Shown here piece by piece: positions 1 through 64,000 of a stretch of DNA of 64,000 nucleotides. Numbering within the stretch: the stretch's first letter is position 1; the number at the start of each line of letters is the position of its first letter. The translations under genes were made by a program, and so were the position numbers. This DNA comes from Halocatena salina (lineage in GTDB: Archaea > Halobacteriota > Halobacteria > Halobacteriales > Haloarculaceae): the NCBI RefSeq assembly GCF_023115355.1, contig NZ_CP096020.1, positions 310,001-374,000 of the forward strand. Reading direction: 5' to 3'. The notes under the pieces were generated by a model, which saw only the letters and a list, made by a program, of their open reading frames with translations, had not been told where the DNA came from and made no database searches.

Positions 1-259
1 CAGCGTCGAAGAGCCGCGAGAGGGCATGGCTGATCGCGCTCTGACTGACGTCCAGCGGTGGGGCGAGATCACAGACACAAACCTCCCCGTCAGCCGCGGC
101 AAGGAGCCGGATCGCTCGATATCGCGTCGTGTTTGCCAGTGCTGTGAAAATCTCGATTTCGTCTTCAAGCCCCTCGATCGACAGCTCCGGAACGGTCGGG
201 CAGCACGCTTGCGGTTGTGCTTGCGAAGACGACGTGTAGGAATCGGTCTGTTGCCCCAT
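1..259 (-). CDS. ArsR-family metalloregulator (partial, N-terminal part)
   Basis: Reading leftward from an ATG at 259-257, an open frame runs to the window edge (86 codons seen). The visible part holds the first helices of an ArsR/SmtB winged helix: a LANTTRYRAIRLL helix, then VCVCDL with cysteines 61 and 63, then SQSAISHAL as the recognition helix. The CVC pair is the classic arsenite/antimonite sensing site of the family, and CC at residues 19-20 could add a ligand. It diverges from the second ArsR gene at 431, so it probably senses the same metalloid. Its start codon lies inside the first of three operator-like boxes, which suggests autoregulation. The C-terminal half is outside the window. 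Confidence 0.85.
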   Translation of the reverse strand, partial: MGQQTDSYTSSSQAQPQACCPTVPELSIEGLEDEIEIFTALANTTRYRAIRLLAAADGEVCVCDLAPPLDVSQSAISHALSRLFDA

Positions 260-295
260 ATGAACACTCTATCATATGAAGCGGAAATCATATAA
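256..295. promoter_or_regulatory. Three TCATATGA-like boxes spaced exactly 16 bp (putative ArsR operator)
   Basis: CCATATGA (256-263), TCATATGA (272-279) and TCATATAA (288-295) begin at exactly 16-bp intervals. The middle copy is a perfect 8-bp palindrome. The first box covers the start codon of the leftward ArsR gene and all lie in the divergent ars promoter region. This is what is seen; binding by either ArsR protein is inferred from position. Confidence 0.5.
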
Positions 296-430
296 TAGTG
301 CCGGTGTAGGGTGTTATGGTTTAGTAGCTGCTCAAGTAATAGATATAATATACACTATAATTTCGGGTATAGACGGGTAATTGAAAATAAATCGGAACAG
401 TTACTTGATTATCTATTCAATCAATGGTCG

Positions 431-829
431 ATGGCACAATCGACGGAGCGACTTCAACGCTATCTCGCAGATGAACTCGGGGAGTGTCGCAACGAGGACG
501 TCAAGCGCCGGCTCGATGAACTCAGTACGTTCGACGCGGAAGTCGGAACAGATCAGGTCGACGCCGAACTCGACGTGCTTGCCGCGCTTGCCAACGAGAC
601 GCGGTATACGCTCGTTCGAGTTCTAGTGGCAGCCCAGGAGGAACTGTGTGTCTGTGAGTTACACGCGATCGTCGACGTGAGCGAGAGCGGCCTTAGCCAC
701 GCTCTGTCGACGCTCGTCGACGCCGAACTCATCACCGGACGAAAAGACGGGCGCTGGAAGAAATACCGAGCAACCAACCGGGCGATCACACTCGTCACCG
801 TTCTCAAAGGGAGTGTGAGCCATGAATAA
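431..829 (+). CDS. arsR: ArsR-family arsenic-responsive repressor
   Basis: A 132-residue winged-helix protein. LAALANETRYTLVRVL (about 50-65) and ELCVCEL (cysteines 73 and 75) match the ArsR metal-sensing helix, and VSESGLSHALSTLV is the recognition helix, followed by a basic wing (GRKDGRWKKY). I chose the ATG at 431 because the longer frame from 311 adds an unrelated AT-rich N-terminus. The end overlaps the efflux pump start at 822 by 8 bp, so the two are translationally coupled. It should repress the ars operon until As(III) binds the cysteines. A second ArsR-type gene is divergent at 1-259. Confidence 0.88.
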   Translation: MAQSTERLQRYLADELGECRNEDVKRRLDELSTFDAEVGTDQVDAELDVLAALANETRYTLVRVLVAAQEELCVCELHAIVDVSESGLSHALSTLVDAELITGRKDGRWKKYRATNRAITLVTVLKGSVSHE

Positions 830-1985
830 CGCCACCCACGAGCATGGGTCAGACTGCGATTGTGAGAGCTGTGGAGATCCGCGGTCGATGGGTTTCCTCG
901 ATAAGTATCTCACCGTCTGGATCTTTGGTGCGATGGCGATCGGCGTGGGACTGGGTTACGTCGCACCATCAGTAACGGAACCGATCCAGAATTTCCGTCT
1001 CGTGGAGATCGGTCTGGTGTTGATGATGTATCCCCCGCTAGCGAAGGCCGACTACTCACAGCTTCGAGCCGTCTTTAGCAACTGGCGGGTGCTCGGGCTG
1101 AGTCTCATCCAGAACTGGCTGCTCGGCCCGACGCTCATGTTCGGGCTGGCGGTTGTCTTTTTCAGTGGTCTCGTTCCAGGCCTGCCAGCGCGCCCCGAGT
1201 ATTTTCTGGGACTCGTGTTCATCGGGATGGCCCGGTGTATCGCGATGGTGCTGGTTTGGAACGAGCTGGCGGAGGGCTCAACCGAGTACGTGACCGGACT
1301 GGTTGCGTTCAACAGCCTTTTCCAGATCCTTACCTACGGCGTGTACGTCTGGTTCTTCGGGCTGTTCCTCCCGCCACTGTTGGGCATGGATTCGCTTGTC
1401 GCCGGGATTACGAGCTTCAATATTACCCCGATTCAAGTCTTCGAGGCGATCGTCGTCTTCCTCGGGATCCCCTTCGCTGGCGGATTTCTCACTCGTTATA
1501 TCGGGACCCGAGTTAAGAGTGAAGCGTGGTACGACGAAGAATTCATCTCGACAATCGATCCGCTAACACTGATCGCGCTGCTGTTTACCGTGATCGTGAT
1601 GTTCGCCACACAGGGCGGGAACATCGTCGCCGCACCGGGAGATGTCCTGTTGATCGCTGTGCCGCTGACGATCTACTTCGTGGTGATGTTCTTGGTGAGT
1701 TTCGGGATGGGACGCGGGATCGGTGCGGACTACTCAACCACGACCGCGATCGGCTTCACGGCGGCTTCGAACAACTTCGAACTGGCGATCGCGGTTGCGG
1801 TTGCGGTGTTCGGCGTCGGCTCCGGCGTCGCCTTTGCAACCGTCATCGGCCCGCTCATCGAAGTGCCTGTCTTGCTCGCGCTGGTCAATGTTGCGCTGTA
1901 CTTCCAGCGCAACGTCGACTGGAGTGATACTGAAACTGATAGTATAGCCACACCGACGCCCGAGACGACGACTGACGACGATTGA
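822..1985 (+). CDS. acr3: ACR3-family arsenite efflux permease
   Basis: A 387-residue polytopic membrane protein with about ten hydrophobic segments, the size and topology of ACR3 (BART superfamily). The hallmark fourth-helix motif ARCIAMVLVW carries Cys139, the conserved residue needed for As(III) transport in the family, and the Asn-rich helix AASNNFELAIAVAV is also typical. It exports arsenite across the cytoplasmic membrane using the ion gradient. The N-terminus has an unusual hydrophilic cluster, HEHGSDCDCESC, with three cysteines and two histidines ahead of the first helix. It overlaps arsR by 8 bp and is followed 20 bp later by arsC. Confidence 0.93.
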   Translation: MNNATHEHGSDCDCESCGDPRSMGFLDKYLTVWIFGAMAIGVGLGYVAPSVTEPIQNFRLVEIGLVLMMYPPLAKADYSQLRAVFSNWRVLGLSLIQNWLLGPTLMFGLAVVFFSGLVPGLPARPEYFLGLVFIGMARCIAMVLVWNELAEGSTEYVTGLVAFNSLFQILTYGVYVWFFGLFLPPLLGMDSLVAGITSFNITPIQVFEAIVVFLGIPFAGGFLTRYIGTRVKSEAWYDEEFISTIDPLTLIALLFTVIVMFATQGGNIVAAPGDVLLIAVPLTIYFVVMFLVSFGMGRGIGADYSTTTAIGFTAASNNFELAIAVAVAVFGVGSGVAFATVIGPLIEVPVLLALVNVALYFQRNVDWSDTETDSIATPTPETTTDDD

Positions 1986-2005
1986 TCCCACTCTGAGGTA
2001 CGACA

Positions 2006-2455
2006 ATGACGACGACAACCGACACAACTGCGCCGATTCGTATCGCCTTCGTGTGTGTCCAAAACGCCGGTCGCTCACAGATGGCGATCGCATTCGCTGA
2101 GCGTGAGCGAGACCGGCGCGATCTTGACGGTCGCGTCGATCTCTTGACTGGCGGCACACGACCGGCCGAGCACGTTCACGACGAAGTAATCGACGTGATG
2201 GACGACACCAGATGTGATCTCTCAGATCGAACTCCCCGTGAGATCATGACCGAGGAGCTTCGGTTGTGTGACTACGTCGTCACCATGGGCTGTTCAACGT
2301 TGGACATGGGCGAGGTCGGGAGTAATGTCGATGTGCGCGACTGGGCTCTAGACGATCCCCACAACCAGGATCGACAGCGAGTGCGCGAAATCCGTGATGA
2401 GATCGAACAGCGTGTCACAAGACTGTTCGATGAAATCGAGGAGGGAGTGTCGTAA
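2006..2455 (+). CDS. arsC: Arsenate reductase, low-molecular-weight phosphatase type
   Basis: A 149-residue protein with the LMW protein-tyrosine-phosphatase P-loop CVQNAGRS (Cys17, Arg23, Ser24) after the first strand IRIAFV. Two further cysteines, in TRCDLSD and TMGCS, could form the relay that thioredoxin-coupled arsenate reductases use. It reduces As(V) to As(III), which the adjacent ACR3 pump exports. The C-terminal DDPHNQD region contains the general-acid aspartate loop (DP motif). It lies in the ars operon, 20 bp after acr3. A phosphotyrosine phosphatase role is possible from fold alone, but the operon argues for ArsC. Confidence 0.9.
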   Translation: MTTTTDTTAPIRIAFVCVQNAGRSQMAIAFAERERDRRDLDGRVDLLTGGTRPAEHVHDEVIDVMDDTRCDLSDRTPREIMTEELRLCDYVVTMGCSTLDMGEVGSNVDVRDWALDDPHNQDRQRVREIRDEIEQRVTRLFDEIEEGVS

Positions 2456-2463
2456 CGTGCTCG

Positions 2464-2802
2464 ATGCGAACGCGAGCCAGAGAATGGGCGATCATCTCTT
2501 CACCGGACAGGTGCACGCGACCCTCCCAGGCTGTCGCCAGCCCACTGGGCCGCGGTGTCTGCTGGCGCATGGCCCGTCGGCTGGATCGCCGTTCTGAGCT
2601 ATTGGGAACGACGCTCGTCTCTGCGCTGACGCAGGCCGTGCCGATGGTGCATAGAACGTTTGAACGCGTACACCTTTCAGTCAGCGAGCGACGCGTTGGT
2701 GTTGCTTACGAGGACAACGGCGCACTTGCGCCGCCACGGCAGATCGAAGTGACTGATTCAGATCTTCGTCAACACTGTATCACCGACCCCATGACCGAGT
2801 AA
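2464..2802 (+). CDS. Hypothetical protein after arsC (possibly a decayed frame)
   Basis: A 112-codon frame just after arsC. I do not recognise it. The C-terminal half (from about residue 55: VPMVHRTFERVHLSVSE, then VGVAYEDNGALAPPR) has codon use and composition like a real haloarchaeal protein. The N-terminal half, rich in Arg, Cys and Ser, looks like out-of-frame sequence. A GTG frame at 2456 overlaps the arsC stop and reads to 2597. A frameshifted remnant of one gene is as likely as an intact one. It would be the last gene of the ars operon. Confidence 0.3.
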   Translation: MRTRAREWAIISSPDRCTRPSQAVASPLGRGVCWRMARRLDRRSELLGTTLVSALTQAVPMVHRTFERVHLSVSERRVGVAYEDNGALAPPRQIEVTDSDLRQHCITDPMTE

Positions 2803-3011
2803 CCACTCACATCCGGCACGCGCCGATTTGGTCATATTCGAGCTTGCACGACCTCACTGCTGTCTTTTATTGCTTCTACGTCGAGATAGATCGAGTGGCT
2901 CGTAGTCTCGCATATCACAGAGCGATTTGCTGGAGACAGGAGATTTCCGATTCCATAACCCGAAGCAGTTCACCAGAGACAGGCGAAACAGTAGTATGGG
3001 TGACAGAGCAA

Positions 3012-3506
3012 CTACAAATTCAGTGAATGCAGTTTTGAAACGAACCGACGGAGCAGTCGGTCCAGAGATGTCTTTTTAGTACTGACGTGGATACGATCAT
3101 TCGTGACGAAATCGTCTTTCTTGACCATGGTCTGTCCCGTTGGCATAATCATCCCTTCATCACGGTGGATTCGGACAACAAGCATATCAGAAGGAATGAG
3201 CTCATTCGTGTTTGCTTCTTGGAGTGTTCTCCCAGCGATCGGGGCTTGTTCTCTCACGAGAACTTCAACGACGTCAGCGTTGCCAGCTAATCCGGCAACG
3301 CCAGTGACCGGTGAGGCCAGATCGTCATCCCGAGGACGAATGGGGCAAGGAGCGGAAATACTTCCGGTGGATCAGGTCCTCGTCGTCGATTTCGATACCA
3401 AGCGACGTGAACTCCTGTGCGATTCGCTCGAACCCGAAGATTCGGAATCTCGAACCAACGGAAGACGCAACCGTCAACTTAGCTCACGACCGCGAACATT
3501 TCGAAG
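3012..3506 (-). pseudogene. Decayed TrkA-C (RCK_C) domain protein
   Basis: On the minus strand, about 3340 down to 3012, the frame reads ADVVEVLVREQAPIAGRTL, then LVVRIHRDEGMIMPTGQT and KKDDFV. This is the pattern of a TrkA C-terminal (RCK_C) domain, used in K+ channel and transporter regulatory subunits. No start codon gives a full protein. Upstream (3506-3340) a plausible coding stretch (GFERIAQEFTSLGIEIDDED, then RKYFRSLP) sits in a different frame and stops at a TGA, consistent with a frameshift. Past KKDDFV the domain ends in unrelated residues. I infer a relic; linking the two frames is tentative. Confidence 0.45.
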
Positions 3507-3852
3507 AACTCCCAGAACCGCCTGAAAGCCTCGTCTACTGGGTCCGGTGTGGTTAATACGTGAGACGGCAGCAGCGTAGACTGTTAACAATGGTAGTCCG
3601 AGACTGCTGATCGGCTGTGGATGTTACTTTACGGTCGATGTGACTACAGGCCATTTGCTGCTCTGATGTACTCGACGATCTGTGCTCGGGGATACACGAA
3701 CTGTATCAGTGAAACCAGCTCTTACACTACGATTCAAAATACTATCAAATATATCTATCAATTATTTCGTGGACGCAAGAAACCACTGTATCGTTCCATT
3801 TATAGACGGTGGTGCAGAAGAACGTGATAGTCCGCCATAAAAACAATCTGCT
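3507..3852. other. Intergenic stretch without recognisable genes
   Basis: Several short frames are open here, but none has a family motif or a convincing start. The last 130 bp are AT-rich and lead into the winged-helix gene at 3853, so its promoter is presumably here. Confidence 0.4.
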
Positions 3853-4365
3853 ATGACAGACACTCGCCAGAGCATTGTTGACTGTATTCGCTCCGAGCCT
3901 GGTATTCATTTCAATGCACTCGTCCGCCGACTAGATCTTGCTCCCGGACAGGTCCAGTACCATCTCCGGATAATCCTGAACGATGACGATCTGCTCCGCG
4001 AACATCTATACGGAAAGACACATTATTACCCCTCTAGCGTTGCTGCCTGGGAGCGGCGTGCACTCGCGTTGCTTCGACGTGAGACAGCTGCCGAAATCGT
4101 ATCATATCTCCTTGAATATGGGCGAACTGATCCTGCGACGGTCGCTGATGAACTCGATATCGCTCGAAGCACACTGGAATGGCACCTCTCCCGTCTCACC
4201 GAACAGGAGCTCGTTACGAAAGAGTGGGATGGCCAACATCGTGTGACGCTTACGGTGGAGCGGCCGACCGAACTCGTCCGCTTATTGCGCGAGGTCGATC
4301 CAACGCTGTTCGAACGCATGGTCGATCGGTTCACCCGGCTCGTCGACGATCTTCTTGAGGAGTAG
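3853..4365 (+). CDS. Tandem winged-helix transcriptional regulator
   Basis: A 170-residue protein with two winged-helix modules: residues about 1-60 (IRSEPGIHFNALVRRLDLAPGQVQYHL) and about 75-140 (EIVSYLLEYGRTDPATVADELDIARSTLEWHLSRL). This two-module layout is common in haloarchaeal regulators of the MarR/ArsR-like fold; no metal ligands are visible. It converges on a small membrane-protein gene at 4544-4915. Haloarchaeal one-component systems often pair such a regulator with a small membrane protein, so the two may work together, but the target is unknown. Confidence 0.8.
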   Translation: MTDTRQSIVDCIRSEPGIHFNALVRRLDLAPGQVQYHLRIILNDDDLLREHLYGKTHYYPSSVAAWERRALALLRRETAAEIVSYLLEYGRTDPATVADELDIARSTLEWHLSRLTEQELVTKEWDGQHRVTLTVERPTELVRLLREVDPTLFERMVDRFTRLVDDLLEE

Positions 4366-4543
4366 CGGTACAGTAACGAGGCGAGTACCGTAGGAGATGA
4401 TACCGATACGGTTCTCATGACGGAGGCGTGTGCCAATGGTCTCCATCGATGAATCTTTGTGAGCGACTGCGATCTGTGCGTCTCCGACAGCACTGTTCGG
4501 CTGATCGATATTTACTTCGGGTCCTGATTCACTCGGCGGTCGT

Positions 4544-4915
4544 TCACTTGTCATCTCTGGTCGGTGCTGGTTGAGTTGGACCACTCCGAAACACGAGATA
4601 CAGGACAGTAGCAGCGATAAGGCAATCTAGTCCGTGTTCAAGGACGTGATGGAGGGCCATTGGAACGACACCCAGCGCCGTGCCCCAGCCAACAACTGTA
4701 CGAACGACGAGCGCACCGAGTGCAACCGTGAGTAGTAGATAGCGAATTGATCGACGACGGCGATACGTGCTCAAACCGAGATAAAACAGTGATGTGGTTC
4801 CGATTCCCGATAGAATCAACCCTACGAAGAGGAGTGGAGCGTACCTAGCTGTGACCCACTCGGCTGCTAGGTTCGTTATGAAAGACTGTGCCATCATCTT
4901 TAGATACAGGCTCAT
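4544..4915 (-). CDS. Small integral membrane protein
   Basis: A 123-residue protein with three or four hydrophobic helices: LLFVGLILSGIGTTSLFYLGL, then YLLLTVALGALVVRTVVGW, then the segment around VLEHGLDCLIAATVLYLVF. It resembles the haloarchaeal small membrane proteins (DUF7471/DUF7521-like) encoded beside winged-helix regulators, and such a regulator (3853-4365) converges on it. An alternative start is the methionine at 4894. A minus-strand ORF, 4282-4554, begins with ATG overlapping this gene's stop, but its 3' third lies antisense to the regulator, so I left it out. Function is unknown. Confidence 0.7.
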   Translation of the reverse strand: MSLYLKMMAQSFITNLAAEWVTARYAPLLFVGLILSGIGTTSLFYLGLSTYRRRRSIRYLLLTVALGALVVRTVVGWGTALGVVPMALHHVLEHGLDCLIAATVLYLVFRSGPTQPAPTRDDK

Positions 4916-5324
4916 CTCAAATAGCGTTTCGTCTCTGATGTGATTCTAGCCCACGGTATCTGTCTCCTCATCACTCCAGTAGATCACCGAAATGTGGTCT
5001 CGGCTCAGATAGTATCCATCACCATCTCGGGGCGACCCGAGACGACACCACCATCCCCGATGACGAGAAAACTTTGTGCTCTCGAACTACTCGACTCCGA
5101 GGTGGGTTCACGAAGAGAAACGGGAGTTGGACCATTTCTACACCTGTATATGTGTGATTCACTAGGTTAGTATGATCATTGAATTTCGAGCAGTACCGTG
5201 GTCCAGTTCCTCTGTGGCTTCCGATTCCTGCTTGAACTTTCGCTTCTAACTATCAAACCCTATATTAGGATTTGTTTCCGATGTGTTCTGTGGTCTATGG
5301 GTATAGTAATGATTCAACACTCTG
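4916..5324. other. Intergenic stretch with one strong hairpin
   Basis: No gene with recognisable features. It contains a perfect 7-bp stem with a GCGA loop at 5025-5042, listed separately. Short frames on both strands lack starts or motifs. Confidence 0.4.
5025..5042. other. Inverted repeat: 7-bp stem with GNRA-type loop
   Basis: TCTCGGG-GCGA-CCCGAGA is a perfect 7-bp stem closed by a GCGA tetraloop. As RNA it would be a very stable hairpin. No flanking gene starts or ends right beside it, so its role (terminator, processing site or chance) is open. Confidence 0.35.
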
Positions 5325-6668
5325 CTAGGCGTGAGACGCAAGCACCGTGGCAACGAGGTAGGTGCTCCCCGCCATCAGCGCGAAGTGGGGCATGAACGCC
5401 GCCACTGCTCGCCGTTTCGAATCGGCTAGCGTTGATGCAACCTGCCAGGTGATCACTGCGCTCCAAAGCACTGCGAGCCACAGCCATCCGGTGACGAAAA
5501 ATCCTTCCCACGCCGAAACGAGTGCCGGACTCGCTCCTGTAGGGAGGGAAAACGGAATACCGAGTCCGTGTGCGACGACGTTCACCGTGTGTCCGCCATC
5601 CTCCAGCAGTCCTCCGATGACGTGTGCTCCGAGCGAAAACATGATACCGAGCGGAGTGTAGGCGAGTCCGAACTTCGTGAACGACATCTCCCAGTCGAGT
5701 CCGCCCCAGCTGCTCGCAAGCCCATTAATGGCAGTGAATCCGAGGATAGTCACCGTGATGCTTCCAAGGTAGGCCGTGGTCGGCGTGAGCACCCCTGGGA
5801 GGGCCTGAACGAGCGCTATCCCCTCGATGGCATCGCCGAGCACGTGATCGATCGGGAAGACGGCCCAGATGATGAGCGCGATAAGCGCCTCGTCGACGAG
5901 TGGGATTCGCTCGGTGACAACCTTCGCACCCGGCCAACGAAACCTGAGGTCCACGTCCTCCTCGGGCTGTTCGGTCGTACAGTTCATACAGGCAGTACAC
6001 CGTCGATCTGTGCTCAGGTAGTCGCTTTTGTACTCGAGTGTAGCACATTTAACCCCCGTCTCCGTTTTCTGCGCGATTTCGAGCGGCGAGAACTTCGAGG
6101 TAACGCTCATCACCCCCGTGGCGGGACAGACGTACCGACAAAAGGCCTGCCGCTGGTAGACGAGGCTGACGCCGACGGCAACACCGAGAATCGTAATCCA
6201 GTAGTAAGGAATGAGCCGCGGCGTGTACGCGATCCCCACCTTATACATTGGCCACCGGGCCATGATGAAGGTGAGTGCCGTCATCGAGAGAACAGAGATC
6301 GGTAGGCCGAACACGACCCATTTTTTGTTCGTGTACATTGGGAAATGGCGTTCGGGACCGAACCGCTGGGTAAACCGAACGATGGCACCCAACGGACAGA
6401 AATAACACCAGATCCGTCCGAGAAACAGGAGGCTGAGAAGCATGATCGGGGACCACCAGAGACCGAAAAACACGACGTTCCCGAAGTTCGCTCCCGCGTC
6501 CATCGGACCCACCGCAGCGCGATAGATCGCGTAGAAAAACAACGCGACAGTGAACAGGTTAACAGCTGGCTGGACATATTTGTTTGTGAATAGAAACCTC
6601 ACTACCCTATGCTGGGTAAGGGTAACGCGGCTCGACGTATGCTCTTCGGACATCATCGGACCGTTCAC
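5325..6668 (-). CDS. NapH-like polyferredoxin membrane protein
   Basis: A 447-residue membrane protein with about eight to ten helices and Fe-S motifs of the NapH/CcoG group. GRIWCYFCPLGA (about residue 85) is the Cx2CP signature after the second helix, YQRQAFCRYVCPATG (about 170) is a second CxxxCP motif, and RRCTACMNCTTEQP (about 220) has the Cx2Cx2C spacing of a 4Fe-4S site. Such proteins pass electrons between the quinone pool and periplasmic or cytoplasmic reductases. No reductase partner is adjacent: the next minus-strand gene upstream is the BCCT transporter. The exact partner, and whether both clusters are complete, cannot be told from sequence alone. Confidence 0.8.
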   Translation of the reverse strand: MNGPMMSEEHTSSRVTLTQHRVVRFLFTNKYVQPAVNLFTVALFFYAIYRAAVGPMDAGANFGNVVFFGLWWSPIMLLSLLFLGRIWCYFCPLGAIVRFTQRFGPERHFPMYTNKKWVVFGLPISVLSMTALTFIMARWPMYKVGIAYTPRLIPYYWITILGVAVGVSLVYQRQAFCRYVCPATGVMSVTSKFSPLEIAQKTETGVKCATLEYKSDYLSTDRRCTACMNCTTEQPEEDVDLRFRWPGAKVVTERIPLVDEALIALIIWAVFPIDHVLGDAIEGIALVQALPGVLTPTTAYLGSITVTILGFTAINGLASSWGGLDWEMSFTKFGLAYTPLGIMFSLGAHVIGGLLEDGGHTVNVVAHGLGIPFSLPTGASPALVSAWEGFFVTGWLWLAVLWSAVITWQVASTLADSKRRAVAAFMPHFALMAGSTYLVATVLASHA

Positions 6669-7097
6669 CCGGATGATTATCAGTAATCTGGTTCAATCAC
6701 CGAAAAAGAGAGACAGACATTATTGATGGCCTGTTCACTCGGTACATTCAGACTGACGCCACTCCTGAAGAGATCCCGTCGAACGCGGATCTCCAGCTCG
6801 ACATCACCAAAGATAGGGAATCGGTCACTCAAAGCCGCTGTCGCGAACGCGTTGGGCGGAATAGAGCGGTGGACAAGGACAGCATCCTGTACGAGACCGA
6901 CGACCCCAGAATCGGTGGATCCAGCACATCGAACGCGCTATCGGAACTCGGTTCGACGACGACCGGTGAGGAATCTTCGTGATTGGGTTTCTGTTGTACA
7001 TCGCAGTCCGGGAATACCGACGACAGTGTCTGTTTTAAACGAATCCAGCAAACGACGCCGCAGGGCAGCCTGGAGGCCCGGGGGAGTAGCCCAGCCG
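6669..7097. other. Intergenic region with possible degraded coding sequence
   Basis: A plus-strand frame around 6714-6830 reads IIDGLFTRYIQTDATPEEI then PSNADLQLDITKDRESVTQ. It has haloarchaeal-like composition but neither a start nor a recognisable family, and it degrades into other frames. It may be the tail of a lost gene. Nothing else is supportable. Confidence 0.3.
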
Positions 7098-8840
7098 TCA
7101 GTCGTCCGTACTCTCCGGATTTTTACGTATGTCGGTCACGACTTCCGTCCGTGATTTGTCAATATCGACATCCTCCGTAGTGATCTCCTTAACGCGTTGT
7201 TCGAACTCCTCGGACTGCAGGAGTTCGTACTCGTTGTCGAGACCGAGGTAGAGCGTGTAACACATCACGATCAGAACGATTGCGAACGGGAAGCCGGTCG
7301 CGATAGCGGCGGTTTGTAACGCGTTGAGACCGCCACCGTACAGCAGTAATGCCGCTACGCCGCCCTCGACGGTTGCCCAGAAGATGCGCTGGATCTTTGG
7401 CACGTCGTGCTTACCACCCGATGTTAGGTGGTCAACGACTAGCGACCCGGAGTCAGAGGACGTGACGAAGAACGTGACTACGAGTAGGACGGCCAGCAAT
7501 CCGGAGACAGCACCGATGGGGAACTGCTCAAGTAAGGCAAACATGGCGACAGTCTGGCCCGTCTGCTCGTAGGCCGCAAGCACCGCGCCGTTAGCCTGTA
7601 GCGAGTTGTACAATGCGCTCCCGCCGAACGTCGCCAGCCAGATGGTCGAGAACAGTGACGGGATGATGAGTACGCCGATGACGAACTCCCGAACCGTCCG
7701 CCCCTTCGAGATGCGCGCGATGAACGTTCCGACGAACGGCGACCAGGCGATCCACCATGCCCAGTAGAACACGGTCCAGGAGTTGACCGTCGATTGGCCG
7801 TCACCGAGTGCCCCTGTGAAGAACGCGAGCGTCGGTAGGTTGCCGAGATATGATCCGAGACCTTGCACCCAAGCACCGAAGACGTAGACGGTCGGCCCGA
7901 CGACGAGGACGAATCCCAGCAGGGCGAACATTAGGTAGACGTTCAGCGTGCTCAGGCGCTTGACACCGCCTTCTAAACCGGCGGCGACAGACGCTGTTGC
8001 GATACCGGTGATGACGGCTATCAGGACGATCTGCGGGATCGTCCCGGTCGGGACGGTCGCAACACTCAGGACGTCCCCTAGAATGTAAGATAGCCCTTTG
8101 TTGATCTGTTTGACGCCAAGACCGAGCGACGTTGCGAGTCCAAACAGCGTCGCGAACACCGTCACCAGGTCAATGAGGTGGCCTGGCCAGCGATAGATGC
8201 GCTCGCCGAGCAACGGCCAGAAGATCGACCGGAAAGTCAGTGGGAGCCCGCGATTGAACGAGAAGAACGCGAGACTGAGACCGACCAGTCCGTAGATCGC
8301 CCACGGGTGAACACCCCAGTGGAAGAACGTCTGTGTCATCGCGGCGATGCCCGCTGCTCCGGTGCCTGCTTCGGCCTCATAGAATCCAGGAACGTTCGAG
8401 TAGTAAAATATCGGTTCCGAGACGCTGAAGAACATGAGGCCGATCCCCATCCCAGCACTGAACAGCATCGCCATCCACGAAAAGTCGCTGAATTCCGTCT
8501 CGGCTTCGACGCCACCGATCCGGACGTCCCCGTATTTGCTGAATGCAAAAAACAGGAGCCCGGCGATAAAGACGTTCACGGAAAGGAGGAAGAACCAGCC
8601 GAAGTTCCCTTCGAAGAAGCGCCGGACGTTCGAATAAACCGTGGCCGCTTGTTCGCCGAGAACGATGGTAGCGCCGACGAACAGGGCGATAACCATGAGT
8701 GAGACGGGAAAGACGATAGGATGGATATCAAATCCCCACTTCTGGATGTTGCCGTCGCCGGGTTCGCGCTCTGATTCCGGATGGAACAGATCCATCTGAA
8801 GCCCCTCCGTCAGTCCGCCCTGCTCATCACTGTCTGTCAT
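7098..8840 (-). CDS. BCCT-family betaine/choline/carnitine transporter
   Basis: A 580-residue protein with twelve predicted helices and the BCCT signatures. These are AGMGIGLMFFSVSEPIFYYS (about 130-150), HWGVHPWAIYGLVGLSLAFF (about 173-192) and the highly conserved segment around NSWTVFYWAWWIAWSPFVG with ISKGRTVREFV after it. Family members import glycine betaine and similar compatible solutes with Na+ or H+. The tail after the last helix is acidic and hydrophilic (residues about 530-580), a region that senses osmotic state in related carriers. It is monocistronic: gaps on both sides exceed 400 bp. Substrate choice among betaine, choline and carnitine is not resolved. Confidence 0.93.
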   Translation of the reverse strand: MTDSDEQGGLTEGLQMDLFHPESEREPGDGNIQKWGFDIHPIVFPVSLMVIALFVGATIVLGEQAATVYSNVRRFFEGNFGWFFLLSVNVFIAGLLFFAFSKYGDVRIGGVEAETEFSDFSWMAMLFSAGMGIGLMFFSVSEPIFYYSNVPGFYEAEAGTGAAGIAAMTQTFFHWGVHPWAIYGLVGLSLAFFSFNRGLPLTFRSIFWPLLGERIYRWPGHLIDLVTVFATLFGLATSLGLGVKQINKGLSYILGDVLSVATVPTGTIPQIVLIAVITGIATASVAAGLEGGVKRLSTLNVYLMFALLGFVLVVGPTVYVFGAWVQGLGSYLGNLPTLAFFTGALGDGQSTVNSWTVFYWAWWIAWSPFVGTFIARISKGRTVREFVIGVLIIPSLFSTIWLATFGGSALYNSLQANGAVLAAYEQTGQTVAMFALLEQFPIGAVSGLLAVLLVVTFFVTSSDSGSLVVDHLTSGGKHDVPKIQRIFWATVEGGVAALLLYGGGLNALQTAAIATGFPFAIVLIVMCYTLYLGLDNEYELLQSEEFEQRVKEITTEDVDIDKSRTEVVTDIRKNPESTDD

Positions 8841-9482
8841 TCGATACCTCGGTGCGGGGATGCTGTTGTTGGCCGGTTGACCTCATCGTAGTGCTCTCAG
8901 TTCTCTGGCGTCGCTTTGGATGGATACCGGTCGTCTTGTCGCGACCACCACTGCGTCGGTCGTGTCCTCGATACGACTGCGATGTCGAGTTCGTTGTCGG
9001 TGCGCGTGTACTGTCACGCAACATTGATCGTCGTCGGTTGGGTTCGAAACCGAATCACTGCTGTCTGTCCGGTTCGGACGGGAGAAGCAATACAGTCGGT
9101 CGTGGTGTGAGTTCCAGCCTGGCCTTCTTTCACGATCACCTGCTTGACACAGTTGAATGTGTCGTATGGTCAGTTCTACTGTGAGGATGGGGTTCGAGGC
9201 TGAAACCATACCCACTTCATGATATTTTTTATTTAAGTCTGTCAAACGTACAATTCACGTATCGAACAGGGTGCGATAGCGAGCTCTGGAGTGTTCCCGG
9301 TGACGCCGCATCGAAGGCGGCAAGCACCACCCATTCGTTGTCACGGCAGCGCTTCTGAAACCAACTTTGAACAATGTCGTGAACTCCGATCGGTCGAGAT
9401 CTCGGGAGATCGTCTGATCTGAAAGCTCCTCCGTCGTCGAACCACCAAACAAATATTACCATATGTCCATTCTTAGTTTGGT
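8841..9482. other. Long intergenic region, no supported gene
   Basis: About 640 bp between the BCCT gene and the SHOCT-like membrane protein. Open frames on the minus strand (for example 9229-9462) show no family motif and no haloarchaeal codon pattern. The promoter of the BCCT gene should lie in the first 100 bp, and the AT-rich segment at 9445-9480 is likely that of the gene at 9483. Confidence 0.4.
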
Positions 9483-9941
9483 ATGCAACTCCGTCGCCTC
9501 ATTGAAGAATACACCCCAGATGGGACGCTCGGTCGGCTGGGATTGGCTGTAGCTACCGGCTCAACTGGCGGATTCCTGTTGTGGGCAGCAGCAGTCGGAT
9601 TATTCACAGGCACCGCTCTTTCGACCGTTTTGATTACTCCACCAGCAGCAATCGGCTTCTTTGTATGTGCAATCATAACAACACTTATGATTTGGCCGGT
9701 TTATCTCTCCGCTATTGGCCGTGTCGACTCTCCAGTCGACTATGCTAGTGAGCTACGCGACCAGCCGTCGATATCGCCGACAGAGCAGATTAAAGACGAA
9801 TATCAGACTGGCAACCTCTCGGAGACCGATCTCGAACGGGAGCTTGAAGCGGTGCTCGAGAAATCAAATCGGTCCCAGTCGAAGGACCATACGCAACGAT
9901 CTCAGAACGATCAGCAATTAGAAGAGCTAGAGAACGACTGA
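9483..9941 (+). CDS. Two-helix membrane protein with SHOCT-like C-terminal domain
   Basis: A 152-residue protein. Two hydrophobic helices (about residues 20-45, GLAVATGSTGGFLLWAAAVG, and 48-75) are followed by a hydrophilic tail. Residues about 98-127 (SPTEQIKDEYQTGNLSETDL then ERELEAVLE) fit the SHOCT motif, a short helical pair often found at the end of membrane or stress proteins and thought to mediate oligomerisation. The last 25 residues are polar and disordered. An AT-rich segment just upstream of the ATG may be the promoter. Function unknown. Confidence 0.75.
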   Translation: MQLRRLIEEYTPDGTLGRLGLAVATGSTGGFLLWAAAVGLFTGTALSTVLITPPAAIGFFVCAIITTLMIWPVYLSAIGRVDSPVDYASELRDQPSISPTEQIKDEYQTGNLSETDLERELEAVLEKSNRSQSKDHTQRSQNDQQLEELEND

Positions 9942-10100
9942 TTCTACCCGGTAGCCCTCCGTCGCACAGGGACTGGAAACCGTGCGGACGCCATCAGAAA
10001 CTTCTGTTAAAAAAGTGGAGGATCAGTTCTATAACGAAGTCGTGCTCTAGGATCCACGGAGGACTCCCCCATCACTCGAACCAACGGACGTTCTACTGTC

Positions 10101-10481
10101 TCACTCTGTGGTGCGGCGAGCAAGCCCTTGGAGGAGGAACTCAGCAGAGGAACGGGTCGTAGCGAGGGGCGTATCGTGAACGTCACAGATGCGTAACAGG
10201 GCAGAGATATCGGGTTCGTGGGGTTGAGCAGTGAGGGGGTCCCGGAGGAAAATCACCCCATCAAGACGGTTTTCGGCGGTTTCAGCACCAATCATTAGAT
10301 CACCACCGACAGGCCCCGATTTTTTCCGTTCGACGGTCAGGCTGGTTTCGTCGGTGATCCGTTGTCCAGTCGTCCCTGTTCCCACGAGATCGAAGGTCGC
10401 GAGCAAATCCTCATACGTACGAACAAGGTCGATCATCTCCGGTTTTTCTTCGTCGTGGGCAATCAGCGCGAGACGTGTCAT
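10101..10481 (-). CDS. mgsA: Methylglyoxal synthase
   Basis: A 126-residue protein matching MgsA along its length. It starts with the beta-strand [13 protein letters not shown] (family IAHDxxK), then has TGTTG (phosphate loop, about 35-39), SGPVGGD with the likely catalytic Asp61, and [15 protein letters not shown], which contains the active-site His88. It converts dihydroxyacetone phosphate to methylglyoxal and phosphate, a bypass of lower glycolysis. Methylglyoxal synthase is widespread in haloarchaea. It is monocistronic in this window. No methylglyoxal-detoxifying gene is adjacent; the VOC protein at 29210 is distant and unassigned. Confidence 0.93.
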
Positions 10482-10772
10482 AACGGGTTTTCTTGATGGC
10501 AGCCTATTAAGAATACGGCTCCTGATATTGGATTACTGAAAACGTCTCACTAGCCGGCTGCTAAGCTGGCATCGCTGCTCGGGACCAGCTAAATGGATTA
10601 TTAGAATATATTGTGGACTCACTATACAAATAAACTATAATTTATATTATGTTTGTAATCGTGTCTTCGAGCGTTCGTAGGCAGTATCATCGGGGCCCGA
10701 ATCAAAATGTGCTACCGAGTTGAACGTTCCCACGATCGCTAGAGACGATGATAGATTCAAGATATCTCCGAG

Positions 10773-12440
10773 TCAAGCGGCGTCGACCGTCAGATCGACC
10801 GTCGTTGACACTGGCCGTCCGGCAAACTCCGCAGAGACAGCAAGCTCGTACTCGCCCGACCCGATTCCCTGAGGCGGGCGAACCATCCAGTCGACTTCGG
10901 CGTCGTTTTCGGGACCGGACGCCCCCTCGATCGACGGAGCAGCTGCGACGTCGTGGAACGTCGCCGTCGCAGGCTCGGATTCCCACCCGTCCGGTGCATC
11001 GAGCGTCACGCTAACCGTTTCGAGTGCGCTCGGTGCGTGGTTGGTGAACGTGACCGTCAGATCGCGCGCCTCGCCTGGAACGACCGTCGGTTCATCGGTA
11101 TTGATCGATAGCAGGGCGGCGGGCACAGCGTCGTCCGACTGTCCGCGTTCGACGCGATACAACTTGTGACCGTGAGCAGGGACCGACGCACCGATCATTC
11201 CGGCGGTCGCGGTGACCGTGCCAGCCCAGAGATCACGCGCGATGTACGCCGACTCAACATCGAAACCGACCTCGCGGGCGCTGGTCAGTATCGGACGTGT
11301 CCGCTCACCACGGTTCAACAGTGCGACCGCACGATCGCCGTTCGCAAGCGGCTTCATCCAGACCTCTGTTCCGTCGGCTCCATCCGTGTTCTTGATACGC
11401 CGTCCCTGTTTGCCAGCCGGATCCTGATCGATCGCAATCACTGCCTCGTTGGTGAGGATCTCACGGGTTTGTTCGGACATGTTTCGAACGTCGTTACCCG
11501 CTATCAACGGCGCGGCCATCATCGCCCACAGCCCGAAGTGTGTCCTGTCTTCAGTCGCAGTCAGCCCGGGGTAACCGTCAATGTCGACGCCGACTTCGAG
11601 CATGTCGGGATCGTTCCAGTGGTCCGGACCAGCGTGGGCTGCCAGCGGTTCGTTCATATCCACGATGTCGATGACGCCATGGTACCACGTGTCTTCATCG
11701 ACGGTCCAAAGTGGCTTGATATCGCCCGTCGTCCGCCAGAGCGAACCACCCACTTCGTGACCCCAGAGCCACGGATCGTTGTTGCCCCACTCACAGATGC
11801 TCAGAACGATCTCCCGGTCAGTTGCTTCGAGTGCCTCGTGCATCCGCGTGTATCGTTCGACCGCCGACAGCCCGTAGTGATCGCCGCAGTTATCGTACTT
11901 CAAGTAGTCGACACCCCAGTCAGCGAACGCTTGGGCGTCACGCTCTTCGTGACCGAGACTTCCGGGATATCCCCCACATGTTGTCGTACCAGCGGATTCG
12001 TAGATACCGAGCTTCAATCCTCGATCGTGAACGTAGTCGGCCACTGCATCGATTCCATTCGGAAACTTCTCGGGATCTGGCTGGAGATTGCCGTCTTCGT
12101 CGCGTTCCTCGGTCATCCAACAATCATCGATATTGACGTACTCATATCCTGCTGCTTTCATGCCGCTCTCGACGATCGCATCGGCCGTCTCTTTGATCAA
12201 CGCTGCACTGACATCACAGGCGAACGTGTTCCAACTGTTCCATCCCATCGGAGGGGCTTCGGCCAGCGTGCTCTCCTCTTGCTGTCCCTCCTCGGCAGCA
12301 GAGACACTGCTAGTCGATACCAAGGAACCAGCTCCGAGTGCCGCTGCTCCCTTCATCAACAATCGCCTGGAAATTCCACCCGCGATCGAACTATCGTTCA
12401 CCCTTGCCGTACTATCATCGTGACCGCTGTTATCTTCCAT
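10773..12440 (-). CDS. Secreted GH27 alpha-galactosidase with NEW3-type C-terminal domain
   Basis: A 555-residue enzyme. A twin-arginine signal (SRRLLMKGAAALGAGSL, about 24-40) is followed by the GH27 barrel: PPMGWNSWNTFACDV (63-77), YVNIDDCWM (101-109), DYLKYDNCG with the catalytic nucleophile Asp183, and HWNDPDMLEVG (274-284), which carries the acid/base aspartate. An Ig-like NEW3 domain fills about residues 440-540 (VVPGEARDLTVTFTNHAPSA). It cleaves terminal alpha-1,6-galactose from galactosides or galactomannan outside the cell. It flanks the xylan region. A 443-codon plus-strand frame covering it is an antisense shadow. A GH27 isomaltodextranase or arabinopyranosidase activity cannot be excluded. 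Confidence 0.9.
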   Translation of the reverse strand: MEDNSGHDDSTARVNDSSIAGGISRRLLMKGAAALGAGSLVSTSSVSAAEEGQQEESTLAEAPPMGWNSWNTFACDVSAALIKETADAIVESGMKAAGYEYVNIDDCWMTEERDEDGNLQPDPEKFPNGIDAVADYVHDRGLKLGIYESAGTTTCGGYPGSLGHEERDAQAFADWGVDYLKYDNCGDHYGLSAVERYTRMHEALEATDREIVLSICEWGNNDPWLWGHEVGGSLWRTTGDIKPLWTVDEDTWYHGVIDIVDMNEPLAAHAGPDHWNDPDMLEVGVDIDGYPGLTATEDRTHFGLWAMMAAPLIAGNDVRNMSEQTREILTNEAVIAIDQDPAGKQGRRIKNTDGADGTEVWMKPLANGDRAVALLNRGERTRPILTSAREVGFDVESAYIARDLWAGTVTATAGMIGASVPAHGHKLYRVERGQSDDAVPAALLSINTDEPTVVPGEARDLTVTFTNHAPSALETVSVTLDAPDGWESEPATATFHDVAAAPSIEGASGPENDAEVDWMVRPPQGIGSGEYELAVSAEFAGRPVSTTVDLTVDAA

Positions 12441-13038
12441 ACAACACCTATTGTTTTATCTATGATAATATTTTTGGATTATAGAAAAAATAATTAATTT
12501 ATATTATATCTCCATATTTATAGAAAGTTAATCACGTAGCAGTATGAGTAAGGCGTATTAGTTACTTACTCGAATAGGAGATAACAAGCCACAGAATGTA
12601 TGGTTTCTGATGTCCAGTATCTGTTAACTCACTCACCCATCCATACCTTCTGGGAGAACAAAACGTTACCATTTGTCCGACTGCTAACACCCGCATCTTC
12701 TGGTAGTCGAATAGATATCCATCGGTGAACACTGTCCTAGACACATTAAAAATATTAAATGAATATAAGTATTATTAATAATTTATCAAAATTTATATTT
12801 ATATAATTTATTTTATATTTTTAGGAACGGTGTTCATACTACCTTATTGATATCGGAAAATACGTCGCATACGGGCATCTTGGTACGAGTGATATGAAAA
12901 TAGAGATATATTACCATAAAATTAAATCCTTAATAACAGATGTGGTCGGAAAGTCGGTTTGATGATCGATGATATTCTCACCGAGATTGTTGCCCAACTA
13001 AATTCGTTCATGGCGCATACGAACAAAGGGATCGTGCC
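12441..13038. other. AT-rich intergenic region
   Basis: Very AT-rich, with runs of A/T tracts at 12475-12530 and 12750-12830. The minus-strand frame at 12562-12744 has no recognisable family. A short frame at 12962-13042 (26 codons) ends in a TGA that overlaps the ATG of the decayed permease fragment, as in coupled ABC operons. Confidence 0.4.
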
Positions 13039-13248
13039 ATGAGCTAGGCCATCGTCGCAAAGAAGGATCTACAGGATGCCATCCGCTCGAAACTGCTGTG
13101 GATAGTGTCGGTTCTGTTTTGGCTCCTTCACACTCTGAGACGGTCGGAACAACTCGAATTCACTGCTGCAACAGAATCGCTAGCTTCGGATGACCGAATC
13201 ACAAGGCCACTTCAAGAAGTGAGCGGATCACAGGGTTCGAGTCTATGA
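13039..13248 (+). pseudogene. Truncated ABC-2 type permease with in-frame amber codon
   Basis: From the ATG at 13039 the frame reads M-S-stop-AIVAKKDLQDAIRSKLLW then IVSVLFWLL. The KKD-x-x-DAIRSKLLW pattern is the start of haloarchaeal ABC-2/NosY-type permeases, where the third residue is usually Trp. Here TAG replaces what would be TGG. After about 35 residues similarity to the expected membrane segments is lost, and the frame ends at 13246-13248. The preceding 26-codon frame overlaps by ATGA and may be the tail of its partner gene. I infer a dead fragment of an exporter operon. Confidence 0.55.
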
Positions 13249-13733
13249 GGCTCGCACACCAGCCGCGATGTCATACGATCCAACGATAGTGGAACATTAT
13301 TTGTTATAAAATCCAGCATTGGTAAAGAGATGGGAATAAATGACGACGTCCCCCGCAAACAGACACAGAATATCGGAACCATCATGATTTAGCACATATA
13401 CGAGCGACGACGTCCGATATGGATTACAGACGTACGTCTGTAATTATAATCGTTCGAACGGCTTCGATCGGTACTGTAATTCCATTATTAGTGGAATTTG
13501 ACGGGGTATCATGTGTTCGTCCTAGAGATCGGATAGCGTCGTTATCCACCCCCACCGAAACGACGCCCACCGTTGTAAGGTCTCGTTGCCCTTCGATTTG
13601 TTCGAGACCGTCTTCCAGTAGTAGGAGGGAACGCTACTGACTGCGTTCGTTTCCATTTGTTCGATATACTGGGAATCATTCGTGTTGGAGCGCAACGCTT
13701 GGTCATATATCACGGTGATTTATTATCACGTTT
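13249..13733. other. Intergenic region upstream of xylose dehydrogenase
   Basis: No recognised gene. It holds a perfect 22-bp palindrome (13423-13444) and an 11-bp ATCAC-G-GTGAT dyad (13709-13719) about 15 bp before the xdh start. The minus-strand frame at 13522-13713 has no known motif. Confidence 0.4.
13423..13444. promoter_or_regulatory. Perfect 22-bp palindrome
   Basis: ATTACAGACGT followed by its exact reverse complement ACGTCTGTAAT, without a spacer. It lies 290 bp before the xylose dehydrogenase start in a gene-free stretch. Symmetry of this length suggests a dimeric regulator site or a relic of a mobile element end. No second copy was noticed in the window. Confidence 0.4.
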
Positions 13734-14828
13734 GTGCAATCGGTAGTCGTGGAACTAGATGAGATTCAGGCGGTGCTCGAATCGTTCTCACACCGCGACT
13801 GGCAGCAAGCAGATGAAGACGCGGGACCGATCCGATTCGCCATGGTCGGGTTGGGGTGGTGGACCCGTGATGAAGCATTACCCGCTGTCGAGGATTCGAC
13901 GCTCTGTGAAACGACAGTCGTCGTCAGCGGCTCAACAGAGAAAACCGAAGCGGTCATAGACGAACACGAATCGGTACACACCGGGCTTACGTACGAGGAG
14001 TTCGGGGCGGGCGAAGCAGCCGACGCGTACGATGCAGTCTACGTCTGTACCCCGAACGCCCGCCACCTCGAATTCGTCGATATCGCCGCCGATCAAGGCA
14101 AGGCGGTCCTCTGTGAGAAACCCATGGAAGCAACCGTCGAGCGCGCAGAGGAGATCGTCGATAGCTGCCGGAATGCAGACGTAACCGCGATGATTGCCTA
14201 TCGCATGCACACTGAACCGGCGATCAGGCGAGCGCGGGAACTGCTCCGAGCGGGCGTGATCGGTGATCCGATCCACGCCCACAGTGATATGTCCCAGGGG
14301 ATCATCGGCTGGGGAGCTGATCAGTGGCGACTCGATCCCGACCGTGCTGGCTATGGAACGAGCGTGATGGATCTGGGCATCTACTCGGTCAACACCACGC
14401 GATTCGTCCTCGGTCGTGATCCGATCGCGGTACAGTCGATGATGCACAGTGACCACGAGTTCTTCTCGGCAGTCCCCGACGAAGTCGCGGCGTTCACCGT
14501 CGCCTTCGAGGACGATATTTATGCTACTTGTACCGCGAGCCAGAACGCCCATCTGAACAGTTATCTTCGGATCGTCGGAAGCGAGGGTGTGATCCGGATC
14601 GAACCGGCATTCCACGGCGAGAGCAGCCTTGACGTGACGAGTGGCGAGACGACGATCGACGTTGACACCGATCAGGTCAACCAGATGGAAGCGGAGTTCG
14701 ACTACTTCGCGGACTGTTTCCTTTCGGATCGGGAGCCGTACGCAACGCCCGAACACGGTCTCCTCGACATGCGGACGCTCGCAGCTATCTACGAGAGTAA
14801 CGAGAGTGCCGAGACGATCGAGATCTAA
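13734..14828 (+). CDS. xdh: NADP-type D-xylose 1-dehydrogenase (Gfo/Idh/MocA family)
   Basis: A 364-residue oxidoreductase. A Rossmann fold begins at FAMVGLGWWTRDEALPAV (about 35-52), and VYVCTPNARHLEF then GKAVLCEKPME carry the family EKP motif. The catalytic-domain helix MDLGIYSVNTTRF follows. The GLGWW-T start and overall length match the haloarchaeal xylose dehydrogenase group (Gfo6), which oxidises xylose to xylono-lactone in the Weimberg-type pathway. The start is GTG at 13734, or GTG at 13749, which is closer to family length. It converges on the importer permease with overlapping stop codons. The xylan context strongly supports xylose as substrate, but glucose-fructose oxidoreductase relatives share the fold. 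Confidence 0.85.
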   Translation: MQSVVVELDEIQAVLESFSHRDWQQADEDAGPIRFAMVGLGWWTRDEALPAVEDSTLCETTVVVSGSTEKTEAVIDEHESVHTGLTYEEFGAGEAADAYDAVYVCTPNARHLEFVDIAADQGKAVLCEKPMEATVERAEEIVDSCRNADVTAMIAYRMHTEPAIRRARELLRAGVIGDPIHAHSDMSQGIIGWGADQWRLDPDRAGYGTSVMDLGIYSVNTTRFVLGRDPIAVQSMMHSDHEFFSAVPDEVAAFTVAFEDDIYATCTASQNAHLNSYLRIVGSEGVIRIEPAFHGESSLDVTSGETTIDVDTDQVNQMEAEFDYFADCFLSDREPYATPEHGLLDMRTLAAIYESNESAETIEI

Positions 14829-16885
14829 CGTGTCGATTCGTCATCGACAGATTTCGCGTGGCGAGCCCTGATCCGCGGGTTGCTGATCCGATCGAGCGAT
14901 TGCGAAAAGAGGATCAGCCCCATTGAAAGAAGAATGATGAACGCTACTGGAGCGACGATGAAGTGGACTTGTTCGAGCGTATACAGCGCCCCAGCCTCTT
15001 CTGCGTTGTTGAGAACTACGCCCCAGTTCTGGGAGCTGATCGGAAGGAATCCGAGGTAGTACAGCGCCACCGACGCGAAGATGATGTTTCGAGCGTTGTT
15101 CGCGAGATTGATCAGGATGTACGGCCAGATGTTCGGGAGAATGTCTTTAAGAATGATCGGCGGTGTTCCGATACCCATCGCACGAGACGATTCGACATAC
15201 TCGTATCCCCGGACTTTGAGGACTTCAGAGCGGATTGAACGGCCGAGTCCGCCCCAGGCAGCGACCGAGAGGACGAGACCGATAACTGCTGGATGTCGCG
15301 GTTCAATGATCGCTGCGATAACGATGATGAGGGGCAGGCCGGGAATAGAGATAACGATGTCACAGATCGTCATCAGCACCCGGTCGATGGTTCCACCCTG
15401 GAATCCCGCGACCGTGCCGACGCTGACGCCCACGAATACTGTTGCGACCGCACCAGCGACGATCATGATCAAAACGGGCGTCGTCCCGTGAACCATCAGC
15501 GATAGGATATCTACCCCCGTGTTCGTCGTTCCAAGTGGGTGTGCAAGAGAGCCGTCAAGCGGAGAGATCCACGTTTCGAACGTCGTCGTAGGGCTGTACA
15601 CGAATCGTGGGCCGATGAAACCGGTGGCGAAGAAAGCAAGAATGATAGCGAGTCCAGTGAATCCCCGCCAATCGCTGAGAACGATCTTCATCGGCGCATA
15701 CACTGACCGGTCGAACTTCCGGTAGAGTGCTTCCTTTCGACCGACGTTGACCGCGGCTTCCTCATCCATGAACTCATAGCGAGTTGTTCCGTTGCCGCCC
15801 AACCTGCTAGTACCCGCCCGCCCGGTGAGTCGCCGTACGTATCGCTTGAGTTGTGCTCGAAGCGGTATGCCGGTCGAGTTTCCGTACTCCGTACTGTCTC
15901 CTTCGGCCTGAGCACGGGGATCGATCCGACTGTAGGTGATGTCCGCGATGATCATTGCGATCACCACCGTGATACAGATGACCATGAACCCGCCCACCAT
16001 CAACGGGTAATCACGATTATTGACGCCTTCGAACATGTACCAGCCCATGCCGTGGTAGCTGAAGATGTCCTCAAGAATGATCGAGCCCCCGATCATGAAC
16101 CCGACTGTCAACAACAACCCGGTGTACAGCGGTAACAGCGCGTTGCGCATGACGTATCGAAGCGCGATCCGGGATGGGGGAAGCCCCCGCAAGCGGGCCA
16201 CTCGGATGTGATCAGCACCGAGGACGCTGATTGAATTACCACGCATGCTGAGCGACGCCGCGGCACCCGTAACGATCAGTGAGATTATCGGTAATGCTGC
16301 GTGGTGTAACGCTCCGAATACGAACTCGGGGCTGAGACCGATTTCGACCCCGCCTGGATAGCGTGCCCCGGTCGGAAACCACTCCAGTTGGTATGCAAAG
16401 ACGAACGATAGGAGGAGTGCTGCGACGTAGTAGGGAGTAGAGGTTTCGAGAACGGCGATGCCGGTCATTACAGTATCGAATTTCGAACCCTCGTAGTACG
16501 CCATGATCGCACCGAGACAGATGCTCGTGACGAACGTGATGACCAGTGCGATGGACATGTAGAAGATAGTCCACGGAATGGCCTCTGCGAGGATCTGATT
16601 GACCGAGGCGTTCTGTGATATCGAATAACCGAGATCACCCTGAAGAAGCGACGACATGTAATCCACGTACTGGACGTGCAACGGCTTGTCTGGGCGGATA
16701 TTCAAATGAAGTTCGACGACTCGGCGTGCAGTCGCTGGGTCTCCCGGATACTGTTCGAGCATCTGTGCCATCATTGCATCCAATGGGTTGCCGGGCATCA
16801 CCCGGACCAGGACGAACGTCAGATGGAACACGACGACGACCGTCAGTACTGCCTGCCCCAATCTCTTTACCAGCCAATTTGTCAT
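14825..16885 (-). CDS. Fused DppB-DppC oligopeptide/oligosaccharide ABC permease
   Basis: A single 686-residue frame contains both permeases of an Opp/Dpp importer. Residues 1-330 are DppB-like (LVKRLGQAVLTVVVVFHLTF, VRVMPGNPLD, and an EAA loop around RLRGLPPSRIALRYVMRNAL). Residues about 395-680 are DppC-like (HPLGTTNTGVDILSLMVHGT, RAMGIGTPPIILKDILPNI). The 60-residue linker (about 335-395) is hydrophilic, as the DppB tail and DppC head usually are. No stop or start separates the halves. It lies downstream of the substrate-binding lipoprotein and sugar-acid dehydratase, with the two ATPases divergent, so the complex should import xylo-oligosaccharides or related sugars. A natural gene fusion is more likely than a read error, because the frame is continuous. 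Confidence 0.88.
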   Translation of the reverse strand: MTNWLVKRLGQAVLTVVVVFHLTFVLVRVMPGNPLDAMMAQMLEQYPGDPATARRVVELHLNIRPDKPLHVQYVDYMSSLLQGDLGYSISQNASVNQILAEAIPWTIFYMSIALVITFVTSICLGAIMAYYEGSKFDTVMTGIAVLETSTPYYVAALLLSFVFAYQLEWFPTGARYPGGVEIGLSPEFVFGALHHAALPIISLIVTGAAASLSMRGNSISVLGADHIRVARLRGLPPSRIALRYVMRNALLPLYTGLLLTVGFMIGGSIILEDIFSYHGMGWYMFEGVNNRDYPLMVGGFMVICITVVIAMIIADITYSRIDPRAQAEGDSTEYGNSTGIPLRAQLKRYVRRLTGRAGTSRLGGNGTTRYEFMDEEAAVNVGRKEALYRKFDRSVYAPMKIVLSDWRGFTGLAIILAFFATGFIGPRFVYSPTTTFETWISPLDGSLAHPLGTTNTGVDILSLMVHGTTPVLIMIVAGAVATVFVGVSVGTVAGFQGGTIDRVLMTICDIVISIPGLPLIIVIAAIIEPRHPAVIGLVLSVAAWGGLGRSIRSEVLKVRGYEYVESSRAMGIGTPPIILKDILPNIWPYILINLANNARNIIFASVALYYLGFLPISSQNWGVVLNNAEEAGALYTLEQVHFIVAPVAFIILLSMGLILFSQSLDRISNPRIRARHAKSVDDESTR

Positions 16886-17045
16886 GTTTATTGCTACTGA
16901 CTATCACACTCCACTTATTAATAATTTTCTGATTTTGTGGTATGGTAACTGACGTGGAACAGGAGAGGATGGGCACCATCGGTATCCAAACGAGAATCGT
17001 TGGTCGGGTGGTGAGCGAGATCAATACTGCCCTTCATCGAGCGAG

Positions 17046-18227
17046 CTATGCGTCGTCAAACATGGTTTCGCCGTCGACCAAATGGTCCGTGAGGACGTCG
17101 TGGTCGAGTTCGACGCCGAGTCCGGGAGCATCGGGAACCGTAATGCGTCCGTCTTGGATGAGGGGATCGGATTCAGTGACCAGATCGTCCCACCACTCGA
17201 TATCACGTGCATGAAATTCAAGGGCAAGGAAGTTGGACGCTGCAGCTCCAACGTGGGCGCTAGCCATCGTGCCGAGCGGTGAGGCCACGTTGTGGAGTGC
17301 CAGCGGAATGGAGTACGCTTTAGCCATGTTGGCAGCCCTCTTCGTTTCAAGCATCCCACCGGTTTTCGGTACATCCGGATGGAAGATATCGATCCCTTGG
17401 TTCTCGATCAGCCGACGGGCACCTTCGACCCGATAGAGATTCTCTCCGGCGGCAATAGTGGTATCCGTGTTGTGCGTAACGTAGGTCTGTACCTCGTGGT
17501 TCTCGGGTGGAACAGCGTCTTCGAGCCACCAGACGTCGTACGGTTCGAGCGCGCTTGCCAGGCGGCGGCCAGTGTCACCGGACCAACTCCAGTGGCAATC
17601 GAACGCAACATCAGCACGGTCGCCGACGCGGTCGATCACCGTTTCTACGATCTCTCGACGGTGCTCGATCGCTCGTGCGTTCAGGTGCTTGTTTCGTCCG
17701 TCCTGTTCGTGTCGATCCGGTCCATCGAGATCGAACTTTAACGCGTCGAATCCATCAGCAACGACTGTTTCTGCAGCATCGGCGTACGCTTCTGGGGAAT
17801 ACGAATCGTCGTCCGTCTGATGGAGGTGTTCGCCCGCATGGCTGTCACAGTACACGCGAACCGTATCACGGTGTTTCCCGCCGATGAGCTGGTAGGCTGG
17901 AATGCCGAGGAGTTTTCCAGCGAGGTCATGGAGCGCGATATCGATCCCGGAGATCGCAGTGACGCCGACCCCGTTCATTCCGCCAAGAAAACACGACCCA
18001 TCGAAAAGGTCCGTACAGCGCGCATCGATATCGACCGGATTCTTCCCGATGATCAACTCCTTTGCGTGTTCGATGTAGGCGTTGGCGTTCGGTCCGAGGA
18101 CCGCCTCACCGACCCCAGTGACGCCGACATCGGTAGTGATTCGGATGAACGTCCAGTGAAACCCCGACTCCACTCGCGCTGTCTGAACGTCTGTTATCGC
18201 TACATCACGTGCATCGGTCTCTCTCAT
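17046..18227 (-). CDS. Enolase-superfamily sugar-acid dehydratase (xylonate/gluconate-type)
   Basis: A 393-residue mandelate racemase/muconate lactonizing enzyme-type protein. Numbered from the ATG at 18227, metal ligands are Asp210 (FDCHWSW), Glu236 (WWLEDAVPP) and Glu262 (AGENLYR). His312 (LALHNVASPLG) is the likely general base, and Lys164-x-Asp166 sits on the second strand. This fits the acid-sugar dehydratases, including the xylonate and arabinoate dehydratases of haloarchaeal pentose oxidation. It lies between the lipoprotein gene and the fused permease and near xdh, which favours xylonate. Galactonate or gluconate dehydratase remains possible. GTG at 18230 is an alternative start, and a CATCAC/GTGATG dyad covers the start codon. 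Confidence 0.8.
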   Translation of the reverse strand: MRETDARDVAITDVQTARVESGFHWTFIRITTDVGVTGVGEAVLGPNANAYIEHAKELIIGKNPVDIDARCTDLFDGSCFLGGMNGVGVTAISGIDIALHDLAGKLLGIPAYQLIGGKHRDTVRVYCDSHAGEHLHQTDDDSYSPEAYADAAETVVADGFDALKFDLDGPDRHEQDGRNKHLNARAIEHRREIVETVIDRVGDRADVAFDCHWSWSGDTGRRLASALEPYDVWWLEDAVPPENHEVQTYVTHNTDTTIAAGENLYRVEGARRLIENQGIDIFHPDVPKTGGMLETKRAANMAKAYSIPLALHNVASPLGTMASAHVGAAASNFLALEFHARDIEWWDDLVTESDPLIQDGRITVPDAPGLGVELDHDVLTDHLVDGETMFDDA

Positions 18228-18240
18228 CACAGTCGTGATG
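18225..18240. promoter_or_regulatory. Dyad symmetry over the dehydratase start
   Basis: CATCAC-AGTC-GTGATG, a perfect 6-bp inverted repeat with a 4-bp spacer covering the start codon. The half-site ATCAC also occurs as ATCAC-G-GTGAT at 13709-13719 just before xdh, although with different spacing. A shared regulator is possible but weakly supported. Confidence 0.3.
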
Positions 18241-18347
18241 TGTGTGAGATCAGTATAAAGTTCTTCGTCGAGGTGAACCGAACGCGGACCATCTCGATCG
18301 TGTTTTTACCGACGAGGCAAACGAATCAAACCTGATGCACCGACCAA

Positions 18348-20159
18348 TTACTGTGGTTCGAGCCCATGCTCGAGGAAGTAATGCGTGATGCGGTTGGACG
18401 TCAACCAGGCATCCGATTCGAGATCGAAGTTCCACTCGCCAGCATTCACCCAGTAGTGTTCGCTCCATGGATGGATCATCGTCCCAGGGAGGAGGTGGTT
18501 GTGGGCCCACGCAAGTCGGGTTGCGTGCTGGACAACTTTGTCATCGTTCTGAGCGGTCGAGAGTGCGTTGAGGGTCTCCTCGAAGTTGACCGTGATCATG
18601 TCGCCATCGGGGTTCCCGATCTCGGGTACTTCGACCTCGTTCCCGAACAGCTCGCGCTCGGAAACAGCGCCCCTGGTCGGGCCGAACAGTTCTTCCTGGA
18701 GATCGGCGTGGGCGTGGTAGTCACGGGCCATTCCGTAGTTGAGGTGGACGCTGATGTCGTACTGGGAGCCGTCCTCGACTTCTGCCTGCCACGTCGGCAT
18801 CTCCTCGATGTAGTAGTCGACACCGATGCCGAACTCATTGAGATTGTTGTAGATCATCTCGGACGGCTGTTGGAACCAGTCACCGACGGGGAAGTTCAGC
18901 TCCCAGTGATCACCATCGGGCGTGTACCAATCCCCATCCTCCTGAGTAAACCCAGCATCTTCGAGTAGTTCCGTCGCACGGTCTCGGTTCTCCGGAATGT
19001 AGTTCGTCATCGCCTCCAACACGCTGTCCTTGACGAAGAACTCGACGTAGCCAGCGTCGATACCACACGAGTACGTGTCTGCTGGGGTGTCGGGAGCGAC
19101 CTCGGCAACGAGCGTCTTGAAGTCGACGACGTGTGAGAGAGCCTGTCGGACGCGGGGGTCGTTGCTAATGTACTCATCCTCCGGACCAAACAGCAACGCA
19201 AACGACTGACCGGAGTATGAGACTGGCGGCGTGTCATACTTTTCTGGGAGGTCCTGTAGGGTCGGATCGTTGTGCCGCCAGTCGACCTCACCCGCGCGTA
19301 ACCCTGCCTCGTCTTTGGCCCGTCCGTATCGGAGGTAGAACTCCCAGTCTTGGGCAATGGGGTGTTCGGGGTTCGGGATCTGATCGGCGTACTCTTCGTT
19401 TGCCTCGATGAAGACGAACGGTCCCGAAAAGAGCGCTTGATCCCACTCCGGTTCGAACGAAACGACATCCTGTTGGATCTGTTCGACCTCGTCGTCCCCA
19501 GCGTCCTCGAATCGCTCGATAAACTGGCTGTAGTGGGTCTCCGAGACGTTCAATAACGTCTCGGCCCATTGGTTGATCCACAGCTCTCGTTCGATACTTT
19601 GATACTCCTCACGAGGCTGGAGTTCGAACGCGTACTCACCATCGGTGGTAATGTCGTTCGGATCGACGTACGTCTCGATCCCCTGATCGAGATACGCCGA
19701 CAGTTTGAGGGCAGTCACGAAATCAGCCGACGTTATCTGACTCCCGTCAGACCAGCCATACTCGTCGCTGATTTCGATGCGTGTGGCGCCCGTCTGCTCG
19801 TCGATCTCCCAATTCTCTGCGATCCGAGGGATGAACTCCCCTTGCTCGGTGCTGTAGATGGCGAGGTATTCAAAGGACGTCTCCTGAACCTCGCCGGGGT
19901 TCCACGACGTGTGGTAGGGGTTGAAGATGTGTTCTCCGTTGTACGGATTGATCTCCCCCCCGGGAACTGCCTCGTTCATCTCCTCTTCGTAGTTCTCGTT
20001 GTAATCCACGTCGACGGTTTCCAGCCCCTGGTTGAGTAGGTCGCTGTCATCGTCGTCACCGCCAAGACAGCCTGCAATCGTCCCGATCCCCGCTATCCCC
20101 GTCAGTTCTAACATTCGTCGCCGCGAAATGGTTACTGATCGTTGGTACTTCTCTACCAT
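18348..20159 (-). CDS. ABC transporter substrate-binding lipoprotein (family 5)
   Basis: A 603-residue extracellular solute-binding protein. The N-terminus has a Tat signal (ISRRRMLELTGIAGIGTIAG) and a lipobox ending at Cys31, followed by an acidic spacer (GGDDDDSD) typical of haloarchaeal lipoproteins. The body carries family-5 features: WEIDEQTGATRIEISDEYGW and SDGSQITSADFV near residues 145-175, ALSHVVDFKTLV (about 345) and VRQAL. Family members bind peptides, nickel or oligosaccharides. Beside a sugar-acid dehydratase and xylanases, a xylo-oligosaccharide ligand is the best guess. It is the first gene of the operon lipoprotein-dehydratase-permease and is divergent from the ATPase pair. 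Confidence 0.88.
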   Translation of the reverse strand: MVEKYQRSVTISRRRMLELTGIAGIGTIAGCLGGDDDDSDLLNQGLETVDVDYNENYEEEMNEAVPGGEINPYNGEHIFNPYHTSWNPGEVQETSFEYLAIYSTEQGEFIPRIAENWEIDEQTGATRIEISDEYGWSDGSQITSADFVTALKLSAYLDQGIETYVDPNDITTDGEYAFELQPREEYQSIERELWINQWAETLLNVSETHYSQFIERFEDAGDDEVEQIQQDVVSFEPEWDQALFSGPFVFIEANEEYADQIPNPEHPIAQDWEFYLRYGRAKDEAGLRAGEVDWRHNDPTLQDLPEKYDTPPVSYSGQSFALLFGPEDEYISNDPRVRQALSHVVDFKTLVAEVAPDTPADTYSCGIDAGYVEFFVKDSVLEAMTNYIPENRDRATELLEDAGFTQEDGDWYTPDGDHWELNFPVGDWFQQPSEMIYNNLNEFGIGVDYYIEEMPTWQAEVEDGSQYDISVHLNYGMARDYHAHADLQEELFGPTRGAVSERELFGNEVEVPEIGNPDGDMITVNFEETLNALSTAQNDDKVVQHATRLAWAHNHLLPGTMIHPWSEHYWVNAGEWNFDLESDAWLTSNRITHYFLEHGLEPQ

Positions 20160-20445
20160 CTTCTACAAGGGAGGAATAATACATAATAAATGTTTGGTAC
20201 CGATGCGGGAACTGTACGGATAGTTCCGATTCGTCGGGACCGACCGAGCCGAGAGAACATGATCCGGACTGAGAGACACGGTTCCCTCAGAACAACATCT
20301 GCCGACCAGACAGTATTTATCAACAATATATAGAAGGTTATTTATAACATTAGTTACCATCCTATAGTGGATGATACACACACCAGAGTGGTGTTCCCGG
20401 TTTCGGACGTCCTGGTCCAGCAAGCAGTACAGAGGGTGATCAGAC
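20160..20445. promoter_or_regulatory. Divergent promoter region of the importer operons
   Basis: Separates the lipoprotein operon (leftward) from the ATPase operon (rightward). Candidate TATA elements: TTTATTATG on the minus strand near 20185, about 26 bp before the lipoprotein ATG (fitting a leaderless transcript), and TTTATA at 20341-20346 for the ATPase genes. An imperfect dyad, GGAACT-n8-AGTTCC, lies at 20208-20227. A Shine-Dalgarno-like GGTGATC at 20435-20441 precedes the ATPase ATG at 20446. Confidence 0.4.
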
Positions 20446-21507
20446 ATGGGAAACGAATCGATTAACGTCTCACGAGCTGATTCTCGATCGGAGGGAGATC
20501 CGATTATTACGGTTCGGGAGACGAACGTCAGATACGAGATGGACCAGGGTGCATCTCACGTTCTCAAAGACATCGACCTCGACATTCACCGGGGGGAGAT
20601 CCTCGGAATCGTTGGTGAAAGCGGAAGCGGCAAATCGATGTTCGCGGATTCACTTTTAGACGCCGTCGTCGAACCCGGACTCCTGAGCGGGGAGATCACG
20701 TATTATCCCGAAGACGGGATGCCGATCGACGTTCTCGGGCTTCAGCCGTGGGAGCTCCGCGAGTTTCGCTGGGAAACGGTTTCGATGGTGTTCCAGGGGG
20801 CAATGAGCGCGTTCAACCCGACGATGAGCATCAAAGAACATTTCGAGGAGACGCTCGACGCCCACGGCTGGGACAGAGACGACGGTCTCCAGCGCGCAGA
20901 ACAACTGTTCGCCGACCTCCACCTCGATCCATACCGGATGCTCGGGTCGTTTCCTCACGAACTGAGCGGTGGACAGAAACAACGGGCACTCATCGCCCTC
21001 AGTTTGATTTTAGAGCCAGAGGTGCTCGTCATGGACGAGCCGACCGCCGCGCTCGATTTGCTCATGCAACGTTCGATCCTCAACCTGCTCTATGACATCA
21101 GGGACAAGTACAACCTCACAATGGTGTTCATCAGCCACGATCTACCGATCGTTTCCGGGTTTGCCGACCGGCTGGCGGTCATGTACGCGTTCGAATTCGT
21201 TGAGGTCGGGCAGGCGAACGATATCCTCGGAAACGCTTCCCACCCCTATACACGCGCATTGCTCAAATCGACACCCAACCTCCAGACACCGCTCAAGGAA
21301 ATGCGACAGATCGACGGCGAGAGCCCCGATCCGATCAACCATCCATCAGGCTGTTCGTATCATCCCCGGTGTCCCTTAGGTGACGAACGGTGTACGGCAG
21401 ACGACCCCCCGTTTTACGATGTCGATGATGGACACGAGGTGCGGTGTCACTACTGGGAGCACGCCGATGAAACGATCCCGCTCTCGTTCGGTGGTGACCG
21501 TCGATGA
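20446..21507 (+). CDS. Oligopeptide-type ABC transporter ATPase (DppD-like)
   Basis: A 353-residue nucleotide-binding subunit. It has Walker A GESGSGKS (about 60-67), signature LSGGQKQR (about 175), Walker B VLVMDEPTAALD and the switch histidine in FISHDL. The C-terminal oligopeptide/dipeptide extension is present with its cysteines (CSYHPRCPLGDERC, then RCHYW), which in relatives bind an Fe-S cluster. It pairs with the next gene, which overlaps by 4 bp, to power the fused permease. GGTGATC at 20435-20441 matches the 16S 3' end. Specificity follows the binding protein, probably oligosaccharides. Confidence 0.92.
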   Translation: MGNESINVSRADSRSEGDPIITVRETNVRYEMDQGASHVLKDIDLDIHRGEILGIVGESGSGKSMFADSLLDAVVEPGLLSGEITYYPEDGMPIDVLGLQPWELREFRWETVSMVFQGAMSAFNPTMSIKEHFEETLDAHGWDRDDGLQRAEQLFADLHLDPYRMLGSFPHELSGGQKQRALIALSLILEPEVLVMDEPTAALDLLMQRSILNLLYDIRDKYNLTMVFISHDLPIVSGFADRLAVMYAFEFVEVGQANDILGNASHPYTRALLKSTPNLQTPLKEMRQIDGESPDPINHPSGCSYHPRCPLGDERCTADDPPFYDVDDGHEVRCHYWEHADETIPLSFGGDRR

Positions 21508-22655
21508 GTACTGACGAACCGTTGATCTCGATAAAGAACCTAAAGGTCCACTTCGAGGATTCATCGCTCGTGAACGCGATGATACCCGCTTGGATCAGTG
21601 ACCGACTGGGTATCGAGGAGGAACCGACCGTTCGGGCGGTCGACGATATCTCCCTCGATATCGGCGAAAACGATGTCATTGCTCTAGTCGGTGAGAGTGG
21701 CTGTGGTAAAACGACCCTCGGAAAGGCAGCCGTCGGATTGCAACGTCCCACGGGCGGCTCAATCGAGTACCGTGGTCACGATATTTGGGACGTGCGAGCT
21801 GGCGAGTCGGACGCGGATATCACGTTCGAAGAGATCCGTCGATCTCTCCAGATCATTCATCAAGACCCTGGCGCGGCACTGAACCCGTACCGCTCAGTGC
21901 TCGATAATCTCGCGGTTCCGTTGAAACGTTGGAATCCCCATCTCAACCACGAAGAGCGGAGAAATCGGATCCTCAACATGCTCGAACGAACGGGGATAAG
22001 CCCCCCAGAGGACTACGCTGAGCGGTACGTTCACCAACTCTCGGGTGGTGAGCAACAACGGGTGGCACTCATCCGCGCGCTGCTGGTCGAACCCGACGTG
22101 ATCCTCGCAGACGAGGCGGTCAGCGCCCTCGATGTTTCGCTTCGGATCGGCGTGATGGACCTATTCCTCGAAATGCAGGAGATCTTCGACACGTCGTTCG
22201 TATTTATCAGTCACGATCTCGCAAACGCAAGGTACCTAGCGGGAAAGTCGGGCGGAAAGATAGCCGTGATGTATCTCGGAGAGATCGTCGAGGTCGGGAC
22301 CGCCGAGGAGATCACCACGAACCCACAGCATCCGTACACCAAGGTACTACAGTGGGCGACACCGATCCTTGATCCCGAGCAGGCCGAGGAAGCCATGCGC
22401 GAGTCACCGCCGGTCAGAAAGATCGACATTCCGAACGCGACGGAGCCGCCATCGGGATGTCGGTTCCATACGCGATGTCTCGAAGCACGTGAAGCCTGTC
22501 GCCGGGAACGTCCGGACCTCTATGAGGACGAAGAAACGTTCCACCGAACGAGGTGTTTCCGCCAACTCGACGACCACGACTACTGGGACAGTCCGGAGTA
22601 CACTGACGAAGAACCTAGTTCTTCGGCAGACGACAAACAGCAGACACACGAGTGA
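21504..22655 (+). CDS. Oligopeptide-type ABC transporter ATPase (DppF-like)
   Basis: A 383-residue second ATPase of the importer. It has Walker A GESGCGKTT (about 68-76), signature LSGGEQQR, Walker B VILADEAVSALD and the switch FISHDLANARYL. The C-terminal oligo_HPY region has PSGCRFHTRCLEAREACRRE with three cysteines and RCF further on. An insertion at about residues 15-35 (NAMIPAWISDRLGIEEEP) before the first strand is common in DppF. Translation is coupled to the upstream ATPase through ATGA at 21504. The acidic 30-residue tail is disordered. It is the last gene of the rightward importer operon. Confidence 0.92.
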   Translation: MSTDEPLISIKNLKVHFEDSSLVNAMIPAWISDRLGIEEEPTVRAVDDISLDIGENDVIALVGESGCGKTTLGKAAVGLQRPTGGSIEYRGHDIWDVRAGESDADITFEEIRRSLQIIHQDPGAALNPYRSVLDNLAVPLKRWNPHLNHEERRNRILNMLERTGISPPEDYAERYVHQLSGGEQQRVALIRALLVEPDVILADEAVSALDVSLRIGVMDLFLEMQEIFDTSFVFISHDLANARYLAGKSGGKIAVMYLGEIVEVGTAEEITTNPQHPYTKVLQWATPILDPEQAEEAMRESPPVRKIDIPNATEPPSGCRFHTRCLEAREACRRERPDLYEDEETFHRTRCFRQLDDHDYWDSPEYTDEEPSSSADDKQQTHE

Positions 22656-22684
22656 GACGTGACGTCTACGTTTGGCACCCGAAC

Positions 22685-22894
22685 TCAGAACGGAGCCCAA
22701 TCGGAGGACAACGCTATCAACGTGCCGAGAGTGGTGACGATGACGATAGCTGCACTCACTTGACCGATCACGTACGACGGCGTTCCGGGTTCGAGATAGA
22801 TGAATGACCAGCCGAGCAACAGTAACATCGCAACGCTGACAGCGAAAATAGACAACCACAGTTGGTGGCTAAGACTCGATGGACGGTGGGACAT
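22685..22894 (-). CDS. Small two-helix membrane protein
   Basis: A 69-residue protein from the ATG at 22894; a longer frame from 22948 adds a non-hydrophobic, unlikely N-terminus. Two helices are clear: LSIFAVSVAMLLLLGWSFIYL and YVIGQVSAAIVIVTTLGTLI. It converges on the ATPase operon end (30-bp gap). I do not recognise a family. Its size and location between transport genes suggest an accessory or unrelated haloarchaeal small membrane protein. Confidence 0.6.
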   Translation of the reverse strand: MSHRPSSLSHQLWLSIFAVSVAMLLLLGWSFIYLEPGTPSYVIGQVSAAIVIVTTLGTLIALSSDWAPF

Positions 22895-23027
22895 TGTACT
22901 CGAATAGCACCTGAATTTAATAAAGGTACTGGTTGTTCGTGCGACCAATAGTAGACGGATCGATGGCTGTCATCACTCTGGTGGGAAAAGCACATGATTG
23001 ATATGAGTGGACACACATCATAGTCGT

Positions 23028-23276
23028 ATGATAGACGCGTACATGAGCCGGTTCGAGCATCCCTACGTACTGGTTCTCGTACCGATCGCAGCGGTGTTAC
23101 TGGGACTGTCCGCGGTCGCCCAGGCACTCGGAGCCAACCAGGTGGCGGGTTTTCTGGTCCTCTATTCGATGGCTGCACTGATCATCTGTAGTATCGGCTA
23201 TGCTGCTCTGCTAACGCTCAAATACAGCACCCGTATACTCCAACAGTGGCGCATGCAACGGTCGGAAATGAACTGA
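23028..23276 (+). CDS. Small two-helix membrane protein
   Basis: An 82-residue protein from the ATG at 23028; GTG at 23007 is an alternative. Helices: YVLVLVPIAAVLLGLSAVAQ and VLYSMAALIICSIGYAALL, followed by a basic tail (YSTRILQQWRMQRSEMN). It is divergent from the small membrane protein at 22685-22894 and precedes the GH10 xylanase by about 100 bp. No family assignment. Confidence 0.6.
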   Translation: MIDAYMSRFEHPYVLVLVPIAAVLLGLSAVAQALGANQVAGFLVLYSMAALIICSIGYAALLTLKYSTRILQQWRMQRSEMN

Positions 23277-23374
23277 ACGACGCTCTCTGAGTGATCCGAT
23301 GTTCAGTCGAAATCATCCCAACACGACCGAATCAGCGACACTTACATACGTATTCCCGATCATTTGACGACGGA

Positions 23375-24349
23375 ATGTCGAACGATTCGAGCCTCAAAGA
23401 GGTAGCTACCGACCGTGGATTTCGGATCGGTGCCACACTGAACGCACAATCACTTCGAAACGATCCGAGCTACTGGAAGACAGTGAGAAACGAGTTCAAC
23501 GCGATCACTCCCGAAAACGCCCTGAAGATGGGGCCGCTTCGACCCGCACGAAACACCTACGATTTCACTGATGCCGACGCGATCGTCGATTTCGGGCGGG
23601 CAAACGATATGTACGTTCGTGGGCACACACTCGTTTGGCACAACCAACTGCCCAACTGGTTCCAAGCATGGGAGTACACCGACGAACAACTCGAAACCTT
23701 TCTTCGGGATCACATCCATACCGTCGCGGGCCGATACCGGGCTACAGTCGACGCTTGGGATGTTGTAAACGAGGCAGTCGCCGACGATGGGACGCTCCGA
23801 GAGACAGTCTGGGCGGACGCGATGGGTGAGAAGTATCTCGATCGTGCGTTCCGCTGGGCCAGCGAAGTCACCGACGCGACGCTCTATTACAACGACTACG
23901 GTGCCGACGCTGTAAACGAAAAATCTGACAGCATCTACACCCTGCTTTCAAATCTCCTCGAACGCGATGTCCCGATCGACGGCATCGGGCTTCAGTGTCA
24001 CTTCCTGGGCGACCGACCGGCTCCCGAATCCATCGCGGAGAACATCCGCCGATTTCAGGAGCTTGGGCTCGATGTACAGATCACCGAGATGGACGTCGCA
24101 TTCACCGCTGGTGATGCTCCCGACGATCGATGCCAAGAACAGGCCGCGTACTATCGAGCGATCGCCGAAGCTTGTTTAGAAACCGGTTGTGATACACTCG
24201 TCCAATGGGGAGTGAACGACGCGAACTCCTGGCTACGGCAGTTCAAGGACTTCCCCGAACGATACACGGACGATCCACTGTTGTTCGACGATAACTGTGA
24301 TCCCAAGCCCGCGTACCACGCCCTCACAGACACATTGATCGACGGCTGA
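23375..24349 (+). CDS. xynA: GH10 endo-1,4-beta-xylanase, cytoplasmic
   Basis: A 324-residue single-domain GH10 enzyme. NAITPENALKMGPL (43-56) and VRGHTLVWHNQLPNW (81-95) line the substrate cleft. WDVVNEAV holds the acid/base Glu133 and QITEMDV the nucleophile Glu238; WGVND is near the end. I chose the ATG at 23375 (MSNDSSLKEV), where family similarity begins. There is no Sec or Tat signal, so unlike the GH11 pair it acts inside the cell, probably on short xylo-oligosaccharides brought in by the adjacent importer. Short intracellular GH10 enzymes are known from xylan-utilising bacteria. Confidence 0.93.
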   Translation: MSNDSSLKEVATDRGFRIGATLNAQSLRNDPSYWKTVRNEFNAITPENALKMGPLRPARNTYDFTDADAIVDFGRANDMYVRGHTLVWHNQLPNWFQAWEYTDEQLETFLRDHIHTVAGRYRATVDAWDVVNEAVADDGTLRETVWADAMGEKYLDRAFRWASEVTDATLYYNDYGADAVNEKSDSIYTLLSNLLERDVPIDGIGLQCHFLGDRPAPESIAENIRRFQELGLDVQITEMDVAFTAGDAPDDRCQEQAAYYRAIAEACLETGCDTLVQWGVNDANSWLRQFKDFPERYTDDPLLFDDNCDPKPAYHALTDTLIDG

Positions 24350-24397
24350 TTGCTCGCACACCGCGGCGTGCTCACTAAAGGGATCTGCCGGGATCAC

Positions 24398-25855
24398 CTA
24401 CTCGTACTCTGGCGATCCTGCGAGCACCTCTGACGCTTCCAGTTCCCACTCCGAAAGGTACGACGTCTCGGCCGCGACCAGTTCGGCGAACATGTCCCGG
24501 GAATCCTGTGGCGAGAGCGTACGAACTTGAGGATCGATGAGTACTCCTTTGAAGGCTTCATCGACATCACCAGTCCGCGAGGCGTCGATCACGGTCTCGA
24601 TAGTGTCGACGTGGGTAGCGATTATCGACCGAATTTGACGCGGAAAACCGCCGGTCGAGAGCGGCCGGATCTCGTTAGCACGGACGAGCGCATTGGTTTC
24701 TACGATAGCACCCTGTTCGATATCGGAAACCTGTCCAGTGTTGATCATATTAACGTTCGTGGTGAAAGGATCTCCTCCTGCAAGCGCCTCTAGCACGTCC
24801 GCAAACACCTCGTGGGTGGGTTCGAGTTCGAACGCTTTCTCGCCGTCAAGCCATGCCTTGACATCGGTCGTCTGCTTGGAGTCTGTGGGAGTCCAGTGTT
24901 TGGCCCGGTAGTCACTCCCGGTCCGTTTGATACCCCAGCGGTTGAGTGTGTCTTCGCCTCCGTGAAGAAACCAGTTGGCGTACTCAACGAGATGGCGATC
25001 GCCCGCCGCGGGAAACAGACCGAAGCGCCGGAACAGTTCCCACGTAACCTGTTGGTTGTCGACGAACACACTTTCGTCTTCTAGATCCGTCGGCGTGAAC
25101 ACCCGATTTGCTTGCTCGCTGTCGAGGTATCCCTCTAGTAGTGGCCAGAGATCGATACCCTTGCAGTATGCCTCATCGACCCATGTGAAATGATTGATCC
25201 CCTTGACGTTGAGAGTGATGTCATCGTGGGTCGCGTCCACACCGAGGTGTTCTTCTGCGAGGTGCGCGAGGTAGAATCTGGTGCCCATCACCTCGTGGCA
25301 AAGGCCAACAGCATTGATCTCGGGATACTCGTCGTACAGCGCACGGGTGACGAAATGCACCGGATTGGTGAAGTTGAACACCCACGCGTCCGGACATTGC
25401 TCGCGGATCGTCGCTGCGAACGTTCGATAGAGAGGAATCGTCCGCATCGCCCGCATGATCCCGCCGGGACCGATCGTCGCCGAGACAGCGCCGTGGATGC
25501 CGTACGCCTGTGGAATGTCGAGGTCGTGGACGAACGTTTCAGCAGGATCGAACTGCGTCGAGGTGATAACGACATCTGCACCTGCTAACGCCGTCTCGAG
25601 ATCCTCGACAGCTTCGTAGCTCCACGTTCCATTCGTCTCGCACTCTATCTCGACCCAATTCCCGAAACGAGCATTCAACTGTGCACTCTCATAGTTGACA
25701 TCGTAGAGGCGAACCTCGCCATCGAGGGTCGAGAGCGCCATGTCCTGTACGAACTTCGGCACCCACTGGCGACTACCGCCGCCGATATACGTAATGATCA
25801 TGTCGTCACCGTTGATCGCGGTACTTGACCGTCCCTGTTGATCTGGGAGGCTCAT
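24398..25855 (-). CDS. GH4 NAD/Mn-dependent glycosidase (CHEV motif)
   Basis: A 485-residue GH4 enzyme. The NAD-binding start is ITYIGGGSRQW (21-31), and FNFTNPVHF precedes GLCHEV (184-189), the Mn-binding signature. KGINHFTWV is the next conserved block. GH4 enzymes split glycosides by an NAD-assisted oxidation-elimination mechanism. The C-H-E-V form separates this protein from the 6-phospho types (CDMP, CN-P) and fits enzymes acting on unphosphorylated alpha-glycosides or alpha-uronides. Beside xylanases, alpha-glucuronidase or alpha-galacturonidase are attractive roles, but sequence alone does not settle it. The start ATG is 25855; another at 25801 lies just before the fold. It converges on the GH10 gene. 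Confidence 0.85.
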   Translation of the reverse strand: MSLPDQQGRSSTAINGDDMIITYIGGGSRQWVPKFVQDMALSTLDGEVRLYDVNYESAQLNARFGNWVEIECETNGTWSYEAVEDLETALAGADVVITSTQFDPAETFVHDLDIPQAYGIHGAVSATIGPGGIMRAMRTIPLYRTFAATIREQCPDAWVFNFTNPVHFVTRALYDEYPEINAVGLCHEVMGTRFYLAHLAEEHLGVDATHDDITLNVKGINHFTWVDEAYCKGIDLWPLLEGYLDSEQANRVFTPTDLEDESVFVDNQQVTWELFRRFGLFPAAGDRHLVEYANWFLHGGEDTLNRWGIKRTGSDYRAKHWTPTDSKQTTDVKAWLDGEKAFELEPTHEVFADVLEALAGGDPFTTNVNMINTGQVSDIEQGAIVETNALVRANEIRPLSTGGFPRQIRSIIATHVDTIETVIDASRTGDVDEAFKGVLIDPQVRTLSPQDSRDMFAELVAAETSYLSEWELEASEVLAGSPEYE

Positions 25856-26044
25856 AGCTGGTGCATCAAGCGTACCATGATAAGTGTACGGGTAGGTATC
25901 GAAGACCACCAACAACGAATGATCTATTATTTAAATTCTATATAATTATGAATCAATGATAAGGACATACAATTTCACAGTTCAAATATCCATAATATTT
26001 ATTAGGATGTATCTCTATTGTCGAACTGCAGGAGATGGATATGC

Positions 26045-26767
26045 ATGCAAGACGACAATAAGTCACAACCATCCGACGATGGTATCGTGGAGAAAACACG
26101 AGCGGCAGACGGCCGAACAGATCGGCGTAGCTACATGAAAGCAGTCGCCACCACCGTGGCGACTGGTTTCGGGGTTGGTGCTATGGCCAGTCCGGCCGCT
26201 GCGGCCATCACTGAAAATCAGACCGGCAACGACGGCGGATACTTCTACTCGTTCTGGACCGACGCTCAAGGAACGGTGTCCATGACGTTGGGGAACGGAG
26301 GCAACTACAGCGTCGAGTGGAACGATACAGGAAACTTCGTCTGCGGCAAGGGCTGGAGCACCGGCAGCCGTAGGAACGTAAGCTACTCAGGTTCATTCAA
26401 TCCGTCCGGCAACGCCTACCTGTGCCTCTATGGATGGACGACGGATCCACTGGTCGAGTACTACGTCCTCGACGACTACGGTACCTACCGGCCTGAACAC
26501 GACTACAAGGGCACCGTCAACAGCGACGGTGGGACGTACGACATCTACGAATCAATGCGATACGATGCCCCCTCCATCATAGGCGAGGCGACCTTCCCGC
26601 AGTATTGGAGCGTCCGTCAGTCGAGACGGACGGGAGGTACTATCACTGCCGGCAACCACTTCGACGCGTGGGCCAGTAACGGCATGAATATAGGCAGCCA
26701 CGACTACCAGATCTTAGCCACCGAGGGCTACCAGAGCAGCGGAAGTTCCAACATCACAGTTTGGTAA
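26045..26767 (+). CDS. GH11 endo-1,4-beta-xylanase, secreted (copy 1)
   Basis: A 240-residue protein. The Tat signal is [18 protein letters not shown] (25-42), and cleavage is likely after ASPAAAA. The GH11 jelly roll follows: [25 protein letters not shown] with nucleophile Glu138, [17 protein letters not shown] (the thumb), and [13 protein letters not shown] with acid/base Glu227. It lacks a binding module. It is the upstream member of a tandem pair with the gene at 26919, which repeats it at a constant 955-bp offset. A TATA-like AATATTTATTA at 25993-26003 and purine-rich GGAGATGG at 26031-26038 precede the ATG. It cuts xylan outside the cell. Confidence 0.93.
26123..26762 (+). repeat. Tandem duplication, unit 1 (GH11 region)
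   Basis: Aligns with 27078-27717 at a constant 955-bp offset, with no gap. Stretches of exact identity include 26237-26311 (75 bp) and 26566-26631 (66 bp). Differences cluster elsewhere, which suggests recent duplication with patchy gene conversion. Confidence 0.85.
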
Positions 26768-26918
26768 GTCAACAAACAGCACAGTCCGCCGGAGCCACCC
26801 ATCCCCCCAGAGCCGGGGCTCTGTGATGGATCCGGTGACGACGGCGGATGAGGGAGTCCCGCCGACGAATACCTTACAACACCTCCTCAAAAGGGGTAAA
26901 AAACACGATTCAACAACC

Positions 26919-28196
26919 ATGGCAAACAACGAATGCGACATCGAAGATACACACGATGTCGAAGATACAACGGAGAAATGCAACGACCACACCGCGATGG
27001 CAGAGAACTCAACAGATTGCGGGGCAGACGACAATCAACCGATCGAATCCGATGAAAGAGGCATGGACTCGATCGGTCGGAGAGATTACATAAAGGCAGT
27101 CTCGGCCGCTGTGGCGACTGGCCTCGGCGCCGGAGCCGTCGCAAGTCCGGCCGCTGCGGCCATCACCGAAAACCAGACCGGCAACGACGGTGGATACTTC
27201 TACTCGTTCTGGACCGACGCTCAAGGAACGGTGTCCATGACGTTGGGGAACGGAGGCAACTACAGCACCGAGTGGAGCGACACGGGGAACTTCGTCGCTG
27301 GTAAAGGCTGGGAAACCGGTGGACGCAGGAATGTGACCTACTCGGGCTCGTTCAACCCGTCCGGCAACGCCTACCTGTGCCTCTACGGATGGACGACGGA
27401 TCCACTGGTCGAGTACTACATCGTCGACAACTGGGGCAGCTACCGACCCGATGGGGATTTCAAGGGTACTGTCAACAGCGACGGTGGGACGTACGACATC
27501 TATGAGACGTTGCGGGAAAATGCCCCCTCCATCATAGGCGAGGCGACCTTCCCGCAGTATTGGAGCGTCCGTCAGTCGAGACGGACCGGGGGTACTATCA
27601 CCACCGGCAATCACTTCGATGCGTGGGCCAGTAACGGCATGGACATGGGCAGCCACGACTACCAGATCTTAGCCACCGAGGGCTACCAGAGCAGCGGAAG
27701 TTCCAATGTCACAGTCGGTGACTCCGGCGGGGACGGAGGCGGTGACGACGACAACGGCTCAAGTCCCATCGCGAACGGCACTTACCGTATTGCCAACGTC
27801 AACAGTGGGAAAGTACTCGACGTGGCAAACTCGTCTACCGAGGACGGTGCAAACGTCCAGCAGTACTCTTACGGTGGCGGCTCGAATCAGCAGTGGAACG
27901 TCGAAGACACCGGAAACGGCCAATATCGGATCGCCAACGTCAACAGTGGGAAGGTGCTCGACGTAGCGAACTCATCCACCGAGGACGGCACAAACATCCA
28001 GCAGTACTCCGACGGCGGTGGCGACAATCAGCGCTTCGAACTCCACGACCAGGGCGGCGGCGAATACCACGTCCAGCCGGTTCACAGTGATAAGGCCGTC
28101 GACGTGGCGAATTCGTCGACTTCGAACGGGACGAACATTCAGCAGTGGTCCTGGAACGGTGACGACAACCAACTCTGGACGTTCGAGTCGGTCTGA
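26919..28196 (+). CDS. GH11 endo-1,4-beta-xylanase with ricin-type (CBM13) module (copy 2)
   Basis: A 425-residue secreted xylanase. An acidic N-terminal stretch (1-52) precedes a Tat signal, [20 protein letters not shown] (53-72). The GH11 domain (82-264) has catalytic Glu165 (PLVEYYI) and Glu254 (LATEGYQ). A Gly/Asp linker (266-285) leads to a beta-trefoil of three repeats (287-425), each with [14 protein letters not shown]-like and QQW or QLW strands, the QxW signature of ricin-type CBM13. I chose the ATG at 26919; ATGs at 26823 and 26998 are in frame too. The catalytic domain is nearly identical to copy 1, so copy 2 either gained or kept the sugar-binding module. Confidence 0.92.
27078..27717 (+). 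repeat. Tandem duplication, unit 2 (GH11 region)
   Basis: Second copy of the GH11 signal and catalytic region; see 26123-26762. Similarity stops at the end of the catalytic domain, where copy 1 reaches its stop and copy 2 continues into the linker and ricin-type module. Confidence 0.85.
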
Positions 28197-28393
28197 TCGC
28201 TCTGGCGACGTGAACCTACGGTGATCGAACGGGAGTACGATTCCGGCCAGGTGTCGTATCCGAACGCCTCCCGCTCTGCACATCTCCGGCCGCCATCGAG
28301 AAATTGCACGAACAGCGTAGCGCCCGGCGCGGAGACCGTCGAATCGGAGGTGGATAACCAGATATATATCGTTTGCACGATCAACCCTCACTC

Positions 28394-28852
28394 ATGGAGA
28401 AAGTTTCCATCGACGATGTTGAACCGGGCGCATTCGGACGAGATATCGACCGTCGCGGACTTACGGATCCACTCGGGACGAGCGATTTATCGATCAACTA
28501 CTACCGACTCGAATCCGGCGAGGAATTCTCGAGTGGATTGCACACTCACATGGACCAAGAGGAGGTCTTCCTCATCGTTGAGGGTGAAGCAACGTTCGAA
28601 ACGCGAGATGAGGAGATCATCGTCGGAGAAGGCGAAGTAGTGCGGTTCGCACCCGGTGAATACCAGACGGGCACGAACGAATCCGATGGCGAAGTCATTG
28701 CCTACGCGATGGGTGCACCACGCGACAGCGAGGATGTTCGTGTTCCGAGAGAATGTCCTAAATGCGGCTATGACAATCTCCGCTTGATTCCGAGCAACGA
28801 TGGGTTCACCCTCGTCTGTCCGGAGTGCAACGCTGAAATCGAAGAAAACTGA
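28394..28852 (+). CDS. Cupin domain protein with C-terminal zinc ribbon
   Basis: A 152-residue protein. Residues about 30-105 form a cupin barrel with the metal motif HTHMDQEEVFLIVEGEA and the second motif around VRFAPGEYQTG. Residues about 117-148 form a zinc ribbon: ECPKCGYDN ... LVCPECNAE, two CxxC knuckles. The first cupin motif has two His and one Glu, enough to bind a metal. Cupin-ribbon fusions occur in haloarchaea without known function. It follows the xylanase pair by about 200 bp but is probably unrelated to them. The start is the ATG at 28394; an in-frame ATG at 28373 is less likely. Confidence 0.75.
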   Translation: MEKVSIDDVEPGAFGRDIDRRGLTDPLGTSDLSINYYRLESGEEFSSGLHTHMDQEEVFLIVEGEATFETRDEEIIVGEGEVVRFAPGEYQTGTNESDGEVIAYAMGAPRDSEDVRVPRECPKCGYDNLRLIPSNDGFTLVCPECNAEIEEN

Positions 28853-29209
28853 CAGTCCGTCCTATCCTTCCGTTGATCTCTCCGGGCGACAGTTCCTCAC
28901 AGCCGATTCTCCTACCGACCGCGCTCAACCGCCCCGACGAACGAAACTGGCGTTCGTCGATTTACTGTTGGACGAGTTTCGAGCCGAGAAAAACGTCCAT
29001 CTCAGTTGGTACCTAAGACGATACTGAAAAATGATTGTAGCACACGATCTAACGGGCTATTGTGACCCCGGTATGACACGCATCTACTTCGATCGTTATG
29101 ATGTCGATGGCTGTCTCAACACCGGCAGATGAGCACAGTGACATTTGCATCGCTGGGTCAACAACTATGGTAGCTACCCACCTTTCTTTGAGTGGAGAAA
29201 CGAACATCG
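28853..29209. other. Intergenic region with a strong hairpin
   Basis: No recognised gene. It contains a perfect 9-bp inverted repeat, CGACGAACG-n7-CGTTCGTCG, at 28934-28958, downstream of the cupin gene. The repeat may be a 3' processing or termination structure. Confidence 0.4.
28934..28958. other. Perfect 9-bp inverted repeat
   Basis: CGACGAACG, 7-base loop, CGTTCGTCG, about 80 bp after the cupin stop codon. It would form a stable RNA hairpin. A downstream U-tract, expected for archaeal termination, is weak, so the role is uncertain. Confidence 0.35.
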
Positions 29210-29632
29210 ATGTCAATAGAGAATATTAACGTCCTTTTCGTTGCCGGGTTCGGACCCGTTGTTAGGGGCGATGCAGCAAGCCGGGACTTGTACGCCGAAC
29301 TACTGGGCATCCCCTTCAAAGACGAAAACGGATATCTACACACGACGGAGTTGCCGGGCGTCAAACAGTTCGCTCTTTGGCCGCTTTCGCAGGCCGCAGA
29401 GTCATGTTTTGGACGTGATAATTGGCAAGATGATATTCCCACACCACAAGGATGGATCGAGTTTGAGGTAGAGAATATTGAAGCAGCAACAGCCGCGCTA
29501 AAAGCAGAGGACTATCGTCTCCTTGTTTCTACCCAAGAAGAACCATGGGGACAGACTGTGACTCGTCTGATCGAACCGAACGGATTGTTGGTAGGAATAA
29601 CGCACACACCTTGGATGAGAGAGACAGCATAA
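29210..29632 (+). CDS. VOC-fold (glyoxalase/bleomycin-resistance) protein
   Basis: A 140-residue protein with the two beta-alpha-beta-beta-beta units of the VOC fold. These are INVLFVAGFGPVVRGD (first strand), ASRDLYAELLGIPF (first helix, the DLYAELLG pattern of the family), then GWIEFEVENIEAATAALKAE and TRLIEPNGLLVGITHTP (last strand). The start ATG 29210 gives a normal N-terminus. Metal ligands are not clear, and the usual EDP near the C-terminus reads IEPNG here. Members include glyoxalases, dioxygenases and drug-binding proteins; I cannot choose. Confidence 0.7.
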   Translation: MSIENINVLFVAGFGPVVRGDAASRDLYAELLGIPFKDENGYLHTTELPGVKQFALWPLSQAAESCFGRDNWQDDIPTPQGWIEFEVENIEAATAALKAEDYRLLVSTQEEPWGQTVTRLIEPNGLLVGITHTPWMRETA

Positions 29633-29985
29633 CTTACATAATAAAATTAATATATAATAAGTAATTTAATGGTTATATATTGACTAATCGTATTGGAGTA
29701 TTTTCGACACCGATATGGTAGGACAGTATTTGAAAATATATCGTCTAATAGTTGATGTATTATCTGACGCGCTGTTTAGTCATACCACGGTCGCTACCCG
29801 GTTTGATATTCCGACGCTCTAATTACTGTCACAGAGCGAACCAGAGGCATAAATCATTAATCTCAAAAATAGCATCTATAACCTTCTAAAGAATCAATGT
29901 ACGTTCGATGATCGAAGTACAAAAACCACAAATAACCAATATATCGATCGGATAGTATGAGGTCAGTTGGAAGCAGTCGTCATAA
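29633..29985. other. AT-rich intergenic region
   Basis: Strongly AT-rich between the VOC gene and the DUF483 gene. No gene seen; short frames only. Confidence 0.4.
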
Positions 29986-30966
29986 CTAGTGTTCGTCCTC
30001 GTCAGAATATTTCGGGAGAGCAAATATTGATGAAAGAGGCAAATAAAACAAAATATGTTCGCGTCCAAACGAACCGGGAGATGGTCTCGATGAGGATTCG
30101 TTCGGTGATGAAACGTTCTGTGCCACTCGATAGCTCCAGCTCACATTAATTCGGAAAAAGTCATTGACGAGGGTCTCGGGATATCTATCATACAACAGAT
30201 CATAGATGGATATTCCCTGTTGTCGTGCCTGATTGCATCCCGGTTGAGGGTAGAACTCACGCGCGAAAAATGCATAGGTATCTGGATACTCAAAGATACC
30301 ATCGAAAAACTCTTCGATCGATGTAGACGCGTTCGAATCACCTCGTATCGCATCATCGTTGATGGCATCGGTGAGCGGTTCGATCGCGTCCAATTCAGGA
30401 GCGACATCCTGTCGACGATCGTACGATGAGAAGTAATCAATACAGCAGTCCGGATATCCGTGCAAACGGCCTTGATACTGCTCAAAACCGTTTTGTTTGT
30501 CACTCATGATCGTCTCGATATTTCGTTGTATGATCTCCTCCGGATCCGGAGATGAGTCTTCCCGGAAGAAGTAGATACGTGCACCGTATCTGATTCTACC
30601 CTGCGTACGCAGCCATTCAGGAACGATGAAACAAGTGCCTGGAAAATTGTGTTTTAGATACTGGACTTCAGGCATCTGTTGTAGAATCTGTCGAAGCCTT
30701 CTCGAGGCCGTCTGAAGATTGTCTTCGGTGAACGATTCAATATCGACGTTGATATTATTTATCAAATCATATGACTGAGTGATTATTTCTCGTCGTTTCC
30801 GCAAGTCAACGCTGTCGATAGCATCTATCGCTTTCAACTGGCCGCGGAAATAGCTCTCGTCGATTTGTATACTTGCCCCCTGACGCTCTTGCTCAAGCAC
30901 TGCGTAACAATCGAGTGCAGCAAACGTTGGAAGACCACCAACACGATCTCCTACTTGGGACGACAT
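29986..30966 (-). CDS. DUF483-like protein of unknown function
   Basis: A 326-residue protein with lower GC than its neighbours. A helical N-terminal half (residues 1-120) precedes a region with paired cysteines: HGYPDCCIDYFSSYD (about 170-184) and FYPQPGCNQARQQGISIYDL (about 240-260). This CC...C pattern is that of DUF483 proteins, found in archaea and some radical-SAM contexts, with a possible metal site. It is isolated by AT-rich gaps on both sides, so it may be an island acquired separately. No partner gene is adjacent. Function unknown. Confidence 0.6.
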   Translation of the reverse strand: MSSQVGDRVGGLPTFAALDCYAVLEQERQGASIQIDESYFRGQLKAIDAIDSVDLRKRREIITQSYDLINNINVDIESFTEDNLQTASRRLRQILQQMPEVQYLKHNFPGTCFIVPEWLRTQGRIRYGARIYFFREDSSPDPEEIIQRNIETIMSDKQNGFEQYQGRLHGYPDCCIDYFSSYDRRQDVAPELDAIEPLTDAINDDAIRGDSNASTSIEEFFDGIFEYPDTYAFFAREFYPQPGCNQARQQGISIYDLLYDRYPETLVNDFFRINVSWSYRVAQNVSSPNESSSRPSPGSFGREHILFYLPLSSIFALPKYSDEDEH

Positions 30967-31278
30967 AGCTGTGTTACTATCTTGTTATAGGACCATAAAT
31001 ATCTATCGATTAGTTGTCATATGGCGAGAGCATATAAGACCATGGAGTTAGATGAAATGATATATAATATATATTATATTACTGTATTTAGATACGTAAG
31101 TGGAGATCGTAGAAGAGGCGTATTTTATCCCATAGCGTTCAATACCGTTATCGAACAGCGCCTAAACACCCCTACTAGACGATATCTTCACTGCTCTCTA
31201 TCACTTCATATAAATTTAATATCATATATTTCATCGTTATATATCAAATATAAATAGGATATACAATTTCGTGTCCTC
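30967..31278. other. AT-rich intergenic region
   Basis: AT-rich gap between the DUF483 gene and the end of the rhodanese-MBL gene. The plus-strand frame at 31021-31257 has a low-complexity AT composition and no known motif. Confidence 0.4.
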
Positions 31279-32430
31279 TCAGGCCGCACAGTTGTTCGCC
31301 CCAGTCTCAAGCATCGTGGCATCCCGACTGCTCTCAACGCTTTCTGTTCCGAGATTGATGCTGATAACCGTCTTATAGTTGTCTGGTTTCTCGGGGACGT
31401 TCTCGACCATCCACTCGACGAATTCCTCTTCATCAAGGGTAACGAGATCAAGTTGGTTGCGAACGTCGCCAAGTGACGCTCCGACCGGTTTGCCTGGCGA
31501 TGCGTTCTCATAGGTGCCGTCGTTATTTACTGTGACGTGGCCGGGCAGAACAACCATTTCGTCTGGAAGTTCCAGTAGCGTCTCATGAAGGGTGTCGTAC
31601 TGCATTCGTGCACCCTTCTCAGCTGCATCTTCGCCGAATTCGAGTTCCGTGCGTCCAACCGAATCGAGGAACAGGCTGTCACCAGTCAGAACGACGTCAT
31701 CACCGATACGGTAGACGACCATCTCCGTGGTGTGGCCCGGTGCGGCCTGTACTTCCACGTTCGTCTCCCCGACGGTGATCGTCTCACCGTCTGCCAGTGG
31801 TTCGAATCCGTACTGAATATCGCGTTCAGTCGCTCGTTCACCAAGATGGTAGGGAACGTCGAGCGCCGCTGCGAGGTCCCGACCACCCGAGATATGATCA
31901 GCGTGAACGTGCGTATCGAGAACCCGTGTAATCGTCAGCCCCTCCATTGCAGCGGTAGTTACGTACTGGTCGGTGTGTCGTGTGGGATCGATGACAATAG
32001 CCTCATTTGCACGTTTTGACCCGATGAGATAACTCAGACAGCCCTTTGCGCGGCGCTGAAACTGAACGACGAGGAGATCGTCGTTCCCGGTGTTGATACG
32101 AGTCGTCTCATACAGTGCGTTCCAACCACGCATGCCTCGATTGACGACCGCGACGTCGTCGAATCCGTTGGCGTCTAACTCGGAAGCAAGTCTCGTCGAT
32201 GTCGCCCCCTTCCCACAAATAGTGATTATCTCGGTACCGTTGGCTAGTTCCTCGATTTCCGCTCGTTGATCGTCATTCAGGGTCTCGGCGGGACCGAACG
32301 GAACGTTCGTGGCCTGTTCGATACGCCACGCTTCGTAACTATCTTCTGGACGGGTATCAATGAGCGTGTACTCGTCTCTGTTCGAGTCTTGGCGGTCCGC
32401 GAGTTCTCTAGCGGTGATCTTCTCGAACAT
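31279..32430 (-). CDS. Rhodanese-MBL fusion, persulfide dioxygenase-like (copy 1)
   Basis: A 383-residue two-domain protein. Residues 1-110 are a rhodanese domain with active Cys72 in ICGKGATS. Residues about 125-350 are a metallo-beta-lactamase domain with THVHADHISGG (His174, His176, Asp178, His179), PGHTTEM and LTGDSLFLDSVGR, the ETHE1-type persulfide dioxygenase layout. It probably handles glutathione-like or protein persulfides and sulfite. Its last residues, GANNCAA, are shared with the paralogue at 45021, so the C-terminal Cys may matter. It is monocistronic and far from the other sulfur genes. Confidence 0.83.
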   Translation of the reverse strand: MFEKITARELADRQDSNRDEYTLIDTRPEDSYEAWRIEQATNVPFGPAETLNDDQRAEIEELANGTEIITICGKGATSTRLASELDANGFDDVAVVNRGMRGWNALYETTRINTGNDDLLVVQFQRRAKGCLSYLIGSKRANEAIVIDPTRHTDQYVTTAAMEGLTITRVLDTHVHADHISGGRDLAAALDVPYHLGERATERDIQYGFEPLADGETITVGETNVEVQAAPGHTTEMVVYRIGDDVVLTGDSLFLDSVGRTELEFGEDAAEKGARMQYDTLHETLLELPDEMVVLPGHVTVNNDGTYENASPGKPVGASLGDVRNQLDLVTLDEEEFVEWMVENVPEKPDNYKTVISINLGTESVESSRDATMLETGANNCAA

Positions 32431-32551
32431 ATTTCTACTGTGTGTACGGTATTGGAGCAGTTAAACATTTCAGCAGTTGTCGGGGAAGAGCTTCCAGTTG
32501 CGTGTAAAGCGCCGATGGTGTTTATCCACGTCAAGCTGCTGTGAACCGTAG

Positions 32552-32833
32552 TCACCGTTCGATGTACAGCGAATAGATGATGATCCCAAAGCCGATCGCC
32601 GTCAAGAGACTGTTAATGAGAACGCCGGTCTGGAGGGCAACATCGAGAAGCTGGTGTGCAATCCCAGCGAGAAGTGCACCGATGGTAACGACGCCAAATC
32701 CAAGCGCAAGAGCACGGAGTGATGGTGCTCCAGTCCGCCGGTGGGCTTTGTAGGCGATGTACGTGATACCACTTCCCAAAAGCAGTATGATCGTTTTGAT
32801 CGCAATAATTCCGAATGCTACCGTTTGACTCAT
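32552..32833 (-). CDS. Small membrane protein (DUF7521-like), operon partner of a regulator
   Basis: A 93-residue protein with three hydrophobic helices: IIAIKTIILLLGSGITYIAY, LALGFGVVTIGALLAGIA and LINSLLTAIGFGIIIYSLY. The upstream winged-helix gene overlaps its start by 4 bp (ATGA), so the two are coupled. The same pair recurs at 59072-59730. Membrane partners of haloarchaeal regulators may sense a stress signal, but the ligand is unknown. Confidence 0.7.
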   Translation of the reverse strand: MSQTVAFGIIAIKTIILLLGSGITYIAYKAHRRTGAPSLRALALGFGVVTIGALLAGIAHQLLDVALQTGVLINSLLTAIGFGIIIYSLYIER

Positions 32834-33207
32834 AGTTCTTCACCCATTTCTGACCACATATCAGCGAGTCGTTCGTCTGCTGTCCGCTCCGGCCGGTTTA
32901 TCCTCACATCGAACTGATCGTCGTCTGTTATGGAAACGTTCAAACTCGCTATATCTCGTTGGTAACGTGTGATTCGGCCGCGGTCGGGATGAACACTGTG
33001 GAGTTCTCGCACGAGTGTAGCCGTACTCAAGAGATCCAACTTGCGGTAAAGGGTTGAGGTGGATATCTCACAGCGTTCGCCGAGTTCTTTGGCAGTCATA
33101 GGTTGTTCGGTCTCTTCGAGAATGGCTCGACAGTCGGGGTCATCCAGCGCATCAAGGACGTCCTGTATCGCCGGCGAGTCTTCATTCTTCACTGGATCGG
33201 TCCCCAT
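32830..33207 (-). CDS. Winged-helix transcriptional regulator (ArsR-like)
   Basis: A 125-residue protein. The wHTH spans about residues 15-75: LDALDDPDCRAILEETEQPM, MTAKELGERCEISTSTLYRK. The C-terminal part (MWSEMGEEL) is conserved with the paralogue at 59347 (TFWSEMKEES). No metal-sensing cysteine pair of arsenic ArsR type is seen, although Cys29 and Cys45 occur in the helix region. The gene is coupled to the small membrane protein downstream. It is divergent from cydAB, which begins 314 bp away, so control of the oxidase is possible but unproven. Confidence 0.75.
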   Translation of the reverse strand: MGTDPVKNEDSPAIQDVLDALDDPDCRAILEETEQPMTAKELGERCEISTSTLYRKLDLLSTATLVRELHSVHPDRGRITRYQRDIASLNVSITDDDQFDVRINRPERTADERLADMWSEMGEEL

Positions 33208-33520
33208 TGTCGACTTTTGATGCGCAGACGGAATAGGCTATCCGATCCCTCAATGTGCTGGGAAGGACCTGCGTGCCCATGATAGACATTACTCGTAGAC
33301 CCCCCAGAGAAACGGATATTATGCTGTTTCCCAACAGCTGAGAATTCCCCGGCGGTTGACCTCGTGGTGGTTCCAACCTCCTCTATGTTGAAGCCGCCGG
33401 ACAACCAGAACGTTCAGATGGAGTCAGTTCTCGTATTCCGAGAGCGACAGCCACTCGAACGCGGGCACAACGCTCCTCCCACGGTTAGTATTCGATATCC
33501 GCCGTGGCAGGTGACCTCCG
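33208..33520. promoter_or_regulatory. Divergent region before cydA
   Basis: A 313-bp gap between the winged-helix gene (leftward) and cydA (rightward). No gene seen. An AGGTGA ribosome-binding site at 33509-33514 precedes the cydA ATG at 33521. A regulator site would be expected here. Confidence 0.35.
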
Positions 33521-34945
33521 ATGGTTGATCCAGTCCTCGCAAGCCGATTGCAGTTCGCTATCACGGTTATCGTCCACATCATCTTCCCCGTGATGAGTAT
33601 GGGTCTGGCGCCGTTTCTCATCTACTTTACGTGGAAGGAAATACGCTCTGGCGATGCTATCTACGAGCAGCTCCGGCGATTCTGGACGAATATTTTTGCC
33701 GTGAGCTTCGCTGTTGGCACCGTGACCGGACTTGTGCTTGAATTCGAATTCGGCACAAACTTCGCCGCCTTCTCGACGGTCGCCGGCGAACTGTTCGGTG
33801 GACCCCTCGCGCTCGAAGGCATGATGGCGTTCATGCTTGAAGCGACCTTTCTCGGGGTCTTCGTCTTTGGCCGCGATCGTGTCTCGGATCGGCTGTACTT
33901 CCTGTCGAGCGTTGCAGTCGGTCTCGGGACATGGCTGTCTGCCGTCTGGATTCTGATCGCCAACTCGTGGATGCAGACCCCCCGCGGGTTCGAGATGGTC
34001 ACCGAGAACGGCCAACGCGTCGTGCATCTCACCGATGCGCTCGCAGCGTATTTCAACCCACGATTCCCGTGGATGTTCGTCCACATGCAGAACGCCGCGG
34101 TCGAATCGGTCGCGCTTTTTATGGCCGGTGTCGCCGCCTACTACGTCTTCCGCCATCACGTGTGGGGCTATCCTATCCAGCAGATCGACTTCTGGGAGAC
34201 GACGCTCAAAATCGCACTCATAGCCCTCCTCATCACGGCTCCGCTACAAGCGATTCATGGCGACGCCTACGCACGGCACGTTTCCGAGACGCAACCACAG
34301 AAATTCGCTGCGATGGAAGCTGTTTGGGAGACCGAATCGTACGTCCCTGAATATATCGTCGCAATCCCGACGACCATCGATCAGTTGCTGAATCCATGGG
34401 CGAAAGATCTCTTCGGAATCGGTATCCCGGGCGGGGCATCGTGGCTTGCCAGCGGCGGGAATGCACAGGCAACGATCCGTGGACTGGACGCCTTTTCGAC
34501 GCAAGCACCTCCCGTCGCGATCGTTTTCTGGGCCTTTCGGATCATGGTCGCACTCGGCTTTTGGTTCATCGTACTGGCGATTTGGGGAACGTATCGATGG
34601 TGGCGCGGGGAACTGTTCGAAGACGACCTGCTCCACAAGGCACTGATGGGCTCGTCGCTCCTGGGGTTCGTCACCGTCGAACTCGGATGGATCGTCACTG
34701 AAGTCGGACGGCAACCGTGGGTAATTCAGGGCATCATGAAAACCACAGACAGCGTCTCACCCGGTCTGACGGGTGCTGAAGCGACGTTCACACTCATCGG
34801 CTTCATCACCGGCTACACACTATTGTTGGGGCTGTACATCTACGTTGTCGCTCGTATCATCAAAAGCGGACCGCCGCCACGTGACGAACTCGATTCGATC
34901 GATCGATCGCTTCAGACGGATACGGAGGTGACCACCAATGACTAA
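33521..34945 (+). CDS. cydA: Cytochrome bd oxidase subunit I
   Basis: A 474-residue membrane protein with nine or so helices. His19 (VIVHIIFPV) matches a heme-ligand helix. GTVTGLVLEFEFG (about 66-78) and LALEGMMAFMLEATFLG carry the acidic residues of the proton path. FVHMQNAAVES holds the second axial His, and FRIMVALGF is the RIM motif with the Met ligand of heme b558. The loop between helices 6 and 7 is short, as in the CIO-type group. It forms the quinol oxidase with CydB, lowering O2 tension and making no H2O2. It precedes cydB, overlapping by 8 bp. Confidence 0.93.
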   Translation: MVDPVLASRLQFAITVIVHIIFPVMSMGLAPFLIYFTWKEIRSGDAIYEQLRRFWTNIFAVSFAVGTVTGLVLEFEFGTNFAAFSTVAGELFGGPLALEGMMAFMLEATFLGVFVFGRDRVSDRLYFLSSVAVGLGTWLSAVWILIANSWMQTPRGFEMVTENGQRVVHLTDALAAYFNPRFPWMFVHMQNAAVESVALFMAGVAAYYVFRHHVWGYPIQQIDFWETTLKIALIALLITAPLQAIHGDAYARHVSETQPQKFAAMEAVWETESYVPEYIVAIPTTIDQLLNPWAKDLFGIGIPGGASWLASGGNAQATIRGLDAFSTQAPPVAIVFWAFRIMVALGFWFIVLAIWGTYRWWRGELFEDDLLHKALMGSSLLGFVTVELGWIVTEVGRQPWVIQGIMKTTDSVSPGLTGAEATFTLIGFITGYTLLLGLYIYVVARIIKSGPPPRDELDSIDRSLQTDTEVTTND

Positions 34946-35939
34946 TGTTGAACAACTAGCGACCGAACCGTTGTTCGGATTGCCTCTCGCTGACCTCTGG
35001 TTTGTCCTTCTGTTTTTCATCCTCGGAATGTTCCTCTTTCTTGATGGCTTCGATTTCGGTATCGGTATACTGTTTGCAATTCACGACGACGATGAGGAAA
35101 AAGCACAGCTACTCGCGGCTATCACCCCGTTTTGGGACGCTAACGAGGTGTGGCTCGTCGTCTTTGGCGGTAGTCTGTTCGCTGCCTTTCCAGTCGTGTA
35201 CGCGAATTTATTCAGTCGGTACTATCTATTGATGTTCGCGATTCTTGCTGCATTGGGCCTTCGAGGTCTGTCACCGGAGATGTACGAACAACGTGAGGAC
35301 GAGCGATGGCGACTGTGGTGGGGGCGAGCGTTCGTCCTCGGTAGTCTTACAGCGCCGTTCTTGCTCGGAATGTTCATGGCGAACTGGCTGGTTGGAGCGA
35401 CAACGATCATCACGCTTCCGGGCATCGTCGTCGGACTTGCCGTCGTCGCTCTCACCGTCGTCGACGGTGTCGCATTCCTGCGACTGAAGCTATGTGGGGA
35501 TCTACGGGATCGAATTCGGATGGACGGTTACCACGCGCTTACAGCGTATCTCATTTTATTTGTATTAACAATTGGATATATCCAACTCACGGTCTCCGCG
35601 CTACGACCGGATCTACGTTCGCCCGTTATAGCCGGTCTTGTCGTTTTGACGTTCGTTCTCGCCGTGTTCTACGCCGGAGCAACGAGCCGCGATCAGTACG
35701 GTCTCGCTCTCGGGGCAACAGCGGGTCTCGTCTTCTCCCTCATGGGTATCGTTGCCAGTCTGATGTTTCCGATTGTCGATCCCGGTTTCGAACTCACAGT
35801 GGAGTCGGCCGCCGTCTCGATACTCCCACTCAACATCATGTCAATCGGTGCTGTCCTCTTGCTTCCCCTAATTTTCGTTTACTTTGGCGTCCTCTACTCG
35901 GCGTTCAGCGGTCCAGTAACAGCGGACGAATCCTACTAA
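34938..35939 (+). CDS. cydB: Cytochrome bd oxidase subunit II
   Basis: A 333-residue subunit with nine hydrophobic helices. The family signature begins LADLWFVLLFFILGMFLFLD (about 16-35), then GFDFGIGILF, and WDANEVWLVVFGGSLFAAFP (about 69-88). A strong GGAGGTGA at 34924-34931 precedes the ATG at 34938, which overlaps the end of cydA by 8 bp. CydB stabilises CydA and helps assemble the oxidase. The oxidase usually serves at low oxygen or under stress. No cydC, cydD or cydX is adjacent. Confidence 0.9.
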   Translation: MTNVEQLATEPLFGLPLADLWFVLLFFILGMFLFLDGFDFGIGILFAIHDDDEEKAQLLAAITPFWDANEVWLVVFGGSLFAAFPVVYANLFSRYYLLMFAILAALGLRGLSPEMYEQREDERWRLWWGRAFVLGSLTAPFLLGMFMANWLVGATTIITLPGIVVGLAVVALTVVDGVAFLRLKLCGDLRDRIRMDGYHALTAYLILFVLTIGYIQLTVSALRPDLRSPVIAGLVVLTFVLAVFYAGATSRDQYGLALGATAGLVFSLMGIVASLMFPIVDPGFELTVESAAVSILPLNIMSIGAVLLLPLIFVYFGVLYSAFSGPVTADESY

Positions 35940-36102
35940 TGGGACCGATTCCGTCACATAAATGTCGAACGACAGACCTCCTTTCGATGCAGTTCTCTGT
36001 CCGTGTAATCCTGCCATCCCTGCCGTCCGAGTGAGAACGATGTATCTCAGCAGCGACCGATCGAAACACAGTAGTTATTATTCAAAAAATAATAAATTAG
36101 TA

Positions 36103-36318
36103 TTATTCCATCTCTTCTTGCATATTCTCAACCATATCCGTCTGTTCGAGATAGCTCGCGAATGCGAGGATCGTGGGGGGCCAGAGGCCAATAAAGATTC
36201 CTCGTCGTTGCTTTCCTTGTAAGAAAAACACGTACCACGAGTATAGGACGGACATCGCTGCTGCGACCACCGCCGCACTCGATGCCCTATCTGTGGGCTG
36301 TGTACCTTGCTGAGACAT
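36103..36318 (-). CDS. Small haloarchaeal membrane protein
   Basis: A 71-residue protein from the ATG at 36318; a TTG three bases earlier is also in frame. It has one or two membrane helices (AAVVAAAMSVLYSWYVFF and FIGLWPPTILAFASYLE), a central basic turn (GKQRRG) and an acidic tail. The layout W-Y-x-F-F ... GLWPPT-LAFASYL looks like a conserved haloarchaeal small protein. Convergent with cydB. Function unknown. Confidence 0.6.
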   Translation of the reverse strand: MSQQGTQPTDRASSAAVVAAAMSVLYSWYVFFLQGKQRRGIFIGLWPPTILAFASYLEQTDMVENMQEEME

Positions 36319-36503
36319 CAATTATTAATTTACGCCCATTGTATTAAGCGTTATTACCCAGATTTAGTAATTTATACAATGATATTATATGTTGTTCATG
36401 TTTAGGCTGTATTTTACTGTTGGTGTGAAATCGTAGTAGTCATGGGCTAATAAATCCGGTTAAATCGATGGTGATCTATGAGCGAGTTTCTTAGTCGAGA
36501 TGG

Positions 36504-36845
36504 ATGACTCGAATGTGGTGCGTGCCACCGGAGATTCTCTGTGATGACCATCTGCGCGGCGAGCACGCGGAACACCACCAGCTCGTTGGGACGATCCTGA
36601 ACCACCCCTACGGAGAAGCTATTGCTGCTGGCCACGCTGAAAAGGGTAATATCGACACTAGCCGACTAGAGGAGCGTCACGACGAACTCGCCGAAGAGAT
36701 GGAGCGGCGCGGATTCAACCACGAATCACCGCTCGAATACGACGGACCTGCATTCGGAATCGGAGCAATCGATGTCGATCACAACCGTTCGGATCTGTTA
36801 AATCGGTGTGATGAGTGCGAGGATAGAGCTGCAAAGAGATATTAA
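36504..36845 (+). CDS. Pyrimidine dimer DNA glycosylase family protein
   Basis: A 113-residue protein of the Pyr_excise type. TRMWCVPPEILCDDHLRGEH starts the family, whose founder is T4 endonuclease V, and RHDELAEEMERRGFNHESPL is the second conserved block (residues about 59-78). Founder-type enzymes excise cyclobutane pyrimidine dimers using the N-terminal amine. Here the start is MTRMW, so the true N-terminal residue after Met removal would be Thr, as in T4 endonuclease V. UV repair suits a pigmented salt-lake archaeon. It is monocistronic. Confidence 0.7.
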   Translation: MTRMWCVPPEILCDDHLRGEHAEHHQLVGTILNHPYGEAIAAGHAEKGNIDTSRLEERHDELAEEMERRGFNHESPLEYDGPAFGIGAIDVDHNRSDLLNRCDECEDRAAKRY

Positions 36846-36905
36846 GAACCATTCCTACAACACTATATCTTAATAAAAAATATTATACAATATATGTGCG
36901 TGATA

Positions 36906-37586
36906 CTACGGAGACGGGGAGGTTCTCCGTCGCCATTCACGTATCGAGTAATACAGTAAGGTTCGTGTCAAGCCCAACGATTCGATCCGTCGAGCCGACG
37001 TTTCGACGAGTATCGCTGGACAGGTGGCCGTTCGATACTCTTCTCCGAAACGGCGACTGAAATCGACGTCCTCGTTCGGAACGTCCAAAAAGCCTCCCAC
37101 TTCGAAATACGCTGTGTCTGTGACGAAGCAGTTGAATCCAGGAAGAATGGGATCTGAGAGACGAGGAAACAGGTAGTTGACTGTCCACTCCGCTATCTTT
37201 GCGCGTCGACACCCGACCACACGACAGTGTGAGGTTGCTCCACCAATACCGGCTGTAGTGGTGAATTCGAGCATCGTATCGAGATAGGCCGGGGACACCG
37301 TGGTGTCGGCGTCGATGAACGCGAGCCACTCGCCTGTCGCGTGTCTGGCACCGATGTGTCTACTCGGTCCTACATCGGCCCCGTCGCAGTGATAGACAGT
37401 CGCACCATGTTTTCGAGCGACAGCGCGCGTTGCATCGGTGCTTCCGCCATCGACGACGAGAACTTCATATGAGTAGGTAGTCGTGAGTGCGTCGATACTT
37501 CGGAGAGTTGCTGGCAAGGTCGTCCTCTCGTTGTAGGTCGGGATCACAAAGCTCACGACCGGGGGGGTGACTTCGTCCAGCACCAT
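36906..37586 (-). CDS. Glycosyltransferase family 2
   Basis: A 226-residue GT2 enzyme. VVSFVIPTYNERTTLPATLR starts the GT-A fold (about 9-28), VLVVDGGSTDATRAVARKHG binds the nucleotide sugar, and FIDADTTVSP carries the DxD-like metal motif (about 91-100). GFNCFVTDTAYFEVGGF and NEDVDFSRRFGEEYRT are the acceptor-side elements, with ED as the likely base. It transfers a sugar from a nucleotide donor, for glycolipid, polymer or protein glycan. It is monocistronic, near the carotenoid genes, but no carotenoid glycosylation is implied. Substrate unknown. Confidence 0.8.
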   Translation of the reverse strand: MVLDEVTPPVVSFVIPTYNERTTLPATLRSIDALTTTYSYEVLVVDGGSTDATRAVARKHGATVYHCDGADVGPSRHIGARHATGEWLAFIDADTTVSPAYLDTMLEFTTTAGIGGATSHCRVVGCRRAKIAEWTVNYLFPRLSDPILPGFNCFVTDTAYFEVGGFLDVPNEDVDFSRRFGEEYRTATCPAILVETSARRIESLGLTRTLLYYSIREWRRRTSPSP

Positions 37587-37815
37587 CGATGTATCTAAGA
37601 CGCTGTTGATACTTAACTACCTATTCATGAAAAGAAGGAACAGCCAGTCCGTAGCGATCGGACACCCCCCATCACGAGTGATACCCCCTCGTTCAGGGCA
37701 TCGCACTCTTATCATCACAGTCTATCGAAGTGACGACAACTGACTCCTGTACGTTACAACGGTACTGGTGTAACACTATAGAATAATAATTAGTAGATCC
37801 ACTTCCTGTAGATCG

Positions 37816-38766
37816 TCACGTCCGGAGACGAATCCGATCAGCGATCGGTTCGAGCGTCGCAAGACCGTGTACCTCTCCATCGATCCGCGGAAGCTGCTGG
37901 ATTTCCAACTCGGAAAACCGTTCTTGTACTGCTCTGATCGTTTTCTGTTGGGTTTGACGGCGCGTATGACACTGATCGCAGTTCTCGTTGATGTTCTCAA
38001 GAACTTTGTTTACCACGAGGGTTTTGACCGGAATATCGAACGTACGGAGTTGGTCCACGAGGCGTTCCGTTTCACGGACAGCCATCGTTTCGGGAACGAG
38101 TACCACTCGGAATTCGGTCCGTTCATCGTCGTGAAGGATATCATCAACTCGTTTCATTCGGTCTTGTAATGAGGTGATATCCGGGGGTTCCTCATCACCA
38201 GCACGGTTTCCTAGTGCGTAATAGGCTGGTCCAAGCATCAATTGACGGGCTGAATCAGCTTTACGCCGTACTTGCTCTCGGACTGAAAGTACGGTGTCGA
38301 GTGTCGAGTCCATCACAGCAGGAAGGTCAAGCAAACGAAGTGTATGTCCGGTCGGAGCGGTGTCGAGGACGATGGTTTCCCACTCATCGGTATCGACGTA
38401 GTTGATGAGAAGGTCGAGAGCAGCGACTTCGTCACTGCCGGGCGCGATGCCCGCAGAAAACAACGCTTCGATCTCGTTCTCATCAAGTCGAATACCGACG
38501 TCCCTGAATTCGTCGACTAGCGCCGAGACCATACTCTGATACACATCCCGTCGCTGTTCTGGGTCGATTTCGACCGCTTGGAGATGCTCGCGGATCGAAG
38601 TGGGTTCGACAGACACATCCATCTCGAACGAATCCGACAGCGAGTGAGCGGGGTCTGTCGAAATAACGAGGGTTTCGGTACCACGTTCAGCGAGCGTAAG
38701 CCCGGTTGCAGCTGCACAGGTCGTCTTGCCGACGCCACCCTTACCGCCATAGAAAACGTAGTTCAT
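37816..38766 (-). CDS. ArsA/GET3-family ATPase
   Basis: A 316-residue ATPase. The deviant Walker A GGKGGVGKTT (8-17) and ISTDPAHSLSDSF (about 35-47) follow the ArsA/GET3 pattern, and VLDTAPTGHTLRLLDLP (about 136-152) is Switch II. A CDQCHTRR segment at about 262 contains a CxxC that could be a zinc or metal site. Archaeal members may serve tail-anchored protein targeting or metalloid export; with the ars genes 36 kb away, either is open. The C-terminal half is helical with no second ATPase domain. Confidence 0.8.
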   Translation of the reverse strand: MNYVFYGGKGGVGKTTCAAATGLTLAERGTETLVISTDPAHSLSDSFEMDVSVEPTSIREHLQAVEIDPEQRRDVYQSMVSALVDEFRDVGIRLDENEIEALFSAGIAPGSDEVAALDLLINYVDTDEWETIVLDTAPTGHTLRLLDLPAVMDSTLDTVLSVREQVRRKADSARQLMLGPAYYALGNRAGDEEPPDITSLQDRMKRVDDILHDDERTEFRVVLVPETMAVRETERLVDQLRTFDIPVKTLVVNKVLENINENCDQCHTRRQTQQKTIRAVQERFSELEIQQLPRIDGEVHGLATLEPIADRIRLRT

Positions 38767-38861
38767 TACAGCCAGTCATTCGGTTTGTAGCGGCATAAGC
38801 GCGTGGCGCAATCACTAATATCAAACATATACTTTTAGCCGTTCCCCGACTCATCTTCAGT

Positions 38862-40379
38862 ATGGCACTCAAAGCGATGAGAACAACGGACGCCTGTCTC
38901 ATCGACACATCCGTTGTCGTTGTTGGAGGTGGATTCGGTGGGCTCTCTGCCGCCTGTTATCTCGCACGGGCCGGTGCGGACGTCGAACTCATCGAGAAGA
39001 ACGCTCAGTTGGGAGGACGTGCATCCAGATTGGAGATGAACGGATTTCGTTTCGATATGGGTCCCTCGTGGTATCTTATGCCGGACGTTTTCGAGCGGTT
39101 TTTCGGGCATTTCGATCGAGAAGTCGGAGAGTACTACGCACTCGACCGACTCGATCCCCACTACAGGATCTTCTTCAAAGACGACGACCGGGTCGATATC
39201 ACACCGAATCGGGAGCAGGTGATCGAAACGTTCGAATCCTACGAACCGGGGGCAGGGGATGCCCTCCGAGAGTACCTCGCAACGAGCGAGGAACAGTATT
39301 CGATCGCGATGGAGAACTTCGTCTACGAGGATCGTCCACGTCTACGTGACTGGATCGACCGTGACGTGATGAATGCCGCCTCGATCGGGTTTCAGTTGCT
39401 CGGCACGATGGACGAATACGTTGCTGACTACTTCGATCATCCGAAGCTCCAACAGATCATGCAATACACACTCGTTTTCCTCGGTGGAGCACCGAAGAAC
39501 ACGCCTGCGCTCTACAACATGATGTCCCACGTTGATTTCAATATGGGCGTCTGGTATCCGGAGGGCGGTATCGGTCGAGTGGTCGATTCTATCACCGATC
39601 TCGCCACGGAACTCGGGGTCACGGCGACGTTAGAGACGGAAATCAGCGAAATAACCCGCAAGCAGGAGCGTTTTCGCCTCGAAGCCATCGGGGGAGATGT
39701 CTTCACCTCCGATATCGTCGTTAGCGGTGCTGACTACGCTCACACTGAACAGGAACTGCTTCCTTCCCGCGCACGTCAGTACGACGCGGAGTACTGGAAC
39801 GAGCGAACGTACGCACCTTCGGCGTTTCTCATGTACCTCGGCATCGAGGGGCATGTCGATCCGCTTTCTCACCACACCCTCGTCTTGCCAACCGATTGGA
39901 ACCAACACTTCGAACAGATATTCGACAGTCCAACGTGGCCCGACGATCCAGCATACTATCTCTGTGCACCTTCGAAGACCGATGATGGGGTTGCTCCGGA
40001 CGGGCACAGCGCTCTGTTCGTACTCGTTCCTATCGCGGCAGGTCTGAAGGATACGACCGATATTCGGGAGCAGTACCGCGATTTCGTGCTCGATGATATC
40101 GCCGAAAACACCGGTGCCGATCTGCACGACCGCATCGTCTGCGAAGAGCTGTTCTGTATCGAGGATTTCATCTCGACGTATAACAGTTGGAACGGAACGG
40201 CACTCGGATTAGCACACACCCTCCGCCAAACAGCCCTCTTCCGGCCACCACATCGGTCAGCTGCGGTCGATGGGCTGTACTTCGCAGGGGGGTACACCAC
40301 CCCGGGAATCGGAATGCCGATGTGTCTCATTAGTGGCGAACACGCCGCAGACGCAGTCATCGAGGATCGGATGGACTAA
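38862..40379 (+). CDS. crtD: Carotenoid 3,4-desaturase (CrtD-type, bacterioruberin pathway)
   Basis: A 505-residue FAD enzyme of the CrtI/CrtD family. It has the dinucleotide fold VVVVGGGFGGLSAACYLARA (about 18-37), GGRASRLEMNGFRFDMGPSW (about 49-68) and the C-terminal FAGGYTTPGIGMPMCLISG (about 475-493), where GG-T-PG-G-P is the family signature. It lies immediately before lyeJ and cruF, the order of the bacterioruberin operon, where CrtD introduces the 3,4 double bonds. A TATA-like ATACTTTTA at 38829-38837 lies about 27 bp before the ATG at 38862, so the transcript may be leaderless. A general phytoene desaturase is possible from sequence alone. Confidence 0.85.
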   Translation: MALKAMRTTDACLIDTSVVVVGGGFGGLSAACYLARAGADVELIEKNAQLGGRASRLEMNGFRFDMGPSWYLMPDVFERFFGHFDREVGEYYALDRLDPHYRIFFKDDDRVDITPNREQVIETFESYEPGAGDALREYLATSEEQYSIAMENFVYEDRPRLRDWIDRDVMNAASIGFQLLGTMDEYVADYFDHPKLQQIMQYTLVFLGGAPKNTPALYNMMSHVDFNMGVWYPEGGIGRVVDSITDLATELGVTATLETEISEITRKQERFRLEAIGGDVFTSDIVVSGADYAHTEQELLPSRARQYDAEYWNERTYAPSAFLMYLGIEGHVDPLSHHTLVLPTDWNQHFEQIFDSPTWPDDPAYYLCAPSKTDDGVAPDGHSALFVLVPIAAGLKDTTDIREQYRDFVLDDIAENTGADLHDRIVCEELFCIEDFISTYNSWNGTALGLAHTLRQTALFRPPHRSAAVDGLYFAGGYTTPGIGMPMCLISGEHAADAVIEDRMD

Positions 40380-41281
40380 TGCGTGGTCCTAGATTCCGTT
40401 CCACGGTCGATATCGGTGGATATCTCCCATCGGAATCGACACGTGTCGGTTACCTCCTTCGGCTGTCTCGGCCTCGATTTTGGCTGTATCTCGCCGGACC
40501 AGTTATCGTCGGCGTCGTGTACGCTGCAGAGACCGTAACCGATCTATTCCAACCGATTGCACTCGCATTGTTCGGGTATTTCTTGGTGCCTGCCAACGTG
40601 TTCCTCTACGGCATCAATGACATCTTCGACGCAGATATCGATGCGCACAACGCGAAAAAAGCAGGTCGTGAAGTTCGTTACGAAGGTAGTTCGTTCGTCG
40701 TTGCTGTCGTACTCGCGTGCGGACTTCTCGGCGGCACATTCATCCCCATTCTTCCCACGGAAGCGAGCGTCTCGTTGATCGGGGTTCTCGTTTTAGCTAG
40801 CGAATACAGCGCACCCCCGTTCCGGTTCAAAACGACGCCGGTGTTCGATTCTCTGGCCAACGGGCTGTATATCGTTCCAGGAATTACCGCATACGCAGCC
40901 ATAGCTGGGAGATATCCACCGTTTGCGGCGGTTGCTAGTGGCTGGCTCTGGACGATGGGAATGCACACCTTCTCAGCGATTCCGGACATCGAACCGGATC
41001 GTCAAGCAGGCATCGAAACGACTGCGACCGTTCTCGGCGAACGACGGACATACACTTACTGTACAGCCTGCTGGCTGGCAGCGTCGCTCATGTTCGCCGT
41101 CGTCCATCCGTTTTTCACCGGCGTACTCTCCGTGTATCCGCTCCTTGTCTTTGGTATCCGTCGTTCATCGGTGAATGTGACTGAAGCATACTGGTGGTTT
41201 CCGGTAATCAATACGCTCACCGGGATGGTGTTCACACTCGGTGGGCTGTGGCTGCTCGTGTTCGGAGGAAATCATGGCTGA
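40379..41281 (+). CDS. lyeJ: Lycopene elongase/hydratase (UbiA family)
   Basis: A 300-residue UbiA prenyltransferase with eight to nine helices. GINDIFDADIDAHNAKK (about 78-94) carries the first aspartate-rich motif NDxxDxxxD. IPDIEPDRQAGIETTA (about 200-215) is the second. It adds C5 isoprene units to lycopene in bacterioruberin synthesis, together with CrtD and CruF on either side. The TAATG junction at 40377-40381 couples it to crtD, and the end overlaps cruF by 8 bp. Confidence 0.88.
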   Translation: MRGPRFRSTVDIGGYLPSESTRVGYLLRLSRPRFWLYLAGPVIVGVVYAAETVTDLFQPIALALFGYFLVPANVFLYGINDIFDADIDAHNAKKAGREVRYEGSSFVVAVVLACGLLGGTFIPILPTEASVSLIGVLVLASEYSAPPFRFKTTPVFDSLANGLYIVPGITAYAAIAGRYPPFAAVASGWLWTMGMHTFSAIPDIEPDRQAGIETTATVLGERRTYTYCTACWLAASLMFAVVHPFFTGVLSVYPLLVFGIRRSSVNVTEAYWWFPVINTLTGMVFTLGGLWLLVFGGNHG

Positions 41282-42116
41282 AGTGTCCCCGACGTTCAAT
41301 CGACAGCGCGTCGAACGTGCGTTCGATGCGATGGTTCGTGAGAACCGCTCTCTCTTCGGTATCGTCGTCCCAACCGTCGGGGTAGCTATGCTTCTCGCAA
41401 GCACCGAATCGATACTACCAGCGCTGCTGTCGTTCGATTCATCACTCATCCTGATCGGCGTCGTGGCGATGCGATTGCCGCTTATCGCTGGTCTCTTACC
41501 GCTCATCGACCGGAAGGCAGCAACAGCCCTCGTCGTACTCGCCGTCTATTCATACGGTATCGAGTATGTGGGGATAACCACTGGTGTACCGTACGGCCAG
41601 TTCTCCTATGGGGTTGACCTCGGACCACTACTGTTCAGTAAAGTCCCACTTGGACTCCCGATATTCTTTATACCAATCGTAGCAAATTGCTGTCTGCTGT
41701 GGCTGCTGTTGCTCGATGAACGCCCTGATCGGACGTTCATCTGGAGTTCGATCATCGCCGTCATCGGAATGGACCTCATCCTCGATCCGGCCGCCGTTGC
41801 ACTCGGCTTTTGGTCGTATAGCGGCGGTCTCTACTACGGGGTCCCGATCTCGAACTACCTCGGTTGGATCGTGTCGGCGACCGTTGCCGTCGTGATATTC
41901 AACTGGGGCTTCGAACAAACGGCCGTCCTCGAACGGTTACACCACTGTGAGTTTATGCTCGACAGCCTCACGGCGTTCGTCATCTTTTGGGGAACGATCA
42001 ACGCTTATCTCGGGCATCTCCTCCCTGTCGCAATCACAGGACTGTTCGGACTCGGGCTGATGAAAGTGGATCGTTTCATCCCCCACTCTATCTATCAGTT
42101 TAAACTCAAACGGTGA
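41274..42116 (+). CDS. cruF: Bisanhydrobacterioruberin hydratase (CruF family)
   Basis: A 280-residue membrane protein with about seven helices and the carotenoid 1,2-hydratase (CruF) pattern. YGIEYVGITTGVPYGQFSYG is a conserved loop, with a helix around MDLILDPAAVALGFWSYSGG (about 170-189) and a C-terminal WGTINAYLG. It hydrates the end groups to give bacterioruberin. The start ATG 41274 overlaps the end of lyeJ; an ATG at 41241 is in frame but inside lyeJ and unlikely. It is the last gene of the three-gene operon; crtB follows after 355 bp under its own leader. Confidence 0.87.
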   Translation: MAEVSPTFNRQRVERAFDAMVRENRSLFGIVVPTVGVAMLLASTESILPALLSFDSSLILIGVVAMRLPLIAGLLPLIDRKAATALVVLAVYSYGIEYVGITTGVPYGQFSYGVDLGPLLFSKVPLGLPIFFIPIVANCCLLWLLLLDERPDRTFIWSSIIAVIGMDLILDPAAVALGFWSYSGGLYYGVPISNYLGWIVSATVAVVIFNWGFEQTAVLERLHHCEFMLDSLTAFVIFWGTINAYLGHLLPVAITGLFGLGLMKVDRFIPHSIYQFKLKR

Positions 42117-42329
42117 TGGGAGTACTTCCACAAGGTAGCAGACGATGGAAAACTGTTCATGGATATGGTCGAAGGAGACACTATCAGATTTCATACGACA
42201 AAAAGACCACAGGGTAACCACCCCTCAGTATTTCAGCTAGACCGGCAGTAATTAAAATAATAGTAGATTCATAATGACATATTATCAATTACTAATGAAT
42301 TTTATCATGCTGTCGTCCATATTTACCGT
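42117..42329. promoter_or_regulatory. Promoter region of the crtB leader
   Basis: Follows cruF. The last 100 bp are AT-rich and end in a TATA-like element (42299-42305) about 27 bp before leader mini-ORF 1. No BRE or regulator site could be assigned. Confidence 0.35.
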
Positions 42330-42374
42330 ATGGCAATTAGACGAACGCAGCGCATGGCAGAGGTGAATCAATGA
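42330..42374 (+). CDS. Leader mini-ORF 1 (14 codons) upstream of crtB
   Basis: ATG at 42330 encodes MAIRRTQRMAEVNQ and stops in TGA at 42372-42374, which overlaps the next ATG (42371) as ATGA. A TATA-like TTTTATC near 42299-42305 lies about 27 bp upstream, the spacing of leaderless haloarchaeal promoters. Its 3' end contains AGGTGA (42361-42366), an SD-like site for the next mini-ORF. Too short to trust as a protein; most likely a leader. Confidence 0.3.
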   Translation: MAIRRTQRMAEVNQ

Positions 42375-42478
42375 TACAGAGACAGTTCCGTAACCAGACA
42401 CCGATCACAGTGATATCCGGACTGTGGATGAGTGTTCATGAGCATAGACACGCGGTGTTACAGGGAGAACCATGGTAG
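42371..42478 (+). CDS. Leader mini-ORF 2 (35 codons) overlapping crtB start
   Basis: Starts at ATG 42371, five bases after AGGTGA (42361-42366), an ideal haloarchaeal Shine-Dalgarno spacing. It reads MIQRQFRNQTPITVISGLWM and on to GEPW, and stops in TAG at 42476-42478. The crtB ATG (42472) lies within its last codons, so crtB translation would be coupled to, or attenuated by, reading this ORF. No known family. It may be a short real protein or a regulatory leader. Confidence 0.4.
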   Translation: MIQRQFRNQTPITVISGLWMSVHEHRHAVLQGEPW

Positions 42479-43518
42479 ATACCACACAGGTCAGAGAGAG
42501 CAAAACGATTCAACAGCAAACAGGTACTACGTTTCACCTCGCAACGCGTTTGCTTCCTCGGCGTGTTCGCCACGCAACGTACGTATTATACGCGTTCTTC
42601 CGAATTTCTGATGAAATCGTCGACGATCCCGGGGACCTATCTCCGACCCATCAACGAACGCAGCTGGAACATCTTCGTGCGGCGGCACTCGGCAAACGAG
42701 AAAGCGACAACCCGGTGGTGGCGGCATTTGCTGACTTGCGGAGAGAACACGACATTGCTACCGCCGACGTGAATACGTTTATCGACGCGATGGCAACGGA
42801 TATCACGAAACGTCGATACGACACGTACGCAGAGCTCGAAGCGTACATGGATGGATCGGCTGCCGCTGTTGGCCGGATGATGACCTCCGTAATGCTTCCC
42901 GGTGATCCTTCTCAAGCACTCCCACACGCAACGGCGCTCGGAGAGGCGTTCCAGCTCACGAACTTTCTGCGAGACGTGCGAGAGGACGTACTCGAATACG
43001 GACGGATCTACCTACCTCGATCGACACTCCAAGCCCACGATGTGACCGCCGAACAGATCGAGCGGCTCGAATTCACCGACGGATTTGCGGCGGCCGTGCA
43101 AAGCGAGCTGGAACGGACGGAAGCACTGTATCGACGAGGCGTTGATGGAATCGCGCATCTCCCCAACGAAACCCAATTCGCGGTGTTGCTCGCTGCTGTT
43201 CTGTACGCCGACCACCACCGCCTCATTCGAGAACAGGGCTACGATGTGTTATCGAATCAGCCGACATTGAGTATCACCCGCCGGGTCGAACTGCTAGTGC
43301 GAACGTGGTGGCATTGGCGCCGGACGAACGACCCACGATCGACGTTCGAAACTGTAAGCTCATTGGTGACAAATGAAGGAGGCTATAATGGCGAGCGCGA
43401 AGCGGGTTCTAATGGCGGAGTACGTGAGGAATGGACTGTCTTAGCGAAGCGTTTTGTGGGTTCAGTTCAGTCGCGAATCTCGCTAATCTGTCTCGAAATG
43501 ATTCGCTGGATAACATAA
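42472..43518 (+). CDS. crtB: Phytoene synthase
   Basis: A 348-residue squalene/phytoene synthase. Aspartate-rich motif 1 is FFRISDEIVDDPG (about 42-54, D47-x3-D51), and motif 2 is NFLRDVREDVLEYGRIYLP (about 165-183, D-x-x-E-D), the two Mg2+-pyrophosphate sites. It joins two GGPP molecules into phytoene, the entry to the bacterioruberin made by the operon just upstream. Its first 7 bp overlap leader mini-ORF 2. The last 40 residues (SNGGVREEWTVLAKRF) are unlike the family and vary in haloarchaea. Confidence 0.9.
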   Translation: MVDTTQVRESKTIQQQTGTTFHLATRLLPRRVRHATYVLYAFFRISDEIVDDPGDLSPTHQRTQLEHLRAAALGKRESDNPVVAAFADLRREHDIATADVNTFIDAMATDITKRRYDTYAELEAYMDGSAAAVGRMMTSVMLPGDPSQALPHATALGEAFQLTNFLRDVREDVLEYGRIYLPRSTLQAHDVTAEQIERLEFTDGFAAAVQSELERTEALYRRGVDGIAHLPNETQFAVLLAAVLYADHHRLIREQGYDVLSNQPTLSITRRVELLVRTWWHWRRTNDPRSTFETVSSLVTNEGGYNGEREAGSNGGVREEWTVLAKRFVGSVQSRISLICLEMIRWIT

Positions 43519-43564
43519 AACGGATTTCGTTGATCACTTTCGGCGGTGACAATTCGAAGACATC

Positions 43565-43786
43565 TCAGTCGGGTATCAGGGTGTTGATCCTTCGCACGAT
43601 ATTTGCTCGTTCGCCGGACTCTGACAGCGTGACCATATCCCGTTCTTGGTCGTATATGATGAGACCTTCGTCTAGTAACGGCTGTATCCCCTCCTCCACT
43701 ACTCGTGATACGAGCAACAGTCCGTGGCTGTGAAGATAACCGTCCTTATATACCTCTATACTCTCGTGCTTGTAGACCTCATTCAC
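43565..43786 (-). CDS. Small winged-helix-like protein of unknown function
   Basis: A 73-residue protein with a central helix (LLLVSRVVEEGIQPLLDEGL) followed by IIYDQERDMVTLSESGER, a beta-hairpin like the wing of a small HTH. The composition is acidic as usual for haloarchaea. No family is recognised. It converges on crtB, with a 46-bp gap, and lies downstream of the DsrE2 gene on the same strand, so it may be cotranscribed. Confidence 0.45.
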   Translation of the reverse strand: MNEVYKHESIEVYKDGYLHSHGLLLVSRVVEEGIQPLLDEGLIIYDQERDMVTLSESGERANIVRRINTLIPD

Positions 43787-43979
43787 CGATCACAGAGAAA
43801 TCACTGATGTACCGTTCAACGATGAAATATGCCGGGAGAAACGGCCTAGGGTTTGCAACAGCCACAGAAACCCTTGAGAACGGTCGGTTCCGGTAGTCGA
43901 GAAGTGCTTCCGTGACAGAGTGCGATTGCGAACGATGCCACCGCTCATCAGCCGGTCGCAGCCGACGGCGGTGACTTCT

Positions 43980-44573
43980 TCAAACGAGCAACTGAATATC
44001 GGCGTCGGCCATGTCCTGGAGTGCCGTAGCGGCACCGACGCCGGCGGTGACGCCGTCGTAGAAGTCGTCTTCGTCGTAATTCATCAGATCTATCGTCATC
44101 TGACAAGCCTGAAATTCGACGTCCATCTCCATCGACGTTTCGAGGAGTTCCTCGATAGTGACCGTGTCGTTGTCCCTGATCTGTTTTTCCATCATTTTGG
44201 TCGTCATACGATCCATTCCAGGAAGCGCACCGATCGCGTTCGGCACCGGTATGTTCGGATTGCCGATCGAGCTCAACTGCAGATCCTTCGAGTGTTCTTC
44301 GTGGAGGATATCCAATCCCCAGAACGTGTGGAACACCGTCACCTCCCATCCGAAAGCGGCAGCTGTGCTGGCGAGGATGAGCGGCGGGTAGGCCATATCC
44401 AGGGTACCTTTTGTCGCAATGATCGACATCTTCGGCAGACTGTCATCCGATGTAGCTTCGATATCGACGAGACGGTCCTCGACCTGTTCGAGACGTGCTT
44501 CTAGCTCTGGGCGACTGAGAGACGTCTCACCCCCAGGAGCCGGATCAGACGTGTCGTTAGTGTCCGTATTCAT
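43980..44573 (-). CDS. DsrE2-family sulfur carrier-like protein
   Basis: A 197-residue protein from the ATG at 44573. A polar N-terminal 55 residues (ETSLSRPELEARLEQVEDR) precede the DsrE/DsrF fold: KMSIIATKGTLDMAYPPLIL, then FGWEVTVFHTFWGLDIL, the DsrE2 signature FW-GL. MDVEFQACQMTID holds the conserved cysteine expected to carry sulfane sulfur, and DFYDGVTAGVGAATAL ends the domain. It lies one base after the TusA stop, so the two are co-transcribed. It probably relays sulfur with TusA, as in sulfur-oxidising microbes. Confidence 0.83.
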   Translation of the reverse strand: MNTDTNDTSDPAPGGETSLSRPELEARLEQVEDRLVDIEATSDDSLPKMSIIATKGTLDMAYPPLILASTAAAFGWEVTVFHTFWGLDILHEEHSKDLQLSSIGNPNIPVPNAIGALPGMDRMTTKMMEKQIRDNDTVTIEELLETSMEMDVEFQACQMTIDLMNYDEDDFYDGVTAGVGAATALQDMADADIQLLV

Positions 44574-44574
44574 C

Positions 44575-44817
44575 TCACTTCGTCTTGCGGACGTAATGTT
44601 TGTAGACGTCACCGTCTTCTTTCTGGTCAAGGAGTTCAACGCCAGCAGTAGAATCAGCCCAGCCACAAAGATCGCTCAGACTCCCAGAATCGGTCGCAAG
44701 GACTTCCAGAACCGCATCTTCCTCGAGGTCGTCGATCGCCTGCTTCGTCTTGACAACCGGCATTGGACAGCTTTCTCCTTTAACGTCGAGTGAATCTGTC
44801 GTTTCGTATCTAGTCAT
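44575..44817 (-). CDS. tusA: TusA-family sulfurtransferase
   Basis: An 80-residue protein with the TusA/SirA fold. The sulfur-carrying CPMP motif sits in GESCPMPVVKTKQAIDDL (about 16-33), with a second strand VLEVLATDSGSLSDLCGWA. A long frame from 44838 gives a poor N-terminus, so the ATG at 44817 is used. It passes persulfide sulfur to acceptors such as DsrE2, encoded next on the same strand. The divergent gene at 45021 is a rhodanese-MBL protein, so the shared promoter controls the sulfur island. Confidence 0.87.
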   Translation of the reverse strand: MTRYETTDSLDVKGESCPMPVVKTKQAIDDLEEDAVLEVLATDSGSLSDLCGWADSTAGVELLDQKEDGDVYKHYVRKTK

Positions 44818-45020
44818 AGTATTGCCTTCACTACCCAATATTGTAACGACAGGTAAAAGCGTACCGGTAGCAATTCAGTGTTCGCACACAACCAATATTT
44901 GAACCTTCGTTCACCACCCGATAAACGCTGTGAACGGCGGCTATCCTAAGATAGTATTGTATATTATATGGTCTACTATGCAAAGTCTTATTTGCGACAC
45001 GTGGATACCCATGAACGACA

Positions 45021-46193
45021 ATGGCCGATGAACCTCCTACAGAGATTGACGAACCGGTTGCATCGATCACCCCCGAGGAACTGCGACAGCACATCGACAG
45101 TGGTGGCGACGTGTTCATCCTCGATGTCCGCTCGAAGAGGGATTTCGAGGCGTGGCATATCGATGGAGCGAACGTCGAAATAGTGAATCACCCCTACTTC
45201 CAGTTGCTAGACGGGGTTCCCGAAGATCTACACGCAAAACTTCCTGACGACCAGAAAATCACGGTACTGTGTGCGAAAGGCGACTCCAGTGAGATGGTTG
45301 CCGAACAGCTCTCTGAAGACGGCTACGATGTCGATCACTTCGCTCGTGGCATGAAAGGGTGGGCTCGTATCTACGAATATCAGGAGCTCGATGTGAACGT
45401 CGACGCCACGATCGCCCAGTACCAACGGCCATCGAGTGGTTGTCTCGCGTATCTCATCGTCTCTGCCGGCGCAGCGGCCGTTATCGATCCTCTTCATGCA
45501 TTCACTGAGGAATACAGACGGGACGTACGCGCCCTTGGTGTCGAACTCGAGTACGCGCTCGATACGCACATCCACGCGGATCACATCTCCGGCGTTCGTG
45601 CCCTCGCTGCACAGACCGATGCCACTGTAGTACTGCCCGAAGCAGCTGCCAACCGTGGCGTTGAGTACGATCATGACTACGAGACTGTAGCCGACGGCGA
45701 CACGATTCCTGTTGGCGACGTGGATATCGAGGTACTCTCCACTCCCGGCCATACCACCGGGATGACCTCTTACAAGGTTGAAAACGTCTTATTCACGGGT
45801 GACGGTCTCTTCATAGAGAGTGTTGCTCGGCCGGATCTCGAAGATCAGAAGGCTGCACGGAACGCGGCGCAGACACTGTATGATACCCTCAAAGAGCGGG
45901 TTCTAAACTTGCCTGCGGACACGACTGTCGCTCCGGCACACTTCAGTAATGCGGCAACGCCCGACACCGATGGCACGTACACGGCCGAACTCGGGCAACT
46001 GAAGGCGTCGATCGATGTGCTCTCGATGAATACAGACGAATTCGTCGAATTCACCGTCTCGAATGTACCACCACGTCCCGCTAACCACGCGGATATCATC
46101 GCAACGAACCTTGGGCAACAGTCCCTCGACGAGACGACGTTCGAACTCGAACTCGGGCCGAACAACTGTGCTGCCGAGACGCTGACGAACTAA
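45021..46193 (+). CDS. Rhodanese-MBL fusion, persulfide dioxygenase-like (copy 2)
   Basis: A 390-residue paralogue of the protein at 31279. The rhodanese domain (15-115) has active Cys84 in LCAKGDSS. The MBL domain (about 130-350) carries THIHADHISG (His183, His185, Asp187, His188), PGHTTGM and TGDGLF. C-terminal GPNNCAA is shared with copy 1, with five further residues here. It lies upstream of the YeeE/YedE pair and is divergent from tusA, which points to sulfane-sulfur metabolism: sulfur taken up, persulfides oxidised or sulfur transferred. Confidence 0.85.
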   Translation: MADEPPTEIDEPVASITPEELRQHIDSGGDVFILDVRSKRDFEAWHIDGANVEIVNHPYFQLLDGVPEDLHAKLPDDQKITVLCAKGDSSEMVAEQLSEDGYDVDHFARGMKGWARIYEYQELDVNVDATIAQYQRPSSGCLAYLIVSAGAAAVIDPLHAFTEEYRRDVRALGVELEYALDTHIHADHISGVRALAAQTDATVVLPEAAANRGVEYDHDYETVADGDTIPVGDVDIEVLSTPGHTTGMTSYKVENVLFTGDGLFIESVARPDLEDQKAARNAAQTLYDTLKERVLNLPADTTVAPAHFSNAATPDTDGTYTAELGQLKASIDVLSMNTDEFVEFTVSNVPPRPANHADIIATNLGQQSLDETTFELELGPNNCAAETLTN

Positions 46194-46194
46194 T

Positions 46195-46689
46195 ATGACC
46201 ACGATTGTGCCATCTCTCATAATCGCCGAGAGCTTCCCCCGCGGGATCCTACCGTATCTACTTGGAGGAATCCTCGTCGGAGGCGGCGCGGCTATCATCT
46301 ATCTCGCAACGGGAATCATCGCAGGAGCAAGCACGTTCCTCGAATCGACGCTATCGTACGTTTCCGACGTCGAGCGGTTTAACCGATTCAAATACATTCG
46401 ATCGCGTGGATGGCGAGTCGTGTTCACCGCTGGGATCGTCAGTGGTGCAGCCGTGTACGGACTCGTGTTAGACCCGGGGATTTGGACGACTGACGTCCAG
46501 TGGTGGCGGTTGCTCGGCGGAGGCTTTCTCGTCGGGATCGGAACGCGACTCGGTAAAGGCTGCACCTCGGGCCACGGTGTCTGTGGTGTCGGTTCGTTTT
46601 CGATCACTTCGATCGTAAACGTGGCGACGTTCCTCACTGTTGCGATCGGCACCGCGCAGCTCGTGGAAGCTCTGGGGGTGTCGCCATGA
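46195..46689 (+). CDS. YeeE/YedE-family sulfur transport protein (first half)
   Basis: A 164-residue membrane protein with four or five helices. LVGIGTRLGKGCTSGHGVCG (about 117-136) is the family signature, with two cysteines that in characterised thiosulfate transporters relay the substrate. It follows the rhodanese-MBL gene by one base and overlaps the next gene by 4 bp. Family proteins are often one chain with this domain twice; here the halves are separate genes that should form one transporter for thiosulfate or a related sulfur compound. Confidence 0.83.
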   Translation: MTTIVPSLIIAESFPRGILPYLLGGILVGGGAAIIYLATGIIAGASTFLESTLSYVSDVERFNRFKYIRSRGWRVVFTAGIVSGAAVYGLVLDPGIWTTDVQWWRLLGGGFLVGIGTRLGKGCTSGHGVCGVGSFSITSIVNVATFLTVAIGTAQLVEALGVSP

Positions 46690-47153
46690 GCGACACTGAT
46701 CGGAGTCCGTTGTTCCTCCCCGTCATCTACATCGGTGGGGTGATCTTCGGAACCGGACTGGCCGTCAGCGGGATGGCACGACCGGAAATAGTGCTGGATT
46801 TCCTCCAGTTCAACGACTTCGGTCTCCTGTTCGTGATGGGCGGGGCAGCCGTCGTCACCGGAGTCACCTTCACGGTCGCAACACGATTTCTTGATCGTGC
46901 ACCGCTGACCGATAGCGAATACACCCGCCGCGTGAAATCGTTCGACCGCAATGTCGTCATCGGTGGTGCGATTTTCGGCGTCGGCTGGGGCATTTCGGGC
47001 ATTTGTCCGGGGGCCACCTACGCCAGCATTGGCATCGGCAATATCCCCATCCTCTGGGCGATCGCCGGAATGTTCGTCGGCGCATACGCACAGGGATACT
47101 GGCGAGGAACCCGTGCGTCAGAATCCACCGCTGCAACAGCTGCTAATGACTAA
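46686..47153 (+). CDS. YeeE/YedE-family sulfur transport protein (second half)
   Basis: A 155-residue protein with four helices. FGVGWGISGICPGATYASIG (about 97-116) carries the conserved GISGICPG segment with its cysteine, and IYIGGVIFGTGLAVSGM is near the start. The first codons overlap the preceding half by 4 bp. Together they make a sulfur importer beside TusA, DsrE2 and the rhodanese-MBL enzyme. The tail after the last helix is polar. Confidence 0.83.
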   Translation: MSDTDRSPLFLPVIYIGGVIFGTGLAVSGMARPEIVLDFLQFNDFGLLFVMGGAAVVTGVTFTVATRFLDRAPLTDSEYTRRVKSFDRNVVIGGAIFGVGWGISGICPGATYASIGIGNIPILWAIAGMFVGAYAQGYWRGTRASESTAATAAND

Positions 47154-47343
47154 CGAGACCCAGTTCTCGACGCGCGTCATCGTGACTCAGACGCCGCGCG
47201 GTCGAGTCGATCACAAGCTTGCAGCCATCATACCAGCTTCGCATTCTTTTTTGAACGGCGGTCTCGCTATCGCTACACGAGCGCTCGCTGCCATTCGCCG
47301 ACTTCGGTACGGCACTGAATGGCGTCGGCTCATGACGTCATAG
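47146..47343 (+). CDS. Small hypothetical protein coupled to the YeeE pair
   Basis: A 65-codon frame whose ATG (47146) lies within the end of the upstream gene (ATGACTAA). It reads TRVIVTQTPRGRVDHKLAAI, then SFLNGGLAIATRALAAIRRL, a polar start with an amphipathic helix. No family recognised. Its end is 61 bp before the thioredoxin start. The coupling argues that it is translated, but it could be chance. Confidence 0.35.
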   Translation: MTNETQFSTRVIVTQTPRGRVDHKLAAIIPASHSFLNGGLAIATRALAAIRRLRYGTEWRRLMTS

Positions 47344-47404
47344 ACGGACAGTATTGTGTCATTCATACAAAATCCATAAGGGTGTTCGACGCGTATGTAG
47401 GACG

Positions 47405-47806
47405 ATGAGTGACGATCGATCCATCGAGGAGATCCGCGAACAGAAGCTCGAAGAGTTGCAAGCCGGACGAGAGCAGGATAGTCCATCGGAACTCATTCAT
47501 ATCGATCATCAATCCGATCTGAGAGACACCACTGAAACCCACACCACCGTTCTCGTCGACTTTTACGCTGATTGGTGTGGTCCCTGTCAGATGATCGAAC
47601 CCATAGTCAAGGAAATCGCTGCTGAAACCGATGCGGCCGTCGCAAAGGTCGACATCGATACCAATCAGCGCCTCGCATCCGAACACGGTGTCAGGGGCGT
47701 TCCTACGCTGCTCCTGTTTGCCGATGGCGAGCCAGTAGAACGCGCCGTCGGTATGCAGGACAAAGAATCGTTGCTGGACCTCATCGACCAGTACACCCAA
47801 TCCTGA
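47405..47806 (+). CDS. Thioredoxin
   Basis: A 133-residue thioredoxin with an N-terminal extension of about 30 charged residues. The active site is DWCGPCQM with Cys58 and Cys61, and the cis-proline is in GVPTLLLF. VLVDFYAD and VDIDTNQRLASEHGVRGVPT complete the fold. I chose the ATG at 47405, since the frame from 47354 begins with a non-thioredoxin segment. Placed beside sulfur transfer genes, it may reduce persulfides. General redox roles are equally possible. Confidence 0.92.
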   Translation: MSDDRSIEEIREQKLEELQAGREQDSPSELIHIDHQSDLRDTTETHTTVLVDFYADWCGPCQMIEPIVKEIAAETDAAVAKVDIDTNQRLASEHGVRGVPTLLLFADGEPVERAVGMQDKESLLDLIDQYTQS

Positions 47807-47877
47807 GAGCTGCTCGAACGGCACTGGTTCGACTGCCCGGAAGGACCGGTAATACAGGCAGTTTCGAACTCCGATCG

Positions 47878-48354
47878 TTACTGAGAATTATCTACAGCAT
47901 CGAGATTCGCAATAGCCGTCTCGACGAGTTCGCTCGTATCTGCGATGATCTCGTCCCACTTCTCCGTGTCCGGAGCCATTCCAAGGAGACGAGCGATCCG
48001 CATAATACTGATGTGATAAACCTGCTGCACTCCCGGTTCGTTCTCCCAGATGATGACATTACAGGGGAATAGTCCGCCGATCGTCGGGGTCTCGTTGAGC
48101 GCTCGGTTGGCCATCTCTGGGTTGCACGCACCGAGCACGTAGTATGGATCGCGGTCAGCGTCGACCTTTTCGTTGAGCAAATCCGAGGGCGAAAACTCGA
48201 CCGGTACACCGAAGCCTGCAGCGGTAAACGTTTCACGAACGTGCTCGATGGCTGCCTCGTGATCCATCCGGAGCGTCGCACGCTTCTCGCCGATGTCTTC
48301 GGGATCGATCGCCCGTGGATCGATAGGAAGCTCCATAGTGGGGAGTGGTTCCAT
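47878..48354 (-). CDS. DUF302 family protein
   Basis: A 158-residue protein with the DUF302 pattern: HVRETFTAAGFGVPVEFSPS (about 38-57), YVLGACNPEMANRALNETP (about 72-90) and GLFPCNVIIWENEPG (about 93-107). Cysteines in GACNP and PCNV are the notable conserved residues. DUF302 folds as a ferredoxin-like alpha-beta sandwich and often lies next to sulfur or oxidative stress genes; function unknown. It is divergent from the HTH gene at 48494. ATG 48354 or 48336. Confidence 0.75.
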   Translation of the reverse strand: MEPLPTMELPIDPRAIDPEDIGEKRATLRMDHEAAIEHVRETFTAAGFGVPVEFSPSDLLNEKVDADRDPYYVLGACNPEMANRALNETPTIGGLFPCNVIIWENEPGVQQVYHISIMRIARLLGMAPDTEKWDEIIADTSELVETAIANLDAVDNSQ

Positions 48355-48493
48355 GACTACTCAAAGATACTGGTTCCGTACCACCGGTGTAATGGGCGAC
48401 GGGCGACGGGATCGCTCGGCAGAATTTATCGGGGATAATATTGCACTACGTCCACAAATCTTTTATTTGGGAATCGACTGATCTCTGCTACGA

Positions 48494-48898
48494 ATGCCCG
48501 ATTCGCTGAACGAAATGCTCCGGCAAGACATGGACTGTGAAGGGCTGCTTGAGTGTTTCCATGGATTCAGGGAACTCGACAAGGAAATTTTCCGTATCCT
48601 TATGATGAGTGGTGAATCACTGACCGTCGACGAGATCGCTGAACAGGTCGACCGCGAGCGCTCGACGGCTTATCGAGCAGTGCAACGACTGCTACAGGTC
48701 GGTTTTATCCAGAAAGAACAGATCAACTACGATCAGGGCGGGTACTACCACGTCTACCATCCGACGAATCCCGACAAAATTGCCGATGACATGCAGCAGA
48801 TGCTCAACGAATGGTACGCGAAGATGGGCCAGCTCATTCAACAGTTCCGGGATAAGTACGACCAACCACCCGAACAGTTAGAAACTGCTCGGTACTAA
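48494..48898 (+). CDS. HTH regulator with N-terminal cysteines
   Basis: A 134-residue winged-helix protein. MDCEGLLECFHGFRELDKEI (about 13-32) contains Cys15 and Cys21, which could sense thiols or metals. DKEIFRILMMSGESLTVDEI leads to an HTH, AEQVDRERSTAYRAVQRLLQ (about 55-74). The C-terminal half is helical (ADDMQQMLNEWYAKMGQLIQ). It is divergent from DUF302 and follows the sulfur island, so it is the best candidate for its regulator. The TrmB-like HTH family contains many such proteins; the ligand is inferred, not shown. Confidence 0.7.
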   Translation: MPDSLNEMLRQDMDCEGLLECFHGFRELDKEIFRILMMSGESLTVDEIAEQVDRERSTAYRAVQRLLQVGFIQKEQINYDQGGYYHVYHPTNPDKIADDMQQMLNEWYAKMGQLIQQFRDKYDQPPEQLETARY

Positions 48899-49170
48899 TC
48901 GTTCCGTGTGTTGGGAGTTTCCGCCATCATCGTCGTTTCGAATTCCGAACCGTAAATGTACAGTTCAGTCCGTGTGTATCGGCAACGCTGATAGTGGGTA
49001 TCAGCACTGCGAACGACGCTCTGGTGGCGATTCGACGGACAGCCGAACTCGATAGCCTCCGTGCGACGACAGCGATGTGCCTGTGAAAATCCCTCTGACA
49101 GTTAAATCGAACTCCGGTCAGAGTTCGGATGTATCCGCGAACTCCAGGACCGAACTGAAAGAAGATCCCG

Positions 49171-49767
49171 TTAATCAGTCGGGGCTGTAGCTGGCTCGCC
49201 ATGCTCTATTTCCGTTCCCAACACCGCGACGAATTCCCGGAGCCACTCCGGATGATCGCTGTACAGCCGCCCGGTTACGAGGTTTCCATCGACGGTAACT
49301 TCATCGACCCACTCGCCGCCAGCGGCTTCGATGTCAGGAGCGAGCCCCGGATAGGACGTACACGTCCGTCCATCGATCACGTCAGCAGCGATGAGGATCT
49401 GGGGGGCATGACAGAGCACTGCTGCCGGTTTGTCAGCTTCGAAGAAGTGTCGAACCGTGTCGAGAACCGCGTCGTTGAGACGAAGATATTCGGGCGCGCG
49501 ACCACCAGGAAGAACGAGACCATCGTACCCCTCGGGATCGATGTCTGCAAACGTCGCGTTCAGTGGCAGTTCGTGCCCTTCCATTTCGCTGTACGTTTGG
49601 GCACCTCGCTCGTCGTGGACGGCCGTTTTGACGTGATCGCCCGCTTCTTTGTCCGGACAGACAACATCAACATCGTGCCCGATCATCTGTAGCGCTTGAA
49701 ACGGAACCATCGCCTCGTAGTCCTCCACGTAATCGCCCACGATCATTACCAGTGATTTACCAGCCAT
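49171..49767 (-). CDS. DJ-1/PfpI-family protein
   Basis: A 198-residue DJ-1/PfpI protein. [20 protein letters not shown] starts the fold (about 3-22), [15 protein letters not shown] follows, and [19 protein letters not shown] carries the nucleophilic-elbow cysteine. [17 protein letters not shown] also carries the glutamate/acid region of the family. The start ATG 49767 removes an unlikely N-terminal extension from 49866. Members act as proteases, deglycases or hydratases; here it lies beside the metal ATPase and the sulfur island. Function is not assigned. Confidence 0.85.
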
Positions 49768-49917
49768 GAATCGATCACCAGAAGACGATACGAAAGTGAT
49801 GAGGAAAACCGTTCGGCGCGCCAATGCAACGTGTTGGCACGATTGACGGTGGTCGATCGTGGTCATCGACTGGTAACAAGGAAAAAGGTACGTGGGATCA
49901 GCGAGAGAGTACCATCC

Positions 49918-52395
49918 ATGACCCCCATGGAATCGGAAGGGACCTGTGATTTGTGTGGAATGGCCCTCGATGGCTCACCGCTCGAAGAGAACGGCAGTAC
50001 GTTCTGTTGTGTCGGATGTCGTGAGGTTTCCGAGATCCTCAGTGACCAATCAGACATCGAGGGGCGTGAGGACCGGACGAATACGAACAGGGAGAACGAC
50101 GACGGTCCGTCAACAAGCCACGAGCGCACATTTCTCCGGATCAGGGGCATGCACTGTACGACCTGTGAGACGTTTCTCGAAAACGTCGCTGAGACGACCG
50201 ACGGGGTCACCAGCGCAGAGGCAAGCTACGTCAGCGAAACCGTTCGCGTCGATTACGATCGCGATCGCGTGACTGAACAGGAACTGTTGGAGGTGCTGAG
50301 CACCGCCGGATACACGGCCTACCAACGTGATGATTCGATCGCACAACGACAGGCCGACGATGAGATTATTTGGAGATTGCTCCCCGGCGTCTTACTCGGT
50401 ATGTGGGTGATGCTCCCGTACATCGTGTACATCTATCCGATGCATTTTAGCCTCTATCCGGATCGAGTGCTCGAATTCACCCGTCAGTTGCTCACCGATG
50501 CAGCGTATTTCTATTACGTGCTCTTTCTGTTTACGAGCATCATCCTGTTTTATACAGGGAAGCCGATTCTCAGGGGCGCTTACGTGAGCCTCAAGGCTCG
50601 ACACCCAAATATGGATCTCCTCGTCGCGCTCGCGGCGGGCAGCGCGTATCTATACAGCACGTTAGCAGTGATTCTCGGACGTATCGACATCTATTACGAC
50701 GTAACCACCGCGATCATCGTGGTCGTTACGGCCGGAACCTACTATGAGTCGTCGATCAAACGAAAGGCGGTCGATCTACTCACGGAGCTGAACACCGCAC
50801 GAGTCGATACGGCTCGCCGGTATCAGAACGACGGAACCACGATCGAGAGCGACGTCGCTGACCTCACACCGGACGATCAGATCCTAGTCCGGGCTGGCGA
50901 ACGAATTCCGATCGATGGCGTGGTGTGTGATGGCGAGGGTACGGTCGACGAAGCGATCATCACGGGAGAATCCCTGCCGGTTGCCAAACGAACGAGCGAC
51001 ACTGTCGTGGGCGGCTCGGTGCTCACGGACGGCGCTCTGGTAATTGCCGTCGGAGAGGACGCCAGCAGCAGCCTCGATCGAATCACATCCCTCGTCTGGG
51101 ATCTACAGAGCTCGAATCACGGAATCCAACAGCTCGCCGACAGGCTCGCTGTGGTGTTCGTTCCGGTGATCGCGGGATTAGCACTCACTGCCGGTGTCGC
51201 GTACCTCGCATCCGGTGCCAGTCTGTCGAATGCGGTACTTGTCACACTCACAGTCCTCATCGTTTCGTGCCCGTGCGCTCTCGGGCTTGCAACGCCGCTT
51301 GCCGTGGCTTCAAGCATCCGCGAGGCCATGGAGCACGGTCTCGTCGTGTTCGACGACACCGTCTTTGAGCGCCTGCGCGAGATCGACACCGTCGTCTTCG
51401 ACAAAACGGGAACTCTCACGACGGGCGACCTGACGGTGCATAGGGCCGATGCTCCGGCGGAACTCCTTCAGGCGGTAGCGGCGGTGGAACGTCGGTCGTC
51501 TCATCCCGTCGCTGCTGCCATCGTTGCCGCGTTTGGCGTCACTCACGAGACCGATCCGAACGAAGCCGACGAGCAACGCGTGACTGGAGAGATGTCTATT
51601 GAATCGTCAGACGATGCGTATCGGAGCCACAGCGACGATCAAGTATCAGATTTCAGTACACATGCGACCGGCGTCGAGGGAACGGTTGGAAAAACGGACG
51701 TGCTCGTGGGGCATCCCGAGCTGTTTGTCGAACAGGGCTGGGCGATCTCAGAAACGCTCACAGAGCAGGCAGCAACAGCCCGTGCTGGCGGTCGATTGCC
51801 CGTCATCGTCGGCTGGGATGGGGATGCTGAGGGGATCGTCGTTCTCGAAGACGAACCACGCGAAACATGGGAAGAAACGGTGACAGCGCTACAGCGACGC
51901 GATATCGAAGTCGTCATTCTCACCGGTGATGAGATCGAAGCGACCGATGCTTTCCGTCACCATCCACACGTCGACACCGTGATTGCCGGTGTACCACCAG
52001 CAGCGAAAGCCGAGACGGTACAGCGACTCCAAACCGACGAACAGGTCGCAATGGTCGGCGACGGGACGAACGACGGTCCCGCTCTCGCCAGTGCGGATCT
52101 CGGCATCGCGCTCGGGAGTGGGACTGCGCTCGCCGTCGACGCGGCAGAGATCGCTATCGTCGATGACGATCTCTCGTCAATCGAAACCGTGTTCGATCTC
52201 GCATCTGGGGCGAAACGCCGCATCAAACAGAACATCGGGTGGGCGTTTCTCTACAACGCGATCGCCATCCCGACCGCTCTCTCGGGAGCTTTAAATCCGT
52301 TGTTTGCCGCCGCAGCCATGGCGACGAGCAGCCTTCTCGTGGTCACCAACTCGTCTCGTAACCTCCTCGATGAGTCGGACTCTGCATCCGACTGA
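49918..52395 (+). CDS. copA: Heavy-metal P1B ATPase, probably copper-exporting
   Basis: An 825-residue pump. A Cys-rich N-terminal zinc-ribbon-like module (CDLCGMA at 10-16 and CCVGC at 30-34) precedes an HMA domain with GMHCTTC (77-83). Eight helices carry the CPC motif (451-453). DKTGTLT with the phosphorylated Asp495 and GDGTNDG (714-720) mark the ATPase core; TGES in the actuator is present. The CPC and HMA CxxC suggest Cu+; a role with Ag+ or other soft metals cannot be excluded. The extra YHS-like cysteine module is shared by haloarchaeal members. It diverges from DJ-1. Start: ATG 49918 or 49927. Confidence 0.9.
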
Positions 52396-52414
52396 GACAC
52401 CTACGGCACACGTC

Positions 52415-53107
52415 TTATAGGATCGGCAAAGCCGGGTCATGGGACGGCGTCCGGCCGTACACTGCCCCTCTCAAGTCCTGATCGTCGAGTTGATCGGTCA
52501 GCACGCGCCGGAGACGATTGAGGCTGGTGATATCGAGATCGACGGATTCACAGAGAGCTGTGAACTGCTCGTCGTCGGTGATCGATCGGAACTGGTTGTA
52601 CAGATCGGCGAGCCGCTCGGGTGGCTGGTCGTGAAGCCACTCCTCATCGTGCAGCCCGAGATAGTGTTCCCGGTCTCGATCGACGATGTGACGGATCACA
52701 ACCAGCGCCACGGTGGGGATTGCGCGCCGGCTGCCGAAGGCTGTGAGATCGAGATCCACCATGACACCGATCGCGCGATCGCGCTGCCACGGTGTCAGTT
52801 CGAGTTCTGTACACAGTGCATGTGTGATGCGGAGTTTGTCAAGCCGGTGGGCTCGTTCGCTGTACCCCGCCATTGCTGGATGACGCTCCTCATGGAGGCG
52901 ACGCACGTTCTCGGATAGATCGCGGGCAGGATCGTCCGCCCGTCCGATCCGGGTCGCACTCGGTGAAACCAATCCCCACCGCCGCACCGTCTCATCGCGC
53001 TGGCGAGCAGCCCGCGAGACAGCGCCATCGCCGGGCCGACGGCTCATTGAAGCCGCCGCAGCGGTGTCCGAGTCGGCCCTCGAAAACGGACGCCCGTTAT
53101 CGGACAT
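52415..53107 (-). CDS. Haloarchaeal 'RNA polymerase epsilon' subunit family
   Basis: A 230-residue protein matching what haloarchaeal annotation calls DNA-directed RNA polymerase subunit epsilon. It has a polar N-terminus, then ETVRRWGLVSPSATRIGR, RAHRLDKLRITHALCTELEL and TPWQRDRAIGVM, the family landmarks. The C-terminal half (LADLYNQFRSITDDEQFTAL) is helical. The function of this family is not established. It converges on copA and is divergent from nothing close. A cyclin-like TFB relationship has been suggested by such helical content, but I do not rely on it. Confidence 0.75.
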   Translation of the reverse strand: MSDNGRPFSRADSDTAAAASMSRRPGDGAVSRAARQRDETVRRWGLVSPSATRIGRADDPARDLSENVRRLHEERHPAMAGYSERAHRLDKLRITHALCTELELTPWQRDRAIGVMVDLDLTAFGSRRAIPTVALVVIRHIVDRDREHYLGLHDEEWLHDQPPERLADLYNQFRSITDDEQFTALCESVDLDITSLNRLRRVLTDQLDDQDLRGAVYGRTPSHDPALPIL

Positions 53108-53159
53108 ACTGATCGGTACTCACTGCACAGCGGTAAATCATGTGGGTCGAATCGAACGA

Positions 53160-54467
53160 TCAGAACTCCGTAGGCCACTGGCCACACTGGATCGTATGCA
53201 ACCGGTCATCAGTCGCCGCGATCCACCGCAACTCGTTCCGGCTGAGGCGATAATGACACGTTTCGGGGGTGCGCTTTTCCCAGTAGATCGTCTGCATGTC
53301 GGGGACGGACGCCTCGTCTTTCGTTATCGGCAGCTCCTCGTCCGGTGTCGCTCGCTCTTCGTTGTCCTGTAACGTCGATTTGAGTGGCGAGCCGGTGACG
53401 TGCCAGACCGGACCACTCAATACGAGCACTACGAGCACGACGACGATCCACTGACGGCTTTGAAGCGTCACGATGTGTGGGATTCGGATCGGAAAGGGAT
53501 CGACCGCCGCTACGGCGAGCGCCACCCCGAACGCGACGAACGCCAACCAGAGTACGAGGTCCGTCGATCCGTCCATGTCGACGATCAACGCTTGAAGACC
53601 GAACAGGAGTGCGCCCGCAATAACCCAGTAGGGACGGCGATCGTGACCGGTACGACTCCAGCCGTAGAACGCCACCGGAAGCACGACCATTCCGTAGCCG
53701 AACACGAGGAGGATCGAATAGATTCGTCCGGGGAGGGTGTAGGGTGCGCCGCCGACGAACGGCGCGAGGATCGTCTCCACACCCATCGGGACGAGTGCTC
53801 CTACCGCGGCAAACCCGAGCACGAGAGGTCCGGCGACAACGCCGGTACCAATGACGACCGACAGCGTTCCACGCCATCCATCGTGCTGTGCTGCCATCCC
53901 CCCGACGAGAAGCACGAAGCCAGCCCCGGGCTGCCAACAGCCTGCGCTGAGGGCTGCGAGCGCACCGGCCGCAACTGGCCGATCCTGGAGAACAAGCCTG
54001 AGTGCTACAAGCCCGAAAAACAGCGCGTAAAACTGCGCTCGAGTACCGACCGGTGGCATGAGGTACATTTCCGGAACGAGGAGCACCACCAACCCCGCAG
54101 CCACGGCTGCTACGTCATCGTCGGTAAGACGGAACGCCAACCACCCGACTAACAGAACGCTCGTAGCGTTTACCACAGTCATGAGCGCGCCACTGAGCGT
54201 TTGGAGAACGACCATGTTACCGCCGGAGAAAGCGGCGAGAACGGCAGTGAGTCCGAAGACGATCGGCGGATTGACATCCCAGACATCGACGTACGGTATC
54301 CCGGCGTTGAGAACGTACCATCCTGTGTGCTGGAAGAACGCTGGATCGGTCGCAGTCTCGGGCCACATGAAACCGAGATAGCCGACGTATGAGAGCACGA
54401 ACAGGATCCCGACACACGGGAAAAGAGCCACGAACCATCGGGGAACACCGTCGTGGATCGTCGACAT
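53160..54467 (-). CDS. Multi-span glycosyltransferase-like membrane protein
   Basis: A 435-residue protein with about eleven helices. GWYVLNAGIPYVDVWDVNPP (about 49-68) holds the DxWD loop typical of dolichol-phosphate-mannose-type transferases, and GTRAQFYALFFGLVAL and GAGFVLLVGG are helices. The 80-residue polar tail (after residue 350) contains SRNELRWIAATDDRL. The family is annotated DolP-mannose mannosyltransferase in haloarchaea, so protein N-glycosylation or lipid glycosylation is likely. It sits beside a small membrane protein (54569). Substrate unproven. Confidence 0.65.
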   Translation of the reverse strand: MSTIHDGVPRWFVALFPCVGILFVLSYVGYLGFMWPETATDPAFFQHTGWYVLNAGIPYVDVWDVNPPIVFGLTAVLAAFSGGNMVVLQTLSGALMTVVNATSVLLVGWLAFRLTDDDVAAVAAGLVVLLVPEMYLMPPVGTRAQFYALFFGLVALRLVLQDRPVAAGALAALSAGCWQPGAGFVLLVGGMAAQHDGWRGTLSVVIGTGVVAGPLVLGFAAVGALVPMGVETILAPFVGGAPYTLPGRIYSILLVFGYGMVVLPVAFYGWSRTGHDRRPYWVIAGALLFGLQALIVDMDGSTDLVLWLAFVAFGVALAVAAVDPFPIRIPHIVTLQSRQWIVVVLVVLVLSGPVWHVTGSPLKSTLQDNEERATPDEELPITKDEASVPDMQTIYWEKRTPETCHYRLSRNELRWIAATDDRLHTIQCGQWPTEF

Positions 54468-54568
54468 TACGGCCTACTACGGACGCAGTTCACTTACGTG
54501 GCGGTGGTCTCCGACGCATGTCTCACACGATCGTCCACTGACACGACCGCGATGCATCGACCGGACAG

Positions 54569-54826
54569 TCAGTCGTCCTCCGCCGTCTTCCGTAGTGGCA
54601 ACTGGGTCGTTCCGGGCTTTACCGGATGTTTTTGCGCTGTGTCCCCCTCAGAGAAGACGTACACGAGACTGCACAGCACCCCTTGTCCGACTGGTAACAG
54701 GACGAGCGGCGTGATGCTAGTGAATCCGTGAAGTAGAAAAACGGCCGTCGTAACGCAGAAGACAGTCCCGGCGTAGTACATCCGTGTGCGAACGTGGTCA
54801 ATGTGATCCGAGCCGGCAAACGTCAT
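54569..54826 (-). CDS. Small two-helix membrane protein
   Basis: An 85-residue protein. Helices YYAGTVFCVTTAVFLLHGF and ITPLVLLPVGQGVLCSLVYV are clear, and the tail is polar and basic. Its family is not recognised. It lies upstream of the glycosyltransferase-like gene on the same strand with a 100-bp gap. Confidence 0.6.
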   Translation of the reverse strand: MTFAGSDHIDHVRTRMYYAGTVFCVTTAVFLLHGFTSITPLVLLPVGQGVLCSLVYVFSEGDTAQKHPVKPGTTQLPLRKTAEDD

Positions 54827-55085
54827 CGAAAGGATGGTGGTGCCAGAGATCAGTGAACAGTTATCACCAAAAGTATAGAAGTAATGATAAACTCCAACTC
54901 AACCGATCATACTCCAGAACGATATCTGGTAATACAAAAATATTTCTTCTATCTCCCTTTCGTTAGTTAATATAATATATCAGGGACATCAATATTCGAA
55001 TATCGAACATATCTAAGGAACAATAACGATCCATGCATTAAGTGGGGGATTCACGTTCGGCAGTGATCATCAAACAATGGAGCAG

Positions 55086-56051
55086 TCAGGAACCATTAGA
55101 AACCGATCCGTTCAGTTCGTCATAGAGTCTGTCTGAGAGATATTTCAAACCCGTGTCGCAGGCGATGGTGACGACAGTTTCATCGGGACGGCGGTTCGCT
55201 GCGATCCGCCTCGCAGCAGCGACGTTCATTCCCGTGCTCGTTCCGACGAGCAATCCATCCTCGTTCGCGAGTCGTTGAACGCACTCTATGCCGTCCGCAG
55301 TCGGAAGCGTACAAACTCGATCGTACAGATCCCGTTCGAGGAGCGGTGGAGAACTGACCATAGCTGTTCCTTGCACACGGTGAGAACCCGTTGTCTCAGC
55401 GGAGATAACGGGGGATTCAGCAGGTTCGACGACCGTGACGGTGACCGAGGTGTCGTAGTTTCGGAACGATCGGGCGGTCCCCATCGCACAACCCCCCGTG
55501 CCAACGACCATTACGAAATCGTCTATCTCCGGTTGTTGGTGAAGGATCTCTCTGCCGAGCGTTTCATATCCGATGAGCTGATCGGAATTATTAAACTGAT
55601 CAGTAAAGTATGCTCCTCGCTCTGACTGGAGCGTCTCGGCTTCGGCTCGAAGATCATCGGACAGCCCATCGTACGTCGTTCCATCAGGCGTTTCGATGAC
55701 TTCGATCTGTGCACCAAGCGCCCGCATGGACGCGATTTTCTCCTCGGCAACGCAATCAGCGGTAACGAGATGCAGCGGATGACCCAAAACGGTACAGACG
55801 AATGCGAGACTCGATCCGGTACTCCCACCGGTGAATTCCACGACTGGCTCTCCCGGTGCAAGCGTTGTACGCCGCCGTGCTTGCTCGATCATCGCCAACG
55901 CCATCCGATCTTTGAGGCTTCCAGTTGGATTTGCTCCCTCCCATTTCACGTAAATCGAAGCACCCCCCTCTGGACGTAGTGACGGAAGTTCGACCATCGG
56001 CGTGTCGCCGATCCCATCGAGCGTGCCGCCATCGTTAATGTCATTCGACAT
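55086..56051 (-). CDS. Cysteine synthase-family PLP enzyme
   Basis: A 321-residue fold-type II PLP enzyme. PTGSLKDRMALAMIEQARRR carries the PLP-binding Lys (about 47), EFTGGSTGSSLAFVC binds the substrate carboxylate, VGTGGCAMGTARSF (about 193-206) is the PLP-phosphate loop, and LLVGTSTGMNVAAARRIA ends the family. It would make cysteine from O-acetylserine or O-phosphoserine and sulfide, or act as a cystathionine synthase-like lyase. The start ATG 56051 is preferred over 56096. It is next to IclR (56259), separated by 207 bp, on the same strand, so it may be controlled by it. Confidence 0.85.
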   Translation of the reverse strand: MSNDINDGGTLDGIGDTPMVELPSLRPEGGASIYVKWEGANPTGSLKDRMALAMIEQARRRTTLAPGEPVVEFTGGSTGSSLAFVCTVLGHPLHLVTADCVAEEKIASMRALGAQIEVIETPDGTTYDGLSDDLRAEAETLQSERGAYFTDQFNNSDQLIGYETLGREILHQQPEIDDFVMVVGTGGCAMGTARSFRNYDTSVTVTVVEPAESPVISAETTGSHRVQGTAMVSSPPLLERDLYDRVCTLPTADGIECVQRLANEDGLLVGTSTGMNVAAARRIAANRRPDETVVTIACDTGLKYLSDRLYDELNGSVSNGS

Positions 56052-56258
56052 ACTATCTCCGCCGGTGTACTCTCCGCTGTGGTCACTAGGACTCACATTG
56101 TTACATATTCCTGTTTAACAATAAAGATTGGCGTTACAACGACGTCCATGGGAGAGCCACTGAGAACGTCCGATACAGCAACGAGTAGGCACCACGTTCA
56201 CCGTCGTCGTAGGATGGGGATGGGTTCGCTGACATCGAACAACGACTGCTGACTCAAG

Positions 56259-57038
56259 TCACCCTCGAAGTCCTGAATAGGTGATTCGGAGTTCGATTTC
56301 GTTGGCCGCTCCGAGTAGTTGGTTGGGAACCTCTTCACGGAATCGCTTACCGCGTAGACGGTTCTCGGGTGCACCGATACCCACAGCACCGATCGCACGG
56401 TCCTCGGCACAGATCGGGACACCCACCCCCCGGACACCGTCGATCTCCTCGTTCTCGTTGAACGCGTACCCCCGTTCACGAATCGCGGCGAGTTCGGTGA
56501 ACAGTTCGTTCGGCTCTGTGATCGTATGACTTGTTCTGCCCGGAAGTCCTCGTCGTTCGACGATCGATTCGACGTTCTCGTGTGGAACGTACGCGAGTAA
56601 TGCCTTGCCAGCCGCGAGATAATGAAGGTGTGATCGTTCTCCGATAGTGCTCTTTATCTGAAGGGCATCTTCTCCCATCGCCTTATTCAGATAGACTGCC
56701 CAGCCATGCTCTTCGACGATGAGCCAGATCGCCTCACCGGTCTCTTCGGCGAGTTTCTCCAATAAGGGTTCAGCGATTCGCGACAGTTCGATTTGATCCC
56801 GAACGTGGATCCCCAGTTCGAGAAATCGAAGACTCAGTTGATACGTGTTCCCGTTTTTCACCACGAACTCTCGTTGTTCGAGCGTAGCAAGGTGAGCGTG
56901 TGCAGTGCTCTTTGCGATGTCGAGCCGGTCGGCTAGCTCGGTGACTGTTGCCCCGTTCGTGTTCCAAAGGGATTCGACGACATCGAAAACGGTATCTGTA
57001 GTTTTGATAGTCCGTCTCGACTGTCGATCGTCGGTCAT
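56259..57038 (-). CDS. IclR-family transcriptional regulator
   Basis: A 259-residue regulator. The N-terminal wHTH (about 12-65) has DVVESLWNTNGATVTELADR, LDIAKSTAHAHLATL and REFVVKNG. The ligand-binding domain begins at LRFLELGIHVRDQIELSRIA and contains EEHGWAVYLNKAMG, the GERSHLHYLAAGKALLAYVP and NEEIDGVRGVGVPI blocks of the family. IclR proteins control sugar, aromatic and acid catabolism. Haloarchaeal pentose operons are controlled by an IclR-type activator, but this gene is 36 kb from the xylose genes. It is upstream of the cysteine synthase gene on the same strand. Confidence 0.9.
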   Translation of the reverse strand: MTDDRQSRRTIKTTDTVFDVVESLWNTNGATVTELADRLDIAKSTAHAHLATLEQREFVVKNGNTYQLSLRFLELGIHVRDQIELSRIAEPLLEKLAEETGEAIWLIVEEHGWAVYLNKAMGEDALQIKSTIGERSHLHYLAAGKALLAYVPHENVESIVERRGLPGRTSHTITEPNELFTELAAIRERGYAFNENEEIDGVRGVGVPICAEDRAIGAVGIGAPENRLRGKRFREEVPNQLLGAANEIELRITYSGLRG

Positions 57039-57735
57039 AGCACTGCCTCGGACCCATTTGCAATAAATTTGTTGTTATCCAATGGGATGATGAGCGACGA
57101 TGTATTCAGACCGTTCGTTGTCACCGAACAAAAGGGGAATGGCACATGGAAACATCGAGAGTGATGAGGTGGTTACCCGTGGTCAATGGAGTCTCAATAT
57201 CGAGAGGGGTTCCAGCATCACGCGAGCACTGTAGTTACAAACGTACTACTGTAATGGAGTTCCGAACGGAGTGCGGTTCGACACGGGAAATCTGTTGCCG
57301 GTAGACAACAGTGCCGAGAACGCCATCCACGTCGGAGTAGGAATCTTAGACAAATAGTTAAAAGTAATTTCTCATATAAAAGTGTCATTAAACTAGATGT
57401 CCAAAATAGAACAGACGGTGATTATCGAGTTCATTACTGTCCGAGAAGGTCCAATAGGCACTAAACCAACGCTCGTACCGCTATATTCGCCTCGAAAGGA
57501 TGAATCACCCTGTCCGCACTAACTATCATCTAGAACAGGGATACACGGTCCATTACGGTGGTTTTGGCGTTATCAAACATACAGTACATACCTTCAAATG
57601 TAATCATTGTGTAGCACCATGTTCGGTGCAAGATGAGTGAATTATTATATATGATTATTACTATTAACTTCAGCAATAGCTACAGTAGACCCACGTCTGG
57701 AAAACAGTGTCGGTCAAAAAATGGTAGGATCGTAG
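57039..57735. other. Long intergenic region, no supported gene
   Basis: About 700 bp between the IclR gene and the repeat-protein gene. The part near 57060 should hold the IclR promoter. Frames are short, and the middle and left parts are AT-rich. I see no ORF with a family motif. Confidence 0.4.
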
Positions 57736-58833
57736 CTAGCAGTCTTCCTGGTCTTCGTCTGTCCCAGTTACTTCATCGTCTCCCGACGCTTCGTTGGTAG
57801 GCTGCGAGCTGTTCGTTTCCTGTTGCTGGTCAGTTTCGGTCTGTTGTTCTGTTTCTGAGGTCGGTTGTGTCCTATTGTCCGTTTTTGATTCTCCTGATTC
57901 CGTTTGGGTATCAGTCGACGGTTGCTGGGGTTGCCCCTCGGTTGCCGTCGTGGTTTGTGTGTCAGTCGGTGTTGCTGTCTCGGTTGCCGTCGTGGTTTGT
58001 GTGTCAGTCGGTGTTGCTGTCTCGGTTGCCGTCGTAGTCTGCGTTTCAGTTGGTGTTGCTGTCTCAGTTACCGTCGTAGTTTGTGTGTCAGTCGGTGTTG
58101 CTGTCTCAGTTACCGTCGTAGTTTGTGTGTCAGTCGGTGTTGCTGTCTCGGTTGCCGTCGTAGTCTGCGTTTCAGTTGGTGTTGCTGTCTCAGTTACCGT
58201 CGTAGTTTGTGTGTCAGTCGGTGTTGCTGTCTCAGTTACCGTCGTAGTTTGTGTGTCAGTCGGTGTTGCTGTCTCAGTTACCGTCGTAGTTTGTGTGTCA
58301 GTCGGTGTTGCTGTCTCGGTTACCGTCGTAGTCTGCGTTTCAGTCGGTGTTGCTGTCTCGGTTGCCGTCGTAGTCTGCGTTTCAGTCGGCGTTAGCGTCG
58401 ACTGTTCAACACTCACTGTGAGGGTGTATTCCGTTTCGTCCGATGCAGCAACGCTAACGTAATACGTCCCGGGAGCAGTATCGATCGTTAGTGGTTCCTC
58501 CGTGGAAGCAGATACCGTTCCGAGATGATTCCCCTCAAACGTAAGCACATCGGCAAACACGGACGTTTCAGTGCTATCCGGACTAGAAATGTCTACGACT
58601 AGTTCGCTTTCTTCATCAATCGTGATCGAATAGTAATCGACGTCCGTTTCTCCATCGATCTCGTCCGTAATAGGCGTTCCAGACTCGATCGGAGTAGTAG
58701 TAGGAGGAAGGTCATTTGTACTGACCGTCTCGACAGCACCGGCTTGGTGGGGAACCCACATCGCCGTAATCACCGCTCCTGCTATTATAATAGCTGTGAG
58801 GACGGTTGGAAGATTCACTTGATAGCGAGACAT
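57736..58833 (-). CDS. Secreted repeat-rich surface protein with C-terminal Cys
   Basis: A 365-residue protein from the ATG at 58833. A signal-like N-terminal helix (LPTVLTAIIIAGAVITAMWV) is followed by a pre-peptidase-type (PPC-like) domain (about 50-145; ETDVDYYSITIDEESELVVD). A 14-residue unit, TETATPTDTQTTTV with small variants, then repeats ten times (about 155-295). The tail is rich in Gln, Ser, Thr, Asp and Glu, and the last residue is Cys. Such Thr-rich stalks in haloarchaea carry O-glycans and hold domains away from the cell. I see no PGF-CTERM or C-terminal helix, so anchoring is unclear; the terminal cysteine could link it to another molecule. Confidence 0.75.
   Translation of the reverse strand: MSRYQVNLPTVLTAIIIAGAVITAMWVPHQAGAVETVSTNDLPPTTTPIESGTPITDEIDGETDVDYYSITIDEESELVVDISSPDSTETSVFADVLTFEGNHLGTVSASTEEPLTIDTAPGTYYVSVAASDETEYTLTVSVEQSTLTPTETQTTTATETATPTETQTTTVTETATPTDTQTTTVTETATPTDTQTTTVTETATPTDTQTTTVTETATPTETQTTTATETATPTDTQTTTVTETATPTDTQTTTVTETATPTETQTTTATETATPTDTQTTTATETATPTDTQTTTATEGQPQQPSTDTQTESGESKTDNRTQPTSETEQQTETDQQQETNSSQPTNEASGDDEVTGTDEDQEDC
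57939..58384 (-). repeat. 42-bp tandem repeat array (Thr-rich stalk)
   Basis: Ten complete 42-bp units encode TETATPTDTQTTTV-type repeats, with D/E and V/A as the main changes at two positions. A partial unit flanks each end. Copies differ by a few bases (for example gttgccgtcgtagtctgcg and gttaccgtcgtagtttgtg types), pointing to repeated unit expansion. The repeated composition keeps the opposite strand open as well. Confidence 0.85.
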
Positions 58834-59071
58834 CAAAATATAGGATTAATCCCATCACCTTAACTATATCCATTCATTAGTATATTATTACACTTAGTTT
58901 CGTTCCACGGTGAACGGCAAGATCCAGAAGGAACGATGCTTTTAGCTGAGATATAGGTTCGAAGTTCTTGATCAACGAGCGACAAGAGTCGTGAGTGAGT
59001 AGGCAAGGAGCTCACAAGAACACGACGCGTTGGCAGTACGAGACCCTTATGGACGACAAATGAACCGAAAA

Positions 59072-59350
59072 CTATCGCCCGTACAGCCCGACGATCACGA
59101 CGACAAAACCAACAGAGATAATTAGACTCTCAATGAGCATTCCAACAACGGATCGAAGTCCCATGAGATGATGAAAAATCCCGACTAACACCGTTCCAAC
59201 AGTGATAATCGATAGGCCGACAGCGAAGTATTGAAGTCCATCTATCTTTGTTCTCAGATACGCACGATACGCGAGTAACGCGACGATGCTACCGAGGACG
59301 AGCGCGAGAATCTTAGCGACGACGAGCAGGGTGACGATCGCATCGATCAT
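59072..59350 (-). CDS. Small membrane protein (DUF7521-like), regulator partner (copy 2)
   Basis: A 92-residue protein with three helices: VTLLVVAKILALVLGSIVAL, LSIITVGTVLVGIFHHLMGL and VGMLIESLIISVGFVVVIVG. It is the close analogue of the gene at 32552, with the same order and a 4-bp overlap with its regulator. The central loop (YLRTKIDGLQYFAV) is like the first copy's KAHRRTGAPSLRAL. Likely senses or responds to the regulator's signal. Confidence 0.7.
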   Translation of the reverse strand: MIDAIVTLLVVAKILALVLGSIVALLAYRAYLRTKIDGLQYFAVGLSIITVGTVLVGIFHHLMGLRSVVGMLIESLIISVGFVVVIVGLYGR

Positions 59351-59730
59351 GACTCCTCTTTCATCTCCGACCAGAACGTAGCCATGCGGTCCGTTGCGTC
59401 CGTTTCCGGTCGATCGACCGAGAGCGAGAACGTCCCATCATCGATATCGATGGCGATTCGCGTGAAAGCCCGTTCGTACAGCGTGGCGTTCGGCCCGTTC
59501 CGTCGGATCTCAGTGTACTCTCGAACGAGCTTCGCCTCTCCTAGCCGTTCGAGTTTCCGATAGACGGTAGAACTGGCCATCTCACACGATTCACACAGCT
59601 CCGTCGCAGACGTTGGTCCGTCCAGTGCCAGAAGGATCGTTCGGCATTTCTCGTCGTTGAGCGAGCGCAACACGGTCGGGAGGTCGGAGTGCGCGTCGTC
59701 CGTTGTCGTTCGAGTAGACGTATCAGGCAT
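59347..59730 (-). CDS. Winged-helix regulator (paralogue of 32830 gene)
   Basis: A 127-residue protein from the ATG at 59730; in-frame ATGs at 59787 and 59832 add a non-conserved head. The wHTH has LRSLNDEKCRTILLALDGPT, SATELCESCEMASSTVYRK and an ARLERL-like helix. FSLSVDRPETDATDRMATFW then SEMKEES at the end matches the paralogue's MWSEMGEEL tail. Cysteines at about 34, 47 and 50 might form a redox or metal switch; the paralogue conserves two of them. It is coupled to the membrane protein by a 4-bp overlap. Confidence 0.75.
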   Translation of the reverse strand: MPDTSTRTTTDDAHSDLPTVLRSLNDEKCRTILLALDGPTSATELCESCEMASSTVYRKLERLGEAKLVREYTEIRRNGPNATLYERAFTRIAIDIDDGTFSLSVDRPETDATDRMATFWSEMKEES

Positions 59731-59973
59731 CTCAACCTGCGATGGAATCAATGAGAGCCGATCCCACTCGACGTTTTTCTCGGTCATTCTCCCCAAGCTG
59801 CTTCGTTTCGGTATCTGGACACGACAGGTCATGTATTTCGGGTGCAGGGATAAAGACCCTCCGTCTGCTTTCCGCTCTTAAAACCGCGCAACGTCGACCG
59901 GATTCAGCGCTGCGGAGGTGACGATCGTTGACGAGAGGAGAGGACTTATGCCTCCGCCGTTCATTTTCGGTAT

Positions 59974-60615
59974 GTGGTTTCCTCGTTCGATATTCTTGGG
60001 ATCGACCCGGACGCAGACGACGCCGAGATCGATCGTGCGTACCGACAACGGGTGAAGGAAGTCCATCCGGATCACGGGGGATCGGCTAGCGAATTCCAGC
60101 GGGTTCGAACCGCGTACGAACGGCTCAAGGCTGACGGCGAAACACCAGTGTATGACGCTGAAAACGTCGATGATCCGAATCATCGTCATCCCAAATCTCG
60201 TGTCGAATATCTCAACTACGAGGTCCTCGACGATTACGGATGGTCACTCAGTGACGAGGATCTATTCGAAAAGGCCGCTACCACACAGCTAGACGTGGTT
60301 GATTACGGACGGTTTCTGGTTCGACCACACGAATCGTTGTTGGAAGCCGCCGAAAACCGTGGTTTCGCGTGGCCCTTCGCTTGCCGAGGAGGTGCGTGTG
60401 CTAACTGTGCAGTCGCAGTCATCACGGGCGAGCTAGCGATGCCTGTCAACCACATCCTCCCCTCAGAGATGAGCGATCGAGGGATTCGACTCTCCTGTAA
60501 CGGAATGCCCATGACGGAGACGATGCAGGTCGTATACAACCTCAAACACCTCCCGGAACTCGACGATCTCCAATTGCCTCCACGACCCTTCGAACAAGCC
60601 TGTGCCAGAGAATGA
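59974..60615 (+). CDS. J-domain-fused [2Fe-2S] ferredoxin
   Basis: A 213-residue protein. The N-terminus is a J domain: LGIDPDADDAEIDRAYRQRV, HPD at 31-33, and AYERLKADGET. The C-terminal half is a plant-type [2Fe-2S] ferredoxin with CRGGACANC (Cys137, Cys142, Cys145) and the fourth ligand Cys175 in RLSCNGMP. The start is GTG at 59974, since ATG at 59972 is out of frame. Haloarchaeal ferredoxins with a J-like head serve 2-oxoacid oxidoreductases and nitrate reduction. The HPD motif shows the J domain could act with DnaK, perhaps for its own assembly. It is downstream of the regulator pair but divergent from it. Confidence 0.9.
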   Translation: MVSSFDILGIDPDADDAEIDRAYRQRVKEVHPDHGGSASEFQRVRTAYERLKADGETPVYDAENVDDPNHRHPKSRVEYLNYEVLDDYGWSLSDEDLFEKAATTQLDVVDYGRFLVRPHESLLEAAENRGFAWPFACRGGACANCAVAVITGELAMPVNHILPSEMSDRGIRLSCNGMPMTETMQVVYNLKHLPELDDLQLPPRPFEQACARE

Positions 60616-60669
60616 TGTATAATTGTCCCATTTCGTCGTTCGCGCATCTCCGGGTAACCGACGTGTGAG

Positions 60670-60795
60670 CTACGTTCCAAGCCACCGAACGAGGACACCA
60701 GCGAGCACTACGATCGCTCCAGCGACGAACGTTCCCGGGATCGGAAGAACGAACAGAACGATGCCGACTGCGATGATGAGGGTCGATAAACGCAT
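60670..60795 (-). CDS. Tiny membrane protein (41 residues)
   Basis: ATG at 60795 and stop at 60670-60672 encode 41 residues: MRLSTLIIAVGIVLFVLPIP, then GTFVAGAIVVLAGVLVRWLG and a final Thr. The two helices around the PIPGT turn are very similar to short conserved haloarchaeal proteins of this form. It is convergent with the ferredoxin gene, with a 54-bp gap. Function unknown. Confidence 0.65.
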   Translation of the reverse strand: MRLSTLIIAVGIVLFVLPIPGTFVAGAIVVLAGVLVRWLGT

Positions 60796-60915
60796 GGATC
60801 CAGTATGTGCCGACAGCAGTTACCAGTTATGTCCATCAATATGCCATAAATACTATTAATATCAAATTGGTATTAAATGCGCCAGTACGAGCACCCAAGA
60901 TCGGGATGGGAACTA

Positions 60916-62835
60916 CTAGTTGGCAGAAGGCGTCTCGACGGTACGAGCGGATTTCGAAACGACGTATCCGACAGTTTCATCGACATGTATTGTTTCATCA
61001 TCCACGCTCCGTTCTTCCTGCAACCGAACGTCAACGCCGTTCTGATTCAGATTCCGGTACCGAAGATGACACGGATTCGATCCATCAAACGTCTGTACAT
61101 CCGCGAGAAACACGGGGGTGCCGTTTCGGGGGGGTTGGAAACGTATTCGTGACCAGTCGTGTGTGACATCGTTCGGCGTTCGTCCGACTTCGAACGTCGT
61201 TCCCGCTAACTCGACCGTTCCTCGCTCGAAAGCGATGTATCCCACGGTTTCGATGACGTGACCGTTATCGTGTGCCTCGTCCTCCTGAAGACGAACCGCA
61301 ACACCGTGGGGTGTCACGTTGTTGTTGCGAGTGATGATCGCATCCGAGCCGTTGTAGGTCTGTGATTGAGTAAGTACGATCGGGCGATCACTGAAGCTGG
61401 AATCGAACGTGACCGATTCGAATGTGGTGTCAGTTCGAACGTTTCCGACTACGACCTGATTCCCCGCGTTCGTTCGATACGCCCCATCTTCCGCGACGAT
61501 GAAAGAAACGCGTTCCACGACGTGTTTATCATCGAGATACTCCCACTCTTCGAGTCGAACGTCGAAGCTTTCGGATCCGACGTTTCGAAGACGGGTGTGA
61601 CACGGTTGTGGTCCGCGTTCAGTCACCGGTTTCACGAACACTACCGGATCTCGATACGTGTCGTTGAGTGAGATGGTGTGCCAGTTATGATCGAGTTCGG
61701 TCGTTCCGGTTTCTCCGGGAACCGTCGCCCGAGGTGCGCCAAAACCCCTGTTCGGTCCATCGAAGGCGTTGTCGTGGGCGTCGAATTTCTCCCACGAATC
61801 CCGTGCTTCCACACGGTAGGCATCATCCGGCCCGCCCGGTGCCACCGGCTGCGAGGGATGCCAAAAGTCACACCCCCACACTTCATCACCCTCGACCGAA
61901 AGGCCGCGCTGCACGATTCCCTCGACACCGCTACCCTGCATACTCGTCGCGTTCATGAACGTACAATCTCGCACGTGAATGTATTTTCCACCTCGATCGT
62001 GCTTGTATCCTTGATTGTCGAGCCACTCCGCCGATCGGTTCTGAATGAGACGATGCATGTCCATCGCGTGGCTTATCCAGTTCGGACCGATGACGGACTC
62101 CGTCAGAACCCACGATTCGGATGGATAGCCGAACCCCGAGACACCATGCCGGTTCCGATCGTAGAACGACCGGTCACACCACAGGTGACCATTGTACTGT
62201 TCGATGCCGTAGCCGTATCCCGCCATGAGGTTGGAGTGAAACGTACAGCGAATGACGTCAGCGTCCGTTTCGACGTTCGTGGCACCCAGCATGATCCCCG
62301 CGAGAGTCCATCCCCAGAACTCACAGCCGATCGCCTCGAACGTCCCCGATGTGTCTAGAGACCAGATCCCAGTCGACACTCGATCGTTCAGATCGGTTGG
62401 CTCGAAGTATTCGAGATCCGTGTTCGGTCCACGCATCGAGACGCCCCACAGGGTTGGTGGTTCGTCGTTGGAGCGGGAGATGAACGTCGGGTTCTCACTC
62501 GTCCCTGAGGTGTTTTCGTAGGTGTCTCGTTCGATGACGGGTCCACGTCCAGAAACAGTCGGATCGCAAAAGCCACCGACTAGTTGAACTCCCGAACCGA
62601 CAGGGATCGGCTCCGTCGTCTGCAACGTTATCGTATCATCTATGTAAACTACGGTATCGTCGGTGCCGACAGCCTTTTTCAATTCGCTTGCTGTCGATAC
62701 GATGTCCGTTGCATCGTCTCTCGTTGGCATTTCCTTCGGTCGTTGGACTGCTGTACCACCGTGCGTTCCCTCTCCAGCGCTCCCCCCAATATTCCGGGCG
62801 TAGCCCTCCAAGGGATCTTCATGTGCTAATGACAT
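60916..62835 (-). CDS. Right-handed beta-helix protein with three lectin-like C-terminal repeats
   Basis: A 639-residue protein. Residues about 50-380 look like a parallel beta-helix of pectin-lyase type (VVYIDDTITLQTTEPIPVGS, VIRCTFHSNLMAGYG, YIHVRDCTFMNATSM). Three repeats follow at about 385-450, 470-537 and 560-627. Each begins with an aromatic or hydrophobic pair (WHTISL, FESVTF, WSRIRF) and shares VRLEEWE/VRLQED/VRLQEE and V-E-VGY/VSFIV strands, the pattern of H-type lectin-like domains. A carbohydrate-binding or lyase role is likely. No Sec or Tat signal is seen at the ATG 62835, which is odd for such a protein; the true start or export route is open. Confidence 0.75.
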   Translation of the reverse strand: MSLAHEDPLEGYARNIGGSAGEGTHGGTAVQRPKEMPTRDDATDIVSTASELKKAVGTDDTVVYIDDTITLQTTEPIPVGSGVQLVGGFCDPTVSGRGPVIERDTYENTSGTSENPTFISRSNDEPPTLWGVSMRGPNTDLEYFEPTDLNDRVSTGIWSLDTSGTFEAIGCEFWGWTLAGIMLGATNVETDADVIRCTFHSNLMAGYGYGIEQYNGHLWCDRSFYDRNRHGVSGFGYPSESWVLTESVIGPNWISHAMDMHRLIQNRSAEWLDNQGYKHDRGGKYIHVRDCTFMNATSMQGSGVEGIVQRGLSVEGDEVWGCDFWHPSQPVAPGGPDDAYRVEARDSWEKFDAHDNAFDGPNRGFGAPRATVPGETGTTELDHNWHTISLNDTYRDPVVFVKPVTERGPQPCHTRLRNVGSESFDVRLEEWEYLDDKHVVERVSFIVAEDGAYRTNAGNQVVVGNVRTDTTFESVTFDSSFSDRPIVLTQSQTYNGSDAIITRNNNVTPHGVAVRLQEDEAHDNGHVIETVGYIAFERGTVELAGTTFEVGRTPNDVTHDWSRIRFQPPRNGTPVFLADVQTFDGSNPCHLRYRNLNQNGVDVRLQEERSVDDETIHVDETVGYVVSKSARTVETPSAN

Positions 62836-63470
62836 TCTGATTCGATATGATTGTTTGTTATCATCTAACGATGATCGTTCGTATTCCGATCAAAATCGGA
62901 TGGGACTGTTCAGGTCACTCACCGACAGCCGGCATGAATGTGATAATTCTGTCTTTTCCATACACCAAATTATTACCTCATACAAATTAATCTTTCGTTC
63001 TATAAAATAATAAATACATTAATTTTAATATATAAGATAATTATTTGGATGGGGGAGAGGAGTATAGAATCGTATAACCTCTCTATTTGAAGCTGTATAT
63101 CCGTTTTTGGGATAAAGACTCTGTCAATTATGATAAGAAAAATTATAATTAATAATATCGAGCGCGTCTTTGTGTAGAAATATTAGTAATACAGAATTAA
63201 TGCATATCTGTGAATATGCCCTTCACATAATAGTTGGATAGTATACATATCACGAATGAATGATCGACTCATGAGGACTGCAGTTTGGGAGTAATGGTGT
63301 GACTACAACGCTTGACCACAGATAGTACAAAAATATTAATAGTCTATCGGGGGTACAGTTTAGCGTTATTGAGTCAGTACAGCACTATACACCCGAACTC
63401 AATGATAGGTTCCAACCGTACCTATTATTATTCTTATTATTTTTGCCAACTTGAATGATCGTCTTGTGCA
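62836..63470. other. Long AT-rich intergenic region
   Basis: About 635 bp with very high A+T (for example 62960-63050 and 63130-63200). No gene is seen on either strand. It may contain a promoter for the leftward beta-helix gene near 62860. Confidence 0.45.
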
Positions 63471-64000
63471 TTATGACATCGAGATAAATGGTAATGATGC
63501 CCGTCGATCAGTGGTGTAGGTGAGCGCCTTCTCTTGGGAGGTGTCACCGGGAACTATCACGTCCATGATTCGTGGTGCCATGTCGACTGCGCCAGATGTG
63601 GCACCACCGAAGACGTATTGAGCGTGTTGTTCCTCGACTGGACGAAGTGTTCCTCGATCCTCACATTGTACCATCGGAACGACTTCGAGCTCCGTGGCAT
63701 CGACACCATCGAAGGCGGCCCGGTTGAGGGTCAGGGTGACGGTGCCAGCCGACGTATCGACAGTTTCGTACAGATCGACGGCGTTGCCTTCGTCGTCAGT
63801 CACCGGGGTGCCCGTCGCATCCACGACGCTTTTTGTGAAACCGCTGATCTCCACGCGGTAGTGCCACGATCGTTCGAAGGAGACAGTGGCTTGCAGATCC
63901 TTGAGGCTGTTTCTCGAACCACCGTTTTTGTTGGGATCGCGCACCCAAAGGACGAACATCTGTGGAGAGAACCCGCGGTCGCTTCCGAAAGCGTTGTAGA
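63471..64000 (-). CDS. Glucodextranase C-terminal-like domain protein (partial, C-terminal part)
   Basis: The frame runs in from the right edge (YNAFGSDRGFSPQMFVLWVR) to a stop at 63471, about 176 codons. GFSPQMFVLWVRDPNKNGGS, the start of the pattern W-H-Y-R-V-E-I-S-G-F and VVPMVQCEDRG match the C-terminal domain of glucodextranase-like proteins (Glucodextran_C). This domain accompanies GH15 and related alpha-glucan enzymes and may bind glycans or the cell surface. The catalytic part is outside the window. PVEEQHAQYVFGGATSG then GAVDMAPRIMDVIVPGD form its last strands. Confidence 0.7.
   Translation of the reverse strand, partial: YNAFGSDRGFSPQMFVLWVRDPNKNGGSRNSLKDLQATVSFERSWHYRVEISGFTKSVVDATGTPVTDDEGNAVDLYETVDTSAGTVTLTLNRAAFDGVDATELEVVPMVQCEDRGTLRPVEEQHAQYVFGGATSGAVDMAPRIMDVIVPGDTSQEKALTYTTDRRASLPFISMS

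Follow-up and report, generated by a model that had tools for sequence, protein, structure and literature searches.

The 64,000-nucleotide stretch of the Halocatena salina genome analyzed here (the window; contig NZ_CP096020.1, positions 310,001–374,000) probably encodes an Opp/Dpp-family importer of (glucurono)xylo-oligosaccharides whose permease became a single chain through loss of a stop codon, and which would work with two ATPases and an SBP_bac_5 protein. The permease gene runs for 686 codons without interruption (Table 1). Residues 1–95 of its product match BPD_transp_1_N (PF19300, 30.9 bits against a Pfam cut-off of 23.8), and BPD_transp_1 matches in two stretches (PF00528, 175 bits; cut-off 26.4). 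NCBIfam models of the DppB/OppB type fall on residues 1–329 and those of the DppC/OppC type on about 400–677; no NCBIfam equivalog cut-off (DppB, OppB, NikB, and others) is reached, the best score being 217.6 bits for Opp2B against 350. The uninterrupted frame and the domain matches confirm the first-pass annotation, which had read the gene as DppB and DppC joined in one continuous frame, with EAA loops kept in both halves and the matching ATPases encoded separately and divergently; loops and ATPases are found as described. The fixed subunit order and 1:1 stoichiometry that it predicted would follow as consequences of a single chain. Permease domains, two oligo_HPY ATPases, an SBP_bac_5 protein, and one EAA loop per half are present, as expected for membership in the Opp/Dpp family; two separate permease chains, a usual though not strictly defining trait, are absent, their place being taken by one conserved open reading frame. 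Promoter and terminator scans with bacterial models gave results no better than those from shuffled sequence.

Table 1. Features of the permease gene and of the surrounding xylan island, in window coordinates
Feature	Position	Strand	Basis
Gfo6 D-xylose 1-dehydrogenase, convergent	13734..14828	+	NCBIfam equivalog, 545 bits (cut-off 350)
Fused DppB-DppC type permease, 686 aa	14825..16885	-	Open frame; Pfam and NCBIfam; conserved fused
DppC-type half, residues 405–686	14828..15673	-	
EAA loop of DppC half, residues 561–588	15122..15205	-	Sequence
Linker, residues 325–404, hydrophilic, predicted cytoplasmic	15674..15913	-	No TM segment; coding codon-position pattern
Predicted basic amphipathic helix, linker residues 342–354	15824..15862	-	
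Codon GGA (Gly335) at the DppB stop site of split relatives	15881..15883	-	Junction alignments
DppB-type half, residues 1–324, with BPD_transp_1_N	15914..16885	-	
EAA loop of DppB half, residues 223–252, GADHIRVARLRGLPPSRIALRYVMRNALLP	16130..16219	-	Sequence
Enolase-superfamily (MR_MLE) sugar-acid dehydratase, between binding protein and permease	17046..18230	-	
Substrate-binding protein, SBP_bac_5	18348..20159	-	Pfam, 80.4 bits (cut-off 32.4)
ATPase, DppD type, oligo_HPY C-terminus above cut-off	20446..21507	+	Pfam, NCBIfam
ATPase, DppF type, oligo_HPY C-terminus above cut-off	21504..22655	+	Pfam, NCBIfam
GH10 endoxylanase	23291..24349	+	
GH4 glycosidase; nearest solved relative LplD alpha-galacturonidase	24398..25915	-	
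GH11 xylanase	26018..26767	+	
GH11 xylanase with ricin-type lectin domain	26823..28196	+	

Among solved chains, the first half is closest to DppB/OppB and the second to DppC/OppC. An AlphaFold2 model of the permease (pLDDT 80.7, pTM 0.80) fits solved OppB/DppB over residues 1–329 (Z 25–29) and solved OppC/DppC over residues 383–678 (Z 24–27); this model was obtained by adding split B and C relatives to the 12 fused orthologues, which alone gave a pLDDT of 40.8, and three rows from plasmid records were omitted from the deep alignment. Each half can be aligned, in sequence as well as in fold, with the DppBC/OppBC permeases of Escherichia coli (8z1v, 8z21) and Mycobacterium tuberculosis (8j5q, 8wd9), with which the window system shares its EAA loops, two ATPases, and SBP_bac_5 partner; those permeases, however, consist of two separate chains, whereas an 80-residue linker joins the halves of the window permease into one. 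Permease fusion as such is known from FbpB-type iron importers; in the ferric permease of Thermus thermophilus (9j4r), too, a single polypeptide contains two transmembrane halves. The window model matches 9j4r over residues 17–668 (Z 21.2, 14% identity), but its halves fit OppB/OppC better; the FbpB-type fusion, in another importer family, is probably an analogue of the window fusion and not a relative.

The same full-length fused frame, without a stop, is carried by 12 of the 392 genomes sampled across the order, the window genome counted. The 11 other orthologues are 72–88% identical to the window permease and come from independently sequenced genomes of several families; carriers include Halocatena pleomorpha, of the same genus, as well as Natronobiforma cellulositropha, Natronorubrum texcoconense, Natrialba swarupiae, and Haladaptatus halobius. 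On plasmids of Halosolutus gelatinilyticus and Haladaptatus halobius the fused gene is annotated as a single CDS. Because the same stop-free frame recurs in 11 other genomes, the window fusion is not due to chance or error, and the first-pass suggestion that a fused gene in several species would mark a true lineage feature is borne out. Its description of the fusion as uncommon also holds, as fused pairs occur in at least 24 of the 392 genomes (12 in the window clade and 12 in others), a lower bound because at most two candidates per genome were scored. With two candidates per genome, a search of the phylum returned no fused gene beyond the order, and the bacterial plasmid matches in a spread sample were split or partial. 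One Clostridia hit (L093) was considered as a fusion and rejected, as its halves lie in different frames. Fused permeases of the same architecture, each a single CDS with a linker of about 80 residues and a basic stretch, are found in Halomontanus rarus, Haloarcula marina, and Halocatena marina; these differ from the window permease in lying on other branches of the tree, at 37–48% identity, mostly without xylan genes nearby.

The junction retains a record of how the two genes were probably joined. In split relatives, DppB ends 9–11 residues past a conserved DPR, mostly as E-x-Y/F-stop, and the stop is mostly TGA. The first 10 residues of the window linker correspond to this former DppB tail; the window clade keeps it with E/Q-V-Y-Gly (E-Y-Gly in the window), and a glycine codon occupies the stop site throughout. 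Among other fused lineages, that site holds glycine in L068, L071, L074, and L096 and serine in L043, L046, L079, and L080, and the tail motif is not recognizable in L075, L097, and L099. A single base change converts TGA to GGA or TCA, and in many split pairs the halves are already in frame, separated by one stop. Given the glycine codon at the former stop, the window fusion most likely arose by loss of the dppB stop codon: in an ordinary dppB-dppC pair, the stop would have mutated to a sense codon, consistent with TGA to GGA, and translation would then have continued into the DppC N-terminus.

The sequence beyond the junction behaves as a protein segment. The first-pass annotation had described a hydrophilic linker of 60 residues; the hydrophilic character stands, and the length is about 80 residues. 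Across the 12 orthologues, differences per site at codon positions 1, 2, and 3 of the linker are 0.26, 0.18, and 0.54, and linker length varies by whole codons only. This third-position bias, together with the whole-codon lengths, indicates that the linker evolves as coding sequence. Invariant in all 12 are Y334, G335, G339, P341, R343, Q345, R348, and R352. AlphaFold2 gives a weakly predicted helix at residues 342–354 flanked by disorder; the N-terminal helix of DppC comes next, at 383–404. Fused linkers in general span 79–91 residues and start with a basic, often amphipathic stretch, whereas split DppC N-termini are acidic and of variable length. Fused linkers, one representative per lineage, average 84 residues (sd 3.4); in split pairs, the DppB tail and the DppC N-terminus together average 75 (sd 15; Levene p 0.0014). 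The charge past the junction is 0 to +6 in fused pairs, whereas split DppC begins with a charge of −1 to −6 (p 2.5e-5). In both comparisons, the starts of split DppC are guesses based on start codons and Shine-Dalgarno matches, and the lineages are not fully independent.

How often fused and split states have changed was read from a maximum-likelihood tree of 58 pairs, which excludes the linker and is unrooted. The best tree has at least six changes (six to eight over bootstraps), and well-supported branches by themselves require three. Support is 100/100 for the window clade, in which all pairs are fused, and 98/98 for its sister relation to a clade in which all are split; a single clade of all fused pairs is rejected (p 0.0006). 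Fusion is uncommon in the Opp/Dpp family yet recurrent in haloarchaea. Because the tree is unrooted, gains and losses are not formally separable; the split state is taken as ancestral because it is the commoner one, and from this majority among the relatives we infer fusion rather than fission. The alternative, that fusion is ancestral in this haloarchaeal family and that split pairs arose by repeated fission, is unlikely but has some points in its favor. Several fused lineages share linker length and the basic stretch past the junction, and some fused linkers outside the window clade are recovered, in a set of 14, by a profile built from the linkers of that clade (best E 1e-6). Each fission, however, would have to create a stop, a ribosome-binding site, and a start anew at the same place, split pairs bear no trace of a basic helix past the stop, and most pairs are split; the rejection of a single fused clade also argues against it, although that result is insufficient alone to exclude fission. 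Linker-to-linker similarity between fused lineages is weak and uneven. We tentatively consider, as a reading with somewhat less than an even chance, that haloarchaeal permeases fused by stop-codon loss several times independently and converged each time on a linker length near 80 residues, the linker opening with a basic, often amphipathic stretch. Such convergence, if true, could perhaps keep the linker against the acidic membrane surface or away from the ATPases.

The substrate is suggested by the genomic surroundings. On the minus strand, the gene order is binding protein, enolase-superfamily dehydratase, and permease, with both ATPases divergent; the binding protein and the dehydratase, which were absent from the first-pass annotation, belong to the gene cluster. 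The Gfo6 gene overlaps the end of the permease gene by 4 bases. A DppF orthologue (78–86%) lies on the permease contig in 11 of 11 other fused genomes, sometimes with other genes intervening between the two. Neighbors of the orthologues in several genera encode GH3, GH10, GH11, GH43, and GH51 enzymes, glucuronate isomerase, and mannonate dehydratase, and xylan-type glycoside hydrolases occur near 11 of 13 window-clade loci compared with 5 of 41 others, the comparison loci having been chosen by similarity and not at random. From the xylanases, the GH4 glycosidase, the xylose dehydrogenase, and the orthologue neighbors, we propose uptake of (glucurono)xylo-oligosaccharides; xylo- or glucuronoxylo-oligosaccharides are the most likely substrates. 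Of the earlier reading as a peptide/oligosaccharide importer, the oligosaccharide part is retained, the surroundings pointing to xylan oligosaccharides, and the peptide part is not. It is quite improbable that the importer carries peptides or some other substrate and sits in a xylan island incidentally: the sequence family is Opp/Dpp and the transporter equivalog cut-offs of NCBIfam are unmet, as that explanation would have it, but linkage to GH10, GH11, GH3, GH43, GH51, xylose dehydrogenase, and glucuronate genes is repeated in several genera.

Opp/Dpp-type oligosaccharide importers of Thermotoga and Pyrococcus provide a precedent for sugar uptake by Opp/Dpp-class proteins, as proposed for the window system; we know of no fused permease among them. 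Among solved proteins, the binding protein is closest to tmCBP (2o7i/4jsd) of Thermotoga maritima, which binds cellobiose and laminari-oligosaccharides. Two points here count against the proposed reading: the match covers a short N-terminal stretch only, and tmCBP does not bind xylopentaose (PMC3850815).

In the OppB/OppC family, both halves have cytoplasmic ends, so the linker can remain in the cytoplasm. In our working model, one chain would form the entire transmembrane part of the importer, folding into the usual B–C pair with the linker staying cytoplasmic; the two ATPases, encoded divergently, would power the pair, the SBP_bac_5 binding protein would supply it, and the imported oligosaccharides would be those released by the neighboring xylanases. 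We infer that the permease exists in the cell as a single polypeptide with a cytoplasmic linker, assembling as one chain with two different ATPases. There is a small chance that the fusion is partial, with the long frame translated but a separate DppC also made from a start inside the linker. In many split relatives, the dppC Shine-Dalgarno sequence is encoded within the DppB tail (GGAGGTGA in "AGGE"), and 7 of 12 fused orthologues have an in-frame ATG at codon 332, most behind a partial GGxGA. The window gene, however, has ACG at 332, no in-frame linker start codon is conserved over the 12 orthologues, and no Shine-Dalgarno-like match precedes the window in-frame starts at 362, 373, 395, and 399. 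The lack of a conserved linker start and of ATG332 in the window disfavors separate synthesis of DppC from this gene, which appears unlikely from its sequence. That the fusion is an assembly or sequencing artefact can be dismissed, as no supporting evidence was found and conservation of the frame across independently sequenced genomes already refutes it.

Among the papers searched, judged by their titles, abstracts, and term counts, no account of a fused Opp/Dpp permease came up. Opp/Dpp importers require two different permeases, correctly paired, and with many paralogous pairs possible in each haloarchaeal genome, a natural one-chain permease fixes the pairing. It also shows what linker length and composition are tolerated, which is useful for structural work on the family. 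Close relatives that are fused, split in frame, or overlapping form a readable record of operon neighbors becoming one protein. The system is, moreover, a candidate for xylo-oligosaccharide import in haloarchaea; little is known of how these organisms take up oligosaccharides, as has been noted for cello-oligosaccharides (PMC10267330).

Several further observations concern the same loci and genomes. Two other fused lineages also lie near mannonate dehydratase genes (L096, 6205–7203; L097, 8491–9432), so uronic acid–containing substrates may be common among fused systems. The catalytic domains of the tandem GH11 genes (26018–26767 and 26823–28196) are very similar. The ends of the ATPases (21335–21507 and 22440–22655) are cysteine-rich and resemble the C-termini of E. 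coli DppD and DppF, which bind 4Fe-4S (PMC12136057). Among the genomes compared, G040 and G041 give matches on contig C1 that agree exactly in coordinates and in score; G040, the larger of the two and 9% contaminated, may be a mixed assembly containing G041. A paralogous split dppB-dppC pair in the window genome (L094, G000:C2:466903-468990) shares one frame with a single TGA and is one base change from fusion. The same genome carries a second frame with two BPD_transp_1 stretches (535 aa, G000:C2:511873-513177), probably an FbpB-type fused permease.
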